A stretch of DNA of 64,000 nt from Citricoccus sp. SGAir0253. Its GTDB lineage: Bacteria; Actinomycetota; Actinomycetes; Actinomycetales; Micrococcaceae. Below are positions 1 to 64,000 of this stretch, in pieces (the stretch's first letter is position 1; every line of letters starts with the position of its first letter). A program made the position numbers and the translations under genes. The DNA is taken from the NCBI RefSeq assembly GCF_005877055.1, contig NZ_CP039424.1, positions 1,674,001 to 1,738,000 on the forward strand, in the 5' to 3' direction. The notes under the pieces were generated by a model, which did not search any database, was not told the origin of the DNA, and saw only the letters and a list, made by a program, of their open reading frames with translations.

Positions 1-137
1 AGCTCGGCCTCCGGCGCGGCGGCGCAGGCCGGGAGGGCGAGGACCCCCGCGGCGAGCAGGGAGGTGGCGAGCAGGCGCGCGGGGCGGCGACGCGGGGACG
101 GCACCCGGCCGGTCGCGCGGGGACGGGGGCGGGTCAT
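1..137 (-). CDS. Lipoprotein, N-terminal fragment (cut by window edge)
   Basis: Reading leftward from the ATG at 137-135, 45 codons run open to the window edge. The product begins with an Arg/Pro-rich basic stretch of about 20 residues, then a hydrophobic segment rich in Leu and Ala, then LPAC near residue 38. That is the layout of a lipoprotein signal peptide, with lipidation expected at the Cys. Residues after the Cys are Ala/Pro/Glu-rich, as in a flexible tether. The mature domain lies outside the window, so no function can be given. There is no clear ribosome binding site or TANNNT box in front of the ATG, so the start is the best guess only. The gene points away from the regulator at 269-994 and is separated from it by 131 bases in which I see nothing. 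Confidence 0.55.
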   Translation of the reverse strand, partial: MTRPRPRATGRVPSPRRRPARLLATSLLAAGVLALPACAAAPEAE

Positions 138-268
138 GGGCCCATCGTGGCATGCCGCCGCGGGGCGGGCGTGTCGACGGGCGACACGGACCGTCATCGC
201 GGTCGCCGGGGCCCGTGGCGGGTCCTCCCGCGGCGTCCGATGCCGTCCGGGCCCGGGCCGGCGGGCGC

Positions 269-994
269 TCAGTCCGTGGCGCCGCGCACGACGACGCGGC
301 AGGCGTGGGGCAGAGCGAAGGGCTCGAGTTCGGCCCGCCCGGGCACGTTCCAGGCGTCCAGCACGCCCTGCAGCATCGCCTCGTGGATCCCGCAGACCGC
401 CCGGAGGTGCTCGCGCGCCTCGGCCACGAGCGGGCACGTGCGCAACTCGAGGCCGCCCCCGGCATCCTCGGCCGCGGCGAAGCCCTGCGCGTCGAGGATC
501 CCGGCCAGTCCCTGCCGGACGGACGCGGCGGGGGCCCCGGCCGGGGGCGCCGGATGCCGTGCGGCGACCTGCGCCCCCCAGTGCCGCCCGGCCTCCCGGA
601 CCAGGCCGGGGTGTTCCGGGGCCACGGCGACGAGCGCGGCGGCCAGCTCCCGGTACCCGGCGGCCTCCGGGGCCCCGGCACCGGTGCCGTCCGCCCCCGG
701 CGCCACGCGGAACACGCGCGCCGGGCGCCCGCGGCCGGCCGGGGGCGCGGCGGCTTCCTCGACGAGCCCGGCGGCGACGAGGGCTGCCAGGTGATGCCGG
801 ACGGTGTTGGCATGCCCGCCCAGGACCCGGGCCAGGCCGGCGATCGTCGCGCCGGCCGGGCCGGCGTCGGTGACGGCCTCGAGCACGCGCCGGCGCGCGG
901 CGCCGAGGGCGGCAGGCTCCGGCGTGGGCGCGGGGCCCGGAGGCATGTCCGGGCCGTCGGCGGGACGCCCGGCGCGGGCGAGGGGAGAGGACAT
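269..994 (-). CDS. SufR-like winged-helix regulator, possible Fe-S sensor
   Basis: This 241-residue DNA-binding protein has a winged helix-turn-helix at about residues 30-100 (core GGHANTVRHHLAALVAAGLVE). The C-terminal half has three spaced cysteines, TCPL then C-x13-C then C-x30-C. This layout resembles the COG2345/SufR group, whose cysteines in characterised members hold an iron-sulfur cluster. Binding of a cluster here is inferred. It is divergent from the NirK-type copper protein with 77 bases between the starts, so it is the likely regulator of that gene, perhaps responding to nitric oxide or redox stress. A TAGGAT box lies 6 bases before the ATG, suggesting a leaderless mRNA. The stop is at 269-271. 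Family assignment is fairly secure; signal and target are inference. Confidence 0.75.
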   Translation of the reverse strand: MSSPLARAGRPADGPDMPPGPAPTPEPAALGAARRRVLEAVTDAGPAGATIAGLARVLGGHANTVRHHLAALVAAGLVEEAAAPPAGRGRPARVFRVAPGADGTGAGAPEAAGYRELAAALVAVAPEHPGLVREAGRHWGAQVAARHPAPPAGAPAASVRQGLAGILDAQGFAAAEDAGGGLELRTCPLVAEAREHLRAVCGIHEAMLQGVLDAWNVPGRAELEPFALPHACRVVVRGATD

Positions 995-1071
995 GACGCC
1001 ATCCTACGCAATATTCACCATGGCCTTGTATAAAATGGCCGTACCCGCCGCCGGCGTGAAGGAGAGCACCC
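995..1071. promoter_or_regulatory. Divergent promoter/operator between regulator and nirK-like gene
   Basis: This 77-base gap is much more AT-rich than its surroundings. On the - strand TAGGAT (1001-1006) sits 6 bases before the regulator ATG. On the + strand TATAAA (1029-1034) is a good -10 candidate for the copper protein, whose mRNA would then have a leader carrying GGAG about 8 bases before ATG 1072. ATGGCC occurs twice (1020-1025 and 1035-1040) flanking the TATAAA box, and an AATATT palindrome lies near 1010. These could be binding sites for the regulator. The repeats are seen directly; their role is inferred. Confidence 0.55.
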
Positions 1072-3789
1072 ATGGAGTCCCCTGCCGTCCGCGGCCCACG
1101 CCCCGCCGGCGACGCCGCCCGGCCCACGCGGGGTCGGCGGTCCCGGTTGCGCGACTACCCGGCCGTGCTGTGGCTGGTGACCGCCGTCGTCCTCGCCGTC
1201 GTCCACCGAGCGGTCCCCGAGGCCGAGTGGCTGCTCGTGCACCTGGTGCTGCTCGGCGCCCTCGGCCACTCGATCCTCGTCTGGAGCCTCTACTTCGCGC
1301 AGGCGATCCTGCGCGTGCCGGTCAGGGACCGCGAGCGCCGGCACCAGGACCGGCGGATCGGCCTGGTGTTCGGCGGCACGCTCGCGGTGGTCGTCGGCGT
1401 CCCCGGCGGGTGGTGGTGGCTCGTGCTCGCCGGTGCCGCGGTCGTGACCGCGGCCGTGGCGTGGCACGGGGCCACGCTGTGGGGCATGCTGCGGACGGCG
1501 CTGACCGCCCGGTTCCGCATCACCATCCGCTACTACGTCGTGGCCAGCGCGTGGCTGGCCGTGGGGGCCACCGGCGGGGTGCTGCTCGCCCGCGCCCCCG
1601 AGGACCCGTGGCACGGCCAGTTGCTGCTGGCCCACACCATGGCCAACCTGCTCGGCTGGGTGGGGATGACGGTGACGGGGACCCTCGTGACCTTCTGGCC
1701 CACCCTGCTGCGGACGCGGATGGACGACCGCGCCGCGCGGCTGGCCACCCAGGCCCTGCCCGTGCTCACGGGCGGACTCGTGCTGCTGGTGGCCGGCGCG
1801 CTCGTGGGGCAGCGGGAGCCCGCGCTGGCGGGACTGGCCGCCTACGCGGCCGGCCTGGCCTGGTGGGGGCGGGCCCTGGTGCGTCCGGCGCTTACGCGGC
1901 CGCCGCGGGAGTTCGCCGCCGCCTCGGTGGCCTGCGCGCTGTCCTGGGGCGTGCTGGGCCTCCTGGCGGTGGCCTACCTGCTGGCCACCGGCACCGGCTG
2001 GGCCGACCTCGGCGCCCGGTACTCGACGGTCGCCGGGATCTTCGCGGCCGGCTTCGGCGCCCAGCTGCTGCTCGGGGCGCTGAGCCACCTGGTCCCCACC
2101 GTCCTGGGCGGCGGACCGCGCGCGGTGCGCGCCGCCGTCGGGCGGTTCAACACCTGGACCACGGCCCGGCTGGTGGTCGTCAACGGCGGGCTGGTCCTGT
2201 ACCTGCTGCCCGTGCCGAGCTGGGTGCGCGTGTTCGTCTCCGTCACCGTGGTCCTCGCCCTGGCCCTGTTCATCCCGCTGATGTTCCGGGCCATCCGGGA
2301 CAGCATCGCCGTCCGCCGCCGGGAGGCGGCCGCGGCGGGGGGTCCGCGGGCGGACGGGTCCGCCCGTGCCGCGGCACCCGCCGGCGTGTCCCACCCGGCC
2401 GTCCGGCCCGCGTGGTCGGTCCGCCAGCTGCTCGCCGGGCTCGCCGTGCTGGGCCTGGCCGTCTCGGTCGGCATCGGGCTGGACCCCGCGGCGGCGGGGC
2501 TCGCGGTCCCGACGGCGGCCGGCGGGCCGGGCGGCACCGGCACGGGGGCCGGCGCCCCGGTGGAGCCGACGGGCCGGACCGTGCGCGTGGAGGTCTCGGC
2601 GCGCCACATGGCGTTCGTCCCGGCCCGGATCAGCGTGGCCTCGGGCGACCGGCTGGTGGTGGCGGTGACGAACGACGACACCACCACGCACGACCTGGCC
2701 CTGGGCGGCCAGCGGACGCCGCGGCTGGCCCCCGGGCAGGGCGCCGAGCTGGACCTCGGCGTCGTCTCCGGCCCCCTGGAGGGCCGGTGCACGATCGCCG
2801 GGCACGCCGCGCAGGGGATGGTCCTCGCCGTGGACGTCGAGGGCGCCCCGGCGGACGCCCCCGCCACCGGCGCGGGGCCGGCGTCGCCCGTGCCGCCGCG
2901 GGCCGGGGCCCGGCTGCAGGACACGGTGGACCCGGTCCTGCCGCCGCTGACGCCGGACCGGGTCCGCGCGGTGACCCTCACGGTGACCGAGGAGCCCCTC
3001 GAGGTGGCCCCGGGGCAGTGGCAGACGCGGTGGACCTTCAACGGCGGGTCGGTGGGGCCGGTCCTGCACGGGCGGGTGGGGGACGTCTTCGAGGTCACTC
3101 TGGTCAACGACGGCACGATGGGGCACTCCGTCGACTTCCACGCCGGGGCGCTGGCACCGGACCGGCCCATGCGCACGATCCAACCCGGCGAGCGGCTCAC
3201 CTACCGGTTCACCGCCGAGCGCGCGGGGGTGTGGGCGTACCACTGCTCCACCATGCCGATGAGCGCGCACATCGCCGCCGGGATGCACGGGGCCGTGGTG
3301 ATCGAGCCCGAGGGCCTGCCCGCGGTGGACCGCAGCTACCTGCTCGTCCAGTCCGAGGTGTACCTGGCCAACGACGCCGCCTCGGCGGCCCGGGCGCGCG
3401 AGCCCGACGGGGACAAGCTCGCCGCCCAGGCTCCGGACCGGGTGGTGTTCAACGGGATCGCCCAGCAGTACGACCAGGCGCCGCTGCGGGCGCGGGCGGG
3501 GGAGCGCGTGCGCTTCTGGGTGCTGGACGCCGGGCCCAACCGGCCCAGCAGCTTCCACGTGGTCGGCGGACAGTTCGACACCGTCTACCTCGAGGGTGCG
3601 TACCGGCTCGAGCACGGCGTGGACGCGTTCGGCCACCCCGGCAACGGCGCGCAGGCCCTCGGGCTGCAGCCGGCCCAGGGCGGGTTCGTGGAGCTGGAGT
3701 TCCCGGAGGCCGGGCACTACCCGGTGGTCTCGCACGTCATGGGCGACGCGGAGAAGGGCGCCCACGGCGTCGTGGAGGTCTCGCCGTGA
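1072..3789 (+). CDS. Membrane-anchored NirK-type multicopper protein (nitrite reductase-like)
   Basis: The 905-residue product has three parts. Residues about 25-480 are strongly hydrophobic, with roughly a dozen membrane helices and conserved His/Trp positions (for example AHTMANLLGW), recalling NnrS or heme-copper oxidase subunits. Residues about 500-600 form an extra cupredoxin with type 1 copper ligands (HDL, then CTIAGH and GM). Residues about 630-905 match copper nitrite reductase NirK. It has HSVDFH, YHCSTMP with a following His and Met, the FNG segment, and a C-terminal SHVM, which together supply type 1 and type 2 copper ligands. The likely reaction is one-electron reduction of nitrite to nitric oxide outside the membrane, with the extra cupredoxin passing electrons. 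GGAG precedes the ATG. A multicopper oxidase role is the alternative. No nitric oxide reductase gene is nearby. Confidence 0.75.
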   Translation: MESPAVRGPRPAGDAARPTRGRRSRLRDYPAVLWLVTAVVLAVVHRAVPEAEWLLVHLVLLGALGHSILVWSLYFAQAILRVPVRDRERRHQDRRIGLVFGGTLAVVVGVPGGWWWLVLAGAAVVTAAVAWHGATLWGMLRTALTARFRITIRYYVVASAWLAVGATGGVLLARAPEDPWHGQLLLAHTMANLLGWVGMTVTGTLVTFWPTLLRTRMDDRAARLATQALPVLTGGLVLLVAGALVGQREPALAGLAAYAAGLAWWGRALVRPALTRPPREFAAASVACALSWGVLGLLAVAYLLATGTGWADLGARYSTVAGIFAAGFGAQLLLGALSHLVPTVLGGGPRAVRAAVGRFNTWTTARLVVVNGGLVLYLLPVPSWVRVFVSVTVVLALALFIPLMFRAIRDSIAVRRREAAAAGGPRADGSARAAAPAGVSHPAVRPAWSVRQLLAGLAVLGLAVSVGIGLDPAAAGLAVPTAAGGPGGTGTGAGAPVEPTGRTVRVEVSARHMAFVPARISVASGDRLVVAVTNDDTTTHDLALGGQRTPRLAPGQGAELDLGVVSGPLEGRCTIAGHAAQGMVLAVDVEGAPADAPATGAGPASPVPPRAGARLQDTVDPVLPPLTPDRVRAVTLTVTEEPLEVAPGQWQTRWTFNGGSVGPVLHGRVGDVFEVTLVNDGTMGHSVDFHAGALAPDRPMRTIQPGERLTYRFTAERAGVWAYHCSTMPMSAHIAAGMHGAVVIEPEGLPAVDRSYLLVQSEVYLANDAASAARAREPDGDKLAAQAPDRVVFNGIAQQYDQAPLRARAGERVRFWVLDAGPNRPSSFHVVGGQFDTVYLEGAYRLEHGVDAFGHPGNGAQALGLQPAQGGFVELEFPEAGHYPVVSHVMGDAEKGAHGVVEVSP

Positions 3790-3803
3790 GCGGCCCGCGC
3801 CGC

Positions 3804-3809
3804 TAGCCT
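3804..3809 (+). promoter_or_regulatory. -10 box, leaderless VOC gene
   Basis: TAGCCT lies 8 bases before the ATG at 3818, and no ribosome binding site separates them. This fits the actinobacterial leaderless pattern, in which transcription starts at or next to the start codon. Confidence 0.5.
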
Positions 3810-3817
3810 CGGGGCGC

Positions 3818-4258
3818 ATGGGCGTCCAACGGCTCGAGAACGTGGGCATCGTGGTGGAGGACCTGGAGGCGGTGCGCGACTTCTTCGTGGGCCTGGGCCT
3901 GGCGGTCGAGGCGGAGACCTCCGTGGCGGGCGACTGGGTGGACCGGACCCTCGGGCTGGAGGGCGTGCGCGCGGACATCGTCATGCTCCTGACCCCGGAC
4001 GGCGCGGGCCGCCTGGAGCTCTCGCGCTACCGCCACCCGCCGCTGGCGCCGGCCGACCGGCGCCGGGCGCCGAACACGCACGGCTTCTGCCGCGTGGCGT
4101 TCGGGGTGGACGACCTCACCGCGACGCTGGCCACCGCCCGCGCGGCCGGCGCGGAGCTGCTCGGCGAGGTCGTCGACTACGCCGACGCCTACCGGATCTG
4201 CTACCTGCGCGGGCCGGAGGGGATCGTGGTCATGCTGGCGCAGCGGCTGGCGCCCTAG
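3818..4258 (+). CDS. VOC/glyoxalase-fold protein
   Basis: This is a 146-residue protein of the vicinal oxygen chelate (glyoxalase/bleomycin-resistance/dioxygenase) fold. It has paired beta-alpha-beta-beta-beta modules: the first opens LENVGIVVEDLEAVRDFF and the second RVAFGVDDLTATLATARAAG, ending in a YLRGPEGIVVMLAQ strand with the usual Glu metal-ligand region. Length is normal for single-domain members. The substrate cannot be read from sequence; glyoxalase, dioxygenase and epimerase activities all occur in this fold. The upstream frame remains open, but the ATG at 3818 is chosen because TAGCCT lies 8 bases before it and similarity to the fold starts there. It follows the copper protein by 28 bases and has its own promoter. 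Confidence 0.8.
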   Translation: MGVQRLENVGIVVEDLEAVRDFFVGLGLAVEAETSVAGDWVDRTLGLEGVRADIVMLLTPDGAGRLELSRYRHPPLAPADRRRAPNTHGFCRVAFGVDDLTATLATARAAGAELLGEVVDYADAYRICYLRGPEGIVVMLAQRLAP

Positions 4259-4261
4259 GCT
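4256..4261 (+). promoter_or_regulatory. -10 box for the amidase gene
   Basis: TAGGCT overlaps the TAG stop codon of the VOC gene. It would start a short leader, about 45 bases, carrying the GGGAG site ahead of the amidase ATG at 4311. A matching -35 is not obvious. Confidence 0.4.
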
Positions 4262-4310
4262 GGTCCACGCCGGCCGCCTGCCGGCCCCGTGACCGATCGA
4301 GGGAGCCGCG

Positions 4311-5750
4311 ATGACCGACCTGCTGGAGACGGGCGCCGTCGGCCTGGTGGCGATGCTGCGCTCCCGGGAGCTGTCCTCCCGGGAACTCGTCGAGGCGCAC
4401 CTGCGCCGCATCGAGGAGGTCAACCCGGTGGTCAACGCCGTGGTGACCCTGGACCCCGAGGGCGCGCTGGCGGCCGCGAAGCGCGCCGACGCGGCCGCGG
4501 CCGCCGGGCGGCTCCTGGGCCCGTTGCACGGGCTGCCGATGACCCACAAGGACACCCACCGCACGCGGGGGATGCGGACCACGCAGGGGTCCACCGTCCT
4601 CCGGGACCAGGTCCCGCGCCAGGACGACCTGGTCATCGCCCGCCTGCGGGCAGCCGGCGTCGTGACGACCGGCAAGAACAACGTCCCGGAGTTCGCCGCC
4701 GGCTCCCACACCTTCAACGACGTCTTCGGGACCACCACGAACCCCTACGCCCCCGACCGCAGCGCGGGCGGCTCCAGCGGGGGACTCGCCGCGGCCCTGG
4801 CCGCGCGCATCCAGCCGCTGGGCGACGGCAGCGACATGGGCGGGTCCGTGCGGATCCCCGCCTCGTTCTGCAACGTGGTCGGCTTCCGCCCCTCGTACGG
4901 GGTGATCCCCGCGCCGTCTCCCCTCGACGCCTGGCAGTGGCTCGGCCGCACCGGGCCGATGGCCCGGACGGTGGAGGACGTCGCGCTGTTCATGGCCGCC
5001 GTCGCCGGGCCCGTCCCGGAGGTGTCCCCGGCCGCGCCGCTGACGGCGGAGTCGTTCGCCGGGCTGCCGGGGCAGGAGCCCGACGGCGCCCCACTGGGCG
5101 GCGTTCGCATCGGCTGGTCCCCGGACCTGGGGATCGGGATCCCGGTCGAGCCCGCCGTGCTGGCCGTGCTCGAGGCCCGCCTGCGGGTGTTCGAGGACCT
5201 CTGCGCCGTCGTCGAGGAGGCGGCCATCGACCTGCGCGAGGCCGACCGGGTGTTCGCCGCGACGCGGGCGATGCACTTCGCGGCGCACCTGGGGGACGTC
5301 GTGGACGCCCACCCGGACCGGGTCAAGCCGGAGATCGCCTGGAACGTGGAGCAGGGACGGCGGCTCACGGCCCGGGACTGGATCGCCGTGACCGCCGCCC
5401 GGACCCGGCTGCAGCGCCGCGTCCGGGACTTCTTCGCCCGGTACGACCTGTTCCTGACGCCCACGGCGCAGGTCCTGCCCTTCGACGCCACGCTGCGGTA
5501 CCCGGCCTCCGTGGCCGGGGTGGGCTGCGAGACCTACCTGGACTGGATGCGCTCGGCGTGCGTGGTCTCCGCCACCGGGCTGCCGGCCCTCGGCGTGCCG
5601 GGAGGGTTCACGCCCGGGGGGCTGCCGGTGGGGTTCCAGTTCGTCGCCGACCACTTCGACGACGTGCGGCTGTTGCGCTGGGGGCGGGCGTTCGAGGGGG
5701 CGACGGAGGTCTTCCGCCGGCGTCCGGCCCTGTTGGAGCCGGCCGCCTGA
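4311..5750 (+). CDS. Amidase signature-family enzyme
   Basis: This 479-residue cytoplasmic hydrolase has the amidase signature. The Ser-cisSer-Lys triad is visible as Lys about 80 in PMTHKD, the cis-Ser in AGGSSGG near residue 155, and the nucleophile Ser near 179 in DMGGSVRIP. The 24-residue spacing of the two serines is that of the family. It hydrolyses a carboxamide; the substrate is unknown. It is not GatA of the tRNA amidotransferase: no gatB or gatC is adjacent, and the C-terminal half is of the plain amidase type (GVPGGFTPGGLPVGFQ). A GGGAG site precedes the ATG. The gene is transcribed alone between a VOC gene and a convergent small gene. Confidence 0.85.
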   Translation: MTDLLETGAVGLVAMLRSRELSSRELVEAHLRRIEEVNPVVNAVVTLDPEGALAAAKRADAAAAAGRLLGPLHGLPMTHKDTHRTRGMRTTQGSTVLRDQVPRQDDLVIARLRAAGVVTTGKNNVPEFAAGSHTFNDVFGTTTNPYAPDRSAGGSSGGLAAALAARIQPLGDGSDMGGSVRIPASFCNVVGFRPSYGVIPAPSPLDAWQWLGRTGPMARTVEDVALFMAAVAGPVPEVSPAAPLTAESFAGLPGQEPDGAPLGGVRIGWSPDLGIGIPVEPAVLAVLEARLRVFEDLCAVVEEAAIDLREADRVFAATRAMHFAAHLGDVVDAHPDRVKPEIAWNVEQGRRLTARDWIAVTAARTRLQRRVRDFFARYDLFLTPTAQVLPFDATLRYPASVAGVGCETYLDWMRSACVVSATGLPALGVPGGFTPGGLPVGFQFVADHFDDVRLLRWGRAFEGATEVFRRRPALLEPAA

Positions 5751-5810
5751 GCGGCGGTCCAGCAGGTCCCGTCGGGGTGCTCGACGCCGTGCCGGTCGCT
5801 CCGGCGGCGG

Positions 5811-6008
5811 CTACCGCGCGTGCCGTGCCAGCAGCTCCTCGACCGCGTCCGGCCCGGCCTGCCGGAGGTCCCACGAGCCGGTGGTCTCGTGGAAGTCGGT
5901 CGCCGCAGCGGTGAGGTTGAACGCCGCGGCGTCCCGCGGGGGAGTGGAGGTCTCCAGCACGTGGACCAGGTAGGTCTCGGCCTCGGCCAGGGCGTGGGGA
6001 TCGTGCAT
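5811..6008 (-). CDS. Small hypothetical protein, 65 residues
   Basis: A short, mildly acidic, mostly helical protein (begins MHDPHALAEAETYLVHVLE) of no family I recognise. The ATG at 6008 is preferred because AAGGAG lies 6 bases upstream; an in-frame ATG 27 bases earlier lacks this. A TAGGGT box on the - strand (6059-6064) is a plausible -10 giving a leader of about 45 bases. Third-position GC is high, which supports real coding. It contains no Cys and no membrane segment. It lies convergent with the amidase. Confidence 0.6.
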   Translation of the reverse strand: MHDPHALAEAETYLVHVLETSTPPRDAAAFNLTAAATDFHETTGSWDLRQAGPDAVEELLARHAR

Positions 6009-6140
6009 GGCGGCTCCTTCGGTGGACGGGGGCACGGTTTGCCCCTCGGCGTGCCCCGACCCTAGGACAGGCGGCGGGCCCGTGTCAGGGGGAGCGGGCC
6101 GACGGGGCCACCGTGCCGCCGGGGACCCGGCGGGCGCGGT

Positions 6141-7208
6141 TCAGGGCGCTGCGCGGGGCGGGACCGGGGCCAGCTCGGCACCGAGGGCCTCGGCGAAGTC
6201 CCCGGGACGCTGGTCCACCCCGCTGCAGTCGTGCACGGGCGGATGGCCGCCGTCCCCGGGAGGGCAGGGCCGGTCGCGGTCCCGCGACCAGTACGAGACC
6301 CGGCCCACGCCCTGGTCCCGCGCGAACCGGTTCACCTCGCGGGCCGCGTCCAGGTCCAGGACCTCGCCGTCGATGTCGTTCTGCCCGATCATCGGCGTGA
6401 GGCCGATGCGGTGCCAGGCCCGGTCGTCCGCGAGGGACTGGCCCGCCTCGGCGTACAGCGAGCCCACCTGGGGCACCGCGGCGCGGGCGGCGGCCTCCGC
6501 CTGGGCGGCCACGTCCGGGGCGCCCTGGCCGAAGTTCATCGTCATGAGGTTGACCCCCGTCACGTCCACGCCGGCCGCGAGGGTGTCGGCGACGAGCGCA
6601 CGGGCGTCCTCCTCCAGCCCCTCCACGCCGACCGGGACGGTGAGCCACACCTGGAGGGGCCGGTCGGCGGGACGCTGCCGCTGCAGGCGCGCGAGGGCCT
6701 CGCCGCGCCGCGCATTGGCCTCGGAGCGGCCCAGGTCGTCCGCCTCGACGTCCAGGTCCACGACGTCCACCCCGTACCGCTCCACCACCGCCGCGTACGC
6801 GGCGGCCAGGCGGCCGGCGTCCTCGCACACGGTGGCCAGTTCCTGGTGGTGGGCGCCGCCGAACGAGACGGCGACCTCGTCCCCGCCCGCCCGCAGGTCC
6901 CGGACGCGGTCCTCGAGGCCGAGCGTGGCCGCGGCGTCGTCCAGGTCGTGGGCGGCCCCCCACGAGGGGGCGCACGGGTCCTCCGGATCGGCCACCACGA
7001 AGGAGAGCACGGTCGTCTGGGAGGGCGTGCCGGGCGAGTCCTCGGTCACCTGGACGTCGTCGTAGCCGCCGAACCACGGCGGAGCCGGGTCGGCGGAGCG
7101 GCCCGGAGCGGCGCACCCCACCAGGAGCGCGGCCGCCAGCGCGACGACACCGGCGCGGGCCGGCCACCGGGTTCGGCGGCGCCGAGGGCACGGGCGAGCA
7201 CCTGTCAT
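6141..7208 (-). CDS. GH18 chitinase-like lipoprotein
   Basis: The 355-residue precursor has a basic N-terminus, one hydrophobic segment and the lipobox LLVGC near residue 31, so it should be lipid-anchored outside the membrane. The mature part resembles bacterial family-18 chitinase domains. It has the barrel strand VDVVDLDVEA (the DxxDxDxE-type catalytic motif), NLMTMNFG, and a late SYWSRDRD strand. If active it would cleave beta-1,4-GlcNAc or a related amino-sugar polymer. The ATG at 7208 places the signal peptide correctly; the longer open frame upstream is not protein-like. It is divergent, across 224 bases, from a deacetylase/glycosyltransferase fusion, suggesting a shared role in amino-sugar surface polysaccharide turnover (inference). 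Confidence 0.75.
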   Translation of the reverse strand: MTGARPCPRRRRTRWPARAGVVALAAALLVGCAAPGRSADPAPPWFGGYDDVQVTEDSPGTPSQTTVLSFVVADPEDPCAPSWGAAHDLDDAAATLGLEDRVRDLRAGGDEVAVSFGGAHHQELATVCEDAGRLAAAYAAVVERYGVDVVDLDVEADDLGRSEANARRGEALARLQRQRPADRPLQVWLTVPVGVEGLEEDARALVADTLAAGVDVTGVNLMTMNFGQGAPDVAAQAEAAARAAVPQVGSLYAEAGQSLADDRAWHRIGLTPMIGQNDIDGEVLDLDAAREVNRFARDQGVGRVSYWSRDRDRPCPPGDGGHPPVHDCSGVDQRPGDFAEALGAELAPVPPRAAP

Positions 7209-7362
7209 GGGGCCAGCGTGCCCGAGGACGCCCGGCCTGTCCATCGGGCCCGCGGGCGGCGTGGCTCGCCGACCGCAGGCCAGGGCCCGGAGCGTGCCAC
7301 GTCGCCCGCGGGCAGGTACCGGACGAGTACGGACCACGCTGTCCGGCCCCTCCGGGCAGCCC

Positions 7363-7368
7363 TACGTT
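7363..7368 (+). promoter_or_regulatory. Candidate -10 box for the deacetylase/GT2 gene
   Basis: TACGTT lies 64 bases before the GTG start in the divergent 224-base gap. The leader would carry the GGGAGGAG ribosome site at about 7420. No convincing -35 is visible. The rest of the gap shows no other signal. Confidence 0.3.
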
Positions 7369-7432
7369 CCTACTGGAGCACCCCGCGGTACGGGGCCCGC
7401 GGGCGGTCCGTTCCCACAGGGAGGAGTGTCCG

Positions 7433-9901
7433 GTGACACAGGGTCATGCCGGGAGACGCCAGGATCCACCAGGAGGGGGCAGGGGAGGGGCGATGGCCCG
7501 TCGCGCGTCCGCGCGGACGGGGAGCACGGCCCTGCCGCCCGTGTTCTTCGATCCCACGGGCAAGCGCTGGCGCCGGATCCTCACGGTCCTGCTGCTGGGC
7601 ATGGCGCTGGTCAGCGGCCTCGGCGCCTGGCTCGTGGCCCAGGCCATGACCCCTCCCGCCGGGTCCACGCCGGTGGTCAACCAGGACGCGGACTACCCGC
7701 GGGACGTGCTCGCCACGGGCGACGCGGAGCACATCCCGATCCTGGGCACGGAGGCCAATCCCTTCTCCCGCATCGGGCTGGTCCGGGAGGTGGGAGGACG
7801 GACGGTCCTGCAGGACCCGTTCGGCGACGGGGTCCTCCGGACCCTGACGGCGGAGGAGGAGCGGACCGTGGGGGACAGCCCCTACGCCATGGAACGCTTC
7901 GGGGAGGTGCCGGACAAGACCCTCGTGCTGACCTTCGACGACGGCCCCGCCGAGCCCTACACGAGCCAGATCCTCGACATCCTGTCCGCCGAGGGCGTGC
8001 CGGCCACGTTCTTCACGACCGGCAACAGCATCGTCGAGCAACAGGCCCTGTTCCGGCGGATCCTCCGGGAGGGCCACGCGGTCGGCAACCACACCACCAC
8101 GCACACGCTCTGGGACGACTGGACGGTCCTGGACCGGGAGGAACTGATCGCCACCGACCGGACCATGCGTTCCGTGGCCCGCTACGAGTCGCGCCTGTGG
8201 CGCCTGCCCTACGGCGACCCCGACCGCCACCCCCGGCAGCTCCTCGAGGCCCAGCAGCTGGGGTACCTCCACGTGGACTTCGACCTCGACACCCTGGACT
8301 GGCGCGTCCACGGCGACGAGTCCGTGACCGTCCCCGAGCTCGACGGCGCCGGCCATGTGGTGCTGATGCACGACGGCGGCGGGGACCGCAGCCCGACCGT
8401 GGCCGCCGTCCAGGAGCTGGTCGACGAGGCCAAGGCCGCCGGGTACACGTTCACCACCGTGGACGCCATCGTCCCGGACGACGACCCGTCGGCCGCGCCG
8501 GTGGAGTCCGAGCTGGCCGACCACACGACCCAGGTGACGCTCTTCGGCCTGACGGTGGCCCCGGACGTGGTCATGTCCTGGCTGTTCTGGTTCGGCATCG
8601 GGTCCCTGACGCTGATGTCCGCGCTGTACGTGGTCCTGGCTCTGGTGGGGCACCGCCGGCAGCGGAGGCGGGCGTGGCGGCGGATCCCGGAGGAGGAGCT
8701 TCCCCTCGTCTCGGTGATCCTGCCCGTGTTCAACGAGGAGCCCGTGGTCGCCCGCACCCTGGACGCCCTGGCCGCGAGCGACTACCCGCACCTGGAGGTC
8801 ATCGCCGTGGACGACGGCTCCACGGACCGCACCCTGGAGATCCTGCGCGACGTGGCGCGGCAGTGGCCGCAGCTGCGGGTGCTCACCCAGGCCAACGGGG
8901 GCAAGTCCACCGCCATCAACCACGGGCTCATGGTCGCCGCCGGGCAGATCATCGTCACCCTGGACGGGGACACGCTGTTCGAGCCCCAGGCCATCCGGAT
9001 GCTCGCCCGCCACTTCCACGAGCCCGCGGGCGACCGCCCCGTCGGGGCGGTGGCCGGGCACATCAAGGTGGGCAACCGCACCGGCGTGCTCACGATGTGG
9101 CAGTCCCTGGAGTACATCTCCGGCATCTGCGTGACCCGGATGGGGGAGGGGGTCGCCGGGGCGATCACCATCGTCCCGGGTGCCTGCGGGGCCTGGAACG
9201 CCGAGGCCATCCGCGCCGCGGGCGGCTACTCCCACGACACCCTGGCCGAGGACGCCGACCTGACCATGACCCTGCAGGAGCTCGGCTGGGCCGTGGTGCA
9301 GGAGAACGAGGCGGTGGCGTACACCGAGGCGCCGGTGACGGCCCGGGGACTGGCCAGGCAGAGGCTGCGCTGGACCTACGGCAACCTCCAGGCGCTGTGG
9401 AAGCACGCCGGGATGCTGTTCCGGCCACGCTACGGCTTCCTCGGCCTGGTCGCCCTGCCCTACGCCATGCTGGCCACGGTGATCCCGCTGCTGTTCCTGC
9501 CCCTGACCATCCTGATGGCCGTCCTCAACCTCGCCGCGGGGAACTGGCAGCCCCTCGCGGCCTTCGGCGCCCTCGTGGTGGGCATCCACGCGGTCATCTG
9601 CGTCATCGCGATCTGGATGGTCCGCGAGTCGTGGACGCACCTGCTCATCGTGCCCCTGTACCGGGTCATCTACGAGCCGTTGCGCGCCTGGCTGCTCTAC
9701 GCCTCGCTGCTGCAGGCGCTCCGGGGACGGACGGTCGGCTGGTACAAGCCGCCGCGGACCAACACGGTCCTGGACCTGCGCAGCATGGGCGGCGCCGGCG
9801 GCTCCGGGGCCGCGGAGCCCACCGGTCCGTCGCCCTCGGTGGCCGCCTCCGGGGCGCGGAAGCCCGCCCGCGGGGACGGACGCCGGCGGACGGAGCCCTG
9901 A
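7433..9901 (+). CDS. Bifunctional polysaccharide deacetylase / family-2 glycosyltransferase
   Basis: The 822-residue membrane protein has an N-terminal helix at about 45-70. An extracytoplasmic NodB deacetylase domain spans about 160-345, with TFDDGP, HTTTH, RLPYGD and LMHDGGG, so the metal ligands and catalytic residues are present. A second membrane helix lies near 375-400. A processive GT2 domain follows (VSVILPVFNEE at about 425, DGD near 512, EDADL near 606, QRLRW near 643), with more membrane helices at the C-terminus. The GT2 part resembles PgaC/hyaluronan synthases. The protein could polymerise and export an amino-sugar chain and de-N-acetylate it outside. A GGGAGGAG site precedes GTG 7433; ATG 7493 also has a fair site and is the alternative start. 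Confidence 0.85.
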   Translation: MTQGHAGRRQDPPGGGRGGAMARRASARTGSTALPPVFFDPTGKRWRRILTVLLLGMALVSGLGAWLVAQAMTPPAGSTPVVNQDADYPRDVLATGDAEHIPILGTEANPFSRIGLVREVGGRTVLQDPFGDGVLRTLTAEEERTVGDSPYAMERFGEVPDKTLVLTFDDGPAEPYTSQILDILSAEGVPATFFTTGNSIVEQQALFRRILREGHAVGNHTTTHTLWDDWTVLDREELIATDRTMRSVARYESRLWRLPYGDPDRHPRQLLEAQQLGYLHVDFDLDTLDWRVHGDESVTVPELDGAGHVVLMHDGGGDRSPTVAAVQELVDEAKAAGYTFTTVDAIVPDDDPSAAPVESELADHTTQVTLFGLTVAPDVVMSWLFWFGIGSLTLMSALYVVLALVGHRRQRRRAWRRIPEEELPLVSVILPVFNEEPVVARTLDALAASDYPHLEVIAVDDGSTDRTLEILRDVARQWPQLRVLTQANGGKSTAINHGLMVAAGQIIVTLDGDTLFEPQAIRMLARHFHEPAGDRPVGAVAGHIKVGNRTGVLTMWQSLEYISGICVTRMGEGVAGAITIVPGACGAWNAEAIRAAGGYSHDTLAEDADLTMTLQELGWAVVQENEAVAYTEAPVTARGLARQRLRWTYGNLQALWKHAGMLFRPRYGFLGLVALPYAMLATVIPLLFLPLTILMAVLNLAAGNWQPLAAFGALVVGIHAVICVIAIWMVRESWTHLLIVPLYRVIYEPLRAWLLYASLLQALRGRTVGWYKPPRTNTVLDLRSMGGAGGSGAAEPTGPSPSVAASGARKPARGDGRRRTEP

Positions 9902-9903
9902 GC

Positions 9904-9925
9904 GCGGCCCCGGAGGAGGGGCCGC
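9904..9925 (+). terminator. Hairpin terminator after the deacetylase/GT2 gene
   Basis: A perfect 8-bp stem (GCGGCCCC / GGGGCCGC) with a 6-base loop begins 2 bases after the stop codon. There is no T tract, as is usual for high-GC actinobacterial terminators. It ends 8 bases before the dif site. Confidence 0.6.
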
Positions 9926-9933
9926 TCGATGCT

Positions 9934-9961
9934 ACTTGACATAATGCAGCTTATCGGCGCT
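9934..9961 (-). other. dif: dif site, XerC/XerD chromosome-dimer resolution
   Basis: Read on the - strand, this 28-base segment matches the published actinobacterial dif consensus as I recall it. The XerD-side arm TTATGTCAAGT is identical. The XerC-side arm ends in GCCGATAA as in the consensus, with differences in its outer two bases. The 6-base centre, GCTGCA, differs at two positions. The arms and spacing are 11-6-11. The site lies between genes and is far more AT-rich than its surroundings. Dif marks the terminus where XerC/XerD resolve dimeric chromosomes. Gene orientation supports this: genes right of here are mostly on the - strand, and the long genes to the left are on the +. Confidence 0.88.
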
Positions 9962-10070
9962 CTGGCCAAGGGTCCGGAGGGGGCGCGGGAACCGTGGGGT
10001 CCGGGCGCACCCCACCCGCCCGACGCGTCCACCGGTCGGCCCGCGAGGTGCCGGCACGGACCAGCCCCGC

Positions 10071-10472
10071 TCAGTACGTGCTGCTGCCCGTGGCCGCGGC
10101 GAAGACCACGACCAGGACGACCAAGATGTACAGGATGGCCAGCACGCCGAACCCGGTGCCGATCCACCCGAGGACCCGGCCCACGGTGGCATCGGCCCCG
10201 GCCCGGCGGGCCTTGTTGGCGTAGTGGATGGCCATCGGTCCGAACACGATGCCGATGGTCACCAGGGCCAGGATGCCGAACAGCATGGCGTACTGGGCGT
10301 CCTTCGCCCCGGGAGCCGGCTGCAGGGCCGGTGCATAGTAGCCGGGTGCGTACCCGGGGGTCGCCGTCTGGCCAGACTGGAGGGGCGGGTACTGGCCGCC
10401 CTGGGCGTACGGCGGCGGGGCGGGGTACGGGTACTGCTGCCCCGGGTGGGGCTCGGGGATGTCCTGGCTCAT
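10071..10472 (-). CDS. DUF4190-like two-helix membrane protein
   Basis: This 133-residue protein has an N-terminal half rich in Pro, Tyr, Gln and Gly (repeated PYP and PGY patterns). Two hydrophobic segments follow at about 60-85 and 100-125, with a short basic cytoplasmic loop containing NKARRAGADATVGRVLGW. This is the pattern of DUF4190 and related proteins of unknown function. The ATG at 10472 is chosen since the similar protein downstream also begins MS and GGAG lies about 9 bases upstream. A TAGCCT -10 box is at 10513-10518 (- strand), within a pair of identical palindromes. It is a paralogue of the product of 10707-11036; both lie next to dif. Function unknown. Confidence 0.75.
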   Translation of the reverse strand: MSQDIPEPHPGQQYPYPAPPPYAQGGQYPPLQSGQTATPGYAPGYYAPALQPAPGAKDAQYAMLFGILALVTIGIVFGPMAIHYANKARRAGADATVGRVLGWIGTGFGVLAILYILVVLVVVFAAATGSSTY

Positions 10473-10494
10473 CACGGTGCTCCGTTCTCGTGGG

Positions 10495-10557
10495 CCCACG
10501 TGGGCCGGTCGCAGGCTACCATGCGCCCGAGGCCCCCGGATCCCCCTCCCACGTGGG
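10495..10557 (-). promoter_or_regulatory. Promoter flanked by two CCCACGTGGG palindromes
   Basis: The 10-base perfect palindrome CCCACGTGGG occurs at 10495-10504 and again at 10548-10557, 53 bases apart (about five helical turns). Between them, on the - strand, lies TAGCCT (10513-10518), the probable -10 of the gene at 10071-10472. One palindrome therefore covers the start of transcription and the other sits upstream of the polymerase site. This is the geometry of a paired operator. The repeats and box are seen; the role is inferred. The remaining bases up to 10706 hold no gene I can support. Confidence 0.5.
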
Positions 10558-10706
10558 AGGATGCTCGTGTCTGGCCCCCGCGCGGCCCCTCTCCGGGCGC
10601 ATGCGCGGTCCCAGGCGGTCCGGCCGTCCCCGAGGCCCGGACATGCCGGGGGCGGCCGGCCCGGGACGGTGCGTCCCCGGACACGGCCGCCCCCGCGCGG
10701 TGAGGC

Positions 10707-11036
10707 CTAGTAGCCGCTCATGGCGAGGATGCTGCCCATCATGAGGAAGAAGATGACGATGGCCAGCAGCCCCCAGATCGTGTCGATCCAGCCCAGCACC
10801 TTGCCGGCCGTGGCCGCCTTGCCCAGCTTCTCGGCCTTGTTGGCCTGGATGATGGCGATGGGTCCGAGGACGAGGCCGAAGAAGAACAGGCCGAGGATGC
10901 CCAGGATGAGGGACATCTGTGCGGCCTTCTCCGCCTCCACCTGCTGGGCGGACTGGGTCATGTAGAACCCGCCGGGCTGCTCGGACGGGAACTGCTGGGC
11001 GGGAGGCTGCTGGAAGGACTGGTCGGAATGGCTCAT
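10707..11036 (-). CDS. DUF4190-like two-helix membrane protein (paralogue)
   Basis: This 109-residue protein has a Gln/Pro-rich N-terminus of about 40 residues and two membrane segments (MSLILGILGLFFFGLVLGPI and a C-terminal one near 85-107). A short loop, QANKAEKLGKAATAGKVLGW, aligns with the loop of the neighbouring 10071-10472 product. The two probably arose by duplication and may form a hetero-oligomer. AGGGGA lies a few bases before the ATG. TACGCT on the - strand (11083-11088) is a plausible -10 box. The gap to the next gene is 234 bases and holds that gene's palindromes. Function unknown. Confidence 0.75.
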   Translation of the reverse strand: MSHSDQSFQQPPAQQFPSEQPGGFYMTQSAQQVEAEKAAQMSLILGILGLFFFGLVLGPIAIIQANKAEKLGKAATAGKVLGWIDTIWGLLAIVIFFLMMGSILAMSGY

Positions 11037-11125
11037 GGAATCCCCTACGGTGTCGAGTGGCCGCCGAGTGCGGTCGTTCGACAGCGTACCCGCGCGGCCT
11101 CGCCCGGACCCCGTATTTCTCCTCG

Positions 11126-11464
11126 TCAGACCGCGTTTGACGGGCCGGGCCGCTTCTCCTCTAGCTGCGGGCCCATGGGCTGTGGGGACGATCGCTGCCG
11201 GCGCCGACCGTCACCGGTCCGGGCCTCGCGGATCGTCCCGACCGCCACCAGCTTGGCCGCCTCGAGCCCCGACTGCTCGGAGGCGTACTCCCCCGCCGCC
11301 CGGCACGGACGGTAGCTGTCCCCGCCGCCTGCCGACTCCCCCGGCTCGCCGCTGCCCGCGCGGACCCCGAGGGCCAGGAACGCGGGGTCCGGCGCGGCCA
11401 GGTGCTTCCCCAGGGCGGTGCCTCCCGGGCGCAGTGCCGTTCCGGTCCTGTCCTCCGGAGCCGC
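11126..11464 (-). other. Coding-like frame, 112 codons, continuing past the ABC ATPase stop
   Basis: Directly after the TGA of the UvrA-like gene (11467-11465) the same frame stays open for 112 codons, to a TGA at 11128-11126. The first 90 or so codons have high third-position GC. They read like protein, for example GKHLAAPDPAFLALGVRAG and later YASEQSGLEAAKLVAVGTI. GGAGG occurs a few bases after the stop codon, but no ATG, GTG or TTG follows in frame at a useful distance. It could be a stop-codon-separated C-terminal extension, a gene with an unusual start, or a decayed gene. I recognise no domain. No other gene is visible in the 428 bases between 11036 and 11465. Confidence 0.35.
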
Positions 11465-13864
<2,400 letters not shown>

Positions 13865-13952
13865 CCTGCCACGGCCCGGGCCCGGACCGCAGTCCCGGGA
13901 CCTGGCGGGACGACTCTGGCCAACGGCACGGGCCCGTGTGATCCTGTGGACC

Positions 13953-14633
13953 ATGGAGACGGATACCGCTGCCAGCTTCGACCAGACCACCGAACGCCTC
14001 CCGGCCCACCAGGAGGGGCCCCCGCCCCGGCCGCACGTGGAGGCCTACCGGGCCGCCTCGAACGCGCTGGCCCGCGTCTGCTCCCGGATCACCGACTGGG
14101 AGGCCCCGGGGCTCGGTGAGTGGACCGTCCGCGACCTGGCCGGGCACGTGGACCGGGCGCTCGTCAACGTCACCGCCTACCTCGAGGCCGGCACGGAGCC
14201 GGGGGCGCCGTTCGTGGAGGGGCCCGTGGCGTACTACCGAGCCTTCTGGGGCCGGCACGACGACGAGGGCGTCGCCGAGCGCGGCCGCCTCGCCGGGCAG
14301 GCCCTCGGCGAGGAGCCGGCCATCACGATCGAGCGCGACCGCGTGCTGGCCCAGGCCGTGGTGGACCGCACCCCGGACGACGCCCGGCTGCGCACGCCCG
14401 TGGGCACCATGACCCTGGCGGGGTACCTGCCGACCCGCACGTTCGAGCTGGCCGTGCACACCGCCGACCTGGCCCGCGCCACGGGGCAGGAGGTCCCCTC
14501 GTCCCTGGACGCGGCGTGGCCGGAGGTCATCCGCCTGGCCGCCGAGCTGGCGATCGAGAACGGGCAGGCGGTCGACCTCGTCATGGCCATCACCGGCCGC
14601 GGCACGCTGCCCGAGGGGTTCACGGTCCTCTAG
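13953..14633 (+). CDS. DinB-like / mycothiol-dependent maleylpyruvate isomerase-family protein
   Basis: This 226-residue cytoplasmic protein opens its domain with ASNALARVCSRITDWEAPGLG EWTVRDLAGH. The WTVRDLxxHv segment is the hallmark of the MDMPI N-terminal (DinB-like four-helix) family, and a later His in the FELAVHTADL motif completes the expected metal-binding set. Members use or modify mycothiol in detoxification; two mycothiol biosynthesis genes occur elsewhere in this window. Substrate unknown. The ATG at 13953 is divergent from the UvrA-like gene, 88 bases away. No good ribosome site is present; a degenerate GATCCT lies 7 bases upstream. Confidence 0.75.
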   Translation: METDTAASFDQTTERLPAHQEGPPPRPHVEAYRAASNALARVCSRITDWEAPGLGEWTVRDLAGHVDRALVNVTAYLEAGTEPGAPFVEGPVAYYRAFWGRHDDEGVAERGRLAGQALGEEPAITIERDRVLAQAVVDRTPDDARLRTPVGTMTLAGYLPTRTFELAVHTADLARATGQEVPSSLDAAWPEVIRLAAELAIENGQAVDLVMAITGRGTLPEGFTVL

Positions 14634-14651
14634 TCCGGGCCGGTCGTGGCG

Positions 14652-14657
14652 TAGCCT
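14652..14657 (+). promoter_or_regulatory. -10 box ahead of the ATC-start gene
   Basis: TAGCCT just after the stop of the DinB-like gene would give a leader of about 60 bases. That leader includes a GC-rich inverted repeat (GGCGCCCCC / GGGCGCC around 14672-14694) and ends at the AAGGAG site at 14706-14711. Confidence 0.4.
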
Positions 14658-14718
14658 GCGGCAGGGACCGGCCGGCGCCCCCACGGGCGCCGGGGACGCC
14701 GACCGAAGGAGCACCGTC

Positions 14719-15177
14719 ATCACCGCCGCACACTTCCGGGTCGGGGACCGGGTCGCCGTCCTCGCGGGCCACCGGCGCTTCCCCCGGGCCTCGTACGCGA
14801 CCGTCGAGCGGGAGACCCGGCACCACTGGGTGGTCGACGGCGTCCGCTACCTCAAGTCCACCGGACTGGAGGCCGATCCCCCGGCGTCGATGCCGCCCGC
14901 GCGGCTCGTGGGGGCCGACGACCGGTGGGCGGCCGAGCTCGTCGCGCGGCAGTCCCGCAGCGCCCTGCTCACCCGGCTCGAGGACGCCACCGAGCACCTG
15001 GGCGGCCACCCCGCCGACCGGGAGGCGGCGCTCGCCGTCCTGGAGGCGGCCCGGTCCTACCTCGCCGCGCTCGACGGGGAGCCGGCGCCGGAGGCCCGGC
15101 CGGTGCCCCGGGAGGCCCGGGCCACGGGGGTGCCGGACGCCGCGACGGCCCCCGAGGAGCACGGGCGCCGTCCCTGA
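14719..15177 (+). CDS. Hypothetical protein with probable non-canonical ATC start
   Basis: The coding frame (high third-position GC) runs from 14716 or earlier to the TGA at 15175. A perfect AAGGAG site lies at 14706-14711, yet the codons at the right distance are GTC (14716) and ATC (14719). The first ordinary start in frame is GTG at 14830, which would discard a well-formed N-terminus (FRVGDRVAVLAGHRRFPRA). I therefore place the start at ATC 14719, seven bases after the site, giving 152 residues. The N-terminal 50 residues look like a small beta-barrel (SH3- or KOW-like), and a helical segment follows at about 65-120. The tail is Pro/Ala/Glu-rich. Function not recognised. Confidence 0.6.
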   Translation: MTAAHFRVGDRVAVLAGHRRFPRASYATVERETRHHWVVDGVRYLKSTGLEADPPASMPPARLVGADDRWAAELVARQSRSALLTRLEDATEHLGGHPADREAALAVLEAARSYLAALDGEPAPEARPVPREARATGVPDAATAPEEHGRRP

Positions 15178-15199
15178 GGACGGCCTGGGCCGTCCGGAG

Positions 15200-15784
15200 T
15201 CAGCCCTCGGTGTGCAGGGAGAAGATGATGCCGTGCCCGCCCGGCCAGGTGGCCGTGAGCCGGCGCGCCTCGGCGAGGTGCTCCGATCCGGGGTCCTCTG
15301 GGCTGGCCACCACGCGGTGCACCTGCACGCGACCGGCCCGCTCGGGCGCCGGTCCCAGCACCGTCACGCTCACCTCGTTCGGCTCGTGGCCGATGTACTG
15401 GCCGTCCTCGGCGTACAGGTGGGTCTCGGCCTGCTGCTGCTCCCCCTCCAGGGCGCGCAGGAAGCAGGCGGTCGCCACGGGGTCGGCCATGGCGTCGTAC
15501 ACCCAGCGCCGGCCGAGCACGGAGTGGTCCACGGTGCCCAGCAGGTAGGGCTCGGCGCCCTCGAGGGGCGCGGCGCGGTAGGACAGCGGGACGTGGAGCA
15601 CCGCCTCCTGGCCGGCCCGCCGGAGCAGGTGCGCCTCGATGCCGACCTCGCCCTCGGGGTCGTCGAAGCGGTAGGCCCCGACCTTCTCGAGCTCACCCTC
15701 CCCGGACCAGGGCTGCTGGGACAGCCAGGAGCCGAGCAGGTCCATCTTGGAGGGAACGAGGGTCGCTTGGTAGACGGTCGCCAT
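15200..15784 (-). CDS. Maltokinase N-terminal cap-like protein, stand-alone
   Basis: The 194-residue protein begins MATVYQATLVPSKMDLLGSW followed by LSQQPW. It resembles the N-terminal cap domain of maltokinase (Mak_N_cap; CG0192-related proteins), with the recurring AVLHVPLSYR and LGTVDHSVLGRRWVYD segments. No kinase domain follows, so it cannot phosphorylate maltose itself; it may bind a sugar or a partner enzyme. It is acidic, without signal peptide or membrane helices. A TAGACT box on the - strand (15792-15797) lies 7 bases before the ATG, so the mRNA is probably leaderless and the start well supported. It lies convergent with the ATC-start gene. Confidence 0.7.
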   Translation of the reverse strand: MATVYQATLVPSKMDLLGSWLSQQPWSGEGELEKVGAYRFDDPEGEVGIEAHLLRRAGQEAVLHVPLSYRAAPLEGAEPYLLGTVDHSVLGRRWVYDAMADPVATACFLRALEGEQQQAETHLYAEDGQYIGHEPNEVSVTVLGPAPERAGRVQVHRVVASPEDPGSEHLAEARRLTATWPGGHGIIFSLHTEG

Positions 15785-15804
15785 GCGGGCCAGTCTACGG
15801 GCGG

Positions 15805-17946
15805 CTAGATCCGGGCCGCGAGGCGGGTGGCCTGCTCGATCGCCCGGCGAGCGTCCAGCTCGGCGGCCACGTCGGCCCCGCCCACGAGGACGACGTCGGC
15901 CCCGGCGGCCACGAGCGGGGCGTGCAGGTCCCGCCGGGAGACCTGGCCCGCGCACACGACGACGTCGTCCACCGCCAGCACGCGCGGGACCCCGTCCACC
16001 TCGAGGTGCAGGCCGGCGTCGTCGATCCGCACGTAGCGGGCGCCCGTGACGAACTCGACGCCGCGGGCGCGCAGCGTGGCCCGGTGCACCCAGCCGGTGG
16101 TGCGCCCCAGGCCCGCGCCCATCGGCGTCGCCCTGCGCTGCACCAGGTGCACCCGCCGGGGCGGCGGTGCCGGGCGCGGCGTGGTGAGCCCGCCCCGGCC
16201 GGCGAAGTCCGGGTCCACGCCCCACTGCGCCTGCCAGTCCGCCAGCGCCGGTCCCCGGCCGCCGTCGCCGGGCTCGGACAGCAGCCCGGCCACGTCGAAG
16301 CCGATGCCCCCGGCCCCGATCACGGCCACGCGCTCGCCGCAGCGCACCCGCCCGGCCACGACATCCGGATAGGCGTGCACTTCCGGCCGGTCGATGCCGG
16401 GCAGGTCCGGCTCGCGCGGCACCACGCCGGTGGCCAGGACGACCCGGTCGTAGCCGCCCGCGAGCAGCTCCGCCGCGTCCACGGCGTGGCCGAGCCGCAC
16501 GTGCACGCCCGTCTCCCCCAGGCGGACGGCGAAGTAGCGCAGGGTCTCGGCGAACTCCTCCTTGCCCGGGATCTCCCGGGCCAGGCGGAATTGCCCGCCG
16601 ATCTCCGCCCCGGCCTCGAAGAGGTCCACGCGGTGACCACGGGCTGCCGCCTCGGTGGCGGCGGCCAGGCCCGCCGGGCCGGCGCCCACGACGGCGATGC
16701 GGCGCCCCGCCGCCGGCGCCGCCCGGTGCGCCCGTGGCAGTGCGGGCGCGGCGGGAGCCGGGGCGAGGGGCAGCAGCGGACGGTCCGGCAGGGGCGGGAA
16801 CGCCGGGTCCGTCTCGCGGCCGGCCCGGGGGTTGACGAGGCACGTCGCGGGCCGGCCCTGGAAGGCGTGGTCGAGGCAGGCCTGGTTGCAGGCGATGCAC
16901 GTGTTGATGCGCTCCGGGGTCCCGGCGGCGGCCTTCGCCACCCACTGCGGGTCGGCCAGCAGGGGCCGGGCCATCATGACGAGGTCGGCGTGCCCGGCCG
17001 CCAGGACCCGCTCGGCGGTGTCCGGCATGTTGATGCGGTTCGCGGCGGCCACGGGGATGGTCACCACCTCGCGGACGCGGCGGGTGAAGTCGGTGAAGGC
17101 GGCCCGCGGCACGGACGTGGCGATGGTCGGCACCCGGGACTCGTGCCAGCCGATCCCGGTGTCCAGCAGGTCCGCCCCGGCGGCCTCGAGCTCGCGGGCG
17201 AGGTCGAGGACCTCGGCGAGGGTCTGGCCCTCGGGGACCAGGTCCACCACGGACAGCCGGAAGGCGATGAGGAAGTCCGGGCCGGCCGCCGCGCGGATCC
17301 TCCGGACGACCTCGGTGGCCACGCGCCGGCGCCGCCGGGCGGACCCACCCCAGGCATCGGTGCGGTGGTTGGTGCGCGGGGCCAGGAACTCGTTGACGAG
17401 GTAGCCCTCGGAGCCCATGACCTCCACCCCGTCGTAGCCGGCCGCCCGCGCGAACCCCGCGGCGCGCACCACGTGGCGCACCGTGCGCTCCACGGCACCG
17501 GACGAGAGCCGGCGCGCCGTGAACGGGGTGATCGGCGCCCGTGACCGGTCCGGCCCGGCGGCCAGCGGGTGGTATGCGTAGCGGCCGGCGTGCAGCAGCT
17601 GGAGGGCGATCCGCCCGCCCTCGGCGTGCACCGCCTCGGTGACCATCCGGTGCGCGCGGGCCTCGCGCCACGAGGACAGGGTGCCGGCCCCCGGGGTGAG
17701 CCGGCCGGTCCGGTCCGGCGCGACGCCGCCGGTGATGATGAGGCCCACTCCCCCGTGTGCCCGTTCGGCGTAGAAGGCCGCCAGCCGGGGCGCGTCCCGG
17801 GGCTCGTCCTCCAGGCCCACATGCATCGAGCCCATGACCACCCGGTTGGCCAGGCGCAGCGGGCCGACCGTGACGGGCCGGAACAGGTGGGGGTAGGCGG
17901 TGGCGGGGCGGTCCGGGACGGGACGGCCGGCGGTCGGAGCGGTCAT
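15805..17946 (-). CDS. fadH: NADPH-dependent 2,4-dienoyl-CoA reductase
   Basis: The 713-residue protein has an old-yellow-enzyme barrel (about 20-360, FMN), with PHLFRPVTVGPLRLANRVVMGSMH and QLLHAGRYAYH. A 4Fe-4S site follows: CIACNQACL then a fourth Cys before LVNP (C-x2-C-x3-C-x11-C). The C-terminal part is an FAD/NAD(P) half, with GxGxxG motifs at VVGAGPAGLAAA and VIGAGGIGFDVAGLL. Length and order match E. coli FadH, which removes a double bond in oxidation of polyunsaturated fatty acids using NADPH. A related trimethylamine dehydrogenase-type enzyme is the main alternative. TAGTAT on the - strand (17954-17959), 7 bases before the ATG, indicates a leaderless start. Confidence 0.85.
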   Translation of the reverse strand: MTAPTAGRPVPDRPATAYPHLFRPVTVGPLRLANRVVMGSMHVGLEDEPRDAPRLAAFYAERAHGGVGLIITGGVAPDRTGRLTPGAGTLSSWREARAHRMVTEAVHAEGGRIALQLLHAGRYAYHPLAAGPDRSRAPITPFTARRLSSGAVERTVRHVVRAAGFARAAGYDGVEVMGSEGYLVNEFLAPRTNHRTDAWGGSARRRRRVATEVVRRIRAAAGPDFLIAFRLSVVDLVPEGQTLAEVLDLARELEAAGADLLDTGIGWHESRVPTIATSVPRAAFTDFTRRVREVVTIPVAAANRINMPDTAERVLAAGHADLVMMARPLLADPQWVAKAAAGTPERINTCIACNQACLDHAFQGRPATCLVNPRAGRETDPAFPPLPDRPLLPLAPAPAAPALPRAHRAAPAAGRRIAVVGAGPAGLAAATEAAARGHRVDLFEAGAEIGGQFRLAREIPGKEEFAETLRYFAVRLGETGVHVRLGHAVDAAELLAGGYDRVVLATGVVPREPDLPGIDRPEVHAYPDVVAGRVRCGERVAVIGAGGIGFDVAGLLSEPGDGGRGPALADWQAQWGVDPDFAGRGGLTTPRPAPPPRRVHLVQRRATPMGAGLGRTTGWVHRATLRARGVEFVTGARYVRIDDAGLHLEVDGVPRVLAVDDVVVCAGQVSRRDLHAPLVAAGADVVLVGGADVAAELDARRAIEQATRLAARI

Positions 17947-18008
17947 GCCCGGAATACTACTCGCGGGTAACTTCCGTGTCCGCCCCCGGCTCCGCCCCCG
18001 CCGGTTCC

Positions 18009-20159
18009 TCAGCCGCGCCGCCGGTCCACCGGAAGGTGCCGGTCCCACCAGCGCAGCACGTGCTCGAAGCGCGCCCGGCGGTGCCACGGGGTCCCGGAAC
18101 GGGACAGCTCGTGGTCCTCGCCCGGGAAGACGAGCAGCTCGGCCTCCACCCCGCGCGCCCACAGCCCCTGGTAGTACCGCTGGGCGTGCTCGATCGGGCA
18201 GCGCAGGTCCTGTTCCGAGTGGATGACCAGGGTGGGGGTGCGCACGCCGTCCACGTGCCGCATCGGGTTCTGCGCGCGCACCTGCTCCGGGTCGGTGCCG
18301 AAGTACTGCGGCGTGAAGAACCAGCCGATGTCGCTCGAGCCCAGGGCCGAGTCCGGGTCCAGGAAGCCGCGCTCGACGATCGCCGCGGTGAAGCGGTGGT
18401 CGTGGGCGGTGATCCAGGCGCTCATGTAGCCCCCGTAGGACCCGCCCATGATGCCCAGCCGCTGTCCGTCCAGCTCGCCGGTGCCGGCGGCGCCGAACTC
18501 CGCCAGCGCGCCGTCGAGGAAGCCCAGCAGGTCCTCGCGGTCCACGGTGCCCAGCCGGCCGCGGATCGCGGCCCCGTGCGCCGCCCCGTAGCCGTTCGAG
18601 CCGCGGGGGTTGCACATGACCACGGCGTACCCGGCCGCCACGAGCACCTGCGTCTCGTCGAACCAGGACCACGTGTACTGCGCGTAGGGGCCGCCGTGGA
18701 CGGTCAGCAGCACCGGGTGCGGGCCCGGGCCCGGCGGCACGAAGACCCAGCCGTGCACGGCGCCGCCGTCCACGGGGTACTCCCGTTCCCGGCCGGCCAC
18801 GGGCGCCAGCTCCTCGCGCCAGGAGGCGTTGGGGTCGAACAGCGCGGTCAGCCCCGTGCCCCGGTGCTGGAGGCCGACGACGCCCGGGGACTGCTCCGTC
18901 GTGTAGGACACCGCCAGCGTGCCCCCGGCCTCCGACGCCCCCCGCACCTCGCCGCGGCCGTCCACGAGGACCTCGGGGTGGCCGTGGTGGGACATCCACA
19001 CCAGCACGGTGCGGCCGCGGTGCTCGGCCAGCGCCAGCACGTTGTCCTGCCCGGAGGGCTGCAGCGGGCCGGCGGAGCAGTCCATCGACTCCGGGTCCGT
19101 GAGCAGGCGGGGCTCGAGGGTGGGCGCCGGGCGCTCCCAGCCCGTGGTCGCGTCCCGCACGGCGGTGGGCGCCGGCACGGCGTGGACTCCCGTGTTGGCG
19201 GCCACGAACTCCAGCCCGGTCGCGCCCAGGCGCACCCCCTGCAGGTACAGCCACTCGCCGTTGCGGGACACGCACGGCGCCGAGAAGGACACCTCCGCGG
19301 CGGTGCCGCCGGCCACGAGGCGGACCGCGCCGTCGTCGGGGTGCGCCGGGTCCGCGGTCCGGGCGTCCACCATCGCGACGGCGGTGCGCAGGTCCAGTCC
19401 GGACCCGGCCGCCGGGGTGGTGGTGAAGAAGACGTGGCGGCAGTCCGCGGCGTACACCGGGTCGGTGGCCTCCCGCTCGCCGCCGGTGAGCTGCCGGGCG
19501 GGCGGCACGGCCGCGTCGTGCCGGGCCGTGCTGCCGGCGCGGCCGACGTCCTCGCCGGCCGGCGCCACGGCACGGCCGCGCGGGGCGAACACGGGCTCGG
19601 CGTCGGCGTCCGGCACCGGGAGCTCGAACAGCTGGGCGCGCTGGTCCACGGTGTAGCCGCGGCCGTTGACGCGGTGGTCCGGGCCCGTGAGCAGCCGCGG
19701 GTCCTCCTGCCCGGGCCCCACGTCGGCCAGGGTGCCGTAGCGGCCCGGCTCCGGGACGGGGGCGCTGAACACGATCCAGGCCGAGTCCGGCGACCAGTTG
19801 AACTGCCTGACGCCGAGGGGGCGGTCGGTGACCACGCGCGCCTCGCCACCGGCCAGGGGCAGGATCGCGAGCTGGGGCGCCGAGTCCGCCGGGGAGCCGC
19901 CGTCGCCGGAGCCGGGGGCCGGCGCGCGCAGGAAGGCCACGAGGCGTCCGTCCGGGGAGACGCGGGGGGACGAGTCCCGGTAGCCGCGGGTGAGCCGCCG
20001 CGGCGGCGCGGAACGGTCCGTGGCGACGAGCCACAGCTGGCCGGTGTAGCCGTCCGTGGCGAAGTCCGGCCTCGTGGTGGCCACCACGAGGCGGCGCCCG
20101 TCCGGGGTGAGGGTGGGCACGCCGGTCGTCGTGATGAGGTCGAGCTGCTCTGGTCGCAT
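18009..20159 (-). CDS. S9 prolyl oligopeptidase-family serine peptidase
   Basis: The 716-residue protein has an N-terminal beta-propeller of repeated WSPD/SPDGR blades (about 10-430) and a C-terminal alpha/beta-hydrolase (about 460-716). The catalytic Ser, near residue 573, is in GIMGGSYGGYMS. The Asp is in HSEQDLRCP (about 650) and the His in GEDHELSRSG (about 683). It resembles acylaminoacyl-peptidase/dipeptidyl-peptidase-type S9C enzymes that cut short peptides in the cytoplasm. No signal peptide. TAGGTT lies 6 bases before the ATG at 20159, so this start fits a leaderless mRNA; an ATG two codons upstream directly abuts the box and is less likely. Divergent from the NfeD gene. Confidence 0.85.
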   Translation of the reverse strand: MRPEQLDLITTTGVPTLTPDGRRLVVATTRPDFATDGYTGQLWLVATDRSAPPRRLTRGYRDSSPRVSPDGRLVAFLRAPAPGSGDGGSPADSAPQLAILPLAGGEARVVTDRPLGVRQFNWSPDSAWIVFSAPVPEPGRYGTLADVGPGQEDPRLLTGPDHRVNGRGYTVDQRAQLFELPVPDADAEPVFAPRGRAVAPAGEDVGRAGSTARHDAAVPPARQLTGGEREATDPVYAADCRHVFFTTTPAAGSGLDLRTAVAMVDARTADPAHPDDGAVRLVAGGTAAEVSFSAPCVSRNGEWLYLQGVRLGATGLEFVAANTGVHAVPAPTAVRDATTGWERPAPTLEPRLLTDPESMDCSAGPLQPSGQDNVLALAEHRGRTVLVWMSHHGHPEVLVDGRGEVRGASEAGGTLAVSYTTEQSPGVVGLQHRGTGLTALFDPNASWREELAPVAGREREYPVDGGAVHGWVFVPPGPGPHPVLLTVHGGPYAQYTWSWFDETQVLVAAGYAVVMCNPRGSNGYGAAHGAAIRGRLGTVDREDLLGFLDGALAEFGAAGTGELDGQRLGIMGGSYGGYMSAWITAHDHRFTAAIVERGFLDPDSALGSSDIGWFFTPQYFGTDPEQVRAQNPMRHVDGVRTPTLVIHSEQDLRCPIEHAQRYYQGLWARGVEAELLVFPGEDHELSRSGTPWHRRARFEHVLRWWDRHLPVDRRRG

Positions 20160-20233
20160 GTCCATAACCTACGTTGTCGGATGCGGGGTGAGGAGGCAGG
20201 ATGGGGGCAGGACGCAGCCGGCGGGAGGCCACG

Positions 20234-20728
20234 ATGCTCGAGTGGGTGGGGGACAACCTCTGGGCCCTGTGGCTGGCCCTGGCCGTCGTCTTCGCGGTGG
20301 TCGAGGTCTTCGTCCTGGACCTCGTGTTCCTCATGCTCGCCGCCGGGGCGGCCGCCGCCCTCGCCGCCGCCCTCGCCGGCGGGGAGACCTGGCTGCAGAT
20401 CACCCTGTTCTCCGCCGTCTCCCTGCTCATGCTCGCGGCCGTGCGCCCCACGGCCCTGCGGCACCTGCGGAAGGGACCACCGGACCAGCTGACCAACGTC
20501 GACACCCTGCCCGGCCGGACGGCGATCGTCCTCGAGGACACCGGCGCGACCGCCGGACTCGCCAAGGTGGACGGCGAGACGTGGACCGCCCGCTCGGCCA
20601 CGGGGGCCGTGATCCCGGCCGGGGCCGAGGCGGAGGTCGACCGCGTGGAGGGGGCCACGCTCGTCATCCACCCGCGGCCGGTCATCGACTGGGAGTCCGG
20701 CGCCCCCGGACTGCCCGGCGGCGCCTGA
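20234..20728 (+). CDS. NfeD-family membrane protein
   Basis: This 164-residue protein has two or three membrane helices in residues 5-75 (LWALWLALAVVFAVVEVFVL and following) and a soluble C-terminal OB-fold (TLPGRTAIVLEDTGATAGL to LVIHPRP). This is the short NfeD1b type, which lacks the ClpP-like protease domain. NfeD proteins pair with stomatin/SPFH proteins in membrane microdomains; the next gene encodes exactly such a protein, 58 bases downstream. GGGAGG precedes the ATG at 20234; the frame is open 33 bases further up without a better site. Confidence 0.85.
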   Translation: MLEWVGDNLWALWLALAVVFAVVEVFVLDLVFLMLAAGAAAALAAALAGGETWLQITLFSAVSLLMLAAVRPTALRHLRKGPPDQLTNVDTLPGRTAIVLEDTGATAGLAKVDGETWTARSATGAVIPAGAEAEVDRVEGATLVIHPRPVIDWESGAPGLPGGA

Positions 20729-20786
20729 GCCGCCCGCAGCATCCACACCAGCAGGCGGCCGCAGGCCGCAGGAGGGAGCACCGTCC

Positions 20787-21947
20787 GTGGAAACCATCAT
20801 CGTGCTCGCCGTGGTCGCCGTCCTGGTGGCCATCGTGCTCATCCGGGCCGTCCGGATCGTCCCCCAGGCGCGGGCCGGCATCGTGGAGCGGCTCGGCAAG
20901 TACCAGCGCACCCAGGGGGCCGGGCTCACGCTCATGGTGCCGTTCATCGACCGGATGCGCCCGCTCATGGACATGCGCGAGCAGGTCGTGTCCTTCCCGC
21001 CGCAGCCGGTCATCACGGAGGACAACCTCGTGGTGTCCATCGACACGGTGGTCTACTTCCAGGTCACCGACGCGAAGGCCGCGACCTACGAGATCAACAA
21101 CTACATCCACGCCGTGGAGCAGCTCACCACCACCACCCTGCGCAACGTGGTGGGCGGCATGAACCTCGAGGCGGCCCTGACCAGCCGCGACTCGATCAAC
21201 AACCAGCTGCGCGGCGTCCTGGACGAGGCCACCGGCAAGTGGGGGCTGCGGGTCTCCCGCGTGGAGCTCAAGGCGATCGACCCGCCCCACTCGATCCAGG
21301 ACTCGATGGAGAAGCAGATGCGCGCCGAGCGCGACCGCCGCGCTGCCATCCTCACCGCCGAGGGCACCAAGCAGGCCGAGATCCTCACGGCCGAGGGCGA
21401 GCGGCAGGCGGCGATCCTCGCGGCGGAGGGTGACGCGCAGGCGCGGATCCTGCGCGCCAACGCCGAGGCGGAGGCGATCCACGTGGTGTTCGAAGCCATC
21501 CACGAGGGACGCCCGGACCCGGAGCTGCTCGCCTACCAGTACCTGCAGGTGCTCCCGAGGATCGCCGAGGGCGAGGCGAACAAGCTGTGGGTGATCCCCG
21601 CGGAGTTCACGGAGGCGCTGGGACGGATGGGCGCGGCCTTCGCCGGGCCGTCCGGGGGTCCCGGCGCGGGGGCGGACGACGGCGGCCGGGACCGCGGAGG
21701 CACGGACCCCGCCGGCCCGGGCCGGCCGCGACCGGAGCGCGATCCCCTGCCCACGACCGCCGCCGCGCTGGGCGAGTCCGGCCGGGGCGTTCCCCTGGCC
21801 GACACCCCCCTCGAGGAGGCCCTCGCGCCGCCTCCCCTGCCCGGCGAGGAGCCGTCCGAGACCGCCGAGCGGGCCCTGAGGGCCGCCACGGAGCCGGCCG
21901 CGGACCCGGCCCCCGGCGCGGCCGGCGGGAACAAAGACGCTCCCTGA
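20787..21947 (+). CDS. SPFH/stomatin-family membrane scaffold protein
   Basis: The 386-residue protein has an N-terminal membrane anchor (residues 3-22), then a stomatin/prohibitin SPFH domain at about 25-190 (VPQARAGIVERLGKY and VTEDNLVVSIDTVVYFQV-like strands). A long Ala/Glu/Arg-rich coiled coil follows at 185-245, with three near-repeats of AILTAEG. The tail of about 100 residues is disordered and Pro/Gly/Asp-rich. Such proteins form large ring-like assemblies on the membrane. With NfeD just upstream it likely forms the usual NfeD-stomatin pair. The start is GTG at 20787 with GGAGGGAG about 10 bases before it. The acidic tail is longer than in typical homologues. Confidence 0.87.
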   Translation: METIIVLAVVAVLVAIVLIRAVRIVPQARAGIVERLGKYQRTQGAGLTLMVPFIDRMRPLMDMREQVVSFPPQPVITEDNLVVSIDTVVYFQVTDAKAATYEINNYIHAVEQLTTTTLRNVVGGMNLEAALTSRDSINNQLRGVLDEATGKWGLRVSRVELKAIDPPHSIQDSMEKQMRAERDRRAAILTAEGTKQAEILTAEGERQAAILAAEGDAQARILRANAEAEAIHVVFEAIHEGRPDPELLAYQYLQVLPRIAEGEANKLWVIPAEFTEALGRMGAAFAGPSGGPGAGADDGGRDRGGTDPAGPGRPRPERDPLPTTAAALGESGRGVPLADTPLEEALAPPPLPGEEPSETAERALRAATEPAADPAPGAAGGNKDAP

Positions 21948-21992
21948 GGCGTTGGCATCCCCGGAGCAGGACCCCCACCCCCGGCCGACCGG

Positions 21993-21998
21993 TAGACT
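21993..21998 (+). promoter_or_regulatory. -10 box for rbpA
   Basis: TAGACT, 48 bases before the rbpA ATG, would give a leader of about 40 bases carrying GGAAGGAG. I see no clear -35, which is common for this sigma class in actinobacteria. Confidence 0.4.
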
Positions 21999-22046
21999 GG
22001 TGGGTCGACGTCGTACCGCCCCACGAGGGGGCCGGAAGGAGACCGA

Positions 22047-22394
22047 ATGAGCGATCGCAGCCTGCGGGGCATGCGCTTGGGCGCCCAGTCCATGGAGTCC
22101 GAGGCGGGAGTGGAGCCCGCTCCGCGCCAGCGGGTGGAGTACCGCACCGAGGACGGCGAGCAGGTCTTCGTGATCTTCGCCACCGACGCGGAGATCCCCC
22201 CGACCTGGACCTCGAAGACCGGCAAGGAGGCGTTCCTGGTCGACGGCGAGAAGCCGGACGAGAGCGACGCCAAGCCGGTCCGCACCCACTGGGACATGCT
22301 GCTGGAGCGCCGCAGCATCGAGGAGCTCGAGGAGACCCTCGAGGGCCAGCTCAACAAGCTGCGCGAACGCCGCGGCGAGAAGACGGGCGGCTGA
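22047..22394 (+). CDS. rbpA: RNA polymerase-binding protein RbpA
   Basis: The 115-residue protein is recognised along its whole length. It has an N-terminal tail MSDRSLRGMRLGAQSMES, a core strand region PRQRVEYRTEDGEQ, the linker AEIPPTWTSKTGKEA, and the C-terminal sigma-interaction domain THWDMLLERRSIEELEE. RbpA binds RNA polymerase and principal sigma factors, stabilising open complexes in actinobacteria. The zinc-binding cysteines of some homologues are absent, as in the non-zinc class. GGAAGGAG lies 6 bases before the ATG. It converges on the dpm gene with a strong two-way terminator between them. Confidence 0.95.
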   Translation: MSDRSLRGMRLGAQSMESEAGVEPAPRQRVEYRTEDGEQVFVIFATDAEIPPTWTSKTGKEAFLVDGEKPDESDAKPVRTHWDMLLERRSIEELEETLEGQLNKLRERRGEKTGG

Positions 22395-22415
22395 CCCGGC
22401 CGCTCCGCACCCCCC

Positions 22416-22463
22416 GACGCACGAGACGCCCGCATCCGACCGGATGCGGGCGTCTCGTGCGTC
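22416..22463. terminator. Bidirectional terminator, 22-bp perfect stem
   Basis: GACGCACGAGACGCCCGCAT at 22416-22435, extended by CC, pairs perfectly with 22442-22463 across a 4-base loop. It lies between the convergent rbpA and dpm genes, 22 bases past rbpA and 28 bases from the dpm stop, so it can end transcripts from both sides. Confidence 0.85.
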
Positions 22464-22491
22464 CGGGCGGGGACGCCGGGGGCGAGGTGGG

Positions 22492-23223
22492 TCAGAGGCC
22501 CAGCCGGCCCTTCAGGATCGACCAGCGGGCGGCCAGGCCCCAGCGCGTCACGGAGGCGACCGCCTCGGTGACGATGTTCCCGCTCATCTTGGACTCCCCG
22601 TACTCGCGCTCCACGAAGGTGATCGGCACCTCCACGATGCGCTTGCCGAGCCGGGCGGTGCGGAAGGTCATGTCCACCTGGAAGCCGTACCCCTTGGACT
22701 GGACGTCGTCGAGGTCGATCGCGCGGAGGGTGTCCGCGCGGTAGGCGCGGTAGCCCGCCGTGACGTCGGTGAGCTTCAGGCCGAGCATGATGCGCGGGTA
22801 CAGCGAGCCGCACGCGGAGATCAGCTTGCGGTGGGCCGGCCAGTTGACCATCTTGCCCCCGGGCACCCGGCGGGAGCCGATGACGAGGTCGGCCCCGTCC
22901 ACGGCCTCGAGCAGGCGCGGCAGCTGCTCGGGCTGGTGCGAGCCGTCCGCGTCCATCTCCACGAGCACGTCGTAGCCGCGCTCGAGCCCCCAGTGGAACC
23001 CGGCGATGTACGCCCCGCCGAGGCCGTTCTTCTGGGTCCGGTGCAGCACGTGGACCTGGGGGTCGGAGGCGGCCGCGCGGTCGGCCCACTCCCCCGTGTC
23101 GTCCGGCGAGGCGTCGTCCACCACGAGCACGTCGGACTCCGGCACGGCCACGCGCAGCCGGTCGAGCGTGCGGGGCAGGGACTCGATCTCGTTGTACGTG
23201 GGGATGATCGTGAGCGTGCGCAT
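22492..23223 (-). CDS. Polyprenol monophosphomannose synthase
   Basis: This 243-residue GT2 enzyme begins [20 protein letters not shown]. It has [13 protein letters not shown], the DxD-type [14 protein letters not shown], the GSRRVPGG segment and the C-terminal [12 protein letters not shown]. This set is that of bacterial dolichol/polyprenol-phosphate mannose synthases (Ppm1 catalytic domain, Dpm). It transfers mannose from GDP-mannose to polyprenyl phosphate, the donor for lipoglycan and protein O-mannosylation. No membrane domain is fused, so an Lnt-like partner, if any, is elsewhere. GGAGG lies about 12 bases before the ATG. It follows the amidohydrolase gene, 122 bases downstream of its stop. 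Confidence 0.88.
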
Positions 23224-23345
23224 GCTGGGGTGGTTCCTCCGGGTCGTCCGTGGGCATCGGCGGTCAGGTAGCAGTCAAGTATAGGGGGGCGCTCCGGTCC
23301 GGCCCGGGCGCCCGCGGTCGGGTCGCGCGGGGCCGGACCGGCGGG

Positions 23346-24503
23346 TCAGGGGCGCTCCAGCGGGGCGTCGGCGGAGCGGTACAGCACCTCGCCGTCCACC
23401 ACGGTGGCCAGGCAACGCGGGGCGGCGGTGCCCTCCTCGAGCACGGGCAGGAGGGGCGTGCCGGCCCGGGCGTCGGTGCTCCAGGCGGCCACGCGGCCGT
23501 CCGGGGCCTGCACGCTGAGGGCCTCGGTGGCCCACAGCGCGAAGGTGGCCGGGGCCGAGGGCGCGAGGCGGCCGGCCGCGGCGTGGGCGCCCGCGGCGGC
23601 CGCGGGCAGGGCGCGCAGCCCGGCGCGCGTGGCCGCGGCGAAGCCGGCCCGCGCGGAGATCCGCTGGGCGGGGTCCTCGTGCTCGAGGCAGGCGCGGATG
23701 CCCGCCCACGGGTCCGCCCCGTCGGCGCCGGTGCCGCTGCCCAGCGCCACCGGCACGCCCGCCGCGAGCAGGGAGGCCACGGGGGACGCAACGCGCCCGC
23801 CGGGAGCGGGGGCCACCGTGACGGAGGCGCTGGTGCGGGCGAGCACCGCCACGGCCTCCGGGTCCACCGGGCCGTTCCACGCCACGCGGTGGCGGGCCCG
23901 GCCGGTCGCGGCAGGGCCCTGCGCCTCCTCGGCGGCCTTCAGGGCGGAGACGACGGCGGCGAGGGCGTCGCCGTCCCGCGGGAGCAGGTAGGCCTGGACT
24001 CCCGCCGCGGTGGCGGCGGCGAGGAAGCCGGTGGTCCGCGCCGCGTCCAGCCCCTCCGGCCCCACGACGGCGGCCAGGCCGGCCATCGGCCCGGCTCCCC
24101 CGGCGTCCCGCGGGGACGGCACGACGGCGGCGGCCGCCTCCTCGGCCGAGGACGGCACGCGGTCCGGTCCCACGGCCGGGTAGCACACCGTGCGGTCGCC
24201 CGCGCGGTGCGCACCGGCCAGCGCGTCGTCCGGACCGGGGCCGCCGACGGTGGCGGACAGGAACACGCCATGGGCCGCGGGGGCGCCCGGGCCGGCGCCC
24301 GGGGCCAGGGAGTCCACGAAGGCCGGGGCCACGAGGGCGCCGTCGAGGTCCACGACCTCCCAGCCCGCCCCGGAGCGGGAAAGCATCTGCGCGGCCGTGT
24401 CATCGGCCCCCACCCAGGCGATCGACCCGCCGTCCACGAGCATCGCCGTGGCGTAGGGATCGGCCGTGGAGTGGAGGGTGCCGTTGACGTAGAGGGTGCT
24501 CAT
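23346..24503 (-). CDS. Amidohydrolase-like protein lacking the metal-binding motif
   Basis: The 385-residue protein starts like actinobacterial amidohydrolases (MSTLYVNGTLHSTADPYATA, then VDGGSIAWVGADD). It ends with the usual beta-sandwich strands (LATVVDGEVLYRS). Yet the strand that should read PGFVDxHxH reads VAPAFVDSLAPG, so both first metal-ligand histidines are gone. The late Asp motif reads GSGTGADGADPW rather than GSD. I expect it to be inactive as a metal hydrolase; a binding or structural role is possible. The frame is intact and GC3 is normal, so it is not simply decayed. Its ATG overlaps the helY stop by four bases (ATGA), so the two are translationally coupled. Confidence 0.75.
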   Translation of the reverse strand: MSTLYVNGTLHSTADPYATAMLVDGGSIAWVGADDTAAQMLSRSGAGWEVVDLDGALVAPAFVDSLAPGAGPGAPAAHGVFLSATVGGPGPDDALAGAHRAGDRTVCYPAVGPDRVPSSAEEAAAAVVPSPRDAGGAGPMAGLAAVVGPEGLDAARTTGFLAAATAAGVQAYLLPRDGDALAAVVSALKAAEEAQGPAATGRARHRVAWNGPVDPEAVAVLARTSASVTVAPAPGGRVASPVASLLAAGVPVALGSGTGADGADPWAGIRACLEHEDPAQRISARAGFAAATRAGLRALPAAAAGAHAAAGRLAPSAPATFALWATEALSVQAPDGRVAAWSTDARAGTPLLPVLEEGTAAPRCLATVVDGEVLYRSADAPLERP

Positions 24504-27500
24504 CCGTCCAGCGTATCCACACTGGAGTACGCCACCACGCCGCGCCGGACGAGATCCACGGCACGCTGGCACTGCCGCGGCAGCCCGGGGTGCCCCGGGA
24601 CCTTGGAGAGCTGGTCGAGCAGGTCGATGACCTGCCGGGCCCAGCGCACGAAGTCCCCGGGGGCCAGGTCGGTGCCCTTGAGCGCGTCCCGCAGGTTCCG
24701 GCCCCGCGCCCAGCGGTGGATCGGCCAGACGAGGCCCGGATCGGGCTCGGGGGTCGGCTCGAGCTGGGCTGCGCGCTCGGCCAGCTGCAGCTCGTACCAG
24801 TGCCCGGCGGCCTGCTCCAGCACGTGCTGCAGCCGGGCGCTGGGCATCTGCGGCACGCCGACGGACTCGTCCCCCTTCGCCTGGTAGACGAGCAGGGCGG
24901 CCAGGCCCGCGAGCTCCTCCGGGTCCAAGTCGCGCGCGAGCCCGTCCTCCAGCAGCAGCGAGGTCAGCAGGTCCCGCTCGCCGTAGATGCGCCGCAGGGT
25001 CTGCCCCGCGGGCGTCACGCCCGGTGCCGCGTCCGTCCCGGACACCGCGCCGGCCTCCGCCGCGGCGGCGTCCACGTAGCCGTACGTGGCCAGCAGCCCG
25101 ACGAGGCGGTCGAAGGCGCGGGCGATGGTGTTCGTCCGCCCGGCGATGCGAGCCGAGAGCTGGTCCACCTCCCGGCGCAGCCGCCACCACCGCTCCGCCC
25201 AGCGGGCGTGCTCCTCGCGGTCCTTGCACCCGTGGCAGGGGTGGCGCTCCAGCTGCCGGCGCAGCTCCTCCACCCGCTCGGCGGAGCCCTCGTCCCGGAA
25301 CCGGAACCCCGCCGGCGTGCGCCCCCCGGGGGCCGGCCGGTGCTCCCGCACCGCCGCGCGCATGGCGGCGGCGATGTCCTTGCGCTGCGTGGGCGTCTTG
25401 ACCTGGATGTTCTGGGGCAACCGGGCCCCGGCCACCGGGTCCACGGGCTCGTCCACGTCCTCCGCGCTGATCCGGCGCAGCTGGGCCTGCTCGGTGATCA
25501 CGCCCACGCGGGGATTGGCGGGGTTGCCGGCCGGGAACACCACGACGGCGGTGCCCAGCCGGCGCGGTCCGCGCACCTCGATGACGTCCCCGGGCTGCAG
25601 GCCCGCGAGCGACTCGCGCACCGCGCGCTGCCGGGCGCGGTGGCGTCCTTTCGAGGAGTCCTTCTCCGCCTCGGAGAGCTCCTTGCGCAGCCGCGCGTAT
25701 TCCGTGAAGTCCCCGAGGTGGCACGTCATCGACCGCTCGTAGCCGGCGAGGGACTCCTCGCGGCTGCGCACCTCGCGGGCGAGGCCCACGACCGAGCGGT
25801 CGGCCTGGAACTGCGCGAAGGAGGACTCGAGGATGGACCGGGACCGCTCGAGCCCGAACTGCGCGATGAGGTTGACGGACATGTTGTACGTCGGCCGGAA
25901 GGAGGAGTTGAGCGGGTAGGTGCGGCGCGAGGCCAGGCCGGCGACGGCGGCCGGGTCCAGCCCCGGGCGCCACAGGACCACGGCGTGTCCCTCAACGTCG
26001 ATGCCGCGCCGGCCGGCGCGGCCCGTGAGCTGGGTGTACTCCCCCGCCGTGATGTTCACGTGCGCCTCGCCGTTGAACTTCTCGAGCTTCTCGATGACCA
26101 CGGTGCGCGCGGGCATGTTCACCCCGAGCGCCAGGGTCTCGGTGGCGAACACGACCTTGACGAGGCCGGCGCCGAAGAGCTGTTCCACGACCTCCTTGAA
26201 CGGCGGCAGCATCCCGGCGTGGTGCGCGGCGAAGCCGCGGGACAGCCCGTCCCGCCAGCCCCAGAACCCCAGCACGTCCAGGTCCTCGGGCGGCAGGGAC
26301 TGCGCGGCCTCGTCCACCACGGCCTGGATGCGCTGCTTCTCCCCCGGCGTGGTGAGGTCGAGCCCGGCCCACAGGCACTGCTCGACCGCGCCGTCGCAGC
26401 CGGCCCGGGAGAACACGAAGGTGATGCACGGCAGCAGGCCCTCGCGCTCCAGCGACCTGACCATGCCCGGGCGCGAGACGCGCAGGTCCCGCCCCGCGCC
26501 CACGCCCGGTGCCTCGTGCCGGCCCCCGGCCGGTCCGGGACCGCCGGAACCGCCGCCGCCGTACCGGGTGGTGGTCGCCTCCTCCCGGCGCCCCGCGGCC
26601 GGGGCGCCGGCGCCACGCCCGCCCCGGCCACCCGAGCGGGGGCCACCGCGGCCCCGGCCCCGGGGCCCGCCGCCGCGCCCGCCGCGGGCCGGGCCGCGGC
26701 CCGGTCGGCCCCAGTCGCTGCGCTCCTCGCGGCGGCGCTGGTCCTCGGCGAGCCGGGCGAGCTCGGGGTTGAGCACGAGCTGGCCGGACCCGGGCGCGGG
26801 GCCGCCGTCGGGCCCCTCCGGCTCCCCGGGGTCCCGCACGGGGGTGTCCGGGCCGATCTCGTCGAAGGCCACCTCCGTGGCGAACAGGTCGTACAGCTGC
26901 GTCCCGGCCATCACGTACTGCCACAGGGGCACGGGCCGGTGCTCGGAGACCACCACGGCGGTGGACCCGCGCACCGTGTCCAGCCAGGCGCCGAACTCCT
27001 CGGCGTTGGACACGGTGGCCGAGAGGGAGACCAGCTGCACGTGCTCGGGCAGGTGGATGATGACCTCCTCCCACACGGCGCCGCGAAAGCGGTCGGCGAG
27101 GTAGTGCACCTCGTCCATCACCACGTAGCCGAGGTTCGCGAGCGTGTCCGAGTCGGCGTAGAGCATGTTGCGCAGCACCTCGGTGGTCATCACGACGACC
27201 TCGGCATGGGAGTTGACGGCCGTGTCCCCGGTGAGCAGCCCCACCCGCTCCGCGCCGTAGGTGGCCACGAGGTCCTGGTACTTCTGGTTGCTCAGGGCCT
27301 TGATGGGGGTCGTGTAGAACGCCTTCTGACCGGCCGCCAGGGCCAGGTGGATGGCGAACTCGCCCACCACGGTCTTGCCCGCGCCGGTGGGGGCGGCCAC
27401 GAGCACGCCGTTGCCGGCCTCCAGCTCGCGGCACGCCTCGAGCTGGAAGGGGTCCAGGGGGAAGCCGAGGGTCGCGGTGAAGCGCCCCAGCTCCGTCCTC

Positions 27501-27583
27501 GCCTCGGCCGCGCGGCGCCGGGCGGCGGCGTAGCGCTCCGCGGGGCTCGGCTGGCCGGTGGTGTCGTCCGCGGTAGGTGCCAT
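24500..27583 (-). CDS. helY: Mtr4/Ski2-like DEAD/DEAH RNA helicase HelY
   Basis: The 1,027-residue protein has Walker A APTGAGKTVVGE near 65, the DEVH box in VVMDEVHYL near 155, SLSATVSN (motif III), the C-terminal helicase half with QLTGRAGRRGIDVEGHAVV (motif VI), and a winged-helix/helical Ski2-type C-terminus with CHGC near 790. It is the actinobacterial HelY, related to exosome helicases Ski2/Mtr4, and probably remodels RNA for decay. Residues about 280-360 carry an insertion of repeated RGG/GRG tripeptides that could bind RNA. TAGGCT lies 6 bases before the ATG, giving a leaderless start. It opens a short operon with the amidohydrolase-like gene. Confidence 0.88.
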   Translation of the reverse strand: MAPTADDTTGQPSPAERYAAARRRAAEARTELGRFTATLGFPLDPFQLEACRELEAGNGVLVAAPTGAGKTVVGEFAIHLALAAGQKAFYTTPIKALSNQKYQDLVATYGAERVGLLTGDTAVNSHAEVVVMTTEVLRNMLYADSDTLANLGYVVMDEVHYLADRFRGAVWEEVIIHLPEHVQLVSLSATVSNAEEFGAWLDTVRGSTAVVVSEHRPVPLWQYVMAGTQLYDLFATEVAFDEIGPDTPVRDPGEPEGPDGGPAPGSGQLVLNPELARLAEDQRRREERSDWGRPGRGPARGGRGGGPRGRGRGGPRSGGRGGRGAGAPAAGRREEATTTRYGGGGSGGPGPAGGRHEAPGVGAGRDLRVSRPGMVRSLEREGLLPCITFVFSRAGCDGAVEQCLWAGLDLTTPGEKQRIQAVVDEAAQSLPPEDLDVLGFWGWRDGLSRGFAAHHAGMLPPFKEVVEQLFGAGLVKVVFATETLALGVNMPARTVVIEKLEKFNGEAHVNITAGEYTQLTGRAGRRGIDVEGHAVVLWRPGLDPAAVAGLASRRTYPLNSSFRPTYNMSVNLIAQFGLERSRSILESSFAQFQADRSVVGLAREVRSREESLAGYERSMTCHLGDFTEYARLRKELSEAEKDSSKGRHRARQRAVRESLAGLQPGDVIEVRGPRRLGTAVVVFPAGNPANPRVGVITEQAQLRRISAEDVDEPVDPVAGARLPQNIQVKTPTQRKDIAAAMRAAVREHRPAPGGRTPAGFRFRDEGSAERVEELRRQLERHPCHGCKDREEHARWAERWWRLRREVDQLSARIAGRTNTIARAFDRLVGLLATYGYVDAAAAEAGAVSGTDAAPGVTPAGQTLRRIYGERDLLTSLLLEDGLARDLDPEELAGLAALLVYQAKGDESVGVPQMPSARLQHVLEQAAGHWYELQLAERAAQLEPTPEPDPGLVWPIHRWARGRNLRDALKGTDLAPGDFVRWARQVIDLLDQLSKVPGHPGLPRQCQRAVDLVRRGVVAYSSVDTLDG

Positions 27584-27589
27584 GGGGTC

Positions 27590-27595
27590 AGCCTA
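27590..27595 (-). promoter_or_regulatory. -10 box, leaderless helY
   Basis: TAGGCT on the - strand lies 6 bases before the helY ATG, with no ribosome site between. It shows that helY has its own promoter separate from tatC upstream (stop at 27670). Confidence 0.5.
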
Positions 27596-27669
27596 GGACA
27601 TCGTGCCGCGGCCCGGACGGGCGGCGTACCCGGGGGCGCGCCGCGGCACCGCCCGGCGCGGCGGCCGGC

Positions 27670-28527
27670 TCAGAGCTCGGACAGCGGGGTGGGCCCGGAG
27701 CCCAGGTAGTCCTCGGTCTCGCGGTCCTCGCGCGCCCGCCGCCGCGCGCGGCGCCGGTCGTTGAGCAGGCAGACCACGATCGCCACGCCGAACAGCAGCA
27801 CGAGCGGGACGGCGAGGTAGAACATCGTCATCGCGTCGGAGCCCGGCGCGGCGAGGGCCGCGACCAGGGCGATGAGGAACACCGTGATGCGCCAGTGGCG
27901 GATGATCTGCCGGCCCGGCAGCACGCCGAGCAGGTTGAGCCCCACCAGCACGACCGGCAGCACGAGCGCCGCCCCGAAGGCGAGGAACAGGCGCAGCACG
28001 AAGGGGATGTAGACGTCCGCGGTGATGACGTTGGCCGTGCCCTCCGGGGAGAGCCCGACGAAGAACTGGACGGCCTCCGGCAGCACGAGCCAGCCGAGCG
28101 CCACGCCGAGGACGAACAGCGGGACGGCGGCGGCGATGAAGCCCAGCGCGTACCGCTTCTCCTGCTTCCTCAGGCCGGGCACCACGAAGGCCCACAGCTG
28201 GTAGAGCCAGACGGGGCTGGAGATCACCAGGCCGATGAACAGGGCCACCTGCAGCATGATGTCGAAGGGCTGGCCGACGGCGCTGAAGGAGACGGTGACG
28301 ATCCGCCCGCCCTGCGAGAGCCGGTGGACCGGGTCGATGAGGGCGGAGAAGAACGGCTGGTAGACGAGGAAGCCGGCGACGGTGCCGAGCAGGAGCCCGA
28401 CCCCGGCGATGATGAGCCGGTTGCGCAGCTCCCGCAGGTGGTCCTTGAGGGGCATCTGCCCGTCCGGGTTCGCCTTGCGGGCGGCCCGGGCGCGCGGTCG
28501 GCGGCCGGCCTGGGGGGCGGTCGACAT
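27670..28527 (-). CDS. tatC: Twin-arginine translocase subunit TatC
   Basis: The 285-residue protein has six membrane helices. It carries the N-terminal TatC signature MPLKDHLRELRNRL and the periplasmic FSAVGQPFDIMLQVALF, then SSPVWLYQLWAFVVPGL and VLPVVLVGLNLLGV. With TatA it exports folded proteins that carry twin-arginine signals. The cytoplasmic tail is Arg-rich. It follows tatA by 18 bases in the same orientation and is clearly co-transcribed. No tatB is visible here; many actinobacteria have one elsewhere. Confidence 0.95.
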   Translation of the reverse strand: MSTAPQAGRRPRARAARKANPDGQMPLKDHLRELRNRLIIAGVGLLLGTVAGFLVYQPFFSALIDPVHRLSQGGRIVTVSFSAVGQPFDIMLQVALFIGLVISSPVWLYQLWAFVVPGLRKQEKRYALGFIAAAVPLFVLGVALGWLVLPEAVQFFVGLSPEGTANVITADVYIPFVLRLFLAFGAALVLPVVLVGLNLLGVLPGRQIIRHWRITVFLIALVAALAAPGSDAMTMFYLAVPLVLLFGVAIVVCLLNDRRRARRRAREDRETEDYLGSGPTPLSEL

Positions 28528-28545
28528 GGAGGCGGCGCCGCCCGG

Positions 28546-28815
28546 CTACTGCTGGTCGGTGGTGCCGGTCGTCCGGCCCTTGCGCGGGGTGTCGGCCGCG
28601 TCGTCGACGACGCGGCCCTCGACGGCCCCGGAGCCGTCGCGGGGGGTGCCCTGGGCGTTGGCGCCCTCGTCCTTCATCTGCTTGACCTCGGACTTGAAGA
28701 TGCGCATCGACTGGCCGAGGTTGCGCGCCATGGCGGGCAGCTTCGGGGCGGCGAAGAGCAGCACCACGAGGGCGATGATGATGACGAGCTGCCATCCCTG
28801 GAGTCCGGCGAACAT
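28546..28815 (-). CDS. tatA: Twin-arginine translocase subunit TatA
   Basis: The 89-residue protein has one membrane helix ([21 protein letters not shown]), the FAAPKLP hinge followed by an amphipathic helix ([18 protein letters not shown]), and a charged disordered tail. This is the standard TatA layout; the ring it forms is the protein channel of the Tat system. GAAAGGACG lies before the ATG at 28815. TAGACT on the - strand at 28844-28849 overlaps the end of pafBC and may give tatAC its own promoter. Confidence 0.93.
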
Positions 28816-28846
28816 GGGGACGTCCTTTCGATTGACCGGTAGAAGT

Positions 28847-30913
28847 CTACGGCATCCCGGCGGCCGGCTCCGCGTCCGCGACGCCGTGGCCGGCCCGGGC
28901 CTCGGCCACCCAGGCGGTCACCGAGTCCACGAGCCAGTCCGGGGACAGCACGCGGAACTCCCCGCCGTGGCGGGCCGCCTGCGCGCGGGCGTAGTCGGCC
29001 GAGGCCAGGCGCACCTCGGCCACCACCGAGCCGTCCGCCAGCACCGCGGTCCGCTCGGGACGGAAGCCCTCGGCCAGGTCGCGGATGCGGTGGGCGAAGA
29101 GCACGTGCGCGGTCAGCTCGGTGCCGCGGGGCATGAACAGGGGCCCGTCGAGGGCCACCGCCCGGCCGGAGTGGACCTCCCCCGTCTCGCGCACGGCGGC
29201 GATGCGGTCGATGCGGAAGTTGCGCAGGCCGTCCTGCTGGCGGCACCACGCCTGGAGGTAGCCGTGGCCGCCCTCGGTGGTGATCCGCAGCGGCTCGACC
29301 TCCCGGACGGACTGCTCGTCCCGGCCCGCGGCGTGGTAGGTGATCTCCAGCACCCGCCGGTCGCGGGCCGCGGAGTGCAGGCGGCCGGCGAGGGCGGCGT
29401 GCGGGCCGAAGTCGAAGCGGGCGACGATCCCGTCGGCCGCGCGGGCGACCTCCGGTCCGGAGGCGGCCACGATCTTCTCCAGCGCGGTCCGGGCGGCCGA
29501 CCGCTCGGACTCCGCCAGCCCGGGGATGCCCGCCGAGGCGCGCAGCCCCACCACCAGCGCGCCGGCCTCCGGCACGCTCAGCCGCAGCGGTCCGGAGAGG
29601 TCCTCGGCCTGCGTGATGCGCACCAGGCCGTCCTCGTCCAGGACGTCGAACTGCTCGCCGGCGAAGTAGCGCTCCGGCATGCCGCAGAAGCGCAGCTCGT
29701 CCAGGACCTGGTCGAGCTCCCGCGAGGAGACCTCCAGCCGGTCCGCCAGCTCGGCGCGGCTCATGGCCCCGCGCTGGTTGATCAGGCCGATGACGTCCAC
29801 CATGGTGGCCACGCGGTCCCGGTCGCTGCGGCGGTTGCGGGTGCGCCGTGGTTCGGTGAGCTCGTACTCGGGCACCGGGAGCCGATGGGCCGCCAGGGCG
29901 CCGTCGAGCAGGCGCACGACGGCGTCCAGCACCCCGGGCGAGGAGTCCGGGACGCGGGCGGCGGGGCCGGCCGCGGCGACGGTCCCGGCCAGCTCCGCCG
30001 GCCGCGTGTACTCCAGGACGACGCGGTCCCAGCCGTCCGGGGTCCGCCCGGCGGGCTCGGCGCCCAGGCGCAGCGGGACCGCGCGGCCGGGGCGGAGGTG
30101 GAGGGTCACGGTGGCCGGTTCCCGCTCCCCGGAGACCAGGGCGTGCACGGGCCCCAGGTCCAGGTCCGCGGGGCGCGCCGGTGCCGGACGGCCGCCCGCG
30201 GCCACGGCCTGGGGCTCGGACTCCATCCGGGTCAGCCGGAACGTGCGCTGGTCCTGCCGGTCCAGGTCCCAGCCGATGAGGTACCAGACCCCCGTCGGGT
30301 TGGTCAGCGCCCAGGCCCGTACGGTGCGCCGTTCGGGGTGCCGGGCGCCGGCGGTGCGGTAGCGGAAGGCGACGACGGACTGGGCCCGCACCGCGTCCCC
30401 GAGGGCCGTCAGGGTGCGGTCCGCGTCCGCCAGCCGGGCCCCGAAGGACTCGTGGTCGGAGGCCGAGGTGGCGGCGAGCCAGTCCTCGCCGGCGTCGAGC
30501 CGGGCGAGGGCCCGGACCACGGCCCGGTCGACGTCCGAGCCCTGCCACGCAGAGCGGGCGCGCATGAGCGCCAGCCGCTCGGCGTTCGTGAAGTCGACGT
30601 GTGGCAGGTACATCCCGTCCTGGTCGATGCGGTAGCGCACCTCGTCCGGCTGCTCCGTCCGGTCGGCGCCCTCGGCCGGGGCCGCGGAGGTCTCCAGCGG
30701 GATCCCGATGTCCTTGAGCACCTCCTTGTCCCGCGAGAACATGCGCTCGAAGGCCTGCTCGGACGGCGCGGCGGCGTAGCCGTCCACGTAGCGGCGCAGG
30801 TAGTCCCGCGTCACGCCCGTGCGGCGGTGGGTGAGCAGCAGCCAGAGCAGGGAGACGATGCGTTCCGGGGCGGGCACCCTCGCGCCCGCCCCGGTCCCGG
30901 GCGACTCCGTCAC
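28847..30913 (-). CDS. pafBC: Fused PafBC DNA-damage transcription activator
   Basis: The 688-residue protein is a head-to-tail fusion of PafB and PafC. Each half has a winged helix (starting [17 protein letters not shown] and, near 345, [19 protein letters not shown]) followed by a WYL domain ([18 protein letters not shown] near 215; [21 protein letters not shown] near 560) and a WCX tail. PafBC heterodimers switch on DNA-repair genes in mycobacteria independently of LexA, and natural fusions are known in Arthrobacter. The location in the Pup locus is conserved, although it acts on transcription rather than on pupylation. The start is GTG 30913, seven bases after the FKBP stop, in one operon. 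Confidence 0.93.
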
Positions 30914-30920
30914 GGCCCGG

Positions 30921-31316
30921 TCAGCGGACGTCGACGAGGTCCACGACGAAGATCAGGGTCTCCCCCGGGCCGATCTCGGCCCCGGCCCCGCGGTCGCCGT
31001 AGGCCAGGTGCGGCGGGATCTCCAGGCGGCGCCGGCCGCCCGGCCTCATGCCGATCAGCCCGTCGTCCCAGCCCTTGATGACCTGGCCCACGCCCACGGT
31101 GAACGGCAGCGGCTGGCCGCGGTTCCACGAGGCGTCGAACTCGGCGCCCGTGGACCAGGCGACGCCGACGTAGTGGCACTCGACGTTGTCGCCGGGCTGG
31201 ACGGCCGGGCCGGAGCCCTCGATCAGGTCCTCGACGACGAGGTCCTGGGGCGGGTTCTCCCCCGGGAACTCGATCTCGGGACGGGAGCGGTCGTAGTTGC
31301 GCTGTCCGAAGGACAT
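30921..31316 (-). CDS. FKBP-type peptidyl-prolyl isomerase, cytoplasmic
   Basis: This 131-residue single-domain FKBP has no signal peptide. The active-site aromatics and strands are present: VECHYVGVAWSTGAEFDASW, VIKGWDDGLIGMRPGGRR and IPPHLAYGDRGAG, ending in LIFVVDLVDV. It catalyses cis-trans isomerisation at proline and helps protein folding in the cytoplasm. AAGGAA lies 7 bases before the ATG. It sits 71 bases after the FKBP lipoprotein gene and 7 bases before pafBC, in the conserved actinobacterial order. Confidence 0.93.
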   Translation of the reverse strand: MSFGQRNYDRSRPEIEFPGENPPQDLVVEDLIEGSGPAVQPGDNVECHYVGVAWSTGAEFDASWNRGQPLPFTVGVGQVIKGWDDGLIGMRPGGRRRLEIPPHLAYGDRGAGAEIGPGETLIFVVDLVDVR

Positions 31317-31387
31317 GGGCGAGTTCCTTCCATCTGGGGTGCCGTGCGGGGTGGTCGTCCGGCCATCCTACTGAAGGCCGGGGGCGC

Positions 31388-32407
31388 CTACTCGGAGGCG
31401 GCCGGGGACGGCTCGGCGGGGGCCTCGGCGGACCCGGAGGGCTCGGGCTGCTGGGCGGGCGGCATCGCGTGGAGGATGTCCACCACGAACACCATGGTCT
31501 CCTCCTGCAGCTCGTGGCCCTTCGAGTCGCCGTAGCCCAGCTCCGGCGGGACCACGAGCATGACCTGGGACCCGACCTTCTGCCCCTCGAGGCCCTGGGA
31601 CCAGCCCTTGACGACCTGGTCGAGGGTGGTCCCGAACAGCTGGTCACGCGACCACGAGGAGTCGAACTCCTTGCCGTCCGACCACTTCACGCCCTTGTAC
31701 TGGAGGGTGACGTAGTCCTGCGCGCCGACCTCCGGCCCGTCGCCCTGCCGCAGCGGCTGGACGACGAGCTTCCCGGGGGCCTGGCCCTCCGGCGTGGCGA
31801 TCGAGGGCTCGCCCGTCTCCTCGTCGAGGGTCACGGCCGGCAGCGCGGGGTCGACGTCCTCGACCGGCTCGCCGGTGGCGCGCGCCGGCGTCGTCCCGGC
31901 GATGCGGAAGACCATGAGCTGGTCGGTGGCGCCCTGCCCGAGCTTCTCGGACGGCATGAAGAAGGCGACCTCGGCGCCGACGCGGTTCTGGTCGATCATG
32001 TTGTACAGGACGTCGTTGCCCTGCTTGAGGGAGTCGGTGAGGTGGACGGCCTCGGAGCCCTGCGTGAAGTTGTCGGCCGTGACCTCGCCCGTGGCCGGGT
32101 CCACCACGGCGGTCTGCACGAGCGCCACCTCCCCCGGCTCGATCTCCTCGCCCTCGCCCTCCTTCAGGACGCGGGCGGAGACCTCGGTGGCCTCGATCTC
32201 CCCGTCCACGGACACCTCGGGCGAGCCGTCCTCGGCCACGGTCAGGGACACCGGGGCCAGGGCCTCCTTGTCCCCGGCGCCGCGGGCCTCGGGCTGGGCG
32301 CAGCCGGCCAGCAGGAGGGCGCCGGCCAGGGCCAGGCCGAGGGGCGCCAGGGCGCGGCTGCGGCGCGGGGCGGGACGGGACGGGACGCGGGGGGTGAAGC
32401 CGGGCAT
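31388..32407 (-). CDS. FKBP-type peptidyl-prolyl isomerase lipoprotein
   Basis: The 339-residue precursor has a signal peptide with lipobox LLAGC (Cys near residue 32 from ATG 32407), so it is anchored outside the membrane. The middle region, about 50-200, has no clear fold assignment but shares with other actinobacterial members a degenerate FKBP-like strand pattern. The C-terminal 120 residues form an intact FKBP domain (QYKGVKWSDGKEFDSSW, VVKGWSQGLEGQKVGSQ, VPPELGYGDSKGH). It likely assists folding of secreted proteins. GAAGGAT lies before the ATG. It follows pafA by 76 bases. Confidence 0.9.
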   Translation of the reverse strand: MPGFTPRVPSRPAPRRSRALAPLGLALAGALLLAGCAQPEARGAGDKEALAPVSLTVAEDGSPEVSVDGEIEATEVSARVLKEGEGEEIEPGEVALVQTAVVDPATGEVTADNFTQGSEAVHLTDSLKQGNDVLYNMIDQNRVGAEVAFFMPSEKLGQGATDQLMVFRIAGTTPARATGEPVEDVDPALPAVTLDEETGEPSIATPEGQAPGKLVVQPLRQGDGPEVGAQDYVTLQYKGVKWSDGKEFDSSWSRDQLFGTTLDQVVKGWSQGLEGQKVGSQVMLVVPPELGYGDSKGHELQEETMVFVVDILHAMPPAQQPEPSGSAEAPAEPSPAASE

Positions 32408-32483
32408 GGGATCCTTCGGTAGTGCCGGGGGGGCCGTGGCGGGGGCGCGCGCGGGCCGGGGGCCGGGTGGCGACCCGGCCACC

Positions 32484-33953
32484 CTACCGTGCCACGTCGG
32501 GCTGGACGGACGCTGGACGACCGGCCGCCGGATCGTCCGCCGGACCGGTCTCCGGGCCCAGGGTGGCGAGGAGGGCGTCGAGCCGGTCCGAGGACGTCTG
32601 GAAGGGGTCCTTGGTGGTGACGGTCAGCAGCGGACGGTCGTTGAGCTTCAGGTGCGTCCAGTCCACCGAGTAGGCCTGGCCGGCCTCGCGGGCGGCCCGG
32701 ATGAAGCGCCCCCGCAGCGCCGCCCGCGTGCTCGGCGGCGGGACGTCCACGGCGGCGCGGACGGCGTCGTCGTCGAGGAACCGGGCCGCGGCGCCGCGGG
32801 ACTGCAGGAGCGAGAACAGGCCCCGCCCCGGGGTGATGTCGTGGTAGGACAGGTCCAGCTGGGCGAGCCGCGCGGCGTCCCAGCCGAGCCCGTGCCGCTC
32901 GCGGTACCGGGAGAGGAACCGCAGCTTGATGGCCCAGTCGATCTCCGTGTCGATCCCGGAGGGGTCCTGCCGCTCGACCGCGTCCAGGGCCCGCTCCCAC
33001 AGGTCGAGCACGGCCGGGATCCGGTCGTGGTGGGCGCCGTGGCGCTGGACGAAGGCGGTCGCCCGCTCCAGGTAGTGGCGCTGCAGCTCCAGGGCCGAGC
33101 GCCGGCCGCCCGAGCGCAGGCCCAGGGCGGCGGTGCCGGTGGGGTCGTGGGAGACCTGGCGGATGGCGCGGATGGGGTTCTCCAGCTGGTGGTCGCCGAG
33201 GGCGGCTCCCGCCTCGATCATCCGCAGCATCAGGTCGGTGGCCCCGAAGCGCACGAGCTGGGTGGTCTCGGACATGTTCGAGTCGCCCACGATGACGTGC
33301 AGCCGGCGGTACTCCGCGGCGTCGGCGTGCGGCTCGTCGCGCGTGTTGATGATCGGCCGCGACCGCGTGGTGGCCGAGGAGATGCCCTCCATGACGTGGT
33401 CGGCGCGCTGGGAGAAGGCGAAGTGCGCCGCGGCCGGTCGGTCGCGGTCCACGCCCTCGGCGTCCGCCGCGGCGGCCGGGACCACGCGGCCGGCGCCGGC
33501 GAAGAGCTGGCGGGTGATGAGGAAGGGGATGAGCGCCTCGGAGAGCCGCCGGAACTCGGTGCGCCGGTTCAGCAGGTAGTTCTCGTGCGAACCGTAGGAG
33601 TGCCCCGCCGAGTCGGCATTGTTCTTGTACAGGTAGACGGTCCCGGTGAAGCCGTCCGCGGCCATCCGCCGCGAGGCCTGGTCGATGAGGTCCTGCATCA
33701 TCAGCTCGCCGGCCTTGTCCACGGCCACGAGCTCGTCGAGGGTGGAGCACTCCGCGGTGGCGTACTCGGGGTGCGAGCCGACGTCCAGGTAGAGCCGCGA
33801 GCCGTTGGCGACGAACACGTTCGAGGACCGCCCCCACTCCACGACGGGGCGGAACAGGTAGCGCGCGACCTCCTCGGGCGTCAGCGGCCGGGTGCCGGGG
33901 TGCGAGTAGTGCACCCCGAACTCGGTCTCCACCCCCATGATCCTGCGGTCCAC
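32484..33953 (-). CDS. pafA: Pup--protein ligase PafA
   Basis: The 489-residue protein belongs to the carboxylate-amine ligase superfamily. The start segment VDRRIMGVETEFGVHY holds the nucleotide/magnesium-binding glutamate, with ANGSRLYLDVGSHPEYATAE, YLYKNNADSAGHSYGSHENY and [11 protein letters not shown] following. PafA uses ATP to join the C-terminal Glu of Pup to lysines of target proteins. The start is GTG 33953, because the conserved DRRI(F/M)G motif begins right after it; it lies five bases past the pup stop, so translation is coupled. There are no proteasome genes between pup and pafA, their usual place. Confidence 0.95.
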   Translation of the reverse strand: MDRRIMGVETEFGVHYSHPGTRPLTPEEVARYLFRPVVEWGRSSNVFVANGSRLYLDVGSHPEYATAECSTLDELVAVDKAGELMMQDLIDQASRRMAADGFTGTVYLYKNNADSAGHSYGSHENYLLNRRTEFRRLSEALIPFLITRQLFAGAGRVVPAAAADAEGVDRDRPAAAHFAFSQRADHVMEGISSATTRSRPIINTRDEPHADAAEYRRLHVIVGDSNMSETTQLVRFGATDLMLRMIEAGAALGDHQLENPIRAIRQVSHDPTGTAALGLRSGGRRSALELQRHYLERATAFVQRHGAHHDRIPAVLDLWERALDAVERQDPSGIDTEIDWAIKLRFLSRYRERHGLGWDAARLAQLDLSYHDITPGRGLFSLLQSRGAAARFLDDDAVRAAVDVPPPSTRAALRGRFIRAAREAGQAYSVDWTHLKLNDRPLLTVTTKDPFQTSSDRLDALLATLGPETGPADDPAAGRPASVQPDVAR

Positions 33954-33958
33954 GGGGG

Positions 33959-34156
33959 CTACTGGCCGCCCTTCTGGACGAAGCCGCGCACGAACTCCTC
34001 GGCGTTGGTCTCCAGCACCGAGTCGATCTCGTCCAGCAGGCTGTCGAGGTCGGCCGCGCCGGACTGGGCGGTCCCGGACGAGGCGGCGGGCGTCGGCTCG
34101 GGCGCCGGGAGGTCCTCCTCGCGCTCGGAGCCGGACCCGCTGTACTGCTGTGGCAT
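33959..34156 (-). CDS. pup: Prokaryotic ubiquitin-like protein Pup
   Basis: The 65-residue protein is disordered and acidic in its first half, with a helical Mpa-binding region (LDSLLDEIDSVLETNAEEF) and the C-terminal VRGFVQKGGQ. It ends in Gln, so Dop must deamidate it to Glu before PafA can attach it. Length and motif are those of the family. It lies between dop and pafA, five bases before the pafA start. GGAGGAACG lies ahead of the ATG. Confidence 0.97.
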   Translation of the reverse strand: MPQQYSGSGSEREEDLPAPEPTPAASSGTAQSGAADLDSLLDEIDSVLETNAEEFVRGFVQKGGQ

Positions 34157-34189
34157 CGTTCCTCCTGGTGGTGTCGGGCTGGTCCCAGC

Positions 34190-35884
34190 CTACGCCCGCC
34201 CGTCGCGCTCGGCCGCGCCCAGCGCGGCCACCAGCCGGCCGAACGCGCCGGGGGCGGCGCCGTCGTCGAACACCCCGGCCGTCTGCCGCGCGGTGCCGGA
34301 CAGGGGCTCGCGCTGGTGGAACCGGTGGAGCGGCCCCTGGCCGTCCTCGCGCAGCAGCAGGGTGTCCCAGCTGGCCCCGACCACGTGCCGCCCGAAGACG
34401 TCCACGGTCCGGCCCCGGGCCCAGGCCCGGGTGTCCGACGGCGGGGTGTCCACCGCCCGCAGGACGGTCTCCTCGGGCACGAGGGTCCGCATGGACCCTC
34501 GGCGCACCAGCGCGTGGTGCAGTCCCCGCTCCGGGCGCAGGTCCGCGTACTGCAGGTCCATCATCCCGAGCCGGGGGTCGTCCCAGGACAGCCCGTGGCG
34601 CTGCCGGTAGCCCTCCAGGAGCTGGTGCTTGGCCACCCAGTCCAGCCGGTCCGCCAGCGCCGCCGGGTCCGTCCGGAGCAGGTCCAGGACCCGCCGCCAC
34701 GCCGCGAGGACGTCGGTCGTGGCCGGGTCGTCCATGCCGAACCGGGCCACGTGCGCCCCGGCCGCCTCGAGGTGGACCTCCATCAGGTCGACGCCCGTCA
34801 GCCGGCGCCCGTCTGCCAGCTCGACGGTGGCCCGCAGGGTGGGGTCGTGGCTGATCGCCTGGAGCGCCGCCACGGGGTCGCGCAGCTCCAGCACCGGGCA
34901 GGTGCCCAGCTCGATCATGGACAGCACGAGGGCGGTGGTGCCGCAGCGCAGCCACGTGGAGTACTGCGAGAGGTTGGCATCCCCGATGATGACGTGCAGT
35001 CGGCGGTAGCGCTCCTGGTCGGCGTGGGGCTCGTCGCGCGTGTTGACGATCGGGCGCCGGATGGTGGTCTCCAGCCCCACCTGCTCCTCGAAGAAGTCGG
35101 CGCGCTGGCTCACTTGGAATCCCGGGGTGCGGCCCGTCACGCCCAGGCCCACGCGCCCGGCACCGCACACGACCTGGCGGGCGGTGAAGAACGGCAGCAG
35201 GCGCGCGGCGAGCTCGTCGAAGTCGAGGGACCGGGCCACGAGGTAGTTCTCGTGGGCGCCGTAGGAGACGGACTTGTTGTCCGTGTTGTTCTTGTACAGC
35301 AGCACCTGCGGGGCGCCGGGGGCCTCGGCGATCCGCCGCGAGGCGGCCAGGGCCACGCGGTCCCCCGCCTGGTCCCACACCATGGCGTCCAGGGGGTTCG
35401 TGGTCTCGGGGGCCGAGTACTCGGGGTGGGCGTGGTCCACGTAGAACCGGGCGCCGTTGGGCAGCACGAGGTTCATCACGAGGTGCACGGGGTGGCCGTC
35501 GTCGTCGGTCAGGGGCCGGTCCGTGAGCTGGGTGGGGTGGGCCGCCGAGCGCGGCAGCTGCCAGCCGCGCGCGTCCACGAGCGGGGACTCCTCCCCGTAG
35601 TCCCATTCGGTGCCGGCCACCGAGCCGCCGGCGGCGGTGACGACGTCCGCGTAGGCGTTGACGACCTCCACCGAGAGCACGGAGTGGCCGGTGCCGGGGT
35701 TGTCCGGGGCGTGCACCCCGTACTCGGTCTCCATCCCCATCACCCGGTGCACGCCCCAGCCGGCGGTGTCCCGGTCGGGCGGCAGCTCGGCGCCCTCGGG
35801 CACCAGCGCGGACTGGCCCCGGCGGGCGCCGCCGGGGGCGGCCGGCGCGGGGTCCTGCCCGGTCCCGGGCGGCACGCCGGTCAC
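34190..35884 (-). CDS. dop: Deamidase/depupylase of Pup, Dop
   Basis: The 564-residue protein is a PafA homologue, recognised from [49 protein letters not shown] and [11 protein letters not shown] to [14 protein letters not shown]. Dop converts the Pup C-terminal Gln to Glu and removes Pup from tagged proteins. The chosen start is GTG 35884, whose GTGA overlaps the mpa stop, implying coupling. It adds about 45 residues, rich in Pro/Gly, before the conserved motif. GTG 35752 directly before HRVMG is the alternative and would match the usual length better, but has no ribosome site. The pup gene follows 33 bases downstream. Confidence 0.95.
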
Positions 35885-37605
35885 CGGCCCGCCCCCGCGT
35901 CCCGCGACGAGGGCAGCCGGTCGCGCAGGAGCATCCGCAGCCCGGCCACGCGCCCGCCCCGGTGCCCGGAGATGCGGGCCCACTCCTCCGGGGAGGCGTT
36001 GTTGGGCAGGTCCTCCTGCTCGGCGAACTCCTCGTCCACGGCCCGCAGCAGGTGGGCGGTGGTGAGCCCCTTGGCGTCCTGGGCCTGCCCGGCGGCGAGG
36101 TAGTCCTTGATGGCGTGCTTCTTCGCCCGGTCCACGATCGAGGCGATCACGGCGCCGGAGGTGAAGTCGGCGAAGTGCAGGGTCCGGGTGCTGCCGTCCG
36201 CGTACGTGACCTCCACGTACTCGGTCGCCGGCCCGCGGCCGTACAGGTGCCCGGTCGCCGCGCGGATCATGGCCTCCACCGCGGCCTCGGCGCCCCCGGC
36301 CCGCTCGATCTCCGTGGGGTGCAGCGGCAGGCGGGACGTGAGGTACTTGCCGAAGATGTCCGCGGCGCCGGCGGCGTCGGGCCGCGAGACGTGGATCTTC
36401 ACGTCCAGCCGCCCGGGGCGCAGGATGGCCGGGTCCAGCATGTCCTCGCGGTTGGACGCGCCGATGACGATGACGTTGTCCAGGCGCTCCACGCCGTCGA
36501 TCTCGGCCAGCAGCTGCGGGACGATCGTGGTCTCCACGTCCGAGGACAGCCCCGAGCCGCGGGTGCGGAACAGGGACTCCATCTCGTCGAAGAACACCAC
36601 CACGGGGTAGCCGTCCGAGGCCTTCTCCCGGGCGCGGGCGAAGATCGTGCGGATGTGCCGCTCGGTCTCGCCCACGTACTTGTTCAGCAGCTCGGGGCCC
36701 TTGATGTTCAGGAAGTAGGACCGCGCCTCCTCCGTGGAGCGCGCCGCGAGGGAGGAGGCCACGGCCTTGGCGATGAGGGTCTTGCCGGTGCCGGGCGGGC
36801 CGTAGAGCAGGATGCCCTTGGGCGCCTTCAGCCCGTGCTCGCGGTACAGCCCCGGGTGCAGGAACGGCAGCTCGATCGAGTCCCGGATCTGCTCGATCTG
36901 CTCGGCCAGCCCGCCGATGTCCTCGTAGCTGACGTCCGGGACCTCCTCGAGCACGACGTCCTGGACCTCGGTCAACGGGACCAGGTCCAGGGCGTAGCCG
37001 GTGCGCGCGTCCAGCGTCACGGCGTCCCCCACGCGGATGCGCTCGGCGGCCAGCCGCTCGGCCCGGCGGACCACGCGCTCCTCGTCCCCGCGGCCGACCA
37101 CCACGAGCAGCCCGTCCCCGAGGGTCTCCTTCACGCGCACCAGCTCCCCGGTGCGCTCCCCCTCCACGATCGCCACGATGACGAGCGAGTCGTTGAGCAG
37201 CACGTCGGTGCCCTGGGTGATGCGGGCCTCGTCCAGCAGCGGGGACAGGGCGACGCGGATGCGCCGGCCGTTGTGCAGCACGTCCACGCCGCCCTGGACC
37301 GTGGCGGCGATCTCCACGCCCTCCACGGCCTCGCGCGCGGGGTGCACCTGCAGCACGGTGGCGAAGCTGAACGGGGCCTCCCCGTCCATCTCGAGGGCCT
37401 TCTTCAGGACGGTGATCTCGTCCCGGGTGCTCTCCAGCAGGTCCACCATGCGGCGGTTGTTCCGCGCCGCGGCCTCCAGCTGGTACTCCAGGGTCCGGTT
37501 CTTCTCCACGAGGGTGGCGGTCCGGCGACGCGCGGAGTCCAGCTGGCGCGCCAGCGTGGAGTCCACCGGCTGGTCGCCGCCGGTGCCGGGCAGGGAGTCG
37601 CTCAC
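35881..37605 (-). CDS. arc: AAA ATPase Mpa/ARC (proteasome-type ATPase) without C-terminal QYL
   Basis: The 574-residue protein has an N-terminal coiled coil (about 18-72), two OB-fold subdomains (about 80-225), and an AAA domain with GPPGTGKT near 280, VVFFDEMES near 345 and the sensor/arginine-finger region [15 protein letters not shown]. In proteasome-bearing species, Mpa binds Pup and feeds tagged proteins to the 20S core through a C-terminal GQYL. Here the chain ends SSRDAGAGR, so that docking motif is absent, consistent with no prcBA here. It probably unfolds pupylated proteins without a proteasome, as proposed for Corynebacterium ARC. The start is GTG 37605 with GGAAAGG before it. Confidence 0.95.
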
Positions 37606-37712
37606 GTCAACCTTTCCGGCCGACCCGCGGGACGGTGTGCCGGTCGGCCTTGCCCGTCCATCCTAGGTGCACCCGGCCGCTGGGCCGGGACGGCCCCCGG
37701 CCGTGGGGCGCC

Positions 37713-38786
37713 TCAGAGGTCCTCGAGGTGGCGCAGGGCGCCCTTCTGCTCCATCGAGGCCGCCTCCCTGGCCGCCTTGCGGGCCTTCTTGTCCGTGACC
37801 GGGCGCTCCCCGAGGGCCTGCGGGGTCCAGCGGGCCTCGTCCGCCGGGTGCCACGCCTCGATGTCCTCGGCGGAGAACTCCGAGACCTTGGAGCGCTTCT
37901 TCAGCTGCAGGGCCTCCTCGCCGGTGGCCAGCCGCCGGGTGAGCAGCAGGAAACCGGTGTGCGCCACCATCCGGTGGTCCGGGCGGACGGCCAGCCCGTC
38001 CAGGTGCCAGCCGCGGACCAGTGTCTCGGAGGCCTCCACCTGGGTGAACCGGCCGTCCTCGCGGATCGCCTCGGCCACCCGGGAGAGCTGGGTCGCGGTC
38101 GCCACGTAGCTGATCCAGGCGCCGCCGGGGGCCAGCACGGTGGCCACCGCGTCGAGGCACTCCCACGGCGCGAGCATGTCCAGGACCACGCGGTCCACGG
38201 AGCCGGGCCCGTGCAGCCGCGTCATCTCCTCCTGCGCGTCGCCCAGGTGGATGCTCCAGGCCGGGTGCTCACCGCCGAAGAAGGTCTGCACGTTGGCCCG
38301 GGCCACGTCCGCGAACTCGGGGCGGCGCTCATAGGAATGCACCTCGCCCAGGTCGCCGACGGCGCGCAGCAGGGAGATGGACAGCCCGCCGGAGCCCACG
38401 CCGGCCTCCACGACCCGGGCGCCCGGGAAGATGTCCGCCATCTGGACGATCTGCCCGGCGTCCTTGGGGTAGACGACCGTCGCCCCGCGCGGCATGGACA
38501 GCACGAAGTCGCTCAGCAGCGGGCGGAGCACCTGGTAGTCATGCCCGGCGGAGTTCTGCACCACCACGCCCTCCGGGCCGCCGATCAGGTCGTCGTGGCG
38601 CAGCACGCCCTGGTAGCTGTGGAACTGCCCGCCGGGGGTCAGGGTGATGGTGTTCAGCCGGCCCTTGGCGTCCTTGAGCTGGACGCGCTGGCCCGGGCGC
38701 AGGGGGCCGCGGCGCTCGGAGGCGCCGACGGGCTCCGGGCGGACGGCGGTGTCGGTGGCGGTGGCGGGGGTCGTGGGCTCGGTCAT
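37713..38786 (-). CDS. trmI: tRNA (adenine-58-N1)-methyltransferase TrmI
   Basis: The 357-residue Rossmann methyltransferase has the SAM loop VVEAGVGSGGLSISLL near 130, VVLDMLAPWE near 205, and the TrmI-specific YPKDAGQIV before the SAM loop. The N-terminal beta domain is GPLRPGQRVQLKDAKGR. It makes m1A58 in the T-loop of tRNAs, as does the mycobacterial homologue. The tail of about 50 residues is charged. It lies 107 bases upstream of mpa in the conserved order. AGGA precedes the ATG. Confidence 0.92.
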   Translation of the reverse strand: MTEPTTPATATDTAVRPEPVGASERRGPLRPGQRVQLKDAKGRLNTITLTPGGQFHSYQGVLRHDDLIGGPEGVVVQNSAGHDYQVLRPLLSDFVLSMPRGATVVYPKDAGQIVQMADIFPGARVVEAGVGSGGLSISLLRAVGDLGEVHSYERRPEFADVARANVQTFFGGEHPAWSIHLGDAQEEMTRLHGPGSVDRVVLDMLAPWECLDAVATVLAPGGAWISYVATATQLSRVAEAIREDGRFTQVEASETLVRGWHLDGLAVRPDHRMVAHTGFLLLTRRLATGEEALQLKKRSKVSEFSAEDIEAWHPADEARWTPQALGERPVTDKKARKAAREAASMEQKGALRHLEDL

Positions 38787-38823
38787 GCGGTGCGGGTCTT
38801 CCTGGTGGGAGGCGGCCGCGGCG

Positions 38824-39981
38824 TCAGCGCCGGCGGCCCGTGGTGAGCCACTCGACGACGTCGGGCTGGCGCAGGACGCCGCACACGGTGCCGTCGGGGG
38901 CCAGTACAGCGTATTCGGCCCCGTCCACGGCCGCGAGCCGGTCCACGAGCGGGCGGCCGGCGTCCCCGGCCCGGACCACCGCCCCGGCCGGCAGGGCGCG
39001 CGCGGCCGCCGCGGCGGGGACCGCGCGGGCGTCCTGGGCGGGGACGGCGGCCAGGGCGTCCTCGTCCACGACCGCCTCCGGGACGCCGGCGGGCGAGACG
39101 AGCACCACGAGCGTGCCGGCGGGGCGGGCCAGGACGTCGGCGACGGTGGCGTCCGCCGGCAGCCCGACGGCCGGGCGCATGAGCCGCGCCGCGGCCAGGT
39201 CGGGCACCCGCAGCCGCAGCCGGCCGCCGCGGATGGACTCGGAGGCCCCGGCCCACAGGAAGTAGCCGACCATGACCAGGATGAGGATCATCGGGATGTC
39301 CGGGCGGTGGCCCTGGAGCCAGGGCACCACCACCACGGCGGCCACGAGGGCCACCACGATCCCCCGGCCGGCCCAGCCGGCCGCGATCGTCCCCCGGTCC
39401 TGGTTGCCGGTGAGGGCCCACACGGCGGACTCCACGATGCGCCCGCCGTCCAGCGGCAGCCCGGGCAGGGCGTTGAAGGCGGCGACGAGCCAGTTCGCGT
39501 AGGTGAAGATCCCCAGCAGCAGTCCCGCGACTCCGCCGGGGGCGGCGGTGGCCAGCAGCAGCTGCCCCCCGAGGGCGAGCACCACGTTGGCGGCGGGCCC
39601 GGACAGCGCGGTGACGAGGGACCGCCCGGGCGAGGCCTGGAAGGAGCCGAACTGGGTGTGGCCACCCCACAGGTTCAGGACGATCCGGGTGGTCGGCCAG
39701 CCGAACAGCCGGGCGCTGGCGGCGTGGGCGAGCTCGTGGACGAGCACGGACAGCAGCAGCAGGACGGCGTAGAGGAAGGCGACTCCGTACGCCCCCCAGC
39801 CGAGGCCGGGGAACAGCACGTGCACCTGCGGGCCGAACATCGCCACGATCACCAGGGCGATGACGGACCACGTCCAGGACAGGTCCACGGGGACCCCGAG
39901 CACCCGGCCCAGGCGGACCATGCCGCGGCGGTCCGCCTCCGCCGGCGCCGTGGCGGCCGGGGGGTCGGTGGGCGCGCTCAC
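38824..39981 (-). CDS. M50 site-2-protease-family membrane metalloprotease
   Basis: The 385-residue protein has about six membrane helices. The zinc site is HELAH in VLLLLSVLVHELAHAAS near 70, with the third ligand in NALPGLPLDGGR near 165. The C-terminal 150 residues hold a degenerate pair of CBS modules (DATVADVLARPAGTLVV to CGVLRQPDVVEWL). This is the SpoIVFB-like branch with CBS domains, which cleaves membrane substrates; CBS parts may sense nucleotides. The start is GTG 39981, overlapping the HAD stop as GTGA, so the two are coupled. Confidence 0.88.
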   Translation of the reverse strand: MSAPTDPPAATAPAEADRRGMVRLGRVLGVPVDLSWTWSVIALVIVAMFGPQVHVLFPGLGWGAYGVAFLYAVLLLLSVLVHELAHAASARLFGWPTTRIVLNLWGGHTQFGSFQASPGRSLVTALSGPAANVVLALGGQLLLATAAPGGVAGLLLGIFTYANWLVAAFNALPGLPLDGGRIVESAVWALTGNQDRGTIAAGWAGRGIVVALVAAVVVVPWLQGHRPDIPMILILVMVGYFLWAGASESIRGGRLRLRVPDLAAARLMRPAVGLPADATVADVLARPAGTLVVLVSPAGVPEAVVDEDALAAVPAQDARAVPAAAAARALPAGAVVRAGDAGRPLVDRLAAVDGAEYAVLAPDGTVCGVLRQPDVVEWLTTGRRR

Positions 39982-40790
39982 GGGGTCCGTCCGCCCGCGC
40001 CGCCGGACAGCGCCGCGGGCGCGCGCCCCGTCCCGGCGCCCAGCCGCCGTGCGGCCCGGGCCAGGTCCGCGGGCGTCCGGCCGGCCAGGGTGGGCCAGGT
40101 CTCCCACCGCGGGTCGGCGGGCAGGGGCATGACGTGCGGGACCGCCACCACGGGCACCCCGGCCGCGGCGGCCGACTCCAGCCCCGGCAGGGAGTCCTCG
40201 ACGGCCACGCAGTCGGCCGCGGTGAGACCCGGCACGCGCCGGGCCATCACCTCCACGGCCGTGGCGTAGGGCTCGGGGTGGGGCTTGCCGTGCACCACCA
40301 TGTCCCCCGTGACGAGGAAGGCCAGGGAACCGGCGGGCACGCACTCGGCCACCACGCGCGCCAGCGGGGCGTGGGACATGGTCACGAGGGCGCCGGGCAC
40401 CCCCGCGGCCTGCAGGGCGGCCAGCAGCTCGCGCGCGCCGGGGCGCCACGGCACGGACCGGCGGACGCCGGCGACGACGTCCGCCATCGTGTGCTCGATG
40501 ATCTCGCCCACGCCGAGGCGCACGCCCGCCTCCTGCAGCAGCCGCGCGCCGTGGTCCAGGGCCTGGCCGACGAGCGAGTGCGCGAGCCCGGTCGTCCACC
40601 GGCCGCCGGCGTCCTCCACGAGGCGGCGCTGGCTCGCGTTCCACAGTGGCTCGGTGTCCACGACGGTGCCGTCCATGTCCCACAGGACGGCGGCGGGCAG
40701 GTCCCGCGCCCCCGCGGCGGCGGGACCGTCGCCGGTGGGCTCGGGACCGACGGGGGTGCCGGGACCGCCGGCGCGCGAGGGGGTGGGCAT
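39978..40790 (-). CDS. HAD-superfamily hydrolase
   Basis: The 270-residue phosphatase-type HAD protein has motif I VLWDMDGTVVDTEP near 36 (DxDGT), motif II VTMSHA near 130, motif III Lys at VHGKPHPEPY near 165, and motif IV VEDSLPGLESA near 190. It has the helical cap of beta-phosphoglucomutase/GPH-like subclass I members. It dephosphorylates a small metabolite not identifiable from sequence. TAGACT 7 bases before the ATG at 40790 marks a leaderless mRNA, which also carries the M50 protease gene. Divergent from the PAC2 gene. Confidence 0.88.
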   Translation of the reverse strand: MPTPSRAGGPGTPVGPEPTGDGPAAAGARDLPAAVLWDMDGTVVDTEPLWNASQRRLVEDAGGRWTTGLAHSLVGQALDHGARLLQEAGVRLGVGEIIEHTMADVVAGVRRSVPWRPGARELLAALQAAGVPGALVTMSHAPLARVVAECVPAGSLAFLVTGDMVVHGKPHPEPYATAVEVMARRVPGLTAADCVAVEDSLPGLESAAAAGVPVVAVPHVMPLPADPRWETWPTLAGRTPADLARAARRLGAGTGRAPAALSGGAGGRTP

Positions 40791-40797
40791 GCCACCC

Positions 40798-40857
40798 AGT
40801 CTAGGGCGGCGGCCCCGGGGTCACGTCTGGCACCGGCTCGCGGCACCGGTCTAGGGT
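40798..40857. promoter_or_regulatory. Two divergent leaderless promoters (HAD and PAC2 genes)
   Basis: On the - strand TAGACT (40798-40803) lies 7 bases before the HAD ATG. On the + strand TAGGGT (40852-40857) lies 7 bases before the PAC2 ATG at 40865. Neither gene has a ribosome site. The 74-base gap thus holds two back-to-back promoters with start codons at the expected transcription starts. Confidence 0.6.
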
Positions 40858-40864
40858 GGCGTCC

Positions 40865-41788
40865 ATGGCAGACACGGACGACAGCACCGCCGGGACGGAG
40901 GGGCCGATGGACGGGACGGCGCCGCGGCCACGCGGGCTCCCGGACCACCTGGCCCGCTCGGTGCCGGGCCGCCGGCCGGTGGTCCTCGTCGCGGCGTTCG
41001 AGGGCTGGAACGACGCCGGCGAGGCCGCCACCGACGCGGTCGACCTGCTGCGCCGCCAGCTCGGGGCGACCGCCGCGGGGTCCCTGACGGACGGCGACTA
41101 CTACGACTACCAGTTCACCCGGCCCACGGTCGTGCGGGACGCCGACGGCCTCGGCACGCTGTCCTGGCCGCAGACCCGGCTGTACCGCGCGAGCACCGGG
41201 GAGGACGGCGTGGACCTGCTGCTGGTCAGCGGCGCCGAGCCGAGCTACCGCTGGCAGGCGTTCACCGCCGAGCTGCTGACGCACGCCGCGGAGCAGAACG
41301 TGGACGCCGTGGTGATGCTGGGCGCACTGCTGGCGGACGTGCCGCACACCCGGCCGCTGCCGGCGAGCCCCTCCAGCGCCGATCCGGAGCTGCGGGAGCT
41401 GCTCGGGGCCCGACGGCCGACCTACGAGGGTCCCACCGGCATCGTCGGGGTCATCACGGACACCGCCGCCCGGGCCGGGCTGCCCACGGTGTCCCTGTGG
41501 GCCACGGTCCCCCACTACGTGGCCCAGGCTCCCTCCCCCAAGGCCGAGCTGTCCCTGCTGCGCCGGCTGGAGGACCTGCTGCAGGTCACCCTCGACCTCA
41601 AGGCCCTCGCCGAGGACGCGGAGGCGTGGGAGCGCGGCGTCAACGAGCTGGCCGCCGAGGACCCGGACGTGGCCGCCTACGTGCAGCAGCTGGAGCGGGC
41701 CCGTGACACGGAGGACCTGCCCGAGGCCTCCGGCGAGGCGATCGCCCGCGAGTTCGAGCGCTACCTGCGCCGGCGGGGCCGGGAGTAG
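40865..41788 (+). CDS. PAC2-family protein
   Basis: The 307-residue protein has the PAC2 (proteasome assembly chaperone 2-like) fold. It opens with VVLVAAFEGWNDAGEAATDAV, followed by DGDYYDYQFTRPTV, VMLGALLADVPHTRPLP and GPTGIVGVI, with a helical C-terminus including LERARDTEDLPEASGEAIAREFERYL. The family is widespread in actinobacteria near the Pup locus and mshC; its role is unproven, and similarity to eukaryotic proteasome assembly factors does not show that here, since no proteasome is present. The ATG at 40865 fits the leaderless pattern; a GTG nine bases earlier overlaps the -10 box. Confidence 0.88.
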   Translation: MADTDDSTAGTEGPMDGTAPRPRGLPDHLARSVPGRRPVVLVAAFEGWNDAGEAATDAVDLLRRQLGATAAGSLTDGDYYDYQFTRPTVVRDADGLGTLSWPQTRLYRASTGEDGVDLLLVSGAEPSYRWQAFTAELLTHAAEQNVDAVVMLGALLADVPHTRPLPASPSSADPELRELLGARRPTYEGPTGIVGVITDTAARAGLPTVSLWATVPHYVAQAPSPKAELSLLRRLEDLLQVTLDLKALAEDAEAWERGVNELAAEDPDVAAYVQQLERARDTEDLPEASGEAIAREFERYLRRRGRE

Positions 41789-41817
41789 CCGCCGCGGCGG
41801 TCCCGGCCCCGCCCGGC

Positions 41818-43095
41818 TCAGAGCGCGATGCCCAGCAGGCCCCCGACGACGGTGCGCACGGCCGGGGCGTCCGGCCCGGGCTCGGGGACGGCCTCGACGG
41901 CCGGGCGCGCCGCGGCCCGCTCCGCCCACCGGTCGAGCTCCTCCAGCGCCGCGGGCGCGTCGAGGTCCGCCGAGAGCGCCCGGTGCACGGCGCCGAGCAC
42001 CGCCACGCCGTCGCCGGCCTCCTCGGTGGCCAGGGCCTGGCGCCAGCGGGCCAGCCGCCGCGCGGAGCGCTCCAGCAGGGCGGGGGTCCACTCCCAGTCG
42101 CTGCGGTAGTGGTTGGACAGCAGGGCGGTCCGGATCGCCGCCGCCTCGGCGCCCTGGCGCAGCAGGTTCGAGACGAGCACGAGGTTGCCCAGGGACTTGG
42201 ACATCTTCTCCCCGTCCAGCCCGACCATCCCGGCGTGCACGAAGGCGCGGGCCAGGGGCTTGCCGTCGCCCGCGGTGGCGTGGGCGGCGCTGAACTCGTG
42301 GTGCGGGAAGCGCAGGTCCGAGCCGCCGCCCTGCACGGTGAACGGCGCGGGCAGCAGCCGGCGGGCGATGGCCGAGCACTCGATGTGCCAGCCGGGGCGT
42401 CCGGCGCCGAGGGTGCCGCCGTCCCACGTGGGCTCGCCGGGCCGGGCCACGCGCCACAGCAGCGGGTCGAGCGGGTTGCGCTTGCCCGGACGGTCCGGGT
42501 CGCCGCCGCGCTCGGGGAACACCTCGCCCATCTCGGCGGCGCTGAGCCGGCCGATGCTGCCCAGGGTCCAGTCGGTGGCGCCCTCGGCGGCGTCGATGGA
42601 GAAGTAGACGTCGCCGTCGGGCTCGCCGTCCGTGCCGGGAACGGGGTAGGCGGTGCCGTTGGCCACGAGGGCCTCCACGCTCTCCACCACCCAGTCCACC
42701 GTCTCGGTGGCCCCCACGTAGTGGTCGGGCGCCAGGACGTTGAGGGCCTCCATGTCCGAGCGGAACAGCTCGGTCTGGCCCGCGGCCAGCTCCCGCCAGT
42801 CCACCCCGGTGGCCGCCGCGCGCTCCAGCAGCGGGTCGTCCACGTCCGTGACGTTCTGGACGTAGGTCACCGGCAGGCCGCAGCTGCGCCAGTACCGGTT
42901 CAGCAGGTCGAAGGTGACGTAGGTGTTGGCGTGCCCCAGGTGCGTGGCGTCGTAGGGGGTGATCCCGCACACGTACAGCGAGGCCTCGGCGAGGTTGCCC
43001 GGGTGGCGGGTGGACTGCGTGGCCGTGTCGTGGACCTTCAGCCGGTCCGGCTGGACGGGCAGCAGGGCCGGCAGCGGGGTGTTCCAGGATTCCAT
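41818..43095 (-). CDS. mshC: Cysteine--GlcN-Ins ligase MshC (mycothiol biosynthesis)
   Basis: The 425-residue protein resembles cysteinyl-tRNA synthetase but lacks its anticodon domain. It has the zinc Cys in [19 protein letters not shown] with the HLGH (HIGH) motif, WHIECSAIA, the [11 protein letters not shown] zinc histidines, and KMSKSLG. It activates cysteine with ATP and joins it to GlcN-inositol, the third step of mycothiol synthesis. The distinct opening [14 protein letters not shown] sets the start at 43095 rather than the earlier in-frame ATG at 43164. It follows uppP by 61 bases. mshA lies at 50894-52138. Confidence 0.92.
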
Positions 43096-43156
43096 GGGGC
43101 GCTCAGTCGTCCTCGGCTTCTCGGTGGTGTGGGGGGTGCGGGGGAGGATTCGGGGG

Positions 43157-43990
43157 TCAGGCATGGATCACGCCCAGGCCGAGCAGCACGTACAGCGCCA
43201 CGCCGAGCCCCAGGCGGTACCAGACGAAGGGCTTGAACGAGTTGGTGGAGATGAACCGCATGAGCCAGCCGATGACGACGTAGCCGACGACGAAGGCCAC
43301 GATGGTGGCCACGACCGTCTCGACCATCCCGTAGGCGCCCTGCTGGCCGGGTTCGGCCAGGGCCTTGAACAGCTTGTAGAACCCGGAGGCGAACACGGCC
43401 GGCACCGCCAGCAGGAAGGCGTACCGCGTGGCGGCCTCGCGGGTGTACCCGAGGGCCAGGCCCATGGTGATGGTCCCGCCCGAGCGGGACACCCCCGGGA
43501 TCAGCGCCATCATCTGGGCGAGACCGTAGAGGATGCCGTCGCGCACGGTGAGCTTCTCCAGCGGCTTGGCCTGGCGCCCCAGGGAATCGGCCACGGCCAG
43601 CAGCAGCCCGAAGACGATGAGCATGGTGGCCACGATCCACAGGGAGCGGAACGTGGTGTCGATGTACTCCTCGAACAGCAGGCCGGCCACGCCGATCGGC
43701 ACGGAGCCGACGATGATGAGCCAGCCCATCCGGGCGTCGGGGTCGTTGCGGGGCACCGAGCCGGTGAGGGAGCGGAACCACCGGGAGACGATCCGGACGA
43801 TGTCCCGCCAGAAGAAGATCAGCACGGCCAGCTCGGTGCCGATCTGGGTGATGGCGGTGAAGGCGGCCCCGGGGTCGGCGGCTCCGGGGAGGAACTCCCC
43901 GACGATCCGCAGGTGGGCGGACGAGGAGATGGGGAGGAATTCCGTCAGCCCCTGGACGAGGCCCAGGATGATCGCTTCTAACCAGTTCAC
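43157..43990 (-). CDS. uppP: Undecaprenyl-diphosphatase UppP/BacA
   Basis: The 277-residue protein has eight or so membrane helices. The two family signatures are [14 protein letters not shown] near 14-27 and [11 protein letters not shown] near 165-175, which hold the catalytic Glu, Ser and Arg. It converts undecaprenyl diphosphate to the monophosphate carrier for peptidoglycan and other surface polymers. The start is GTG 43990 ([13 protein letters not shown] follows) with TAGGGT 8 bases upstream, a leaderless pattern. It precedes mshC. Confidence 0.95.
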
Positions 43991-43998
43991 ATCAGAGA

Positions 43999-44004
43999 AC
44001 CCTA
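43999..44004 (-). promoter_or_regulatory. -10 box, leaderless uppP
   Basis: TAGGGT on the - strand lies 8 bases before the GTG start of uppP, with no ribosome site between them. Confidence 0.5.
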
Positions 44005-44032
44005 CGTCACCGGCGCGGGCCGCCCCGGACAG

Positions 44033-44068
44033 CGACCCTCCCGCCGGCCGGGGCCTGCGGGAGGGTCG
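44033..44068 (-). terminator. Hairpin terminator after the small acidic gene
   Basis: A perfect 12-bp stem, CGACCCTCCCGC pairing with GCGGGAGGGTCG, with a 12-base loop, lies about 45 bases past the stop codon of the gene at 44114-44374 and ahead of the uppP promoter. Confidence 0.65.
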
Positions 44069-44113
44069 TGGGGGTGCTGCGGGGCGGCGGGAGGTCCTCC
44101 CGGCCGGTGCGGG

Positions 44114-44374
44114 TCAGGTGATGGGCTCGAGGTCGTCCTCGTCGTCCATCTCCTCGTCCGCGTCGTCGTCCTCGTCGTCGTAGACGTCGAGCGGGGTGAA
44201 CTCGCCCGTGGCCGCGTACAGGGCGTCCTCGTAGGCCTCGAAGGCGTCGGCCACGCCGAAGAACGCGGCCTCGACGGCCGGGTCGTCATCGTCCCGCTTG
44301 CTCGTCGCGGCGGCCAGGTGTTCATGAAATGCGGAAACCAGGGCCTCCAGGGCCACGCGCGGATCGATGCTCAT
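44114..44374 (-). CDS. Small protein with strongly acidic tail
   Basis: This 86-residue protein has a helical N-terminal part (PRVALEALVSAFHEHLAAAT) and a second helix (VEAAFFGVADAFEAYEDALY). The C-terminal 25 residues are nearly all Asp/Glu (YDDEDDDADEEMDDEDD). Similar small acidic proteins of unknown function are conserved near uppP/mshC in related actinobacteria; I cannot assign a role. TACCGT lies 7 bases before the ATG, a leaderless pattern. The acidic tail could mimic nucleic acid or bind basic partners (speculative). Divergent from the DUF5703 gene. Confidence 0.7.
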   Translation of the reverse strand: MSIDPRVALEALVSAFHEHLAAATSKRDDDDPAVEAAFFGVADAFEAYEDALYAATGEFTPLDVYDDEDDDADEEMDDEDDLEPIT

Positions 44375-44409
44375 GGGCACCACGGTAGCCGCTCCGCCGA
44401 GGTCTGGCA

Positions 44410-44415
44410 TAGGGT
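44410..44415 (+). promoter_or_regulatory. -10 box for the DUF5703 gene
   Basis: TAGGGT lies 40 bases before the ATG at 44456, giving a leader that ends in GAAGGAG. It is back to back with the leaderless promoter of the acidic gene. Confidence 0.45.
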
Positions 44416-44455
44416 CTTCAACGTCACGCCCGCACGTGTCCTGCGAAGGAGCCCC

Positions 44456-44692
44456 ATGCGCCACGAGGAGACCACCAGCGGCCTCGAGTCCCTGCACCGG
44501 CGGGACAACTGGGAGTACCTCGTCATGACGGTGGCTCCCCGGGACTCGCTCGCCGCGGCCCGCCGCCGCGTGGTGGAGCACGCCGAGTACGGCAAGTGGG
44601 AGCTGCAGCGCTCGATCCTCTACCGGGGCGGGGCGCGCCGGTACTGGATGCGCCGCCGCGTGATGCGCGTGGAGTCGACGCTCACCGGCTAG
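44456..44692 (+). CDS. DUF5703-family protein
   Basis: The 78-residue basic protein has the core DNWEYLVMTVAPRDSLAAAR and the segment VEHAEYGKWELQRSILYRGG, then an Arg-rich strand RRYWMRRRVMRV. This matches the small actinobacterial DUF5703 family, whose function is unknown. GAAGGAG lies 6 bases before the ATG. Its last 11 bases overlap the 3' end of the convergent acyl-CoA dehydrogenase gene. Confidence 0.8.
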   Translation: MRHEETTSGLESLHRRDNWEYLVMTVAPRDSLAAARRRVVEHAEYGKWELQRSILYRGGARRYWMRRRVMRVESTLTG

Positions 44693-45881
44693 CCGGCCCG
44701 CCCGCCTCCGGGTCGGGCGGCCCGAGCAGGAACGTCGCCAGGGTCCGGTGCGCGGACTCGTCGTCCGAGGGGTGGTAGAGCCCGGCCAGCACGTCGCGGG
44801 ACAGCCGGGAGAGCTCGTGGCCACGGTGGTAGGCGGCCCCGCCGGAGGCCTCGAGGGCGAAGTCGGCCTGCGCCCGCGCCGTGCGCACCGCCTGGGTCTT
44901 GGCGGCCACCAGCCGGGGGAACCACTCCGCGCCCAGGTCCGCGCCGGCGTCGAGGTCCTGGGCCACCGAGCGCAGCTGGGCGTGCACCGCCTGCTGGCGC
45001 AGGGCGGCCTCCCCCGCCTTGTGCCGCAGCACCGGGTCCTGGGACCGGGGCCGCCCCGTCACCCGCGAGGTCCGGCGGGCGAGGCCCTCCGCGGCCAGTT
45101 CCACCGCCCGGTCGCCGATGCCCGTGTAGACCGCGGCCACGAGCGTCAGGAACCCGGCGAAGATGCCGAAGGTCAGCGGGTCCGCGTTCGGCCCCGCCGG
45201 CACGTGGCGGACGATCCGCTCCGCCGGGACCACGGCTCCCTCGAGCCGCGTCGTGTGCGAGTGGGTGGCGCGCATGCCCAGCATGTCCCAGCCGGAGGAG
45301 TCGGCGGACCACCCCCCGGCCGAGCGCTCGAGGAACCCGAAGACCAGTTGCTCGCCGTCCGGGGTGGCGCCGAACAGGCCCAGCCGCGTCCACGCCGGGG
45401 ACAGGCTGGTGAAGACCTTCGTCCCGGTGAAGCGGTAGGAGCCGTCCCCGAGGGGCTCGGCCACCGTGGCGGAGTCGAACAGCACCGCGTCGTTGCCGGG
45501 CTCCGAGATGCCGAACGCGAACACCTCCCCGGCGGCGGACTCCCGGTGGATGAACGCCAGCGAGTCGTCGCCCCGGCCGGCGAGCACGGTCGCCACGGCG
45601 TTCCAGACCAGGTGCATGTTGACGGCCAGGGCGGTGGCGGGGGCGTGCATGGCCAGCACCCGCTGCGCGGCGACGACGGTGCCCAGGTCCCAGCCCAGGC
45701 CCCCCACCCCGCGCGGTGCCAGGGCGCCGAGGTAGCCGACGGCGGCGAGTTCCTCGAGGTCCTGCCGCGGGAAGGCGTTGGACTCGTCGTAGCCGGCGGC
45801 CCGGGCGCGGACTCCGGCCAGCAGTTCCGGCGCCAGGACGGAGCCGACGGCGGCCATCCGGGGATCGTGCGGGAGGGGCAT
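44682..45881 (-). CDS. Acyl-CoA dehydrogenase-family flavoprotein
   Basis: The 399-residue protein has the three-part acyl-CoA dehydrogenase fold. It comprises a helical N-domain, a central beta-domain (FAFGISEPGNDAVLFDSATV and YRFTGTKVFTSLSPAW) and a helical C-domain (ASGGAAYHRGHELSRLSRDVLAGLYHPSDDESAH). The typical catalytic Glu position near residue 375 is not obvious, so it may be a specialised member (for example a desulfurisation- or oxygenase-type relative such as DszC or SfnB) rather than a beta-oxidation enzyme. FAD binding is expected. GAAGGAG precedes the ATG. No fatty-acid genes adjoin it. Confidence 0.82.
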   Translation of the reverse strand: MPLPHDPRMAAVGSVLAPELLAGVRARAAGYDESNAFPRQDLEELAAVGYLGALAPRGVGGLGWDLGTVVAAQRVLAMHAPATALAVNMHLVWNAVATVLAGRGDDSLAFIHRESAAGEVFAFGISEPGNDAVLFDSATVAEPLGDGSYRFTGTKVFTSLSPAWTRLGLFGATPDGEQLVFGFLERSAGGWSADSSGWDMLGMRATHSHTTRLEGAVVPAERIVRHVPAGPNADPLTFGIFAGFLTLVAAVYTGIGDRAVELAAEGLARRTSRVTGRPRSQDPVLRHKAGEAALRQQAVHAQLRSVAQDLDAGADLGAEWFPRLVAAKTQAVRTARAQADFALEASGGAAYHRGHELSRLSRDVLAGLYHPSDDESAHRTLATFLLGPPDPEAGGPASR

Positions 45882-45913
45882 GGCGCTCCTTCGGTCGGGG
45901 CCGGGGCGGGGTC

Positions 45914-47245
45914 TCAGCGGGGCTCGAGCAGGCGCAGCAGGACGCGGCAGCCGAACTCGAGGGAGTCCACCGGGACGCGTTCGTCGATCCCGTGGAACAG
46001 GCCGGTGAAGTCGAGGTCAGCGGGCAGCCGCAGCGGGGCGAAGCCGTAGCCGGCGATCCCCAGCCGGGACAGGGACTTGTTGTCCGTGCCGCCGGACATC
46101 ATGAACGGCAGCACCGGCGCGCCGGGGTCCTCGGCCTGCACGCACGCCACCATGAGGTCCACGAGGTCCCCGGAGAACGGGACCTCGAGGGAGATGTCCC
46201 GGTGCTCGGACGAGAACGTCACCCCGTCCCCGGCCAGGGCGCGCAGCGTCGCCATGACCTCCTCCTCCTGCCCCGGCAGGAAGCGCACGTCCACCGTGGC
46301 CCGGGCCCGACCCGGGATCACGTTGTGCTTGTACCCGGCCGTGAGGCCCGTGGGGTTGGAGCTGTTGCGCAGCGTGGAGCCCACGAACCGGGCGGCGGTG
46401 CCGAGGGCCTCCAGCTGGGGGGCGGGGTCGGCCTCGTCGAAGTCCACCCCGCAGATCTCGGCGACCTGCTCGAGCAGCGCCCGGGTGGTCTTGGTGTACT
46501 CCACCGGCCACTCGTGGCGGCCGATGCGCTCGACGGCGCCCGCGAGCCGGGTGACCGCGTTGTCCGGGTGCACCCCGGAGCCGTGGCCCGGGGTCCCCAC
46601 CGCGCTGAGGTTGAGCCAGGCCAGGCCCTTCTCCGCGGTCTGCAGCAGGTAGGCGCGGCGGCCGCGGATCTCGGTGGAGAAGCCGCCGACCTCGCTCACG
46701 GCCTCGGTGGCCCCCGCGAACACCTCGGGGTGCTCGTCGACCATCCACTGGGCGCCGTGGACGCCACCGGCCTCCTCGTCCGCGAAGAAGGCGACGACGA
46801 TGTCACGGCGGGGACTGCGTCCGCCGCGGTGCAGCTCGCGCAGGACGGTGAGGATCATGGCGTCCATGCCCTTCATGTCCACGGCCCCGCGGCCCCAGAC
46901 CATGCCGTCGCGCAGCTCGGCGGCGAACGGGTCGACGCTCCACTCCGAGGCCTCGGCGGGCACCACGTCCAGGTGCCCGTGGAGCACGAGGGCGGGGGCG
47001 TCCGGATCCCAGCCGGCCATCCGGGCCACGACCGTGGCGCGCCCCGGAGAGGACTCGTAGATCCGCGGCTCGAGCCCGGCCTCGCGCAGCGCCGCCGCGC
47101 AGTACTCGGCGGCCTCGCGCTCACCCCGGGCGTCGTTGCCCCCGTAGTTGGTGGTGTCGATCCGGATGAGGTCCCGGCACGTCTCCACCACCTCCTCGCG
47201 CAGGGCGGACGGACGGTCGGCGGCGGGCCGGGATCCAGGGCTCAT
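45914..47245 (-). CDS. M20-family metallopeptidase
   Basis: The 443-residue protein has the M20 zinc ligands HGHLDVVPAE (about 85), VWGRGAVDMKG (about 115) and DEEAGGVHGAQW (about 150), the dimerisation lid, and a late His in LFHGIDERVPVDSLE (about 420). Enzymes of this group (CPG2/ArgE/DapE-like, often annotated as M20/M25/M40) cleave N-acyl amino acids or dipeptides. The substrate is not determinable. TACAGT lies 6 bases before the ATG at 47245, giving a leaderless start and excluding the longer open frame that runs toward the tRNA. It is followed 32 bases later by the acyl-CoA dehydrogenase gene start. Confidence 0.88.
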   Translation of the reverse strand: MSPGSRPAADRPSALREEVVETCRDLIRIDTTNYGGNDARGEREAAEYCAAALREAGLEPRIYESSPGRATVVARMAGWDPDAPALVLHGHLDVVPAEASEWSVDPFAAELRDGMVWGRGAVDMKGMDAMILTVLRELHRGGRSPRRDIVVAFFADEEAGGVHGAQWMVDEHPEVFAGATEAVSEVGGFSTEIRGRRAYLLQTAEKGLAWLNLSAVGTPGHGSGVHPDNAVTRLAGAVERIGRHEWPVEYTKTTRALLEQVAEICGVDFDEADPAPQLEALGTAARFVGSTLRNSSNPTGLTAGYKHNVIPGRARATVDVRFLPGQEEEVMATLRALAGDGVTFSSEHRDISLEVPFSGDLVDLMVACVQAEDPGAPVLPFMMSGGTDNKSLSRLGIAGYGFAPLRLPADLDFTGLFHGIDERVPVDSLEFGCRVLLRLLEPR

Positions 47246-47355
47246 GCCCCCACTGTAGTCAGGGCCCCCTCCCCGGCCGGGGTCCCCGGGCCGTCTCCCG
47301 GCACCCGCCACCGGCCCGTCGGGCCGGATGGTCACGAGCACCCCGGGAACCGTGC

Positions 47356-47361
47356 TAGGCT
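47356..47361 (+). promoter_or_regulatory. -10 box for tRNA-Leu
   Basis: TAGGCT lies 37 bases before the mature tRNA. A small hairpin (TGCCT TTCG AGGCA, 47371-47384) occupies the leader and may help 5' processing. A -35 is not clear. Confidence 0.5.
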
Positions 47362-47392
47362 GTTCGTCGTTGCCTTTCGAGGCAGGCAGTGC

Positions 47393-47477
47393 GCGCGAGT
47401 GGCGGAATTGGCAGACGCGCAGCGTTGAGGTCGCTGTGCCCGCAAGGGCGTGGGGGTTCAAGTCCCCCCTCGCGCAC
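47393..47477 (+). tRNA. tRNA-Leu (GAG)
   Basis: The full class II cloverleaf is present. The acceptor stem is GCGCGAG / CTCGCGC with discriminator A. The D arm is GGCGGAATTGGCAGACGC and the anticodon stem CAGCG/CGCTG with loop TTGAGGT (anticodon GAG, 47427-47429). A long variable arm is CCC GCAA GGG and the T arm GGGGG TTCAAGT CCCCC. CCA is not encoded. It reads CUC and CUU. It stands alone between the M20 and PhyH genes with its own promoter and terminator. Confidence 0.97.
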
Positions 47478-47505
47478 TGGTGATGACCCGGTTCGACCGG
47501 GGCCC

Positions 47506-47536
47506 GTGGGGCCGGTCTTCGAGACCGGCCCCACGG
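47506..47536 (+). terminator. Terminator after tRNA-Leu
   Basis: CGTGGGGCCGGTC at 47506-47518 pairs perfectly with GACCGGCCCCACG at 47524-47536 across a short loop, beginning 29 bases after the tRNA. No T tract follows. Confidence 0.75.
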
Positions 47537-47649
47537 TCGTCTCACCACGGGGCCGGCGTCCGGGAGGCTACCGGCAGCCGGTACTCGATCTCCACGTGGA
47601 CGGATCTCCTCCCTCGTCAGCGGTCCGATCCGTCACTACCGTTCGGTCC

Positions 47650-48552
47650 ATGACCACCTCGCTCACCAGCGCCTCCGCCCTGGGGCGCGCCGCCAACCGC
47701 GCCAAGCGCCAGTTCCTCTCCCGGTTCCCGCCCGCCCGGTGGGCCGCCGACGGCCGGCACGAGGAGCGCCGGCGGCGGTGGGCTCCGCACCTGCCCCCGC
47801 TGGACCCCGAGCAGGCCTCCCTCGTGTCCGCCCTCCACCGGGACGCCATCAGGGTGGGCCCGCTCGAGGACCTGGCGGTCCCGGGCACGACCGGCCTCCT
47901 GGCCGCCCTCGAGGGCCTGACGCAGTCGCTCGCCGCGGTCCCGCCCCGAGGGGCCAGCACCGTGCGCCCCACCCCGGACGACCTCCTCGCGGACCTCTCC
48001 GTCTGGCACTGGGGACTGCAGGACCGGTTGCTGGACGTGGTGGAGAACTACCTCGGCGTCCCGGCCCGGTACTACGGGGCAGACGTGCGGCGCGAGGTGG
48101 GCGACAGCCGGGCCGAGGGGGTCCGGCAGTGGCACCGCGACGCCGAGGACCGACGCACCGTCAAGGTCCTGGTCTGGCTCAACGACGTCGACGAGGCGGG
48201 CGGGCCCTACGCCTACCTCCCCCTGGCCGCCAGCCTGGACGCGGTGGACCGGCTCGGGTACGTGGCCGGCTTCGTGGACGACCGGCGGCTCGGGGCCGCC
48301 GTCCCGGAGGCCACCGCCCGGCTGGTCACCGGGCCGCGGTGGACCGCGATCGTGGCGGACAACTGCCGGCTGCTGCACCGGGCCACTCCCCCGGTGGCCC
48401 GGGACCGGTTCTCGGTCACCTACACGTGGTCCTCCCGCACCCCTGTCAAGACGGAGCCCGCGCCGGCCTACACGCCCGCGCAGCGGCGCCGGATCCGCTC
48501 CGGCCTCAGCCGGCGGCAGCTGGAGTGCCTTCCCCCCGCCCTGCGGCACTGA
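47650..48552 (+). CDS. PhyH-like Fe(II)/2-oxoglutarate dioxygenase
   Basis: The 300-residue protein has the double-stranded beta-helix iron site. It has HxD in RQWHRDAEDRRTVKVL near 158-173, then a WLNDVDEAGGPYAYLP strand, and the distal His in CRLLHRATPP near 240 followed by Arg in RDRFSVTYTW. These match phytanoyl-CoA dioxygenase (PhyH) family members acting on small molecules or lipids. The N-terminal 60 residues are basic. The substrate is unknown and no biosynthesis cluster adjoins it. The ATG at 47650 follows TACCGT by 7 bases, so the mRNA is probably leaderless; the open frame upstream into the tRNA is not coding. Confidence 0.75.
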   Translation: MTTSLTSASALGRAANRAKRQFLSRFPPARWAADGRHEERRRRWAPHLPPLDPEQASLVSALHRDAIRVGPLEDLAVPGTTGLLAALEGLTQSLAAVPPRGASTVRPTPDDLLADLSVWHWGLQDRLLDVVENYLGVPARYYGADVRREVGDSRAEGVRQWHRDAEDRRTVKVLVWLNDVDEAGGPYAYLPLAASLDAVDRLGYVAGFVDDRRLGAAVPEATARLVTGPRWTAIVADNCRLLHRATPPVARDRFSVTYTWSSRTPVKTEPAPAYTPAQRRRIRSGLSRRQLECLPPALRH

Positions 48553-48657
48553 CCCCGCGGCGGGCGGCCCGGCCCCGGGCGTCCTGCAATAATCGGGACA
48601 GCGGGGCCACGCGTCGGTGGTCCCGAGCCCCCGGACGTGAGAAGAGGCCCACTCGCC

Positions 48658-50883
48658 ATGACCGAAGCCCGTGACCTGCTCGAACGGCTCGCGCGCGCCC
48701 ACGGCGTCCAGCCGTCCTACCAGGGCCACGACGGCCGGCGGCACGCCGTGGCCGACCACACCCTCGTCGCGGTGCTGGCCGCCCTGGGCTGCCACGTCGA
48801 GGCCGACGGCACGGCCGGGCTGCAGGCGGCCCTCGAGCGGCGCCGCCTCGCCCCCTGGCGCCGGGTGCTGCCGCCCACCACCGTGTGCCACGCCGGTTCG
48901 GGCGGGTCGGTGGCCGTGCACGTCCCGCACGGCAGCGCGGTCACCGTGGAGGCCGCCCTGGAGGACGGCAGCCGGCGTCGCCTCGACCAGCTCGAGGACT
49001 TCACCGAGCCGCAGCTCGTGGCCGGCCGGCAGGTCGGCCAGGCCACCTTCCGGCTGCCCGCCGACCTCCCCCTGGGCTGGCACCGCCTCGTGGCGCACCT
49101 GGCCGCGGGCGAGGACGCGGAGGCCGCGCTGGTCGTGGTCCCGGACCGCCTGGGGACGGCCGACGCCTTCGCCGAGAGGCGCGGCTGGGGCCTGGCGGTC
49201 CAGCTGTACTCGACCCGGTCCTCCCGTTCCTGGGGTCTGGGCGACCTGCACGACCTTGCCGACCTGGCGGTGCAGACGGCCGCGCACGGGGGTGACTACG
49301 TCCTGTCCAACCCGCTGCACGCCTCCGCCCCGCAGCCGCCGGTCGTCTCCTCCCCCTACTCCCCGTCCACGCGCCGGTACCTGCACCCGATGTACCTGCG
49401 CATCGAGGACGTGCCCGAGTACGCCGCGCTCGGGCCCCGTCGCCGCGCCCGCGTCGAGGACCTCGCGGCGCAGCGGCGCCGGGACAACGCCGACCCGGAC
49501 GCCCTGGACCGCGACGCGGCCTACGGCGCCAAGCTGCAGGCCCTGCGCTGGATGCACCAAGTCACCCCCACGCCGGAGCGCGCGGCGGCGTACGCCGCCT
49601 ACCGCGAGGCGGAGGGCCGGGGCCTGGAGGACTTCGCCCTGTGGTGCGCCCTGCGTTCGGCGTATCCCCACGACGACCCGGTGTGGCGGGATCCCGGCCT
49701 GGTCCCCGGCGGGCCGCGGGCCGAGCGGCTGCGCGAGGAGCTCGCCGAGGACGTGGACTTCCACCGCTGGCTGCAGTGGCTGTGCGACACCCAGCTCGCC
49801 GCCGCCCAGTCCGCCGCCCGCGGCGCCGGCATGCGCCTGGGCATCATGCAGGACCTCGCCGTCGGGGCGGACCGCGACAACGCGGACTCGTGGATGCTGC
49901 AGGACCTGCTCGTCCCCTCGATGTCCGTGGGCGCCCCGCCGGACATGTACAACCAGCTGGGCCAGGACTGGTCGCAGTCCCCGTGGCATCCGGAGCGGCT
50001 GGCCGAGACCGGCTACCGGGCCTACCGGGACATGCTGCGCTCGATCCTGCGCCACGCCGGGGGGATCCGCGTGGACCACGTCCTGGGCCTGTTCCGCCTG
50101 TGGTGGGTCCCGGTCGGGGGCTCCCCCACGGAGGGCGCCTACGTCACCTACGACCACGAGGCGATGGTGGGCATCCTGGCCCTCGAGGCCCACCGGGCCG
50201 GCGCCGTCGTCGTCGGCGAGGACCTGGGCACCTTCGAGCCGTGGGTCCAGGACTACCTGGCCCGCCGGGGACTGCTGGGCACCTCGATCCTGTGGTTCGA
50301 GCAGCGCGACGGCCGGCCGCGTCCGCCGCGGGAGTACCGCTCGCGCTGCCTGTCCTCCGTGAACACGCACGACCTGCCCCCGACCGCGGGCTACCTCGCC
50401 GGGCTGCACCTGGACCTGCGCGAGCGGCTCGGACTGCTCGCCGGGGACGCCGCGGACGAGCGACGGCGCGCCGCGGCCGAGCGCGACGCGTTCCTGCACG
50501 CCCTCGTCGAGGACGGGTTCCTGCCGACCGGGCCGGCACCGGACCTCACCGACCCGGCGGCCGTGGCCGACGTCGTGGTGGCCCTGCACCGCTACCTCGC
50601 CCGCGCCCCCTCCCTGCTGCACGGCGTCGCGCTCGTGGACGCGGTGGGCGAGCGGCGCATCCAGAACCAGCCCGGCACGGGACAGGACGAGTACCCCAAC
50701 TGGGAGATCCCGCTGGCCGACGCCACGGGCCGGCCCGTGCTCATCGACCGGCTCGACGACGTCCCCGGCTTCGCGCGGCTGCTGGACGCCGTGGACGCCG
50801 AGCTGCGGGGCGAGCCCTCCGCGGCGGGAGCGGCCGGTGGCACGCGCGCGGCCCGGGACGAGTCCGTGCACGGCCGGCCGTGA
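48658..50883 (+). CDS. malQ: 4-alpha-glucanotransferase MalQ
   Basis: The 741-residue GH77 enzyme has an N-terminal beta-sandwich typical of the long actinobacterial form (about 1-175), then the barrel. Barrel motifs are VLSNPLHASAPQPP, MQDLAVGADRDNADSW, IRVDHVLGLFRLWW (nucleophile Asp), VVGEDLGTFEPW (acid/base Glu) and SVNTHDLPPTAGY. It transfers alpha-1,4-glucan chains between maltodextrins in glycogen and maltose use. The ATG at 48658 is preferred over GTG 48637 because an AGAAGAGG site lies between them. mshA follows by 10 bases. Confidence 0.92.
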   Translation: MTEARDLLERLARAHGVQPSYQGHDGRRHAVADHTLVAVLAALGCHVEADGTAGLQAALERRRLAPWRRVLPPTTVCHAGSGGSVAVHVPHGSAVTVEAALEDGSRRRLDQLEDFTEPQLVAGRQVGQATFRLPADLPLGWHRLVAHLAAGEDAEAALVVVPDRLGTADAFAERRGWGLAVQLYSTRSSRSWGLGDLHDLADLAVQTAAHGGDYVLSNPLHASAPQPPVVSSPYSPSTRRYLHPMYLRIEDVPEYAALGPRRRARVEDLAAQRRRDNADPDALDRDAAYGAKLQALRWMHQVTPTPERAAAYAAYREAEGRGLEDFALWCALRSAYPHDDPVWRDPGLVPGGPRAERLREELAEDVDFHRWLQWLCDTQLAAAQSAARGAGMRLGIMQDLAVGADRDNADSWMLQDLLVPSMSVGAPPDMYNQLGQDWSQSPWHPERLAETGYRAYRDMLRSILRHAGGIRVDHVLGLFRLWWVPVGGSPTEGAYVTYDHEAMVGILALEAHRAGAVVVGEDLGTFEPWVQDYLARRGLLGTSILWFEQRDGRPRPPREYRSRCLSSVNTHDLPPTAGYLAGLHLDLRERLGLLAGDAADERRRAAAERDAFLHALVEDGFLPTGPAPDLTDPAAVADVVVALHRYLARAPSLLHGVALVDAVGERRIQNQPGTGQDEYPNWEIPLADATGRPVLIDRLDDVPGFARLLDAVDAELRGEPSAAGAAGGTRAARDESVHGRP

Positions 50884-50893
50884 GCGGCCGGCC

Positions 50894-52138
50894 ATGAGCG
50901 CTCCGGCCCCGGAGCCCTTCGGCATCGTGATGGTGTCCCTGCACACCTCTCCCCTGGCGCAGCCGGGGCAGGGCGACGCCGGGGGCCTCAACGTCTACGT
51001 GCGCCACCTCGCCATCCGGCTGGCCGCCACGGGCCACCGGGTGTGGGTGCTGACCCGGCGCGACCGTGCGGGCCAGCGCGCCGAGGACCTGCCGGTGCCC
51101 GCCGCTGCGGGCGCGGCGCGGGCCACCGTGCTGCCCGTCCCCGCCGGACCCGCCGGCCCCGTGGCCAAGGAGGACCTGCCCCGCTGGGTGGACGACTTCG
51201 CCGCCGCCGCGCCGGGCGTGCTGGCCGCCGCCGGGGGGTGCCAGGGCGAGGACTGCCGGTGGATCGTCCACTCCCACTACTGGCTCTCCGGGCTGGCCGG
51301 GCTGGCCGTGTCCCGTTCCCTGCGCGCCCCGCTGGTGCACACGATGCACACGATGGCCGCGGTGAAGAACGCCCGGGACCGGCGGTCCGCCGAGCCGGAG
51401 GAGCGGGAGGCCGCCGAGCAGCAGATCGCCTCCGCCGCGGACCTGCTCGTGGCGAACACCCCCGCCGAGCGCGAGGAACTGGTGGACCACTACGGCGCGG
51501 ACGCCGACCGCATCACCGTCATCCCGCCCGGGGTGGACACCACGGTCTTCACCGAGCACGGCCCCGTCCGCTGGCCGGGCCGGCCCGCCCCGCTGAACGT
51601 CCTGTTCGCCGGCCGGATCCAGGGCCACAAGGGACCGCAGGTGCTCCTGCGCGCGCTCGGGCTGCTGCGGCGCCGCCACGGCGGACCGCCGCCGCTGGCC
51701 CTGCACCTGACCGGGGCGGCCTCGGGCCGGCACGAGCTGGACCTGGACGCGATCGTGGCCCAGGAGGGCCTCGGGGACGTGGTGAGCACCTCGGGGCCGG
51801 TCAGTGCGCCGGACCTGGCGGCCGCCTTCCGCGCCGCCCACGTCGTGGCGGTGCCCAGCTTCTCGGAGTCCTTCGGGCTCGTGGCCCTCGAGGCCCAGGC
51901 CTGCGGGACCCCCGTCCTCGCCCACCGGGTGGGCGGACTCGTGCACGCCGTGGCCGACGGCGTGACCGGCCGGCTCGTGGACTCCCTCGACCCGGCGGAC
52001 TGGGCCGACGCGTTCGAGGCCGTCCTCGCGGATCCCGCGGCGTGGCGTGCCCTCGGCCCGGCCGCCGCCCGGAGGGCGCGGGGCTTCAGCTGGGACGCGA
52101 TGGCCGACCGCATGACGCGGGCCTACGCGGCACTCTGA
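50894..52138 (+). CDS. mshA: D-inositol-3-phosphate glycosyltransferase MshA
   Basis: The 414-residue GT-B (GT4) enzyme carries the MshA signature HTSPLAQPGQGDAGGLNVY near residue 15, then IVHSHYWLSGLAGL, APLVHTMHTMAAVKNARD, IPPGVDTTVF, and the donor-binding VPSFSESFGLVALEAQACG with the E-x7-E pair. It transfers GlcNAc from UDP-GlcNAc to inositol-3-phosphate, the first committed step of mycothiol synthesis; mshC lies 8 kb away. The ATG is 10 bases past the malQ stop, so it probably shares its message. Its 3' end overlaps the convergent MaoC gene by 16 bases. Confidence 0.87.
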   Translation: MSAPAPEPFGIVMVSLHTSPLAQPGQGDAGGLNVYVRHLAIRLAATGHRVWVLTRRDRAGQRAEDLPVPAAAGAARATVLPVPAGPAGPVAKEDLPRWVDDFAAAAPGVLAAAGGCQGEDCRWIVHSHYWLSGLAGLAVSRSLRAPLVHTMHTMAAVKNARDRRSAEPEEREAAEQQIASAADLLVANTPAEREELVDHYGADADRITVIPPGVDTTVFTEHGPVRWPGRPAPLNVLFAGRIQGHKGPQVLLRALGLLRRRHGGPPPLALHLTGAASGRHELDLDAIVAQEGLGDVVSTSGPVSAPDLAAAFRAAHVVAVPSFSESFGLVALEAQACGTPVLAHRVGGLVHAVADGVTGRLVDSLDPADWADAFEAVLADPAAWRALGPAAARRARGFSWDAMADRMTRAYAAL

Positions 52139-53031
52139 CCGTCCCGCGGACCCGGCAGCGCGATCCGCCCGGTGAAGTGCGGCCGGAGGCGGCGCGGATC
52201 CCACGCCGTGACCTCCGTGAGCCCGTCCGCGGGGTGGCGGACGGACACGTCCACCGTCCCCGGCAGCCGCACCGGCGTCGCGAAGTCGATCTCCCAGCGG
52301 TGTCCGGCACCCGCCGGCTCCCGGCCCGCCAGCATGCGCCCGGCCAGGTACATGCCGTGGGCGATCATGCCGGGCTGGCCGAGGGCGCGGGCGGCCAGGG
52401 GGTTCAGGTGGATGGGGTTGTAGTCGCCGGAGAGGGCGGCGTACCGGCGCCCCGTCGCGGCGGGCAGCCGCCACCGCGCCGTCAGCGGCGGCGCCTCGAA
52501 GCCCGGTCGTGCGGGCCGTTCCGGCCTCTCGTGGCCGTCCAGCCGGACACCCCGGGCCAGGTAGGTCGAGGTCCCCTCCCAGAGCGGTTCCGCGGCCGGG
52601 GCGCCGGGGCCGTCCGGTCCGTGCACGGTCACCACGAGGTCCACGGCGGTCCCGGCCGGGTGCGGCGCGAGGCCCGTGGCCGTGGCGGCGACCTGCAGGG
52701 GAACGCCCGCCGGGACGGGCCGCCGGTGGTGCACGCGGTTGCGCAGGTGCACGAGGCCCAGCAGCGGCAGCGGGAAGTCCGGCGCGGACACCAGGGCCAT
52801 CGCTGCCGGGAAGGCGGCGACGTGGACGAGCACCGAGGGCAGGTCGCCGCGAGAGGACCGGCCCGTGTGCGGGTACAGCGCCGCATGGGAGCGGACGAGG
52901 TCCTCCCCGATGACGTGGTCGCGGACCACCACGGTGCGCGCGGGCAGCCGCTGCGGGCGACGGCGCCGCAGCACGGCGTCGCCGGCGGCGGCGGACAGCG
53001 CCGCACGGTAGCCGGCGGCCAGGGAGGGCAT
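52123..53031 (-). CDS. MaoC-like (R)-specific enoyl-CoA hydratase/dehydratase
   Basis: The 302-residue protein has a double hot-dog. The N-terminal half is degenerate. The C-terminal half carries the hydratase-2 motif YAALSGDYNPIHLNPLAAR then GQPGMIAHGMYLAGRML, with the catalytic Asp and His. This resembles mycobacterial HtdX and yeast-type R-hydratases, which interconvert trans-2-enoyl and (R)-3-hydroxyacyl-CoA or ACP. It lies 16 bases after the FabG-type ketoreductase gene, so the two act in sequence. ATG 53031 is chosen as GGAG lies about 8 bases before it; an ATG five codons earlier is the alternative. Confidence 0.85.
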   Translation of the reverse strand: MPSLAAGYRAALSAAAGDAVLRRRRPQRLPARTVVVRDHVIGEDLVRSHAALYPHTGRSSRGDLPSVLVHVAAFPAAMALVSAPDFPLPLLGLVHLRNRVHHRRPVPAGVPLQVAATATGLAPHPAGTAVDLVVTVHGPDGPGAPAAEPLWEGTSTYLARGVRLDGHERPERPARPGFEAPPLTARWRLPAATGRRYAALSGDYNPIHLNPLAARALGQPGMIAHGMYLAGRMLAGREPAGAGHRWEIDFATPVRLPGTVDVSVRHPADGLTEVTAWDPRRLRPHFTGRIALPGPRDGQSAA

Positions 53032-53047
53032 GGTCTCTCGCTCCACC

Positions 53048-54394
53048 TCAGGCCCCCATGAAGCCCTGGCCGCACACCCGCAGGGTGGTCCCCGTGGTGC
53101 CGCCGGCGGAGTCGGACACCAGGAAGGCCACGGCCTCCGCGACGTCCTCCGGCCGTCCGCCCTGTGCCAGGGAGTTCAGCCGGCGGCCGGCCTCCCGCCG
53201 GGCGAGGGGCATCCGGGCCGTCATCTCCGTCTCGATTAACCCAGGGGCCACCGCGTTGACCGTCCCCCGGCCCTGGAGCAGGGGCGCCGTGGCGGCGACC
53301 ATCCCCATCACGCCGGCCTTCGAGGCGGCGTAGTTGGCCTGGCCGGCGTTCCCGGCGATGCCGGAGGTGGAGGCCAGGGCGGCGATGCGCAGCGGCCCCG
53401 GCACCACGTCCGGACCGGCGGCCAGCAGCACGCGGTTGATCGCCAGCTGCGCCTCGATGTTGACGGCGATCACGGGGTCCCACTGCCCGGCGTCCATGTT
53501 CGCGAGCTTGCGGTCGCGGGTGATGCCGGCGTTGTGCACCATGATGTCGAGCCGCCCGTGGCGGTCCCGGCAGTGGGCCAGGAGGCGTTCCCCGGCGTCC
53601 GGGGCGGTGATGTCCAGCTGCAGCGCCGTGCCGCGGACCTCGTTGGCCACGTCCGCCAGGGCCTGGCCGGCCGCCGGGACGTCCACCCCGACCACGGTGG
53701 CGCCGTCCCGGTGCAGGGTCCGGGCGATCGCCGCCCCGATGCCGCGGGCCGCCCCGGTGACCACGGCCACCCGGCCGGACAGGGGCTGCGCCCAGTCCCG
53801 GGGCAGCGCGCCCGCCGGCGAGCCCACGGCCAGGAACTGCCCGGAGACGAAGGCGCTGCGGGCCGAGAGCAGGAAGCGCAGGGCGCCCACCGCGCCCGGC
53901 GCCCCGGCGGCGACCTCCTCGCCGAGGACGAGGCCGTTGGCCGTGGCCCCGCGGCGCATCTCGTGGGCCAGCGAGCGGGTGAGCCCCTCGACGCCCTGGC
54001 GGGCCGCCCGGACCGCGGGGTCCGCGGCGGCGGCCGGGTCCCGCAGGACGGTCACCACCCGCGCGCTGGGCCCCAGTTGCCGCTGCACGGAGCCGAGCAC
54101 CAGGGCGGTGGCGGAGAGGTCGGCCGGGGTGGCGACGTCGTCGAAGCACGCGACGACGGCCCCGTACCGGTCGCCGGGGGCCGGGTGGCGCCGCACGTCC
54201 TGGTCCCAGTCCAGCAGGACGGTGGCGGCCGCCTCGGCCACCGGGCCGCGGCCGAGGACGAGGACGGAGCCCTCCACGAGCTCCTGTCCCGGCCGGTACC
54301 GGCGCAGCAGGGCCGGCTGCGGCAGGCCGAGGGAGGCGGCCAGCCTCCGGCCCAGGGGCTGGTTGACGAGGGCGGTGTAGGTATCGGTGCTCAC
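53048..54394 (-). CDS. Large FabG-type 3-oxoacyl-CoA/ACP reductase (FabG4-like)
   Basis: The 448-residue protein is of the high-molecular-weight FabG class. It has an N-terminal flavodoxin-like domain (about 1-195) without a clear cofactor site, then a complete SDR domain. SDR motifs are VAVVTGAARGIGAAIA near 208, HNAGITRDRKLANM, the catalytic Ser in ASTSGIAGNAGQANYAASKAG with YxxxK, and the C-terminal TETMTARMP-like segment. Mycobacterial FabG4 reduces 3-oxoacyl-CoA to the (R)-alcohol with NADH and pairs with HtdX, a MaoC protein, as here. It follows the thiolase gene by 72 bases. Confidence 0.88.
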   Translation of the reverse strand: MSTDTYTALVNQPLGRRLAASLGLPQPALLRRYRPGQELVEGSVLVLGRGPVAEAAATVLLDWDQDVRRHPAPGDRYGAVVACFDDVATPADLSATALVLGSVQRQLGPSARVVTVLRDPAAAADPAVRAARQGVEGLTRSLAHEMRRGATANGLVLGEEVAAGAPGAVGALRFLLSARSAFVSGQFLAVGSPAGALPRDWAQPLSGRVAVVTGAARGIGAAIARTLHRDGATVVGVDVPAAGQALADVANEVRGTALQLDITAPDAGERLLAHCRDRHGRLDIMVHNAGITRDRKLANMDAGQWDPVIAVNIEAQLAINRVLLAAGPDVVPGPLRIAALASTSGIAGNAGQANYAASKAGVMGMVAATAPLLQGRGTVNAVAPGLIETEMTARMPLARREAGRRLNSLAQGGRPEDVAEAVAFLVSDSAGGTTGTTLRVCGQGFMGA

Positions 54395-54466
54395 GGGCGC
54401 GCTGCTCCTGGGCTGTCGGGCTGCTGGGTCGGGCGGGCTGGCGGAACGGGGCGGGGCCGCGGGGGC

Positions 54467-55834
54467 TCAGCGACCGCGGAGGATGGCGACGACGCCCTGG
54501 CCTCCGGCGGCGCACACGGACACGAGCCCGAGCGAGCCCGGCCCCTTCTCGTGCAGCAGCTTCGCCAGGGTGGCCGTGATGCGCCCGCCGGTGGCCGCGA
54601 ACGGGTGTCCCGCCGCGAGGGAGGAACCGGTGACGTTGAGCCGGGACCGGTCGATCGCACCGAGCGGGGCGTCGAGGCCGAGCCGCTCGCGGCAGAACTC
54701 CTCCGACTCCCAGGCCGCGAGCGTGGCCAGCACGGTGCCGGCGAAGGCCTCGTGGACCTCGTAGAAGTCGAAGTCCTGCAGCGCCAGGCCCTGGCGCCGG
54801 AGCAGCCGCGGGGCGGCGTAGGCCGGGGCCATGAGCAGGCCCTCGTCCCCGTCCACGAAGTCGACGGCCGCCGTCTCGTAGTCCACGAACTCGGCCAGCA
54901 CGGGCAGGCCGCGGGCCGCCGCCCACTCCTCCGAGCCGAGCAGCACGGCCGACGCGCCGTCCGTGAGCGGCGTGGAGTTGCCGGCCGTCATGGTCGCCTC
55001 CTCGCCCAGGTCGCGGCCGAAGACGGGCTTGAGCGAGGCCAGCTTCTCGGCCGTGGTGTCCGGACGCAGGTTGTCGTCCCGCGTGAGGGGGCCGAAGGGC
55101 GTGAGCAGGTCGTCGAGGAAGCCCCGGTCGTAGGCCGCGGCCAGGTGGTGGTGGCTGGCCAGGGCCAGGTCGTCCTGGGCCCTGCGCGTGATCCCCCACC
55201 GCTGCGTGGTGCGCGCCTGGTGCTCGCCCATGGACAGTCCGGTCCGGGGCTCCTCGGTGCCCGGGGCCTCGGGCACGAGGTGGCCGGGCCGGAGGCGCAG
55301 GACCGCCCGCAGCCGCTGCTGGAGCGTGCGGGCGCGGTGGAGCTCCATCACCACCGAGCGGGCTGCGTCGTTGATGACCAGCGGGGCGTCCGAGATGCTG
55401 TCCACTCCCCCGCCGATGCCCGAGTCGACCTGTCCGAGGCGGATCTTGTCCGCCAGCGAGCCGATGGCCTCCATGCCGGTGGCGCACGCGACCTGCACCT
55501 CGCGTGCCGGGGTGGCGTGGTCCAGCGCCGTCCCCAGCACGGCCTCGCGCGTGAGGTTGAAGTCGCGGCTGTGCTTGAGCACCGCGCCGGCGGCCACCTC
55601 CCCGAGCCGTTCCCCCTGCAGCCCGAAGCGGGCCACGAGGCCGTCCAGCGCGGCCGTGAGCAGCTCCCGGTTGCCCGCCCGGGCGTAGGCGCCGTGGGAC
55701 CGGGCGAACGGGGTGCGGTTGCCGCCGATCACCAGGGCCGGGCGAACCGGGCCGCCGGCGACCGCGGCCGGGGCGGGTCCGGCGGCGGGGCCGGGGGTGG
55801 GCGCGGGGGCGTTCCGGGGGGTGCTGTCGGTCAT
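54467..55834 (-). CDS. fadI: Acetyl-CoA C-acyltransferase (thiolase)
   Basis: The 455-residue thiolase has the acyl-enzyme Cys in VQVACATGMEAIGS near 120, the VHEAFAGTVLA region near 370, SLAAGHPFAATGGR with its His near 425, and the second Cys in VSVCAAGGQGV near 440. Length and insertions (RLGQVDSGIGGGVDSISDAP) match FadI-type degradative thiolases. It cleaves 3-oxoacyl-CoA to acyl-CoA and acetyl-CoA. The N-terminal 25 residues are a Pro/Ala-rich extension. GAAGGGA precedes ATG 55834. It heads an operon with fabG and maoC and is divergent from the TetR-fadE pair. Confidence 0.85.
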   Translation of the reverse strand: MTDSTPRNAPAPTPGPAAGPAPAAVAGGPVRPALVIGGNRTPFARSHGAYARAGNRELLTAALDGLVARFGLQGERLGEVAAGAVLKHSRDFNLTREAVLGTALDHATPAREVQVACATGMEAIGSLADKIRLGQVDSGIGGGVDSISDAPLVINDAARSVVMELHRARTLQQRLRAVLRLRPGHLVPEAPGTEEPRTGLSMGEHQARTTQRWGITRRAQDDLALASHHHLAAAYDRGFLDDLLTPFGPLTRDDNLRPDTTAEKLASLKPVFGRDLGEEATMTAGNSTPLTDGASAVLLGSEEWAAARGLPVLAEFVDYETAAVDFVDGDEGLLMAPAYAAPRLLRRQGLALQDFDFYEVHEAFAGTVLATLAAWESEEFCRERLGLDAPLGAIDRSRLNVTGSSLAAGHPFAATGGRITATLAKLLHEKGPGSLGLVSVCAAGGQGVVAILRGR

Positions 55835-55896
55835 GGTGGTCCCTTCGGGAGCGGTGGGAGCCGGCCGCGACGGACCGGCGCGGTTGTGACGCGGGT

Positions 55897-55931
55897 TACT
55901 GCGACCCACAGTACCTGATACGCTCGGTATC
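55897..55931. promoter_or_regulatory. Divergent operator: two inverted repeats at the tetR promoter
   Basis: TACTG-N7-CAGTA (55897-55913) and GATAC-N5-GTATC (55917-55931) lie side by side, the second ending at the base before the GTG start. TACGCT (55919-55924), inside the second repeat, is 7 bases before the GTG and so a leaderless -10. On the opposite strand TACTGT overlaps the first repeat and may serve the thiolase operon. A TetR dimer bound here would block both directions. Repeats are seen; binding is inferred. Confidence 0.6.
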
Positions 55932-56741
55932 GTGAACACCAGCATCCGGGGCGTCCGCCGCGGGCGGGCCGCGGCCCCCTCCCACGGCGGCGAGGCCCCC
56001 ACCACCCCGCCACCCGCCGGCCCGCCGGCCTCCCTGGACGGGCGCAGCACCCGATGGGACCGGCACCGCCAGCAGCGCCGGAGCGAACTCATCCGCTCCG
56101 CCCGCCGGGCCGTCCACGACCTCGGCCCGCAGGCCTCCATGGAGGAGATCGCCGCCCACGCGGGCACGTCCAAGAGCGTGTTCTACCGCTACTTCGGGGA
56201 CAAGAACGGCCTGCAGGCCGCCGTCGGCGAGCGGGCCATCGGGTTCATGGAGCGCGAGCTGCTCGCCGCGGCCGCCACCTCGGACCACGCCCTCGAGGGG
56301 CTGCACGCCATGGTCTCGATCTACCTGACGCTCGCCGAGTCGTCCCCGAACGTCTACGCCTTCTCGACGCGGCTGCCCCCGGAGGCCGCCGAGGCCGGCG
56401 GTGGTGCCGCGCCCGGTGGGCAGCCGGCCGCCATGGCGGGGTTCTTCGAGCGGATCGCCGCCGTGATGGACGTGCACTTCCGCGACTACCTGCGCCAGCA
56501 GGGCCGCGAGCCCTCGCCGACCTCCCCCACGTGGTACTGGCCGCGCGCCGCGATCGGCATGGTGCGTTCCGCCGGCGAGACCTGGCTGGCCACCCCGGCG
56601 GCCGAGCGCCCCCCGGCGGACCGCCTGGCCCGGACCCTCACCGCCTGGCTGACGACCGGACTGGCCGGCACGTACCCGGCACCCTCCCCGCCCGCGGCGG
56701 CGGAACCCGCCGCCCCGACCGATCGACAGGACCTGCCATGA
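55932..56741 (+). CDS. TetR/AcrR-family regulator of the beta-oxidation module
   Basis: The 269-residue protein has a disordered Pro-rich N-terminus (about 40 residues) and a TetR DNA-binding domain at 45-100 (RSELIRSARRAVHDLGP then MEEIAAHAGTSKSVFYRYFGDKNGL). A helical ligand domain follows, with an SSPNVYAFSTRLPP segment. Ligand unknown; acyl-CoA is likely from context. The start GTG 55932 follows a TACGCT box by 7 bases and overlaps an inverted repeat, suggesting autorepression. Its stop overlaps the fadE ATG (ATGA), so regulator and enzyme are co-translated. Confidence 0.87.
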   Translation: MNTSIRGVRRGRAAAPSHGGEAPTTPPPAGPPASLDGRSTRWDRHRQQRRSELIRSARRAVHDLGPQASMEEIAAHAGTSKSVFYRYFGDKNGLQAAVGERAIGFMERELLAAAATSDHALEGLHAMVSIYLTLAESSPNVYAFSTRLPPEAAEAGGGAAPGGQPAAMAGFFERIAAVMDVHFRDYLRQQGREPSPTSPTWYWPRAAIGMVRSAGETWLATPAAERPPADRLARTLTAWLTTGLAGTYPAPSPPAAAEPAAPTDRQDLP

Positions 56742-58921
56742 GCACCACCTCCGCCTCCTCCGCCCGACCCGGCACGCCCGTGCCGGACGCGACCGGGCCC
56801 GACGCCGCCGTCGACCACGCCGCCGCCACGGCCCCGGACGGGACCGCGTCCCCCGCGGGCCGGACGCCCGCGGCGCCCTCGAGCGCCGCCACCCCGGCCG
56901 AGCCGGGCGGACTGGACACGGACCGCCTGCAGGAGCTGCTGCTGGGGCGCTGGGCCGCCGTCCGGCGCGAGGCGCGCGAGAACGTCAAGGACCCGGCCCT
57001 GCACCGCATCGAGGGCCTGTCCCTCGCCGAGCACCGCGACCGCGTGCTGGGTCAGTTGCAGCTGCTCGTGGACCTCGGCGCGGTGCAGCGGGCCTATCCC
57101 GCGGCCCTGGGCGGGGCCGACGACCACGGGGGCAACATCGCCGCCTTCGTGGAGCTGGTCACCGCCGATCCCTCCCTGCAGATCAAGTCCGGTGTCCAGT
57201 GGGGCCTGTTCGGGGCCGCGATCCTGCACCTGGGCACCCGCCGCCACCACGAGGCCTGGCTGCCGCAGGCGATGAGCCTCGAGCTGCCCGGCGTGTTCGC
57301 CATGACGGAGATCGGCCACGGCTCGGACGTGGCCTCGCTCGGCACCACCGCCACCTACGTCCCGGAGACGGACGAGTTCGAGATCCACACGCCGTTCAAG
57401 GCCGCGTGGAAGGACTACCTCGGCAACGCCGCCCTGCACGGCCGGGCGGCCGTGGTGTTCGCCCAGCTCATCACGCGCGGCGTCAACCACGGGGTGCACG
57501 CCTTCTTCGTCCCGCTGCGGGACGCCACCGGGGCCTTCCTGCCCGGCGTGGGCGGGGAGGACGACGGGCTCAAGGGCGGGCTCAACGGCATCGACAACGG
57601 CCGGTTGCACTTCGACCACGTGCGCGTGCCCCGGACCCACCTGCTGGACCGGTACGGCAGCGTGGACGCGGAGGGTGCCTACTCCTCCCCCATCGACTCC
57701 CCCGGGCGCCGCTTCTTCACCATGATCGGCACCCTCGTCCAGGGCCGCGTCTCGCTGGCCCTGTCCGGGGCCGCCGCCTCGGCGCTGGCGCTGAAGGGCG
57801 CGATCACCTACGGCAACGAGCGCCGCCAGTTCAACGCGTCCTCGGAGACGCACGAGGAGGTGCTGCTGGACTACCAACTGCACCAGCGGCGGCTGATCGA
57901 CCGGCTGGCGCGGACCTATGCCGACGCCCTCGCCGCCAACGAGCTGCTGGAGAAGTTCGACGCCGTCTTCTCCGGGGAGGCGGACACGGACGACGACCGG
58001 CAGGAGCTGGAGACCCTCGCCGCGGCCATCAAGCCGCTCGCGACGTGGAACGCCCTCGACACCCTGCAGGAGTGCCGGGAGGCGTGCGGCGGCGCCGGGT
58101 TCATGGCGCGGAACCGGTTCACCTCGCTGCGCGCGGACCTGGACGTGTTCGTCACCTTCGAGGGGGACAACAACGTCCTGCTCCAGCTCGTGGGCAAGCG
58201 GCTGCTCGCGGACTACTCCCGGGAGCTCTCCGGCTTCTCGGTGGGCGCGCTCTCGCGGTTCGTGGTCGCCCACGCCACGAACGCCGTGGTCCACCGCTCC
58301 GGGCTGCGCCGCGTGGCCCAGTCGGTCCACGACGCCGGTTCCGAGCGCAAGAGCGCCAACTGGTTCAAGGAGACGGACGTGCAGCGGGCCCTGCTCGAGG
58401 ACCGGGTGCGCACCAAGACCGGCGCGGTGGCCCAGGCCCTGCTGCCGGTGGCCCGCAGGTCCCGTGCCGAGCAGGCGGCCACGTTCAACCGCCACCAGAC
58501 CGAGCTGATCGACGCCGCGCGCAACCACGCCGAGCTGCTGGAGTGGGAGGCGTTCACCCGGGCGCTGGAGTCGGTGGAGGACCCGCACACCCGCCAGGTC
58601 CTGACGTGGCTGCGCGACCTCTTCGCGCTGCGCGTGATCGAGGACGACCTCGGGTGGTTCCTGGAGAACGGCCGGATCTCCCCCCAGCGGGCCCGGACCC
58701 TGCGGCAGTACATCAACCGGCTGGCCTACCGCCTGCGCCCGCACGCCCAGGACCTCGTGGACGCCTGGGGCTACGAGCCGGAGCACGTCCGGATGGACGT
58801 GGCCACCGGCGAGGAGGCGCGGCGGCAGACGGAGGCCGCCGAGTACCACCGGAGGCAGCGGGCCAGCGGGGACGCGCCGGTGCCCGAGCGCTCGCTCCGC
58901 ACCGCGTCCCCGCGGCGCTGA
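56738..58921 (+). CDS. Acyl-CoA dehydrogenase/oxidase-type enzyme (FadE/ACOX-like)
   Basis: The 727-residue protein has a disordered Ala/Pro/Thr-rich start (about 65 residues) and an acyl-CoA dehydrogenase/oxidase core. Core motifs are GVFAMTEIGHGSDVASLGTTATY and PFKAAWKDYLGNAALHGRAAVV, then RFFTMIGTLVQGRVSLA, YGNERRQFNA, ECREACGGAGFMARNRFTSLR, and FVTFEGDNNVLLQLVGKRLL, in which the Glu is the expected catalytic base. The long C-terminal helical part is that of peroxisomal-type acyl-CoA oxidases. It introduces the first double bond of beta-oxidation; whether electrons go to oxygen or to ETF cannot be told. ATGA overlap with tetR. Confidence 0.87.
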   Translation: MSTTSASSARPGTPVPDATGPDAAVDHAAATAPDGTASPAGRTPAAPSSAATPAEPGGLDTDRLQELLLGRWAAVRREARENVKDPALHRIEGLSLAEHRDRVLGQLQLLVDLGAVQRAYPAALGGADDHGGNIAAFVELVTADPSLQIKSGVQWGLFGAAILHLGTRRHHEAWLPQAMSLELPGVFAMTEIGHGSDVASLGTTATYVPETDEFEIHTPFKAAWKDYLGNAALHGRAAVVFAQLITRGVNHGVHAFFVPLRDATGAFLPGVGGEDDGLKGGLNGIDNGRLHFDHVRVPRTHLLDRYGSVDAEGAYSSPIDSPGRRFFTMIGTLVQGRVSLALSGAAASALALKGAITYGNERRQFNASSETHEEVLLDYQLHQRRLIDRLARTYADALAANELLEKFDAVFSGEADTDDDRQELETLAAAIKPLATWNALDTLQECREACGGAGFMARNRFTSLRADLDVFVTFEGDNNVLLQLVGKRLLADYSRELSGFSVGALSRFVVAHATNAVVHRSGLRRVAQSVHDAGSERKSANWFKETDVQRALLEDRVRTKTGAVAQALLPVARRSRAEQAATFNRHQTELIDAARNHAELLEWEAFTRALESVEDPHTRQVLTWLRDLFALRVIEDDLGWFLENGRISPQRARTLRQYINRLAYRLRPHAQDLVDAWGYEPEHVRMDVATGEEARRQTEAAEYHRRQRASGDAPVPERSLRTASPRR

Positions 58922-58984
58922 GCCGCACCCCCGCCGGGTGACGGGCGCCCGGCACCGGGGTCGATCCCGTCCCCACCGATCCCC

Positions 58985-58990
58985 TAGGGT
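58985..58990 (+). promoter_or_regulatory. -10 box for the double GT2 gene
   Basis: TAGGGT lies 42 bases before the ATG at 59032; the leader contains CAGGGGGAA as a ribosome site. The rest of the 110-base gap shows no strong terminator for fadE. Confidence 0.45.
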
Positions 58991-59031
58991 CGGAGGGAGC
59001 ACGGGACCGTCCACGACAGGGGGAACGCACG

Positions 59032-60879
59032 ATGGCGACGACCACGCAGGACACCACGCCGGACACCACGCCGCCCGCGGGACCCGGCCGGGATCCCGGC
59101 CGTCCGGGACGGACGACCGTGGTGATCGCCACGCGCAACCGGCGCGAGGAGCTGCTCGCGAACCTGGGCCGGCACGAGGCGCCCGTGATCGTGGTGGACA
59201 ACGCCTCCACGGACGGCACGGCCGAGGCCGTCGAGGCCGCCCACCCGGAGGTCCGCGTGGTGCGGCTGCGGCGCAACCGCGGGGCGGTGGCCCGCACGGT
59301 GGGCGCCCGCCTGGCGGACACCGAGTTCGTCGCCTTCGCCGACGACGACTCGTGGTGGGCACCCGGCTCCCTCGCGGCCGCCGAGCGGGTCTTCGACGAC
59401 CACCCGGGAATCGGCCTGCTCGCCGCCTCCATCGCCGTGGGCGCCGAGGAGCGGCCCGACCCGATCAACGCGGTGCTCGCGGAGTCCTCGCTGGGTCGCT
59501 CGGCCACCGGGGCGGGGACGAGGCTGCTGGGCTTCGTCGCGTGCGCCGCCGTCGTGCGCCGGCAGGCCTTCCTCGCCGTCGGCGGCTTCGACCCGGTGGT
59601 CCGCTTCCCCGGCGAGGAGGAGCGCCTGGCCCTGGACCTGGCGGACGCCGGCTGGGAGCTCGTGCACGCGACCGGGCTGTGGGTGCACCACCACCCCTCC
59701 CCGCAGCGCGAGCCCGGCGAGACCCGACAACGGGAGCTGGTGCGCAGCGGGCTGCTGACCACGCTGCTGCGCCGGGACTGGGACGACGTCGGGCAGCGCG
59801 TGCGCTCGGCCTGGGCGTCCGGGCCGCGCGGCCGACGCGCCCTGGCCGGCGCCCTGCCCCGGGTCCCGGCGGCGCTGGCCGCCCGCAGGGTCGTCTCCGA
59901 GCGGCTGCAGCGCGACCTCGACCGGCTCCGGGGCGAGACCGTGGTGGACGTCCCGGCCGGCGCGCCGGGGGCGACGGCGGACGACCGGGTCTCGGTCGTG
60001 ATGATCACCCACGACCGCCGGCCCGAGGCACTGCGCGCGATCGAGCGCGTGCTGGCCCTGCCCGAGCGCCCGGCGCTCTACGTGGTGGACAACGGCTCCA
60101 CCGACGGCACGGCCCAGGCGGTCCGGGAACGGTTCGGCGCCGAGCCACGGCTCACCCTCGTGACCAGCCGCCGCAACCTCGGCGCGGTGGGGCGCAACGT
60201 GGGCGTGGACCTGGTGCCGACCGAGTTCGTGGCCTTCTGCGACGACGACACGTGGTGGGAGCCGGGCGCCCTGCGGGCGGCCGTGGACGCCCTGTCCGCC
60301 CATCCCCGCCTCGGCGTGGTGACGGCCCGGATCCTCGTGGAGCCGGGCGCCCGGGAGGACCCGATCAACGACGAGCTGCTGCACTCCCCCGTGCGGGGCC
60401 CGGACTGGTTGCCGGGTCCGGCCCTCGGCAGCTTCCTGGCCGGGGCCTCCGTGCTGCGCACCGAGGCCTTCCGCGAGGTCGGCGGGTTCAGCCGCCGGCT
60501 GTGGCTCGGCGGCGAGGAGGAGCTGATGGCCGCCGACCTCGCGGCGGCGGGCTGGGAGCTGTGCCACCTGCCGGACGTGGTGGTCCACCACCAGGCCTCG
60601 ACGTCCCGGGACCCCCACCTGCGCCGCCGCCACGGGCTGCGCAACACCCTGTGGTTCACGTGGCTGCGCCGGCCACTGCCCACGGCCCTGCGCCGCAGCT
60701 GGCACGTGCTCTCGGGCGCCCCGCACGACCGGGTCACCGCCGCGGCCGTCGGGGACGCCCTGCGCGGCGCCGCCTGGGTCGCCCGGGAACGGCGCGTGCT
60801 GCCGGAGCACGTGGAGGAGCGCTTCCTCGCCCTCGAGGAGTCCCAGCGCACGAGCGCCGCCCGCCAGTACGTCAGCTGA
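59032..60879 (+). CDS. Tandem double family-2 glycosyltransferase
   Basis: The 615-residue soluble protein holds two GT2 domains in one chain. The first (about 27-250) has TTVVIATRNRREELL, VVDNASTDGTAEAV, FADDDSWWAPGSL and FPGEEERLALDLADAGWELVH. The second (about 322-560) repeats each element: VSVVMITHDRRPEAL, VVDNGSTDGTAQAV, FCDDDTWWEPGAL and LGGEEELMAADLAAAGWELCH. The DDD metal site and the ED-like catalytic EE are intact in both, so both may be active. Internal duplication is evident. No membrane helices. Sugar donor unknown. It converges on a surface-glycan gene cluster. Confidence 0.85.
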   Translation: MATTTQDTTPDTTPPAGPGRDPGRPGRTTVVIATRNRREELLANLGRHEAPVIVVDNASTDGTAEAVEAAHPEVRVVRLRRNRGAVARTVGARLADTEFVAFADDDSWWAPGSLAAAERVFDDHPGIGLLAASIAVGAEERPDPINAVLAESSLGRSATGAGTRLLGFVACAAVVRRQAFLAVGGFDPVVRFPGEEERLALDLADAGWELVHATGLWVHHHPSPQREPGETRQRELVRSGLLTTLLRRDWDDVGQRVRSAWASGPRGRRALAGALPRVPAALAARRVVSERLQRDLDRLRGETVVDVPAGAPGATADDRVSVVMITHDRRPEALRAIERVLALPERPALYVVDNGSTDGTAQAVRERFGAEPRLTLVTSRRNLGAVGRNVGVDLVPTEFVAFCDDDTWWEPGALRAAVDALSAHPRLGVVTARILVEPGAREDPINDELLHSPVRGPDWLPGPALGSFLAGASVLRTEAFREVGGFSRRLWLGGEEELMAADLAAAGWELCHLPDVVVHHQASTSRDPHLRRRHGLRNTLWFTWLRRPLPTALRRSWHVLSGAPHDRVTAAAVGDALRGAAWVARERRVLPEHVEERFLALEESQRTSAARQYVS

Positions 60880-60948
60880 CGCACCCGCGGGCGGCGCCCG
60901 GGCCCCCTGCGCACGGCGCCGGGGCCGGCGGCCCGGCGTCCCGGCGGC

Positions 60949-61968
60949 TCAGCCCAGGCCGGGGCCGACGAGGTCCTCGCGCTCCACGGCGGTGCGGAAC
61001 CACTCCACCGTCCGGGCCAGTCCCTCGGTCCACGGCACCTCGGGCTGCCAGCCCAGGGCCGCGCGGGCCTGCGCGGTGTCCGGCTGGCGCACGGTGGGGT
61101 CGTCCACCGGCCGGTCGATGAACTCGATGGGCGCGTCCGAGCCCGTGGCCGCCAGCACGTCCCGGGCGATCTGCAGGACGGAGAGCTCGTGCGGGTTCCC
61201 GATGTTCATCGGCCCCGTCTCGTCGCTCCAGGCCAGTGCGAGGATGCCCCGCACGAGGTCCGAGACGAAGCACACGGAGCGGGTCTGGCTGCCGTCCCCC
61301 GTGACCGTCAGCGGCTCCCCCGCCAGTGCCTGGCGGATGAAGGTCGGGATGGCCCGGCCGTCGCGCGGGCGCATCCGCGGCCCGTAGGTGTTGAAGATGC
61401 GCACGATCGCGGTGTCCACCTCGTGCTGGCCGCGGTAGGCCACCGTGAGCGCCTCGGCGAAGCGCTTGGCCTCGTCGTAGACGCCGCGCGGGCCGACCGG
61501 GTTGACGTGTCCCCAGTAGTGCTCCGGCTGCGGGTGGACCTGCGGGTCCCCGTACACCTCCGAGGTGGACGCCAGCAGGAAGCGCGCCCCCTTCTCCTTG
61601 GCGAGCCCGAGCGCGTGCAGGGTGCCGATCGAGCCCACCTTCAGGGTGTGGATCGGCAGGTTGAGGTAGTCGATCGGCGAGGCCGGGGAGGCGAAGTGCA
61701 GCACGAGGTCCACGTCCCCGGGCACGTGCAGGTAGTCGGTGACGTCGCACTGCACGAGCCGGAAACCGGGGTCCCCGATGAGGTGCTCGATGTTCACGGC
61801 CGAGCCGGTGAGGAAGTTGTCCAGGCACACGACCTCGACCTCGCGGCGGCGCAGCTCGGTGCACAGGTGGCTGCCGAGGAAGCCGGCGCCGCCCGTGACG
61901 ACGGCCCGCCGGATGGTCCTCGCGGAATGCTGGGGGGCGGCCTGCGCCCGGTGGTCCTCAGGATGCAC
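60949..61968 (-). CDS. UDP-glucuronate decarboxylase-like SDR epimerase/dehydratase
   Basis: The 339-residue extended SDR has the NAD motif [14 protein letters not shown], then [15 protein letters not shown] and [13 protein letters not shown]. The catalytic STSEVYGDP is followed by YDEAKRFAE (YxxxK). These segments are typical of UXS-type UDP-glucuronate decarboxylases (UDP-xylose synthase) and of related dTDP-glucose dehydratases; the ASPASPIDY segment favours UXS. It makes a nucleotide sugar for surface glycan. The start GTG 61968 has GGAAGGA 7 bases before it and overlaps the GT9 stop by 11 bases, so the genes are coupled. Confidence 0.85.
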
Positions 61969-63049
61969 GATGGGTCCTTCCACGGTGGGTGTCGGTGGTC
62001 AGCTGGCGGACCGCGGCCGCCAGGACCTCCTCGGCGGAGATCCTGCCCAGCAGCGGGTCCAGGGCGGTGCCGTGGGGGTCGCCCCACGGCCCGGCGTCGG
62101 GATCGCCGTGCCACAGCACGGCGTGCAGGTCCTCGTCCACGGCCGGCCCCCACGCGGCGGGCGGCACCGGGCCGAAGAGCACCACGGACGGCACGCACCA
62201 GGCCGTGGCCAGGTGGGCGATGCCGGTGTCCGCGCTCAGCACCAGGCCCGCGTCCCGGACCGCGGCCGAGAGCCCGGCCAGGTCGTGGCGGCCCGTGTGG
62301 TCGTGGACGCCCTCGAGCCCCTCGGCCACGACGCGGCCCAGGGGTGCCTCCGCGGCCGAGCCGGTGACGACCACGCGGTGGCCCCGTCCCGCCAGGCCGG
62401 CGGCCACCGCGCGCCAGCGGCGCGCCGGCCAGTGCCGGGAGGCGGAGGCGGCCCCGGGGTGGAGCACGACGTCGGCCGGGCCGGGGCGCCGGCGCGCCTC
62501 GGCCCGGGGCCGCAGCCGCAGGTCCTCGGGCCCGCAGTCCGCGCCGGCGTGCGTGACGAGGCGGCACCAGCGCAGCACCTCGTGCTCCTCCTCGCGCCAC
62601 GCGGGGCCGGCATGGCCGGCGTCGGCGGAACCGAAGGCGATGAGCCGCTCCGGCCGGGCGGCGGCGAGGAGCCGGTGGCTCGCCGGCCCGCGGCCGTGCA
62701 GGTTCACGGCGACGAGCCCGGCCGGGACGTCCGGCAGCGGCACGAGGCCCGGCAGCGGCAGCACGTCGTCGACGACGCCCTCCCGGGCGAGCAGGCCCGC
62801 CGGCCCCGGGGGGCCGGCGAGCACGATCCTGCGGTCCGGGACCAGCCGACGCAGCCCGCGCAACGCGGCCACCGCCGTCAGCGCGTCGCCGAGGCCCAGG
62901 GCGCGCAGGACGAGCACGTCCCCGGGGCGCAGCGTCCCGGGCGGCCGGCCCGGGGCGGTGTCCGCCCCGCGCGCGGCCAGCCAGTCCGCCGTGTACGGTT
63001 CCGGTCCCGTGCCGCGGTCCCCGGCGCCGGCCACGTCCTCAGCGGGCAT
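61958..63049 (-). CDS. GT9 (heptosyltransferase-family) glycosyltransferase
   Basis: The 363-residue GT-B enzyme has the family opening [20 protein letters not shown] near 47, the middle [20 protein letters not shown], and the late [23 protein letters not shown]. These are hallmarks of ADP-heptose:LPS heptosyltransferases (WaaC/F, GT9). In an organism without LPS the acceptor must be another surface glycan. The start ATG 63049 overlaps the upstream kinase/adenylyltransferase gene by 11 bases, and its own 3' end overlaps the SDR gene; the three are one operon. Confidence 0.87.
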
Positions 63050-64000
63050 CCACGTTCCCCGCGGCGATCCGCTCGACGATGCCCGTGGTGGAGCGCCCGG
63101 GCAGGTAGGGGAGCACCTCGACACGGCCGCCCCAGCCCCGCACGAGCGGGGCCTCCGGCAGGTCCTCGGCGCGGTAGTCCCCGCCCTTGGCCCAGACGTC
63201 GGGGCGCAGCCGGTCCAGGGCGGCCCGGGGGTCGTCCTCCTCGAAGACGATCACCCCGTCCACGTCCCGCAGGCCCATGAGCACGGCCGCGCGGTCCTCC
63301 TGGCCCACGACCGGCCGCGCGGGGCCCTTGAGCCGGCGCACGGAGTCGTCGGCGTTGAGCAGCACCACGAGCACGTCCCCGAGGTCGCGTGCCCGGCGCA
63401 GGGTCTCGAGGTGCCCCGGGTGGAGGACGTCGAAGCAACCGCCCGTGGCCACGACCGTCCCCCCGCGGGCGCGCGTGGCGGCCACGGCGCGCAGCGCGGC
63501 CTCGGCGGGGTCCTCGGTGCTGGGCCGGTCGGCGCCGTCCCGCACGGCGGCGGTGCCGTCGGGCCCGATCCGGCCGTCGCGGAAGGCGGCGGCCCCGCCC
63601 GCGCCGACCCACCGGGCCGCGGCCGTCACGGCCCGGCCGACCGCGCCGTGCACCGAGGTGCCCTCCGCGAGGTGGGTGGCCACGGCGGCGGCGAAGCGGT
63701 CCCCCGCCCCGCAGGGGTCGCTCGAGTCCACGGGCAATGCCGGCACCAGCTCGGCGGCGCCCTCGGAGGCGACGAACGCGCCGCGTGCCCCCGCGGTGAC
63801 GGACACGGCGCCCGCCCGCCAGCCGATCCGCAGGGCCTCCGCGAGGTCCTCGTCGGCGACCTCGGCGGGCACCGTGACGGCGTCCCGCAGGGAGGCCAGC
63901 GCGGCGCGGGCCTCGGCGAGGTTGGGGGTGACCACGGCGCAGCCGGGCACGGGGTCGCACCCGCGCGGGTGCGGGTCCCACACGACGGGCACCCGCTCGG
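63039..64000 (-). CDS. HldE/RfaE-like sugar kinase/adenylyltransferase, C-terminal part (cut by window edge)
   Basis: The visible 320 residues begin inside a PfkB-type kinase domain (TPNLAEARAAL, then VDSSDPCGAGDRFAAAVATHLA with the catalytic Asp in GAGD). They end with a cytidylyltransferase-like domain (VATGGCFDVLHPGHLETLRRA with the HxGH motif, VLLNADDSVRRLKGPARPV, and VWAKGGDY). This two-domain order is that of HldE, which makes heptose-1,7-bisphosphate and ADP-heptose precursors. The 5' end lies beyond 64000. It overlaps the GT9 gene by 11 bases, which supports an ADP-heptose pathway, though heptose use here is inferred. Confidence 0.88.
   Translation of the reverse strand, partial: ERVPVVWDPHPRGCDPVPGCAVVTPNLAEARAALASLRDAVTVPAEVADEDLAEALRIGWRAGAVSVTAGARGAFVASEGAAELVPALPVDSSDPCGAGDRFAAAVATHLAEGTSVHGAVGRAVTAAARWVGAGGAAAFRDGRIGPDGTAAVRDGADRPSTEDPAEAALRAVAATRARGGTVVATGGCFDVLHPGHLETLRRARDLGDVLVVLLNADDSVRRLKGPARPVVGQEDRAAVLMGLRDVDGVIVFEEDDPRAALDRLRPDVWAKGGDYRAEDLPEAPLVRGWGGRVEVLPYLPGRSTTGIVERIAAGNVDAR

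Follow-up and report, generated by a model that had tools for sequence, protein, structure and literature searches.

The predicted chromosomal dif site of Citricoccus sp. SGAir0253 and the orientation of GGGGGAG motifs around dif-like sites of chromosomes and plasmids

Results

Sequence and surroundings of the site

The features identified in the window, by which we mean the whole 64,000-nucleotide stretch of DNA analyzed, are collected in Table 1. The gap between two convergent genes contains a 28-bp sequence which, read directly on the - strand, is AGCGCCGATAA-GCTGCA-TTATGTCAAGT (+ strand, ACTTGACATAA-TGCAGC-TTATCGGCGCT). The gene farther to the right encodes an ABC-type protein that is presumably UvrA-like. 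Gene models 7207–9936, 11211–14723 and 6007–7065 gave no family matches; models 7433–9901 and 11465–13990 did match. A gathering search of the window with Rfam returned one tRNA, the tRNA-Leu at 47393, common to ARAGORN and Rfam; ARAGORN additionally reported a tRNA-Ala and a tRNA-Pro within window positions 62934–63601, both absent from the Rfam search.

Table 1. Features in and around the predicted dif site of the window
Feature	Position	Strand	Basis or remark
Predicted dif site, 28 bp, 11-6-11	9934–9961	-	direct reading, genome search, shuffles
XerD-type arm TTATGTCAAGT	9934–9944	-	sequence
Central hexamer GCTGCA	9945–9950	-	sequence
XerC-type arm AGCGCCGATAA	9951–9961	-	sequence
Left neighbor, polysaccharide deacetylase/family-2 glycosyltransferase, ends 32 bp before dif	7433–9901	+	family match
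Right neighbor, 142-aa ORF, converges on dif	10071–10499	-	ORF; no family match
ABC-type protein (ABC_tran)	11465–13990	-	family match
Four GGGGGAG motifs, starts 3498, 5938, 6088 and 9142	3498–9148	+	all towards dif
31 GGGGGAG motifs right of dif	11288–61321	-	30 on - towards dif, one on + at 43140

The initial annotation had called this 28-mer a dif site, and direct reading bears out the details that it gave: an 11-6-11 layout, an exact TTATGTCAAGT arm, an arm on the XerC side that ends in GCCGATAA, and about four differences from the actinobacterial consensus (4 of the 25 fixed positions). The names XerD-type and XerC-type are those that we take the arms to bear by convention. The description of the site as an AT-rich island between genes was correct in part, in that the site is intergenic and its 28 bp are 53.6% AT, but the surroundings are not AT-rich, the 100 bp centered on the site being only 31% AT. 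Compared with the dif suggested for Frankia alni, as printed in the accessible part of PMC3025954, the sequence shares the 11-6-11 layout and the GCCGATAA and ATTATGTCAAGT cores; unlike actinobacterial dif as given there, it has the center GCTGCA in place of a T-first center, and it departs from the F. alni site at 6 of 28 positions. The core pattern GCCGATAA-N5-ATTATGTCAAGT matches the window once, with 0 mismatches; 100 dinucleotide-shuffled versions of the window gave no match, even at ≤3 mismatches.

Position in the genome and the resolution machinery

The assembly consists of three contigs, C1 (3,323,969 bases), C2 (137,948) and C3 (99,421). The site maps to C1:1,683,934–1,683,961, which is 50.7% of the way round from dnaA and hence roughly opposite oriC; judging from the translations, we take C1 to start with dnaA, followed by dnaN, recF and gyrB. 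Four matches to the core pattern with ≤3 mismatches were found in the genome, namely the site itself (0 mismatches), C2:99,525 (2), C2:2,961 (3) and C3:91,878 (3), and the reversed pattern, used as the control, gave 0 matches in the whole genome. The site is thus the only such match on C1, and no better candidate, which the annotation had named as grounds for abandoning the call, occurs elsewhere in the genome. A single copy on the chromosome contig, opposite the origin, is also the arrangement of actinobacterial chromosomal dif in the available text of PMC3025954.

The chromosome was sampled as 68 stretches (1.36 of 3.32 Mb, dense only near dif). Plain GC skew showed no usable change, the mean being -0.0006 over 34 stretches to the left and +0.0013 over 33 to the right (SE 0.003 each; the stretch holding dif excluded), so that the skew change which the annotation had anticipated near the site is absent and, read literally, this test fails. 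The anticipated change in gene orientation was present in the same sample: the flanking genes converge, and 61% of genes lie on the + strand to the left of dif as opposed to 35% to the right.

The four tyrosine-recombinase matches obtained with Pfam, two of which share an open frame, represent three genes, and C1 carries all of them. For one, the best NCBIfam model is XerC, at 296.1 bits and thus below the TIGR02224 cut-off of 335.15; for a second it is XerD, at 328.1, below the TIGR02225 cut-off of 329.6, and this protein exceeds the cut-off of PRK00283. The third resembles a phage-type integrase by weak scores. One FtsK gamma domain, above its cut-off, is present in the genome. On C2 and C3, Pfam found no tyrosine recombinase, and the dif-like sites of these contigs, if used, would therefore depend on the chromosomal enzymes.

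GGGGGAG motifs switch strand at the site

In the 1.36-Mb sample, on which the heptamer GGGGGAG was both found and first tested (the family-genome counts given below are the independent tests), 440 of 484 copies point towards dif, with 211 on the + and 26 on the - strand of the left arm, and 18 and 229, respectively, on the right arm. The best strand switch falls at C1 1,683,142–1,685,288, that is, from -804 to +1,342 bp of dif (~2.1 kb). This polarity is independent of gene direction, as evidenced by similar counts towards dif in co-oriented genes (182/199), in head-on genes (142/154) and in intergenic or uncalled DNA (116/131). It is weak across the first ~180 kb from dnaA, and the density of the motif is fairly even along the arms, with no rise towards dif. 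Every one of the 15 most polar 8-mers contains GGGGGA or GGGGAG, and CGGGGGAG occurred 265 times on the leading versus 15 times on the lagging strand.

The E. coli KOPS GGGNAGGG showed a weak bias (244 towards dif vs 193 away), which is due to GGGGAGGG (119 vs 39); GAGAAGGG was found 39 times towards dif and 14 times away, and GGGCAGGG, GTGCAGGG and GGGAAGGG had no bias towards dif in the chromosome sample. The weak bias of GGGNAGGG on C1 is a difference from KOPS as portrayed in the accessible portion of PMC5993296. GGGGGAG itself is already known, as part of published actinobacterial architecture-imparting sequences: according to the available part of PMC2830990, which cites Hendrickson and Lawrence (2006) for such motifs, G(A/T/C)GGGGGA and (T/C)GGGGGAG were used to place dif in Corynebacterium aurimucosum. 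The present motif, contained within (T/C)GGGGGAG, shares with architecture-imparting sequences and KOPS, as described in excerpts of PMC2830990 and PMC5993296, that it is G-rich, strand-biased and convergent on dif.

Conservation among family genomes

The core pattern was present with ≤2 mismatches in 95 of 100 family genomes (the present genome included), and the reversed control gave 2 matches in all of them together. When the 117 listed sites were sorted by center, a class T..[AG][CT]A, defined after inspection of the site list, accounted for a single site apiece in 93 genomes, with no genome having two. The remaining 24 sites, in 19 genomes, include the GCTGCA of our chromosome, and among the 95 genomes with a match only the present genome and G049 lack a site of the T class. 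The present site hence has typical arms and an unusual center, and the class is typical of the family and not required. The center of one relative (G001), TCTGCA, is one base from GCTGCA, and the G-first centers recorded in 32 stretches of genome contigs, almost all actinobacterial, indicate that such centers exist elsewhere. A non-T center is not always off the chromosome, as shown by secondary sites with the centers GCTATC (G005) and GGTACC (G065), whose contigs measure 3.74 and 4.38 Mb, respectively.

The comparison with family dif sites that the annotation had proposed agrees with the call. Within ±20 kb of dif in ten other family genomes (two of the genus and eight of other genera), 174 of 177 GGGGGAG motifs point towards dif, the remaining 3 pointing away, and this 7-mer ranks first in the genus as well as in the eight other genera; at 12 further sites, called chromosomal from their center, 106/106 motifs within ±10 kb point towards dif. 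A homolog of the ABC-type protein lies ≤20 kb from dif in 6 of the ten genomes, on the same side once dif is read in a common orientation; the other four of five window proteins were not found near dif in these ten genomes.

The small contigs C2 and C3

The dif-like site of C2 (99,524–99,549; L002) is AGCGCCGATAA-GTTACC-TTATGTCAACT and that of C3 (91,877–91,902; L004) is AACGCCGATAA-CGAACG-TTACGTCAACT, so that the central hexamers of C2, C3 and the chromosome all differ. On C2, the best GGGGGAG convergence (97,805–103,561) brackets the site, and 4% of the contig equals it; on C3 the site scores equal to the best convergence point, but a fifth of the contig is equally good. Permutation values, with the site fixed, were 0.013 for C2 and 0.003 for C3. 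When the motif is relaxed, the C2 site is close to the best point of its contig and the C3 site falls below that of its own; for GGGGGA the best convergence is at 101,679–103,562, just past the C2 site, and elsewhere on C3. The motifs diverge from 85,945–87,437 on C2 and 49,077–49,905 on C3, and within about 120 bases of these points lie the sole ParA-type (CbiA) matches of the two contigs, C2:87,310–87,435 (partial) and C3:50,024–50,731. This agreement was not built into the analysis; the putative ParA role is taken from the family match.

The right flank of a third, degenerate site at C2:2,961–2,985 (L003) resembles that of the C2:99,524 site as well as the end of the recombinase element described below; this third site is perhaps a relic.

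Plasmid-borne and secondary sites

A query with the C2 site (center GTTACC) retrieved 33 plasmid records, of which all 27 actinobacterial ones were counted and the six non-actinobacterial ones left out. Within 5 kb of the site, 74 of 87 GGGGGAG motifs point towards it; 24 plasmids lean towards the site and none away, with one tie and two without a motif in this range. Random positions in the same plasmid loci gave a fraction of 0.555 (sd 0.078; highest of 4,000 draws, 0.786). The set includes near-duplicates (two C. bovis plasmids; Gordonia YC-JH1 and G. sihwensis; and Paenarthrobacter pA and AT5, which have several proteins in common), so the effective number is lower than 27. The XerD arm is poor in the C. 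bovis, Gordonia JH63 and R. antarcticus plasmids, and the common ...ACC ending of the centers is partly a result of the search, since the query center was GTTACC. As for other G-rich heptamers at these sites, five gave counts from 15/37 to 24/42 towards the site, and GGGGAGG, which can overlap the motif, gave 36/52.

The effect was weaker at 20 secondary sites in family genomes, which include our own C2 and C3 and leave out, for example, G006:C29, G049:C12 and G039:C83, and which on relatives' contigs are candidate plasmid-borne sites. Within 10 kb, 73 of 101 motifs point towards the site, a value not beyond every random draw (mean 0.55, sd 0.055; highest of 5,000 draws, 0.734), and within 5 kb 48 of 60 do; G093 (0/1), G096 (0/1) and G084 (2/8) go against the polarity.

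The actinobacterial dif-like site also occurs, exact, in 17 viral contigs (L226–L242), which may be phages or elements using Xer for integration. Phage records gave 70 weak matches, and the best among the 20 listed was Arthrobacter phage Hirko (27/31 bases covered, 88.9%).

A recombinase element beside dif in relatives

An alignment of 3,232 bases at 99.4% identity links two different sites, in Citricoccus G005 and G006. About 3.2 kb of it, lying past the XerD arm and one variable base, constitutes the element. Its products are a 376-aa tyrosine recombinase (Phage_integrase) and a longer protein that is recombinase-like but has no Pfam match; in plasmid copies the annotated proteins are an integrase, a helix-turn-helix regulator and a third one. 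Homologs of the 376-aa protein were found in 12 separate places; 11 (two being fragments) are no more than ~650 bp from dif or a dif-like site, and the twelfth is at a distance of 9 kb. This proportion is not a rate, as the loci had been chosen for dif and most are without a homolog. Either flank of the site can carry the element, and in three cases, Paenarthrobacter pCZY, G096 and G005, both do, the second copy of G005 being partial.

It was seen in several actinobacterial genera and plasmids (L155 in G005, L161 in G006, L162–L164 in G007, L245, L246, L252 and L255). In G007, of the same genus, only its end is visible, at contig ends, and a dif-like site lies 112 bases from a contig end, as it does in Citricoccus zhacaiensis NZ_BMLQ01000013.1. 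No homolog of the recombinase was found in the own-genome loci around the window's dif.

In having a mobile element beside dif and dif sites on plasmids, this situation is like that of the IS1202 family, whose members, in the excerpt available from PMC10132070, are DDE transposases located 5 bp from the XerC arm; unlike these, the present element carries a tyrosine recombinase, a different enzyme class, and is found at either flank of the site. Our search of the open PMC literature found no published tyrosine-recombinase element targeting dif in Actinobacteria.

Discussion

Positions 9934–9961 are almost certainly the chromosomal dif, where linked daughter chromosomes would be separated. The sequence is unique on C1 and lies opposite dnaA, the polar motif switches strand there, the site is conserved in the family, and genes assigned to XerC, XerD and FtsK are present. 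Counted against the call were the lack of a GC-skew change, the GCTGCA center, the sampling of the chromosome, the weak polarity near dnaA, and the fact that only one of five window proteins was found near the dif of relatives, and this in 6/10 genomes. The call is secure by computation, and the site is ordinary in kind.

The process by which the site would act can be outlined. An odd number of crossovers after replication would join the sister chromosomes into a dimer; septal FtsK, guided by GGGGGAG-type motifs on both arms, would move the terminus DNA until it reached XerCD bound at dif, whereupon its gamma domain would switch on XerCD recombination and the dimer would be separated. The binding and cleavage by XerCD, the resolution of dimers at this site and the reading of the motif by FtsK are what we infer.

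Among other explanations, one accepts the site as dif and takes GGGGGAG to be a Chi-like recombination signal or a by-product of replication bias, and not a guide for FtsK. Chi-like signals are also strand-biased. The fairly even density of the motif along the arms would suit such a role, and FtsK binding to GGGGGAG is itself presumed from polarity. However, the switch falls within ~2 kb of dif, and the motifs also point towards plasmid dif-like sites (74/87), where five of six other G-rich heptamers reach 41–57% and the sixth, the partly overlapping GGGGAGG, 69%. We consider this explanation unlikely, although one to be taken seriously.

Alternatively, an integrated plasmid or mobile element could have brought in a dif-like site, with the true chromosomal dif lying elsewhere; the G-first center does have parallels at certain secondary sites within the genus (GTTACC, GCTATC). 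Against this, C1 has no other site at ≤3 mismatches, the motif switch falls exactly at dif, no mobile gene was seen among the neighboring ORFs tested, the dif-associated recombinase has no match in the own-genome loci around dif, the ABC-type gene accompanies dif in 6/10 family genomes and the G001 center is one base away. This alternative is largely refuted, and we regard it as very improbable. That the match, only 28 bases long, fell between genes by chance is practically negligible, given the empty shuffles and genome-wide reversed control, and is refuted by the polarity switch, which is independent evidence, together with the conservation.

With the 28-mer taken as the chromosomal dif, the plasmid pattern and the recombinase element beside dif in relatives are more interesting than dif itself. 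On balance, we lean towards the view that actinobacterial plasmids of ~50–450 kb, C2 and C3 included, use the late segregation machinery of the host: each would have its own dif-like site where GGGGGAG motifs converge, with the motifs spreading from the partition gene, a center differing from that of the chromosome, and a tyrosine-recombinase element that lands there. The loose placement on C3 makes this view slightly less likely. The differing centers could keep the replicons from fusing by Xer recombination.

A comparable arrangement, a plasmid-borne Xer site in a region of converging motifs, is described for enterobacterial FtsK-dependent Xer sites in the accessible part of PMC11724359, which reports significant KOPS clustering at the Xer site in 41% of enterobacterial plasmids above 75 kb and an FtsK-dependent mode that is obligatory only above 250 kb in Enterobacteriaceae; here, by comparison, the pattern is seen on 27 actinobacterial plasmids of 52–450 kb and on own contigs of 99 and 138 kb. 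Such polarity at dif is reported for large replicons in the available text of PMC13342612, and within the open PMC literature we found no published report of converging motifs at the dif sites of actinobacterial plasmids.

The confirmed dif anchors the replication map of the Citricoccus sp. SGAir0253 genome, and the comparison gives a simple route to locating the terminus in high-GC actinobacteria where GC skew fails. If the polarity on plasmids is general, plasmids of this phylum may rely on FtsK and XerCD even at 50–150 kb.
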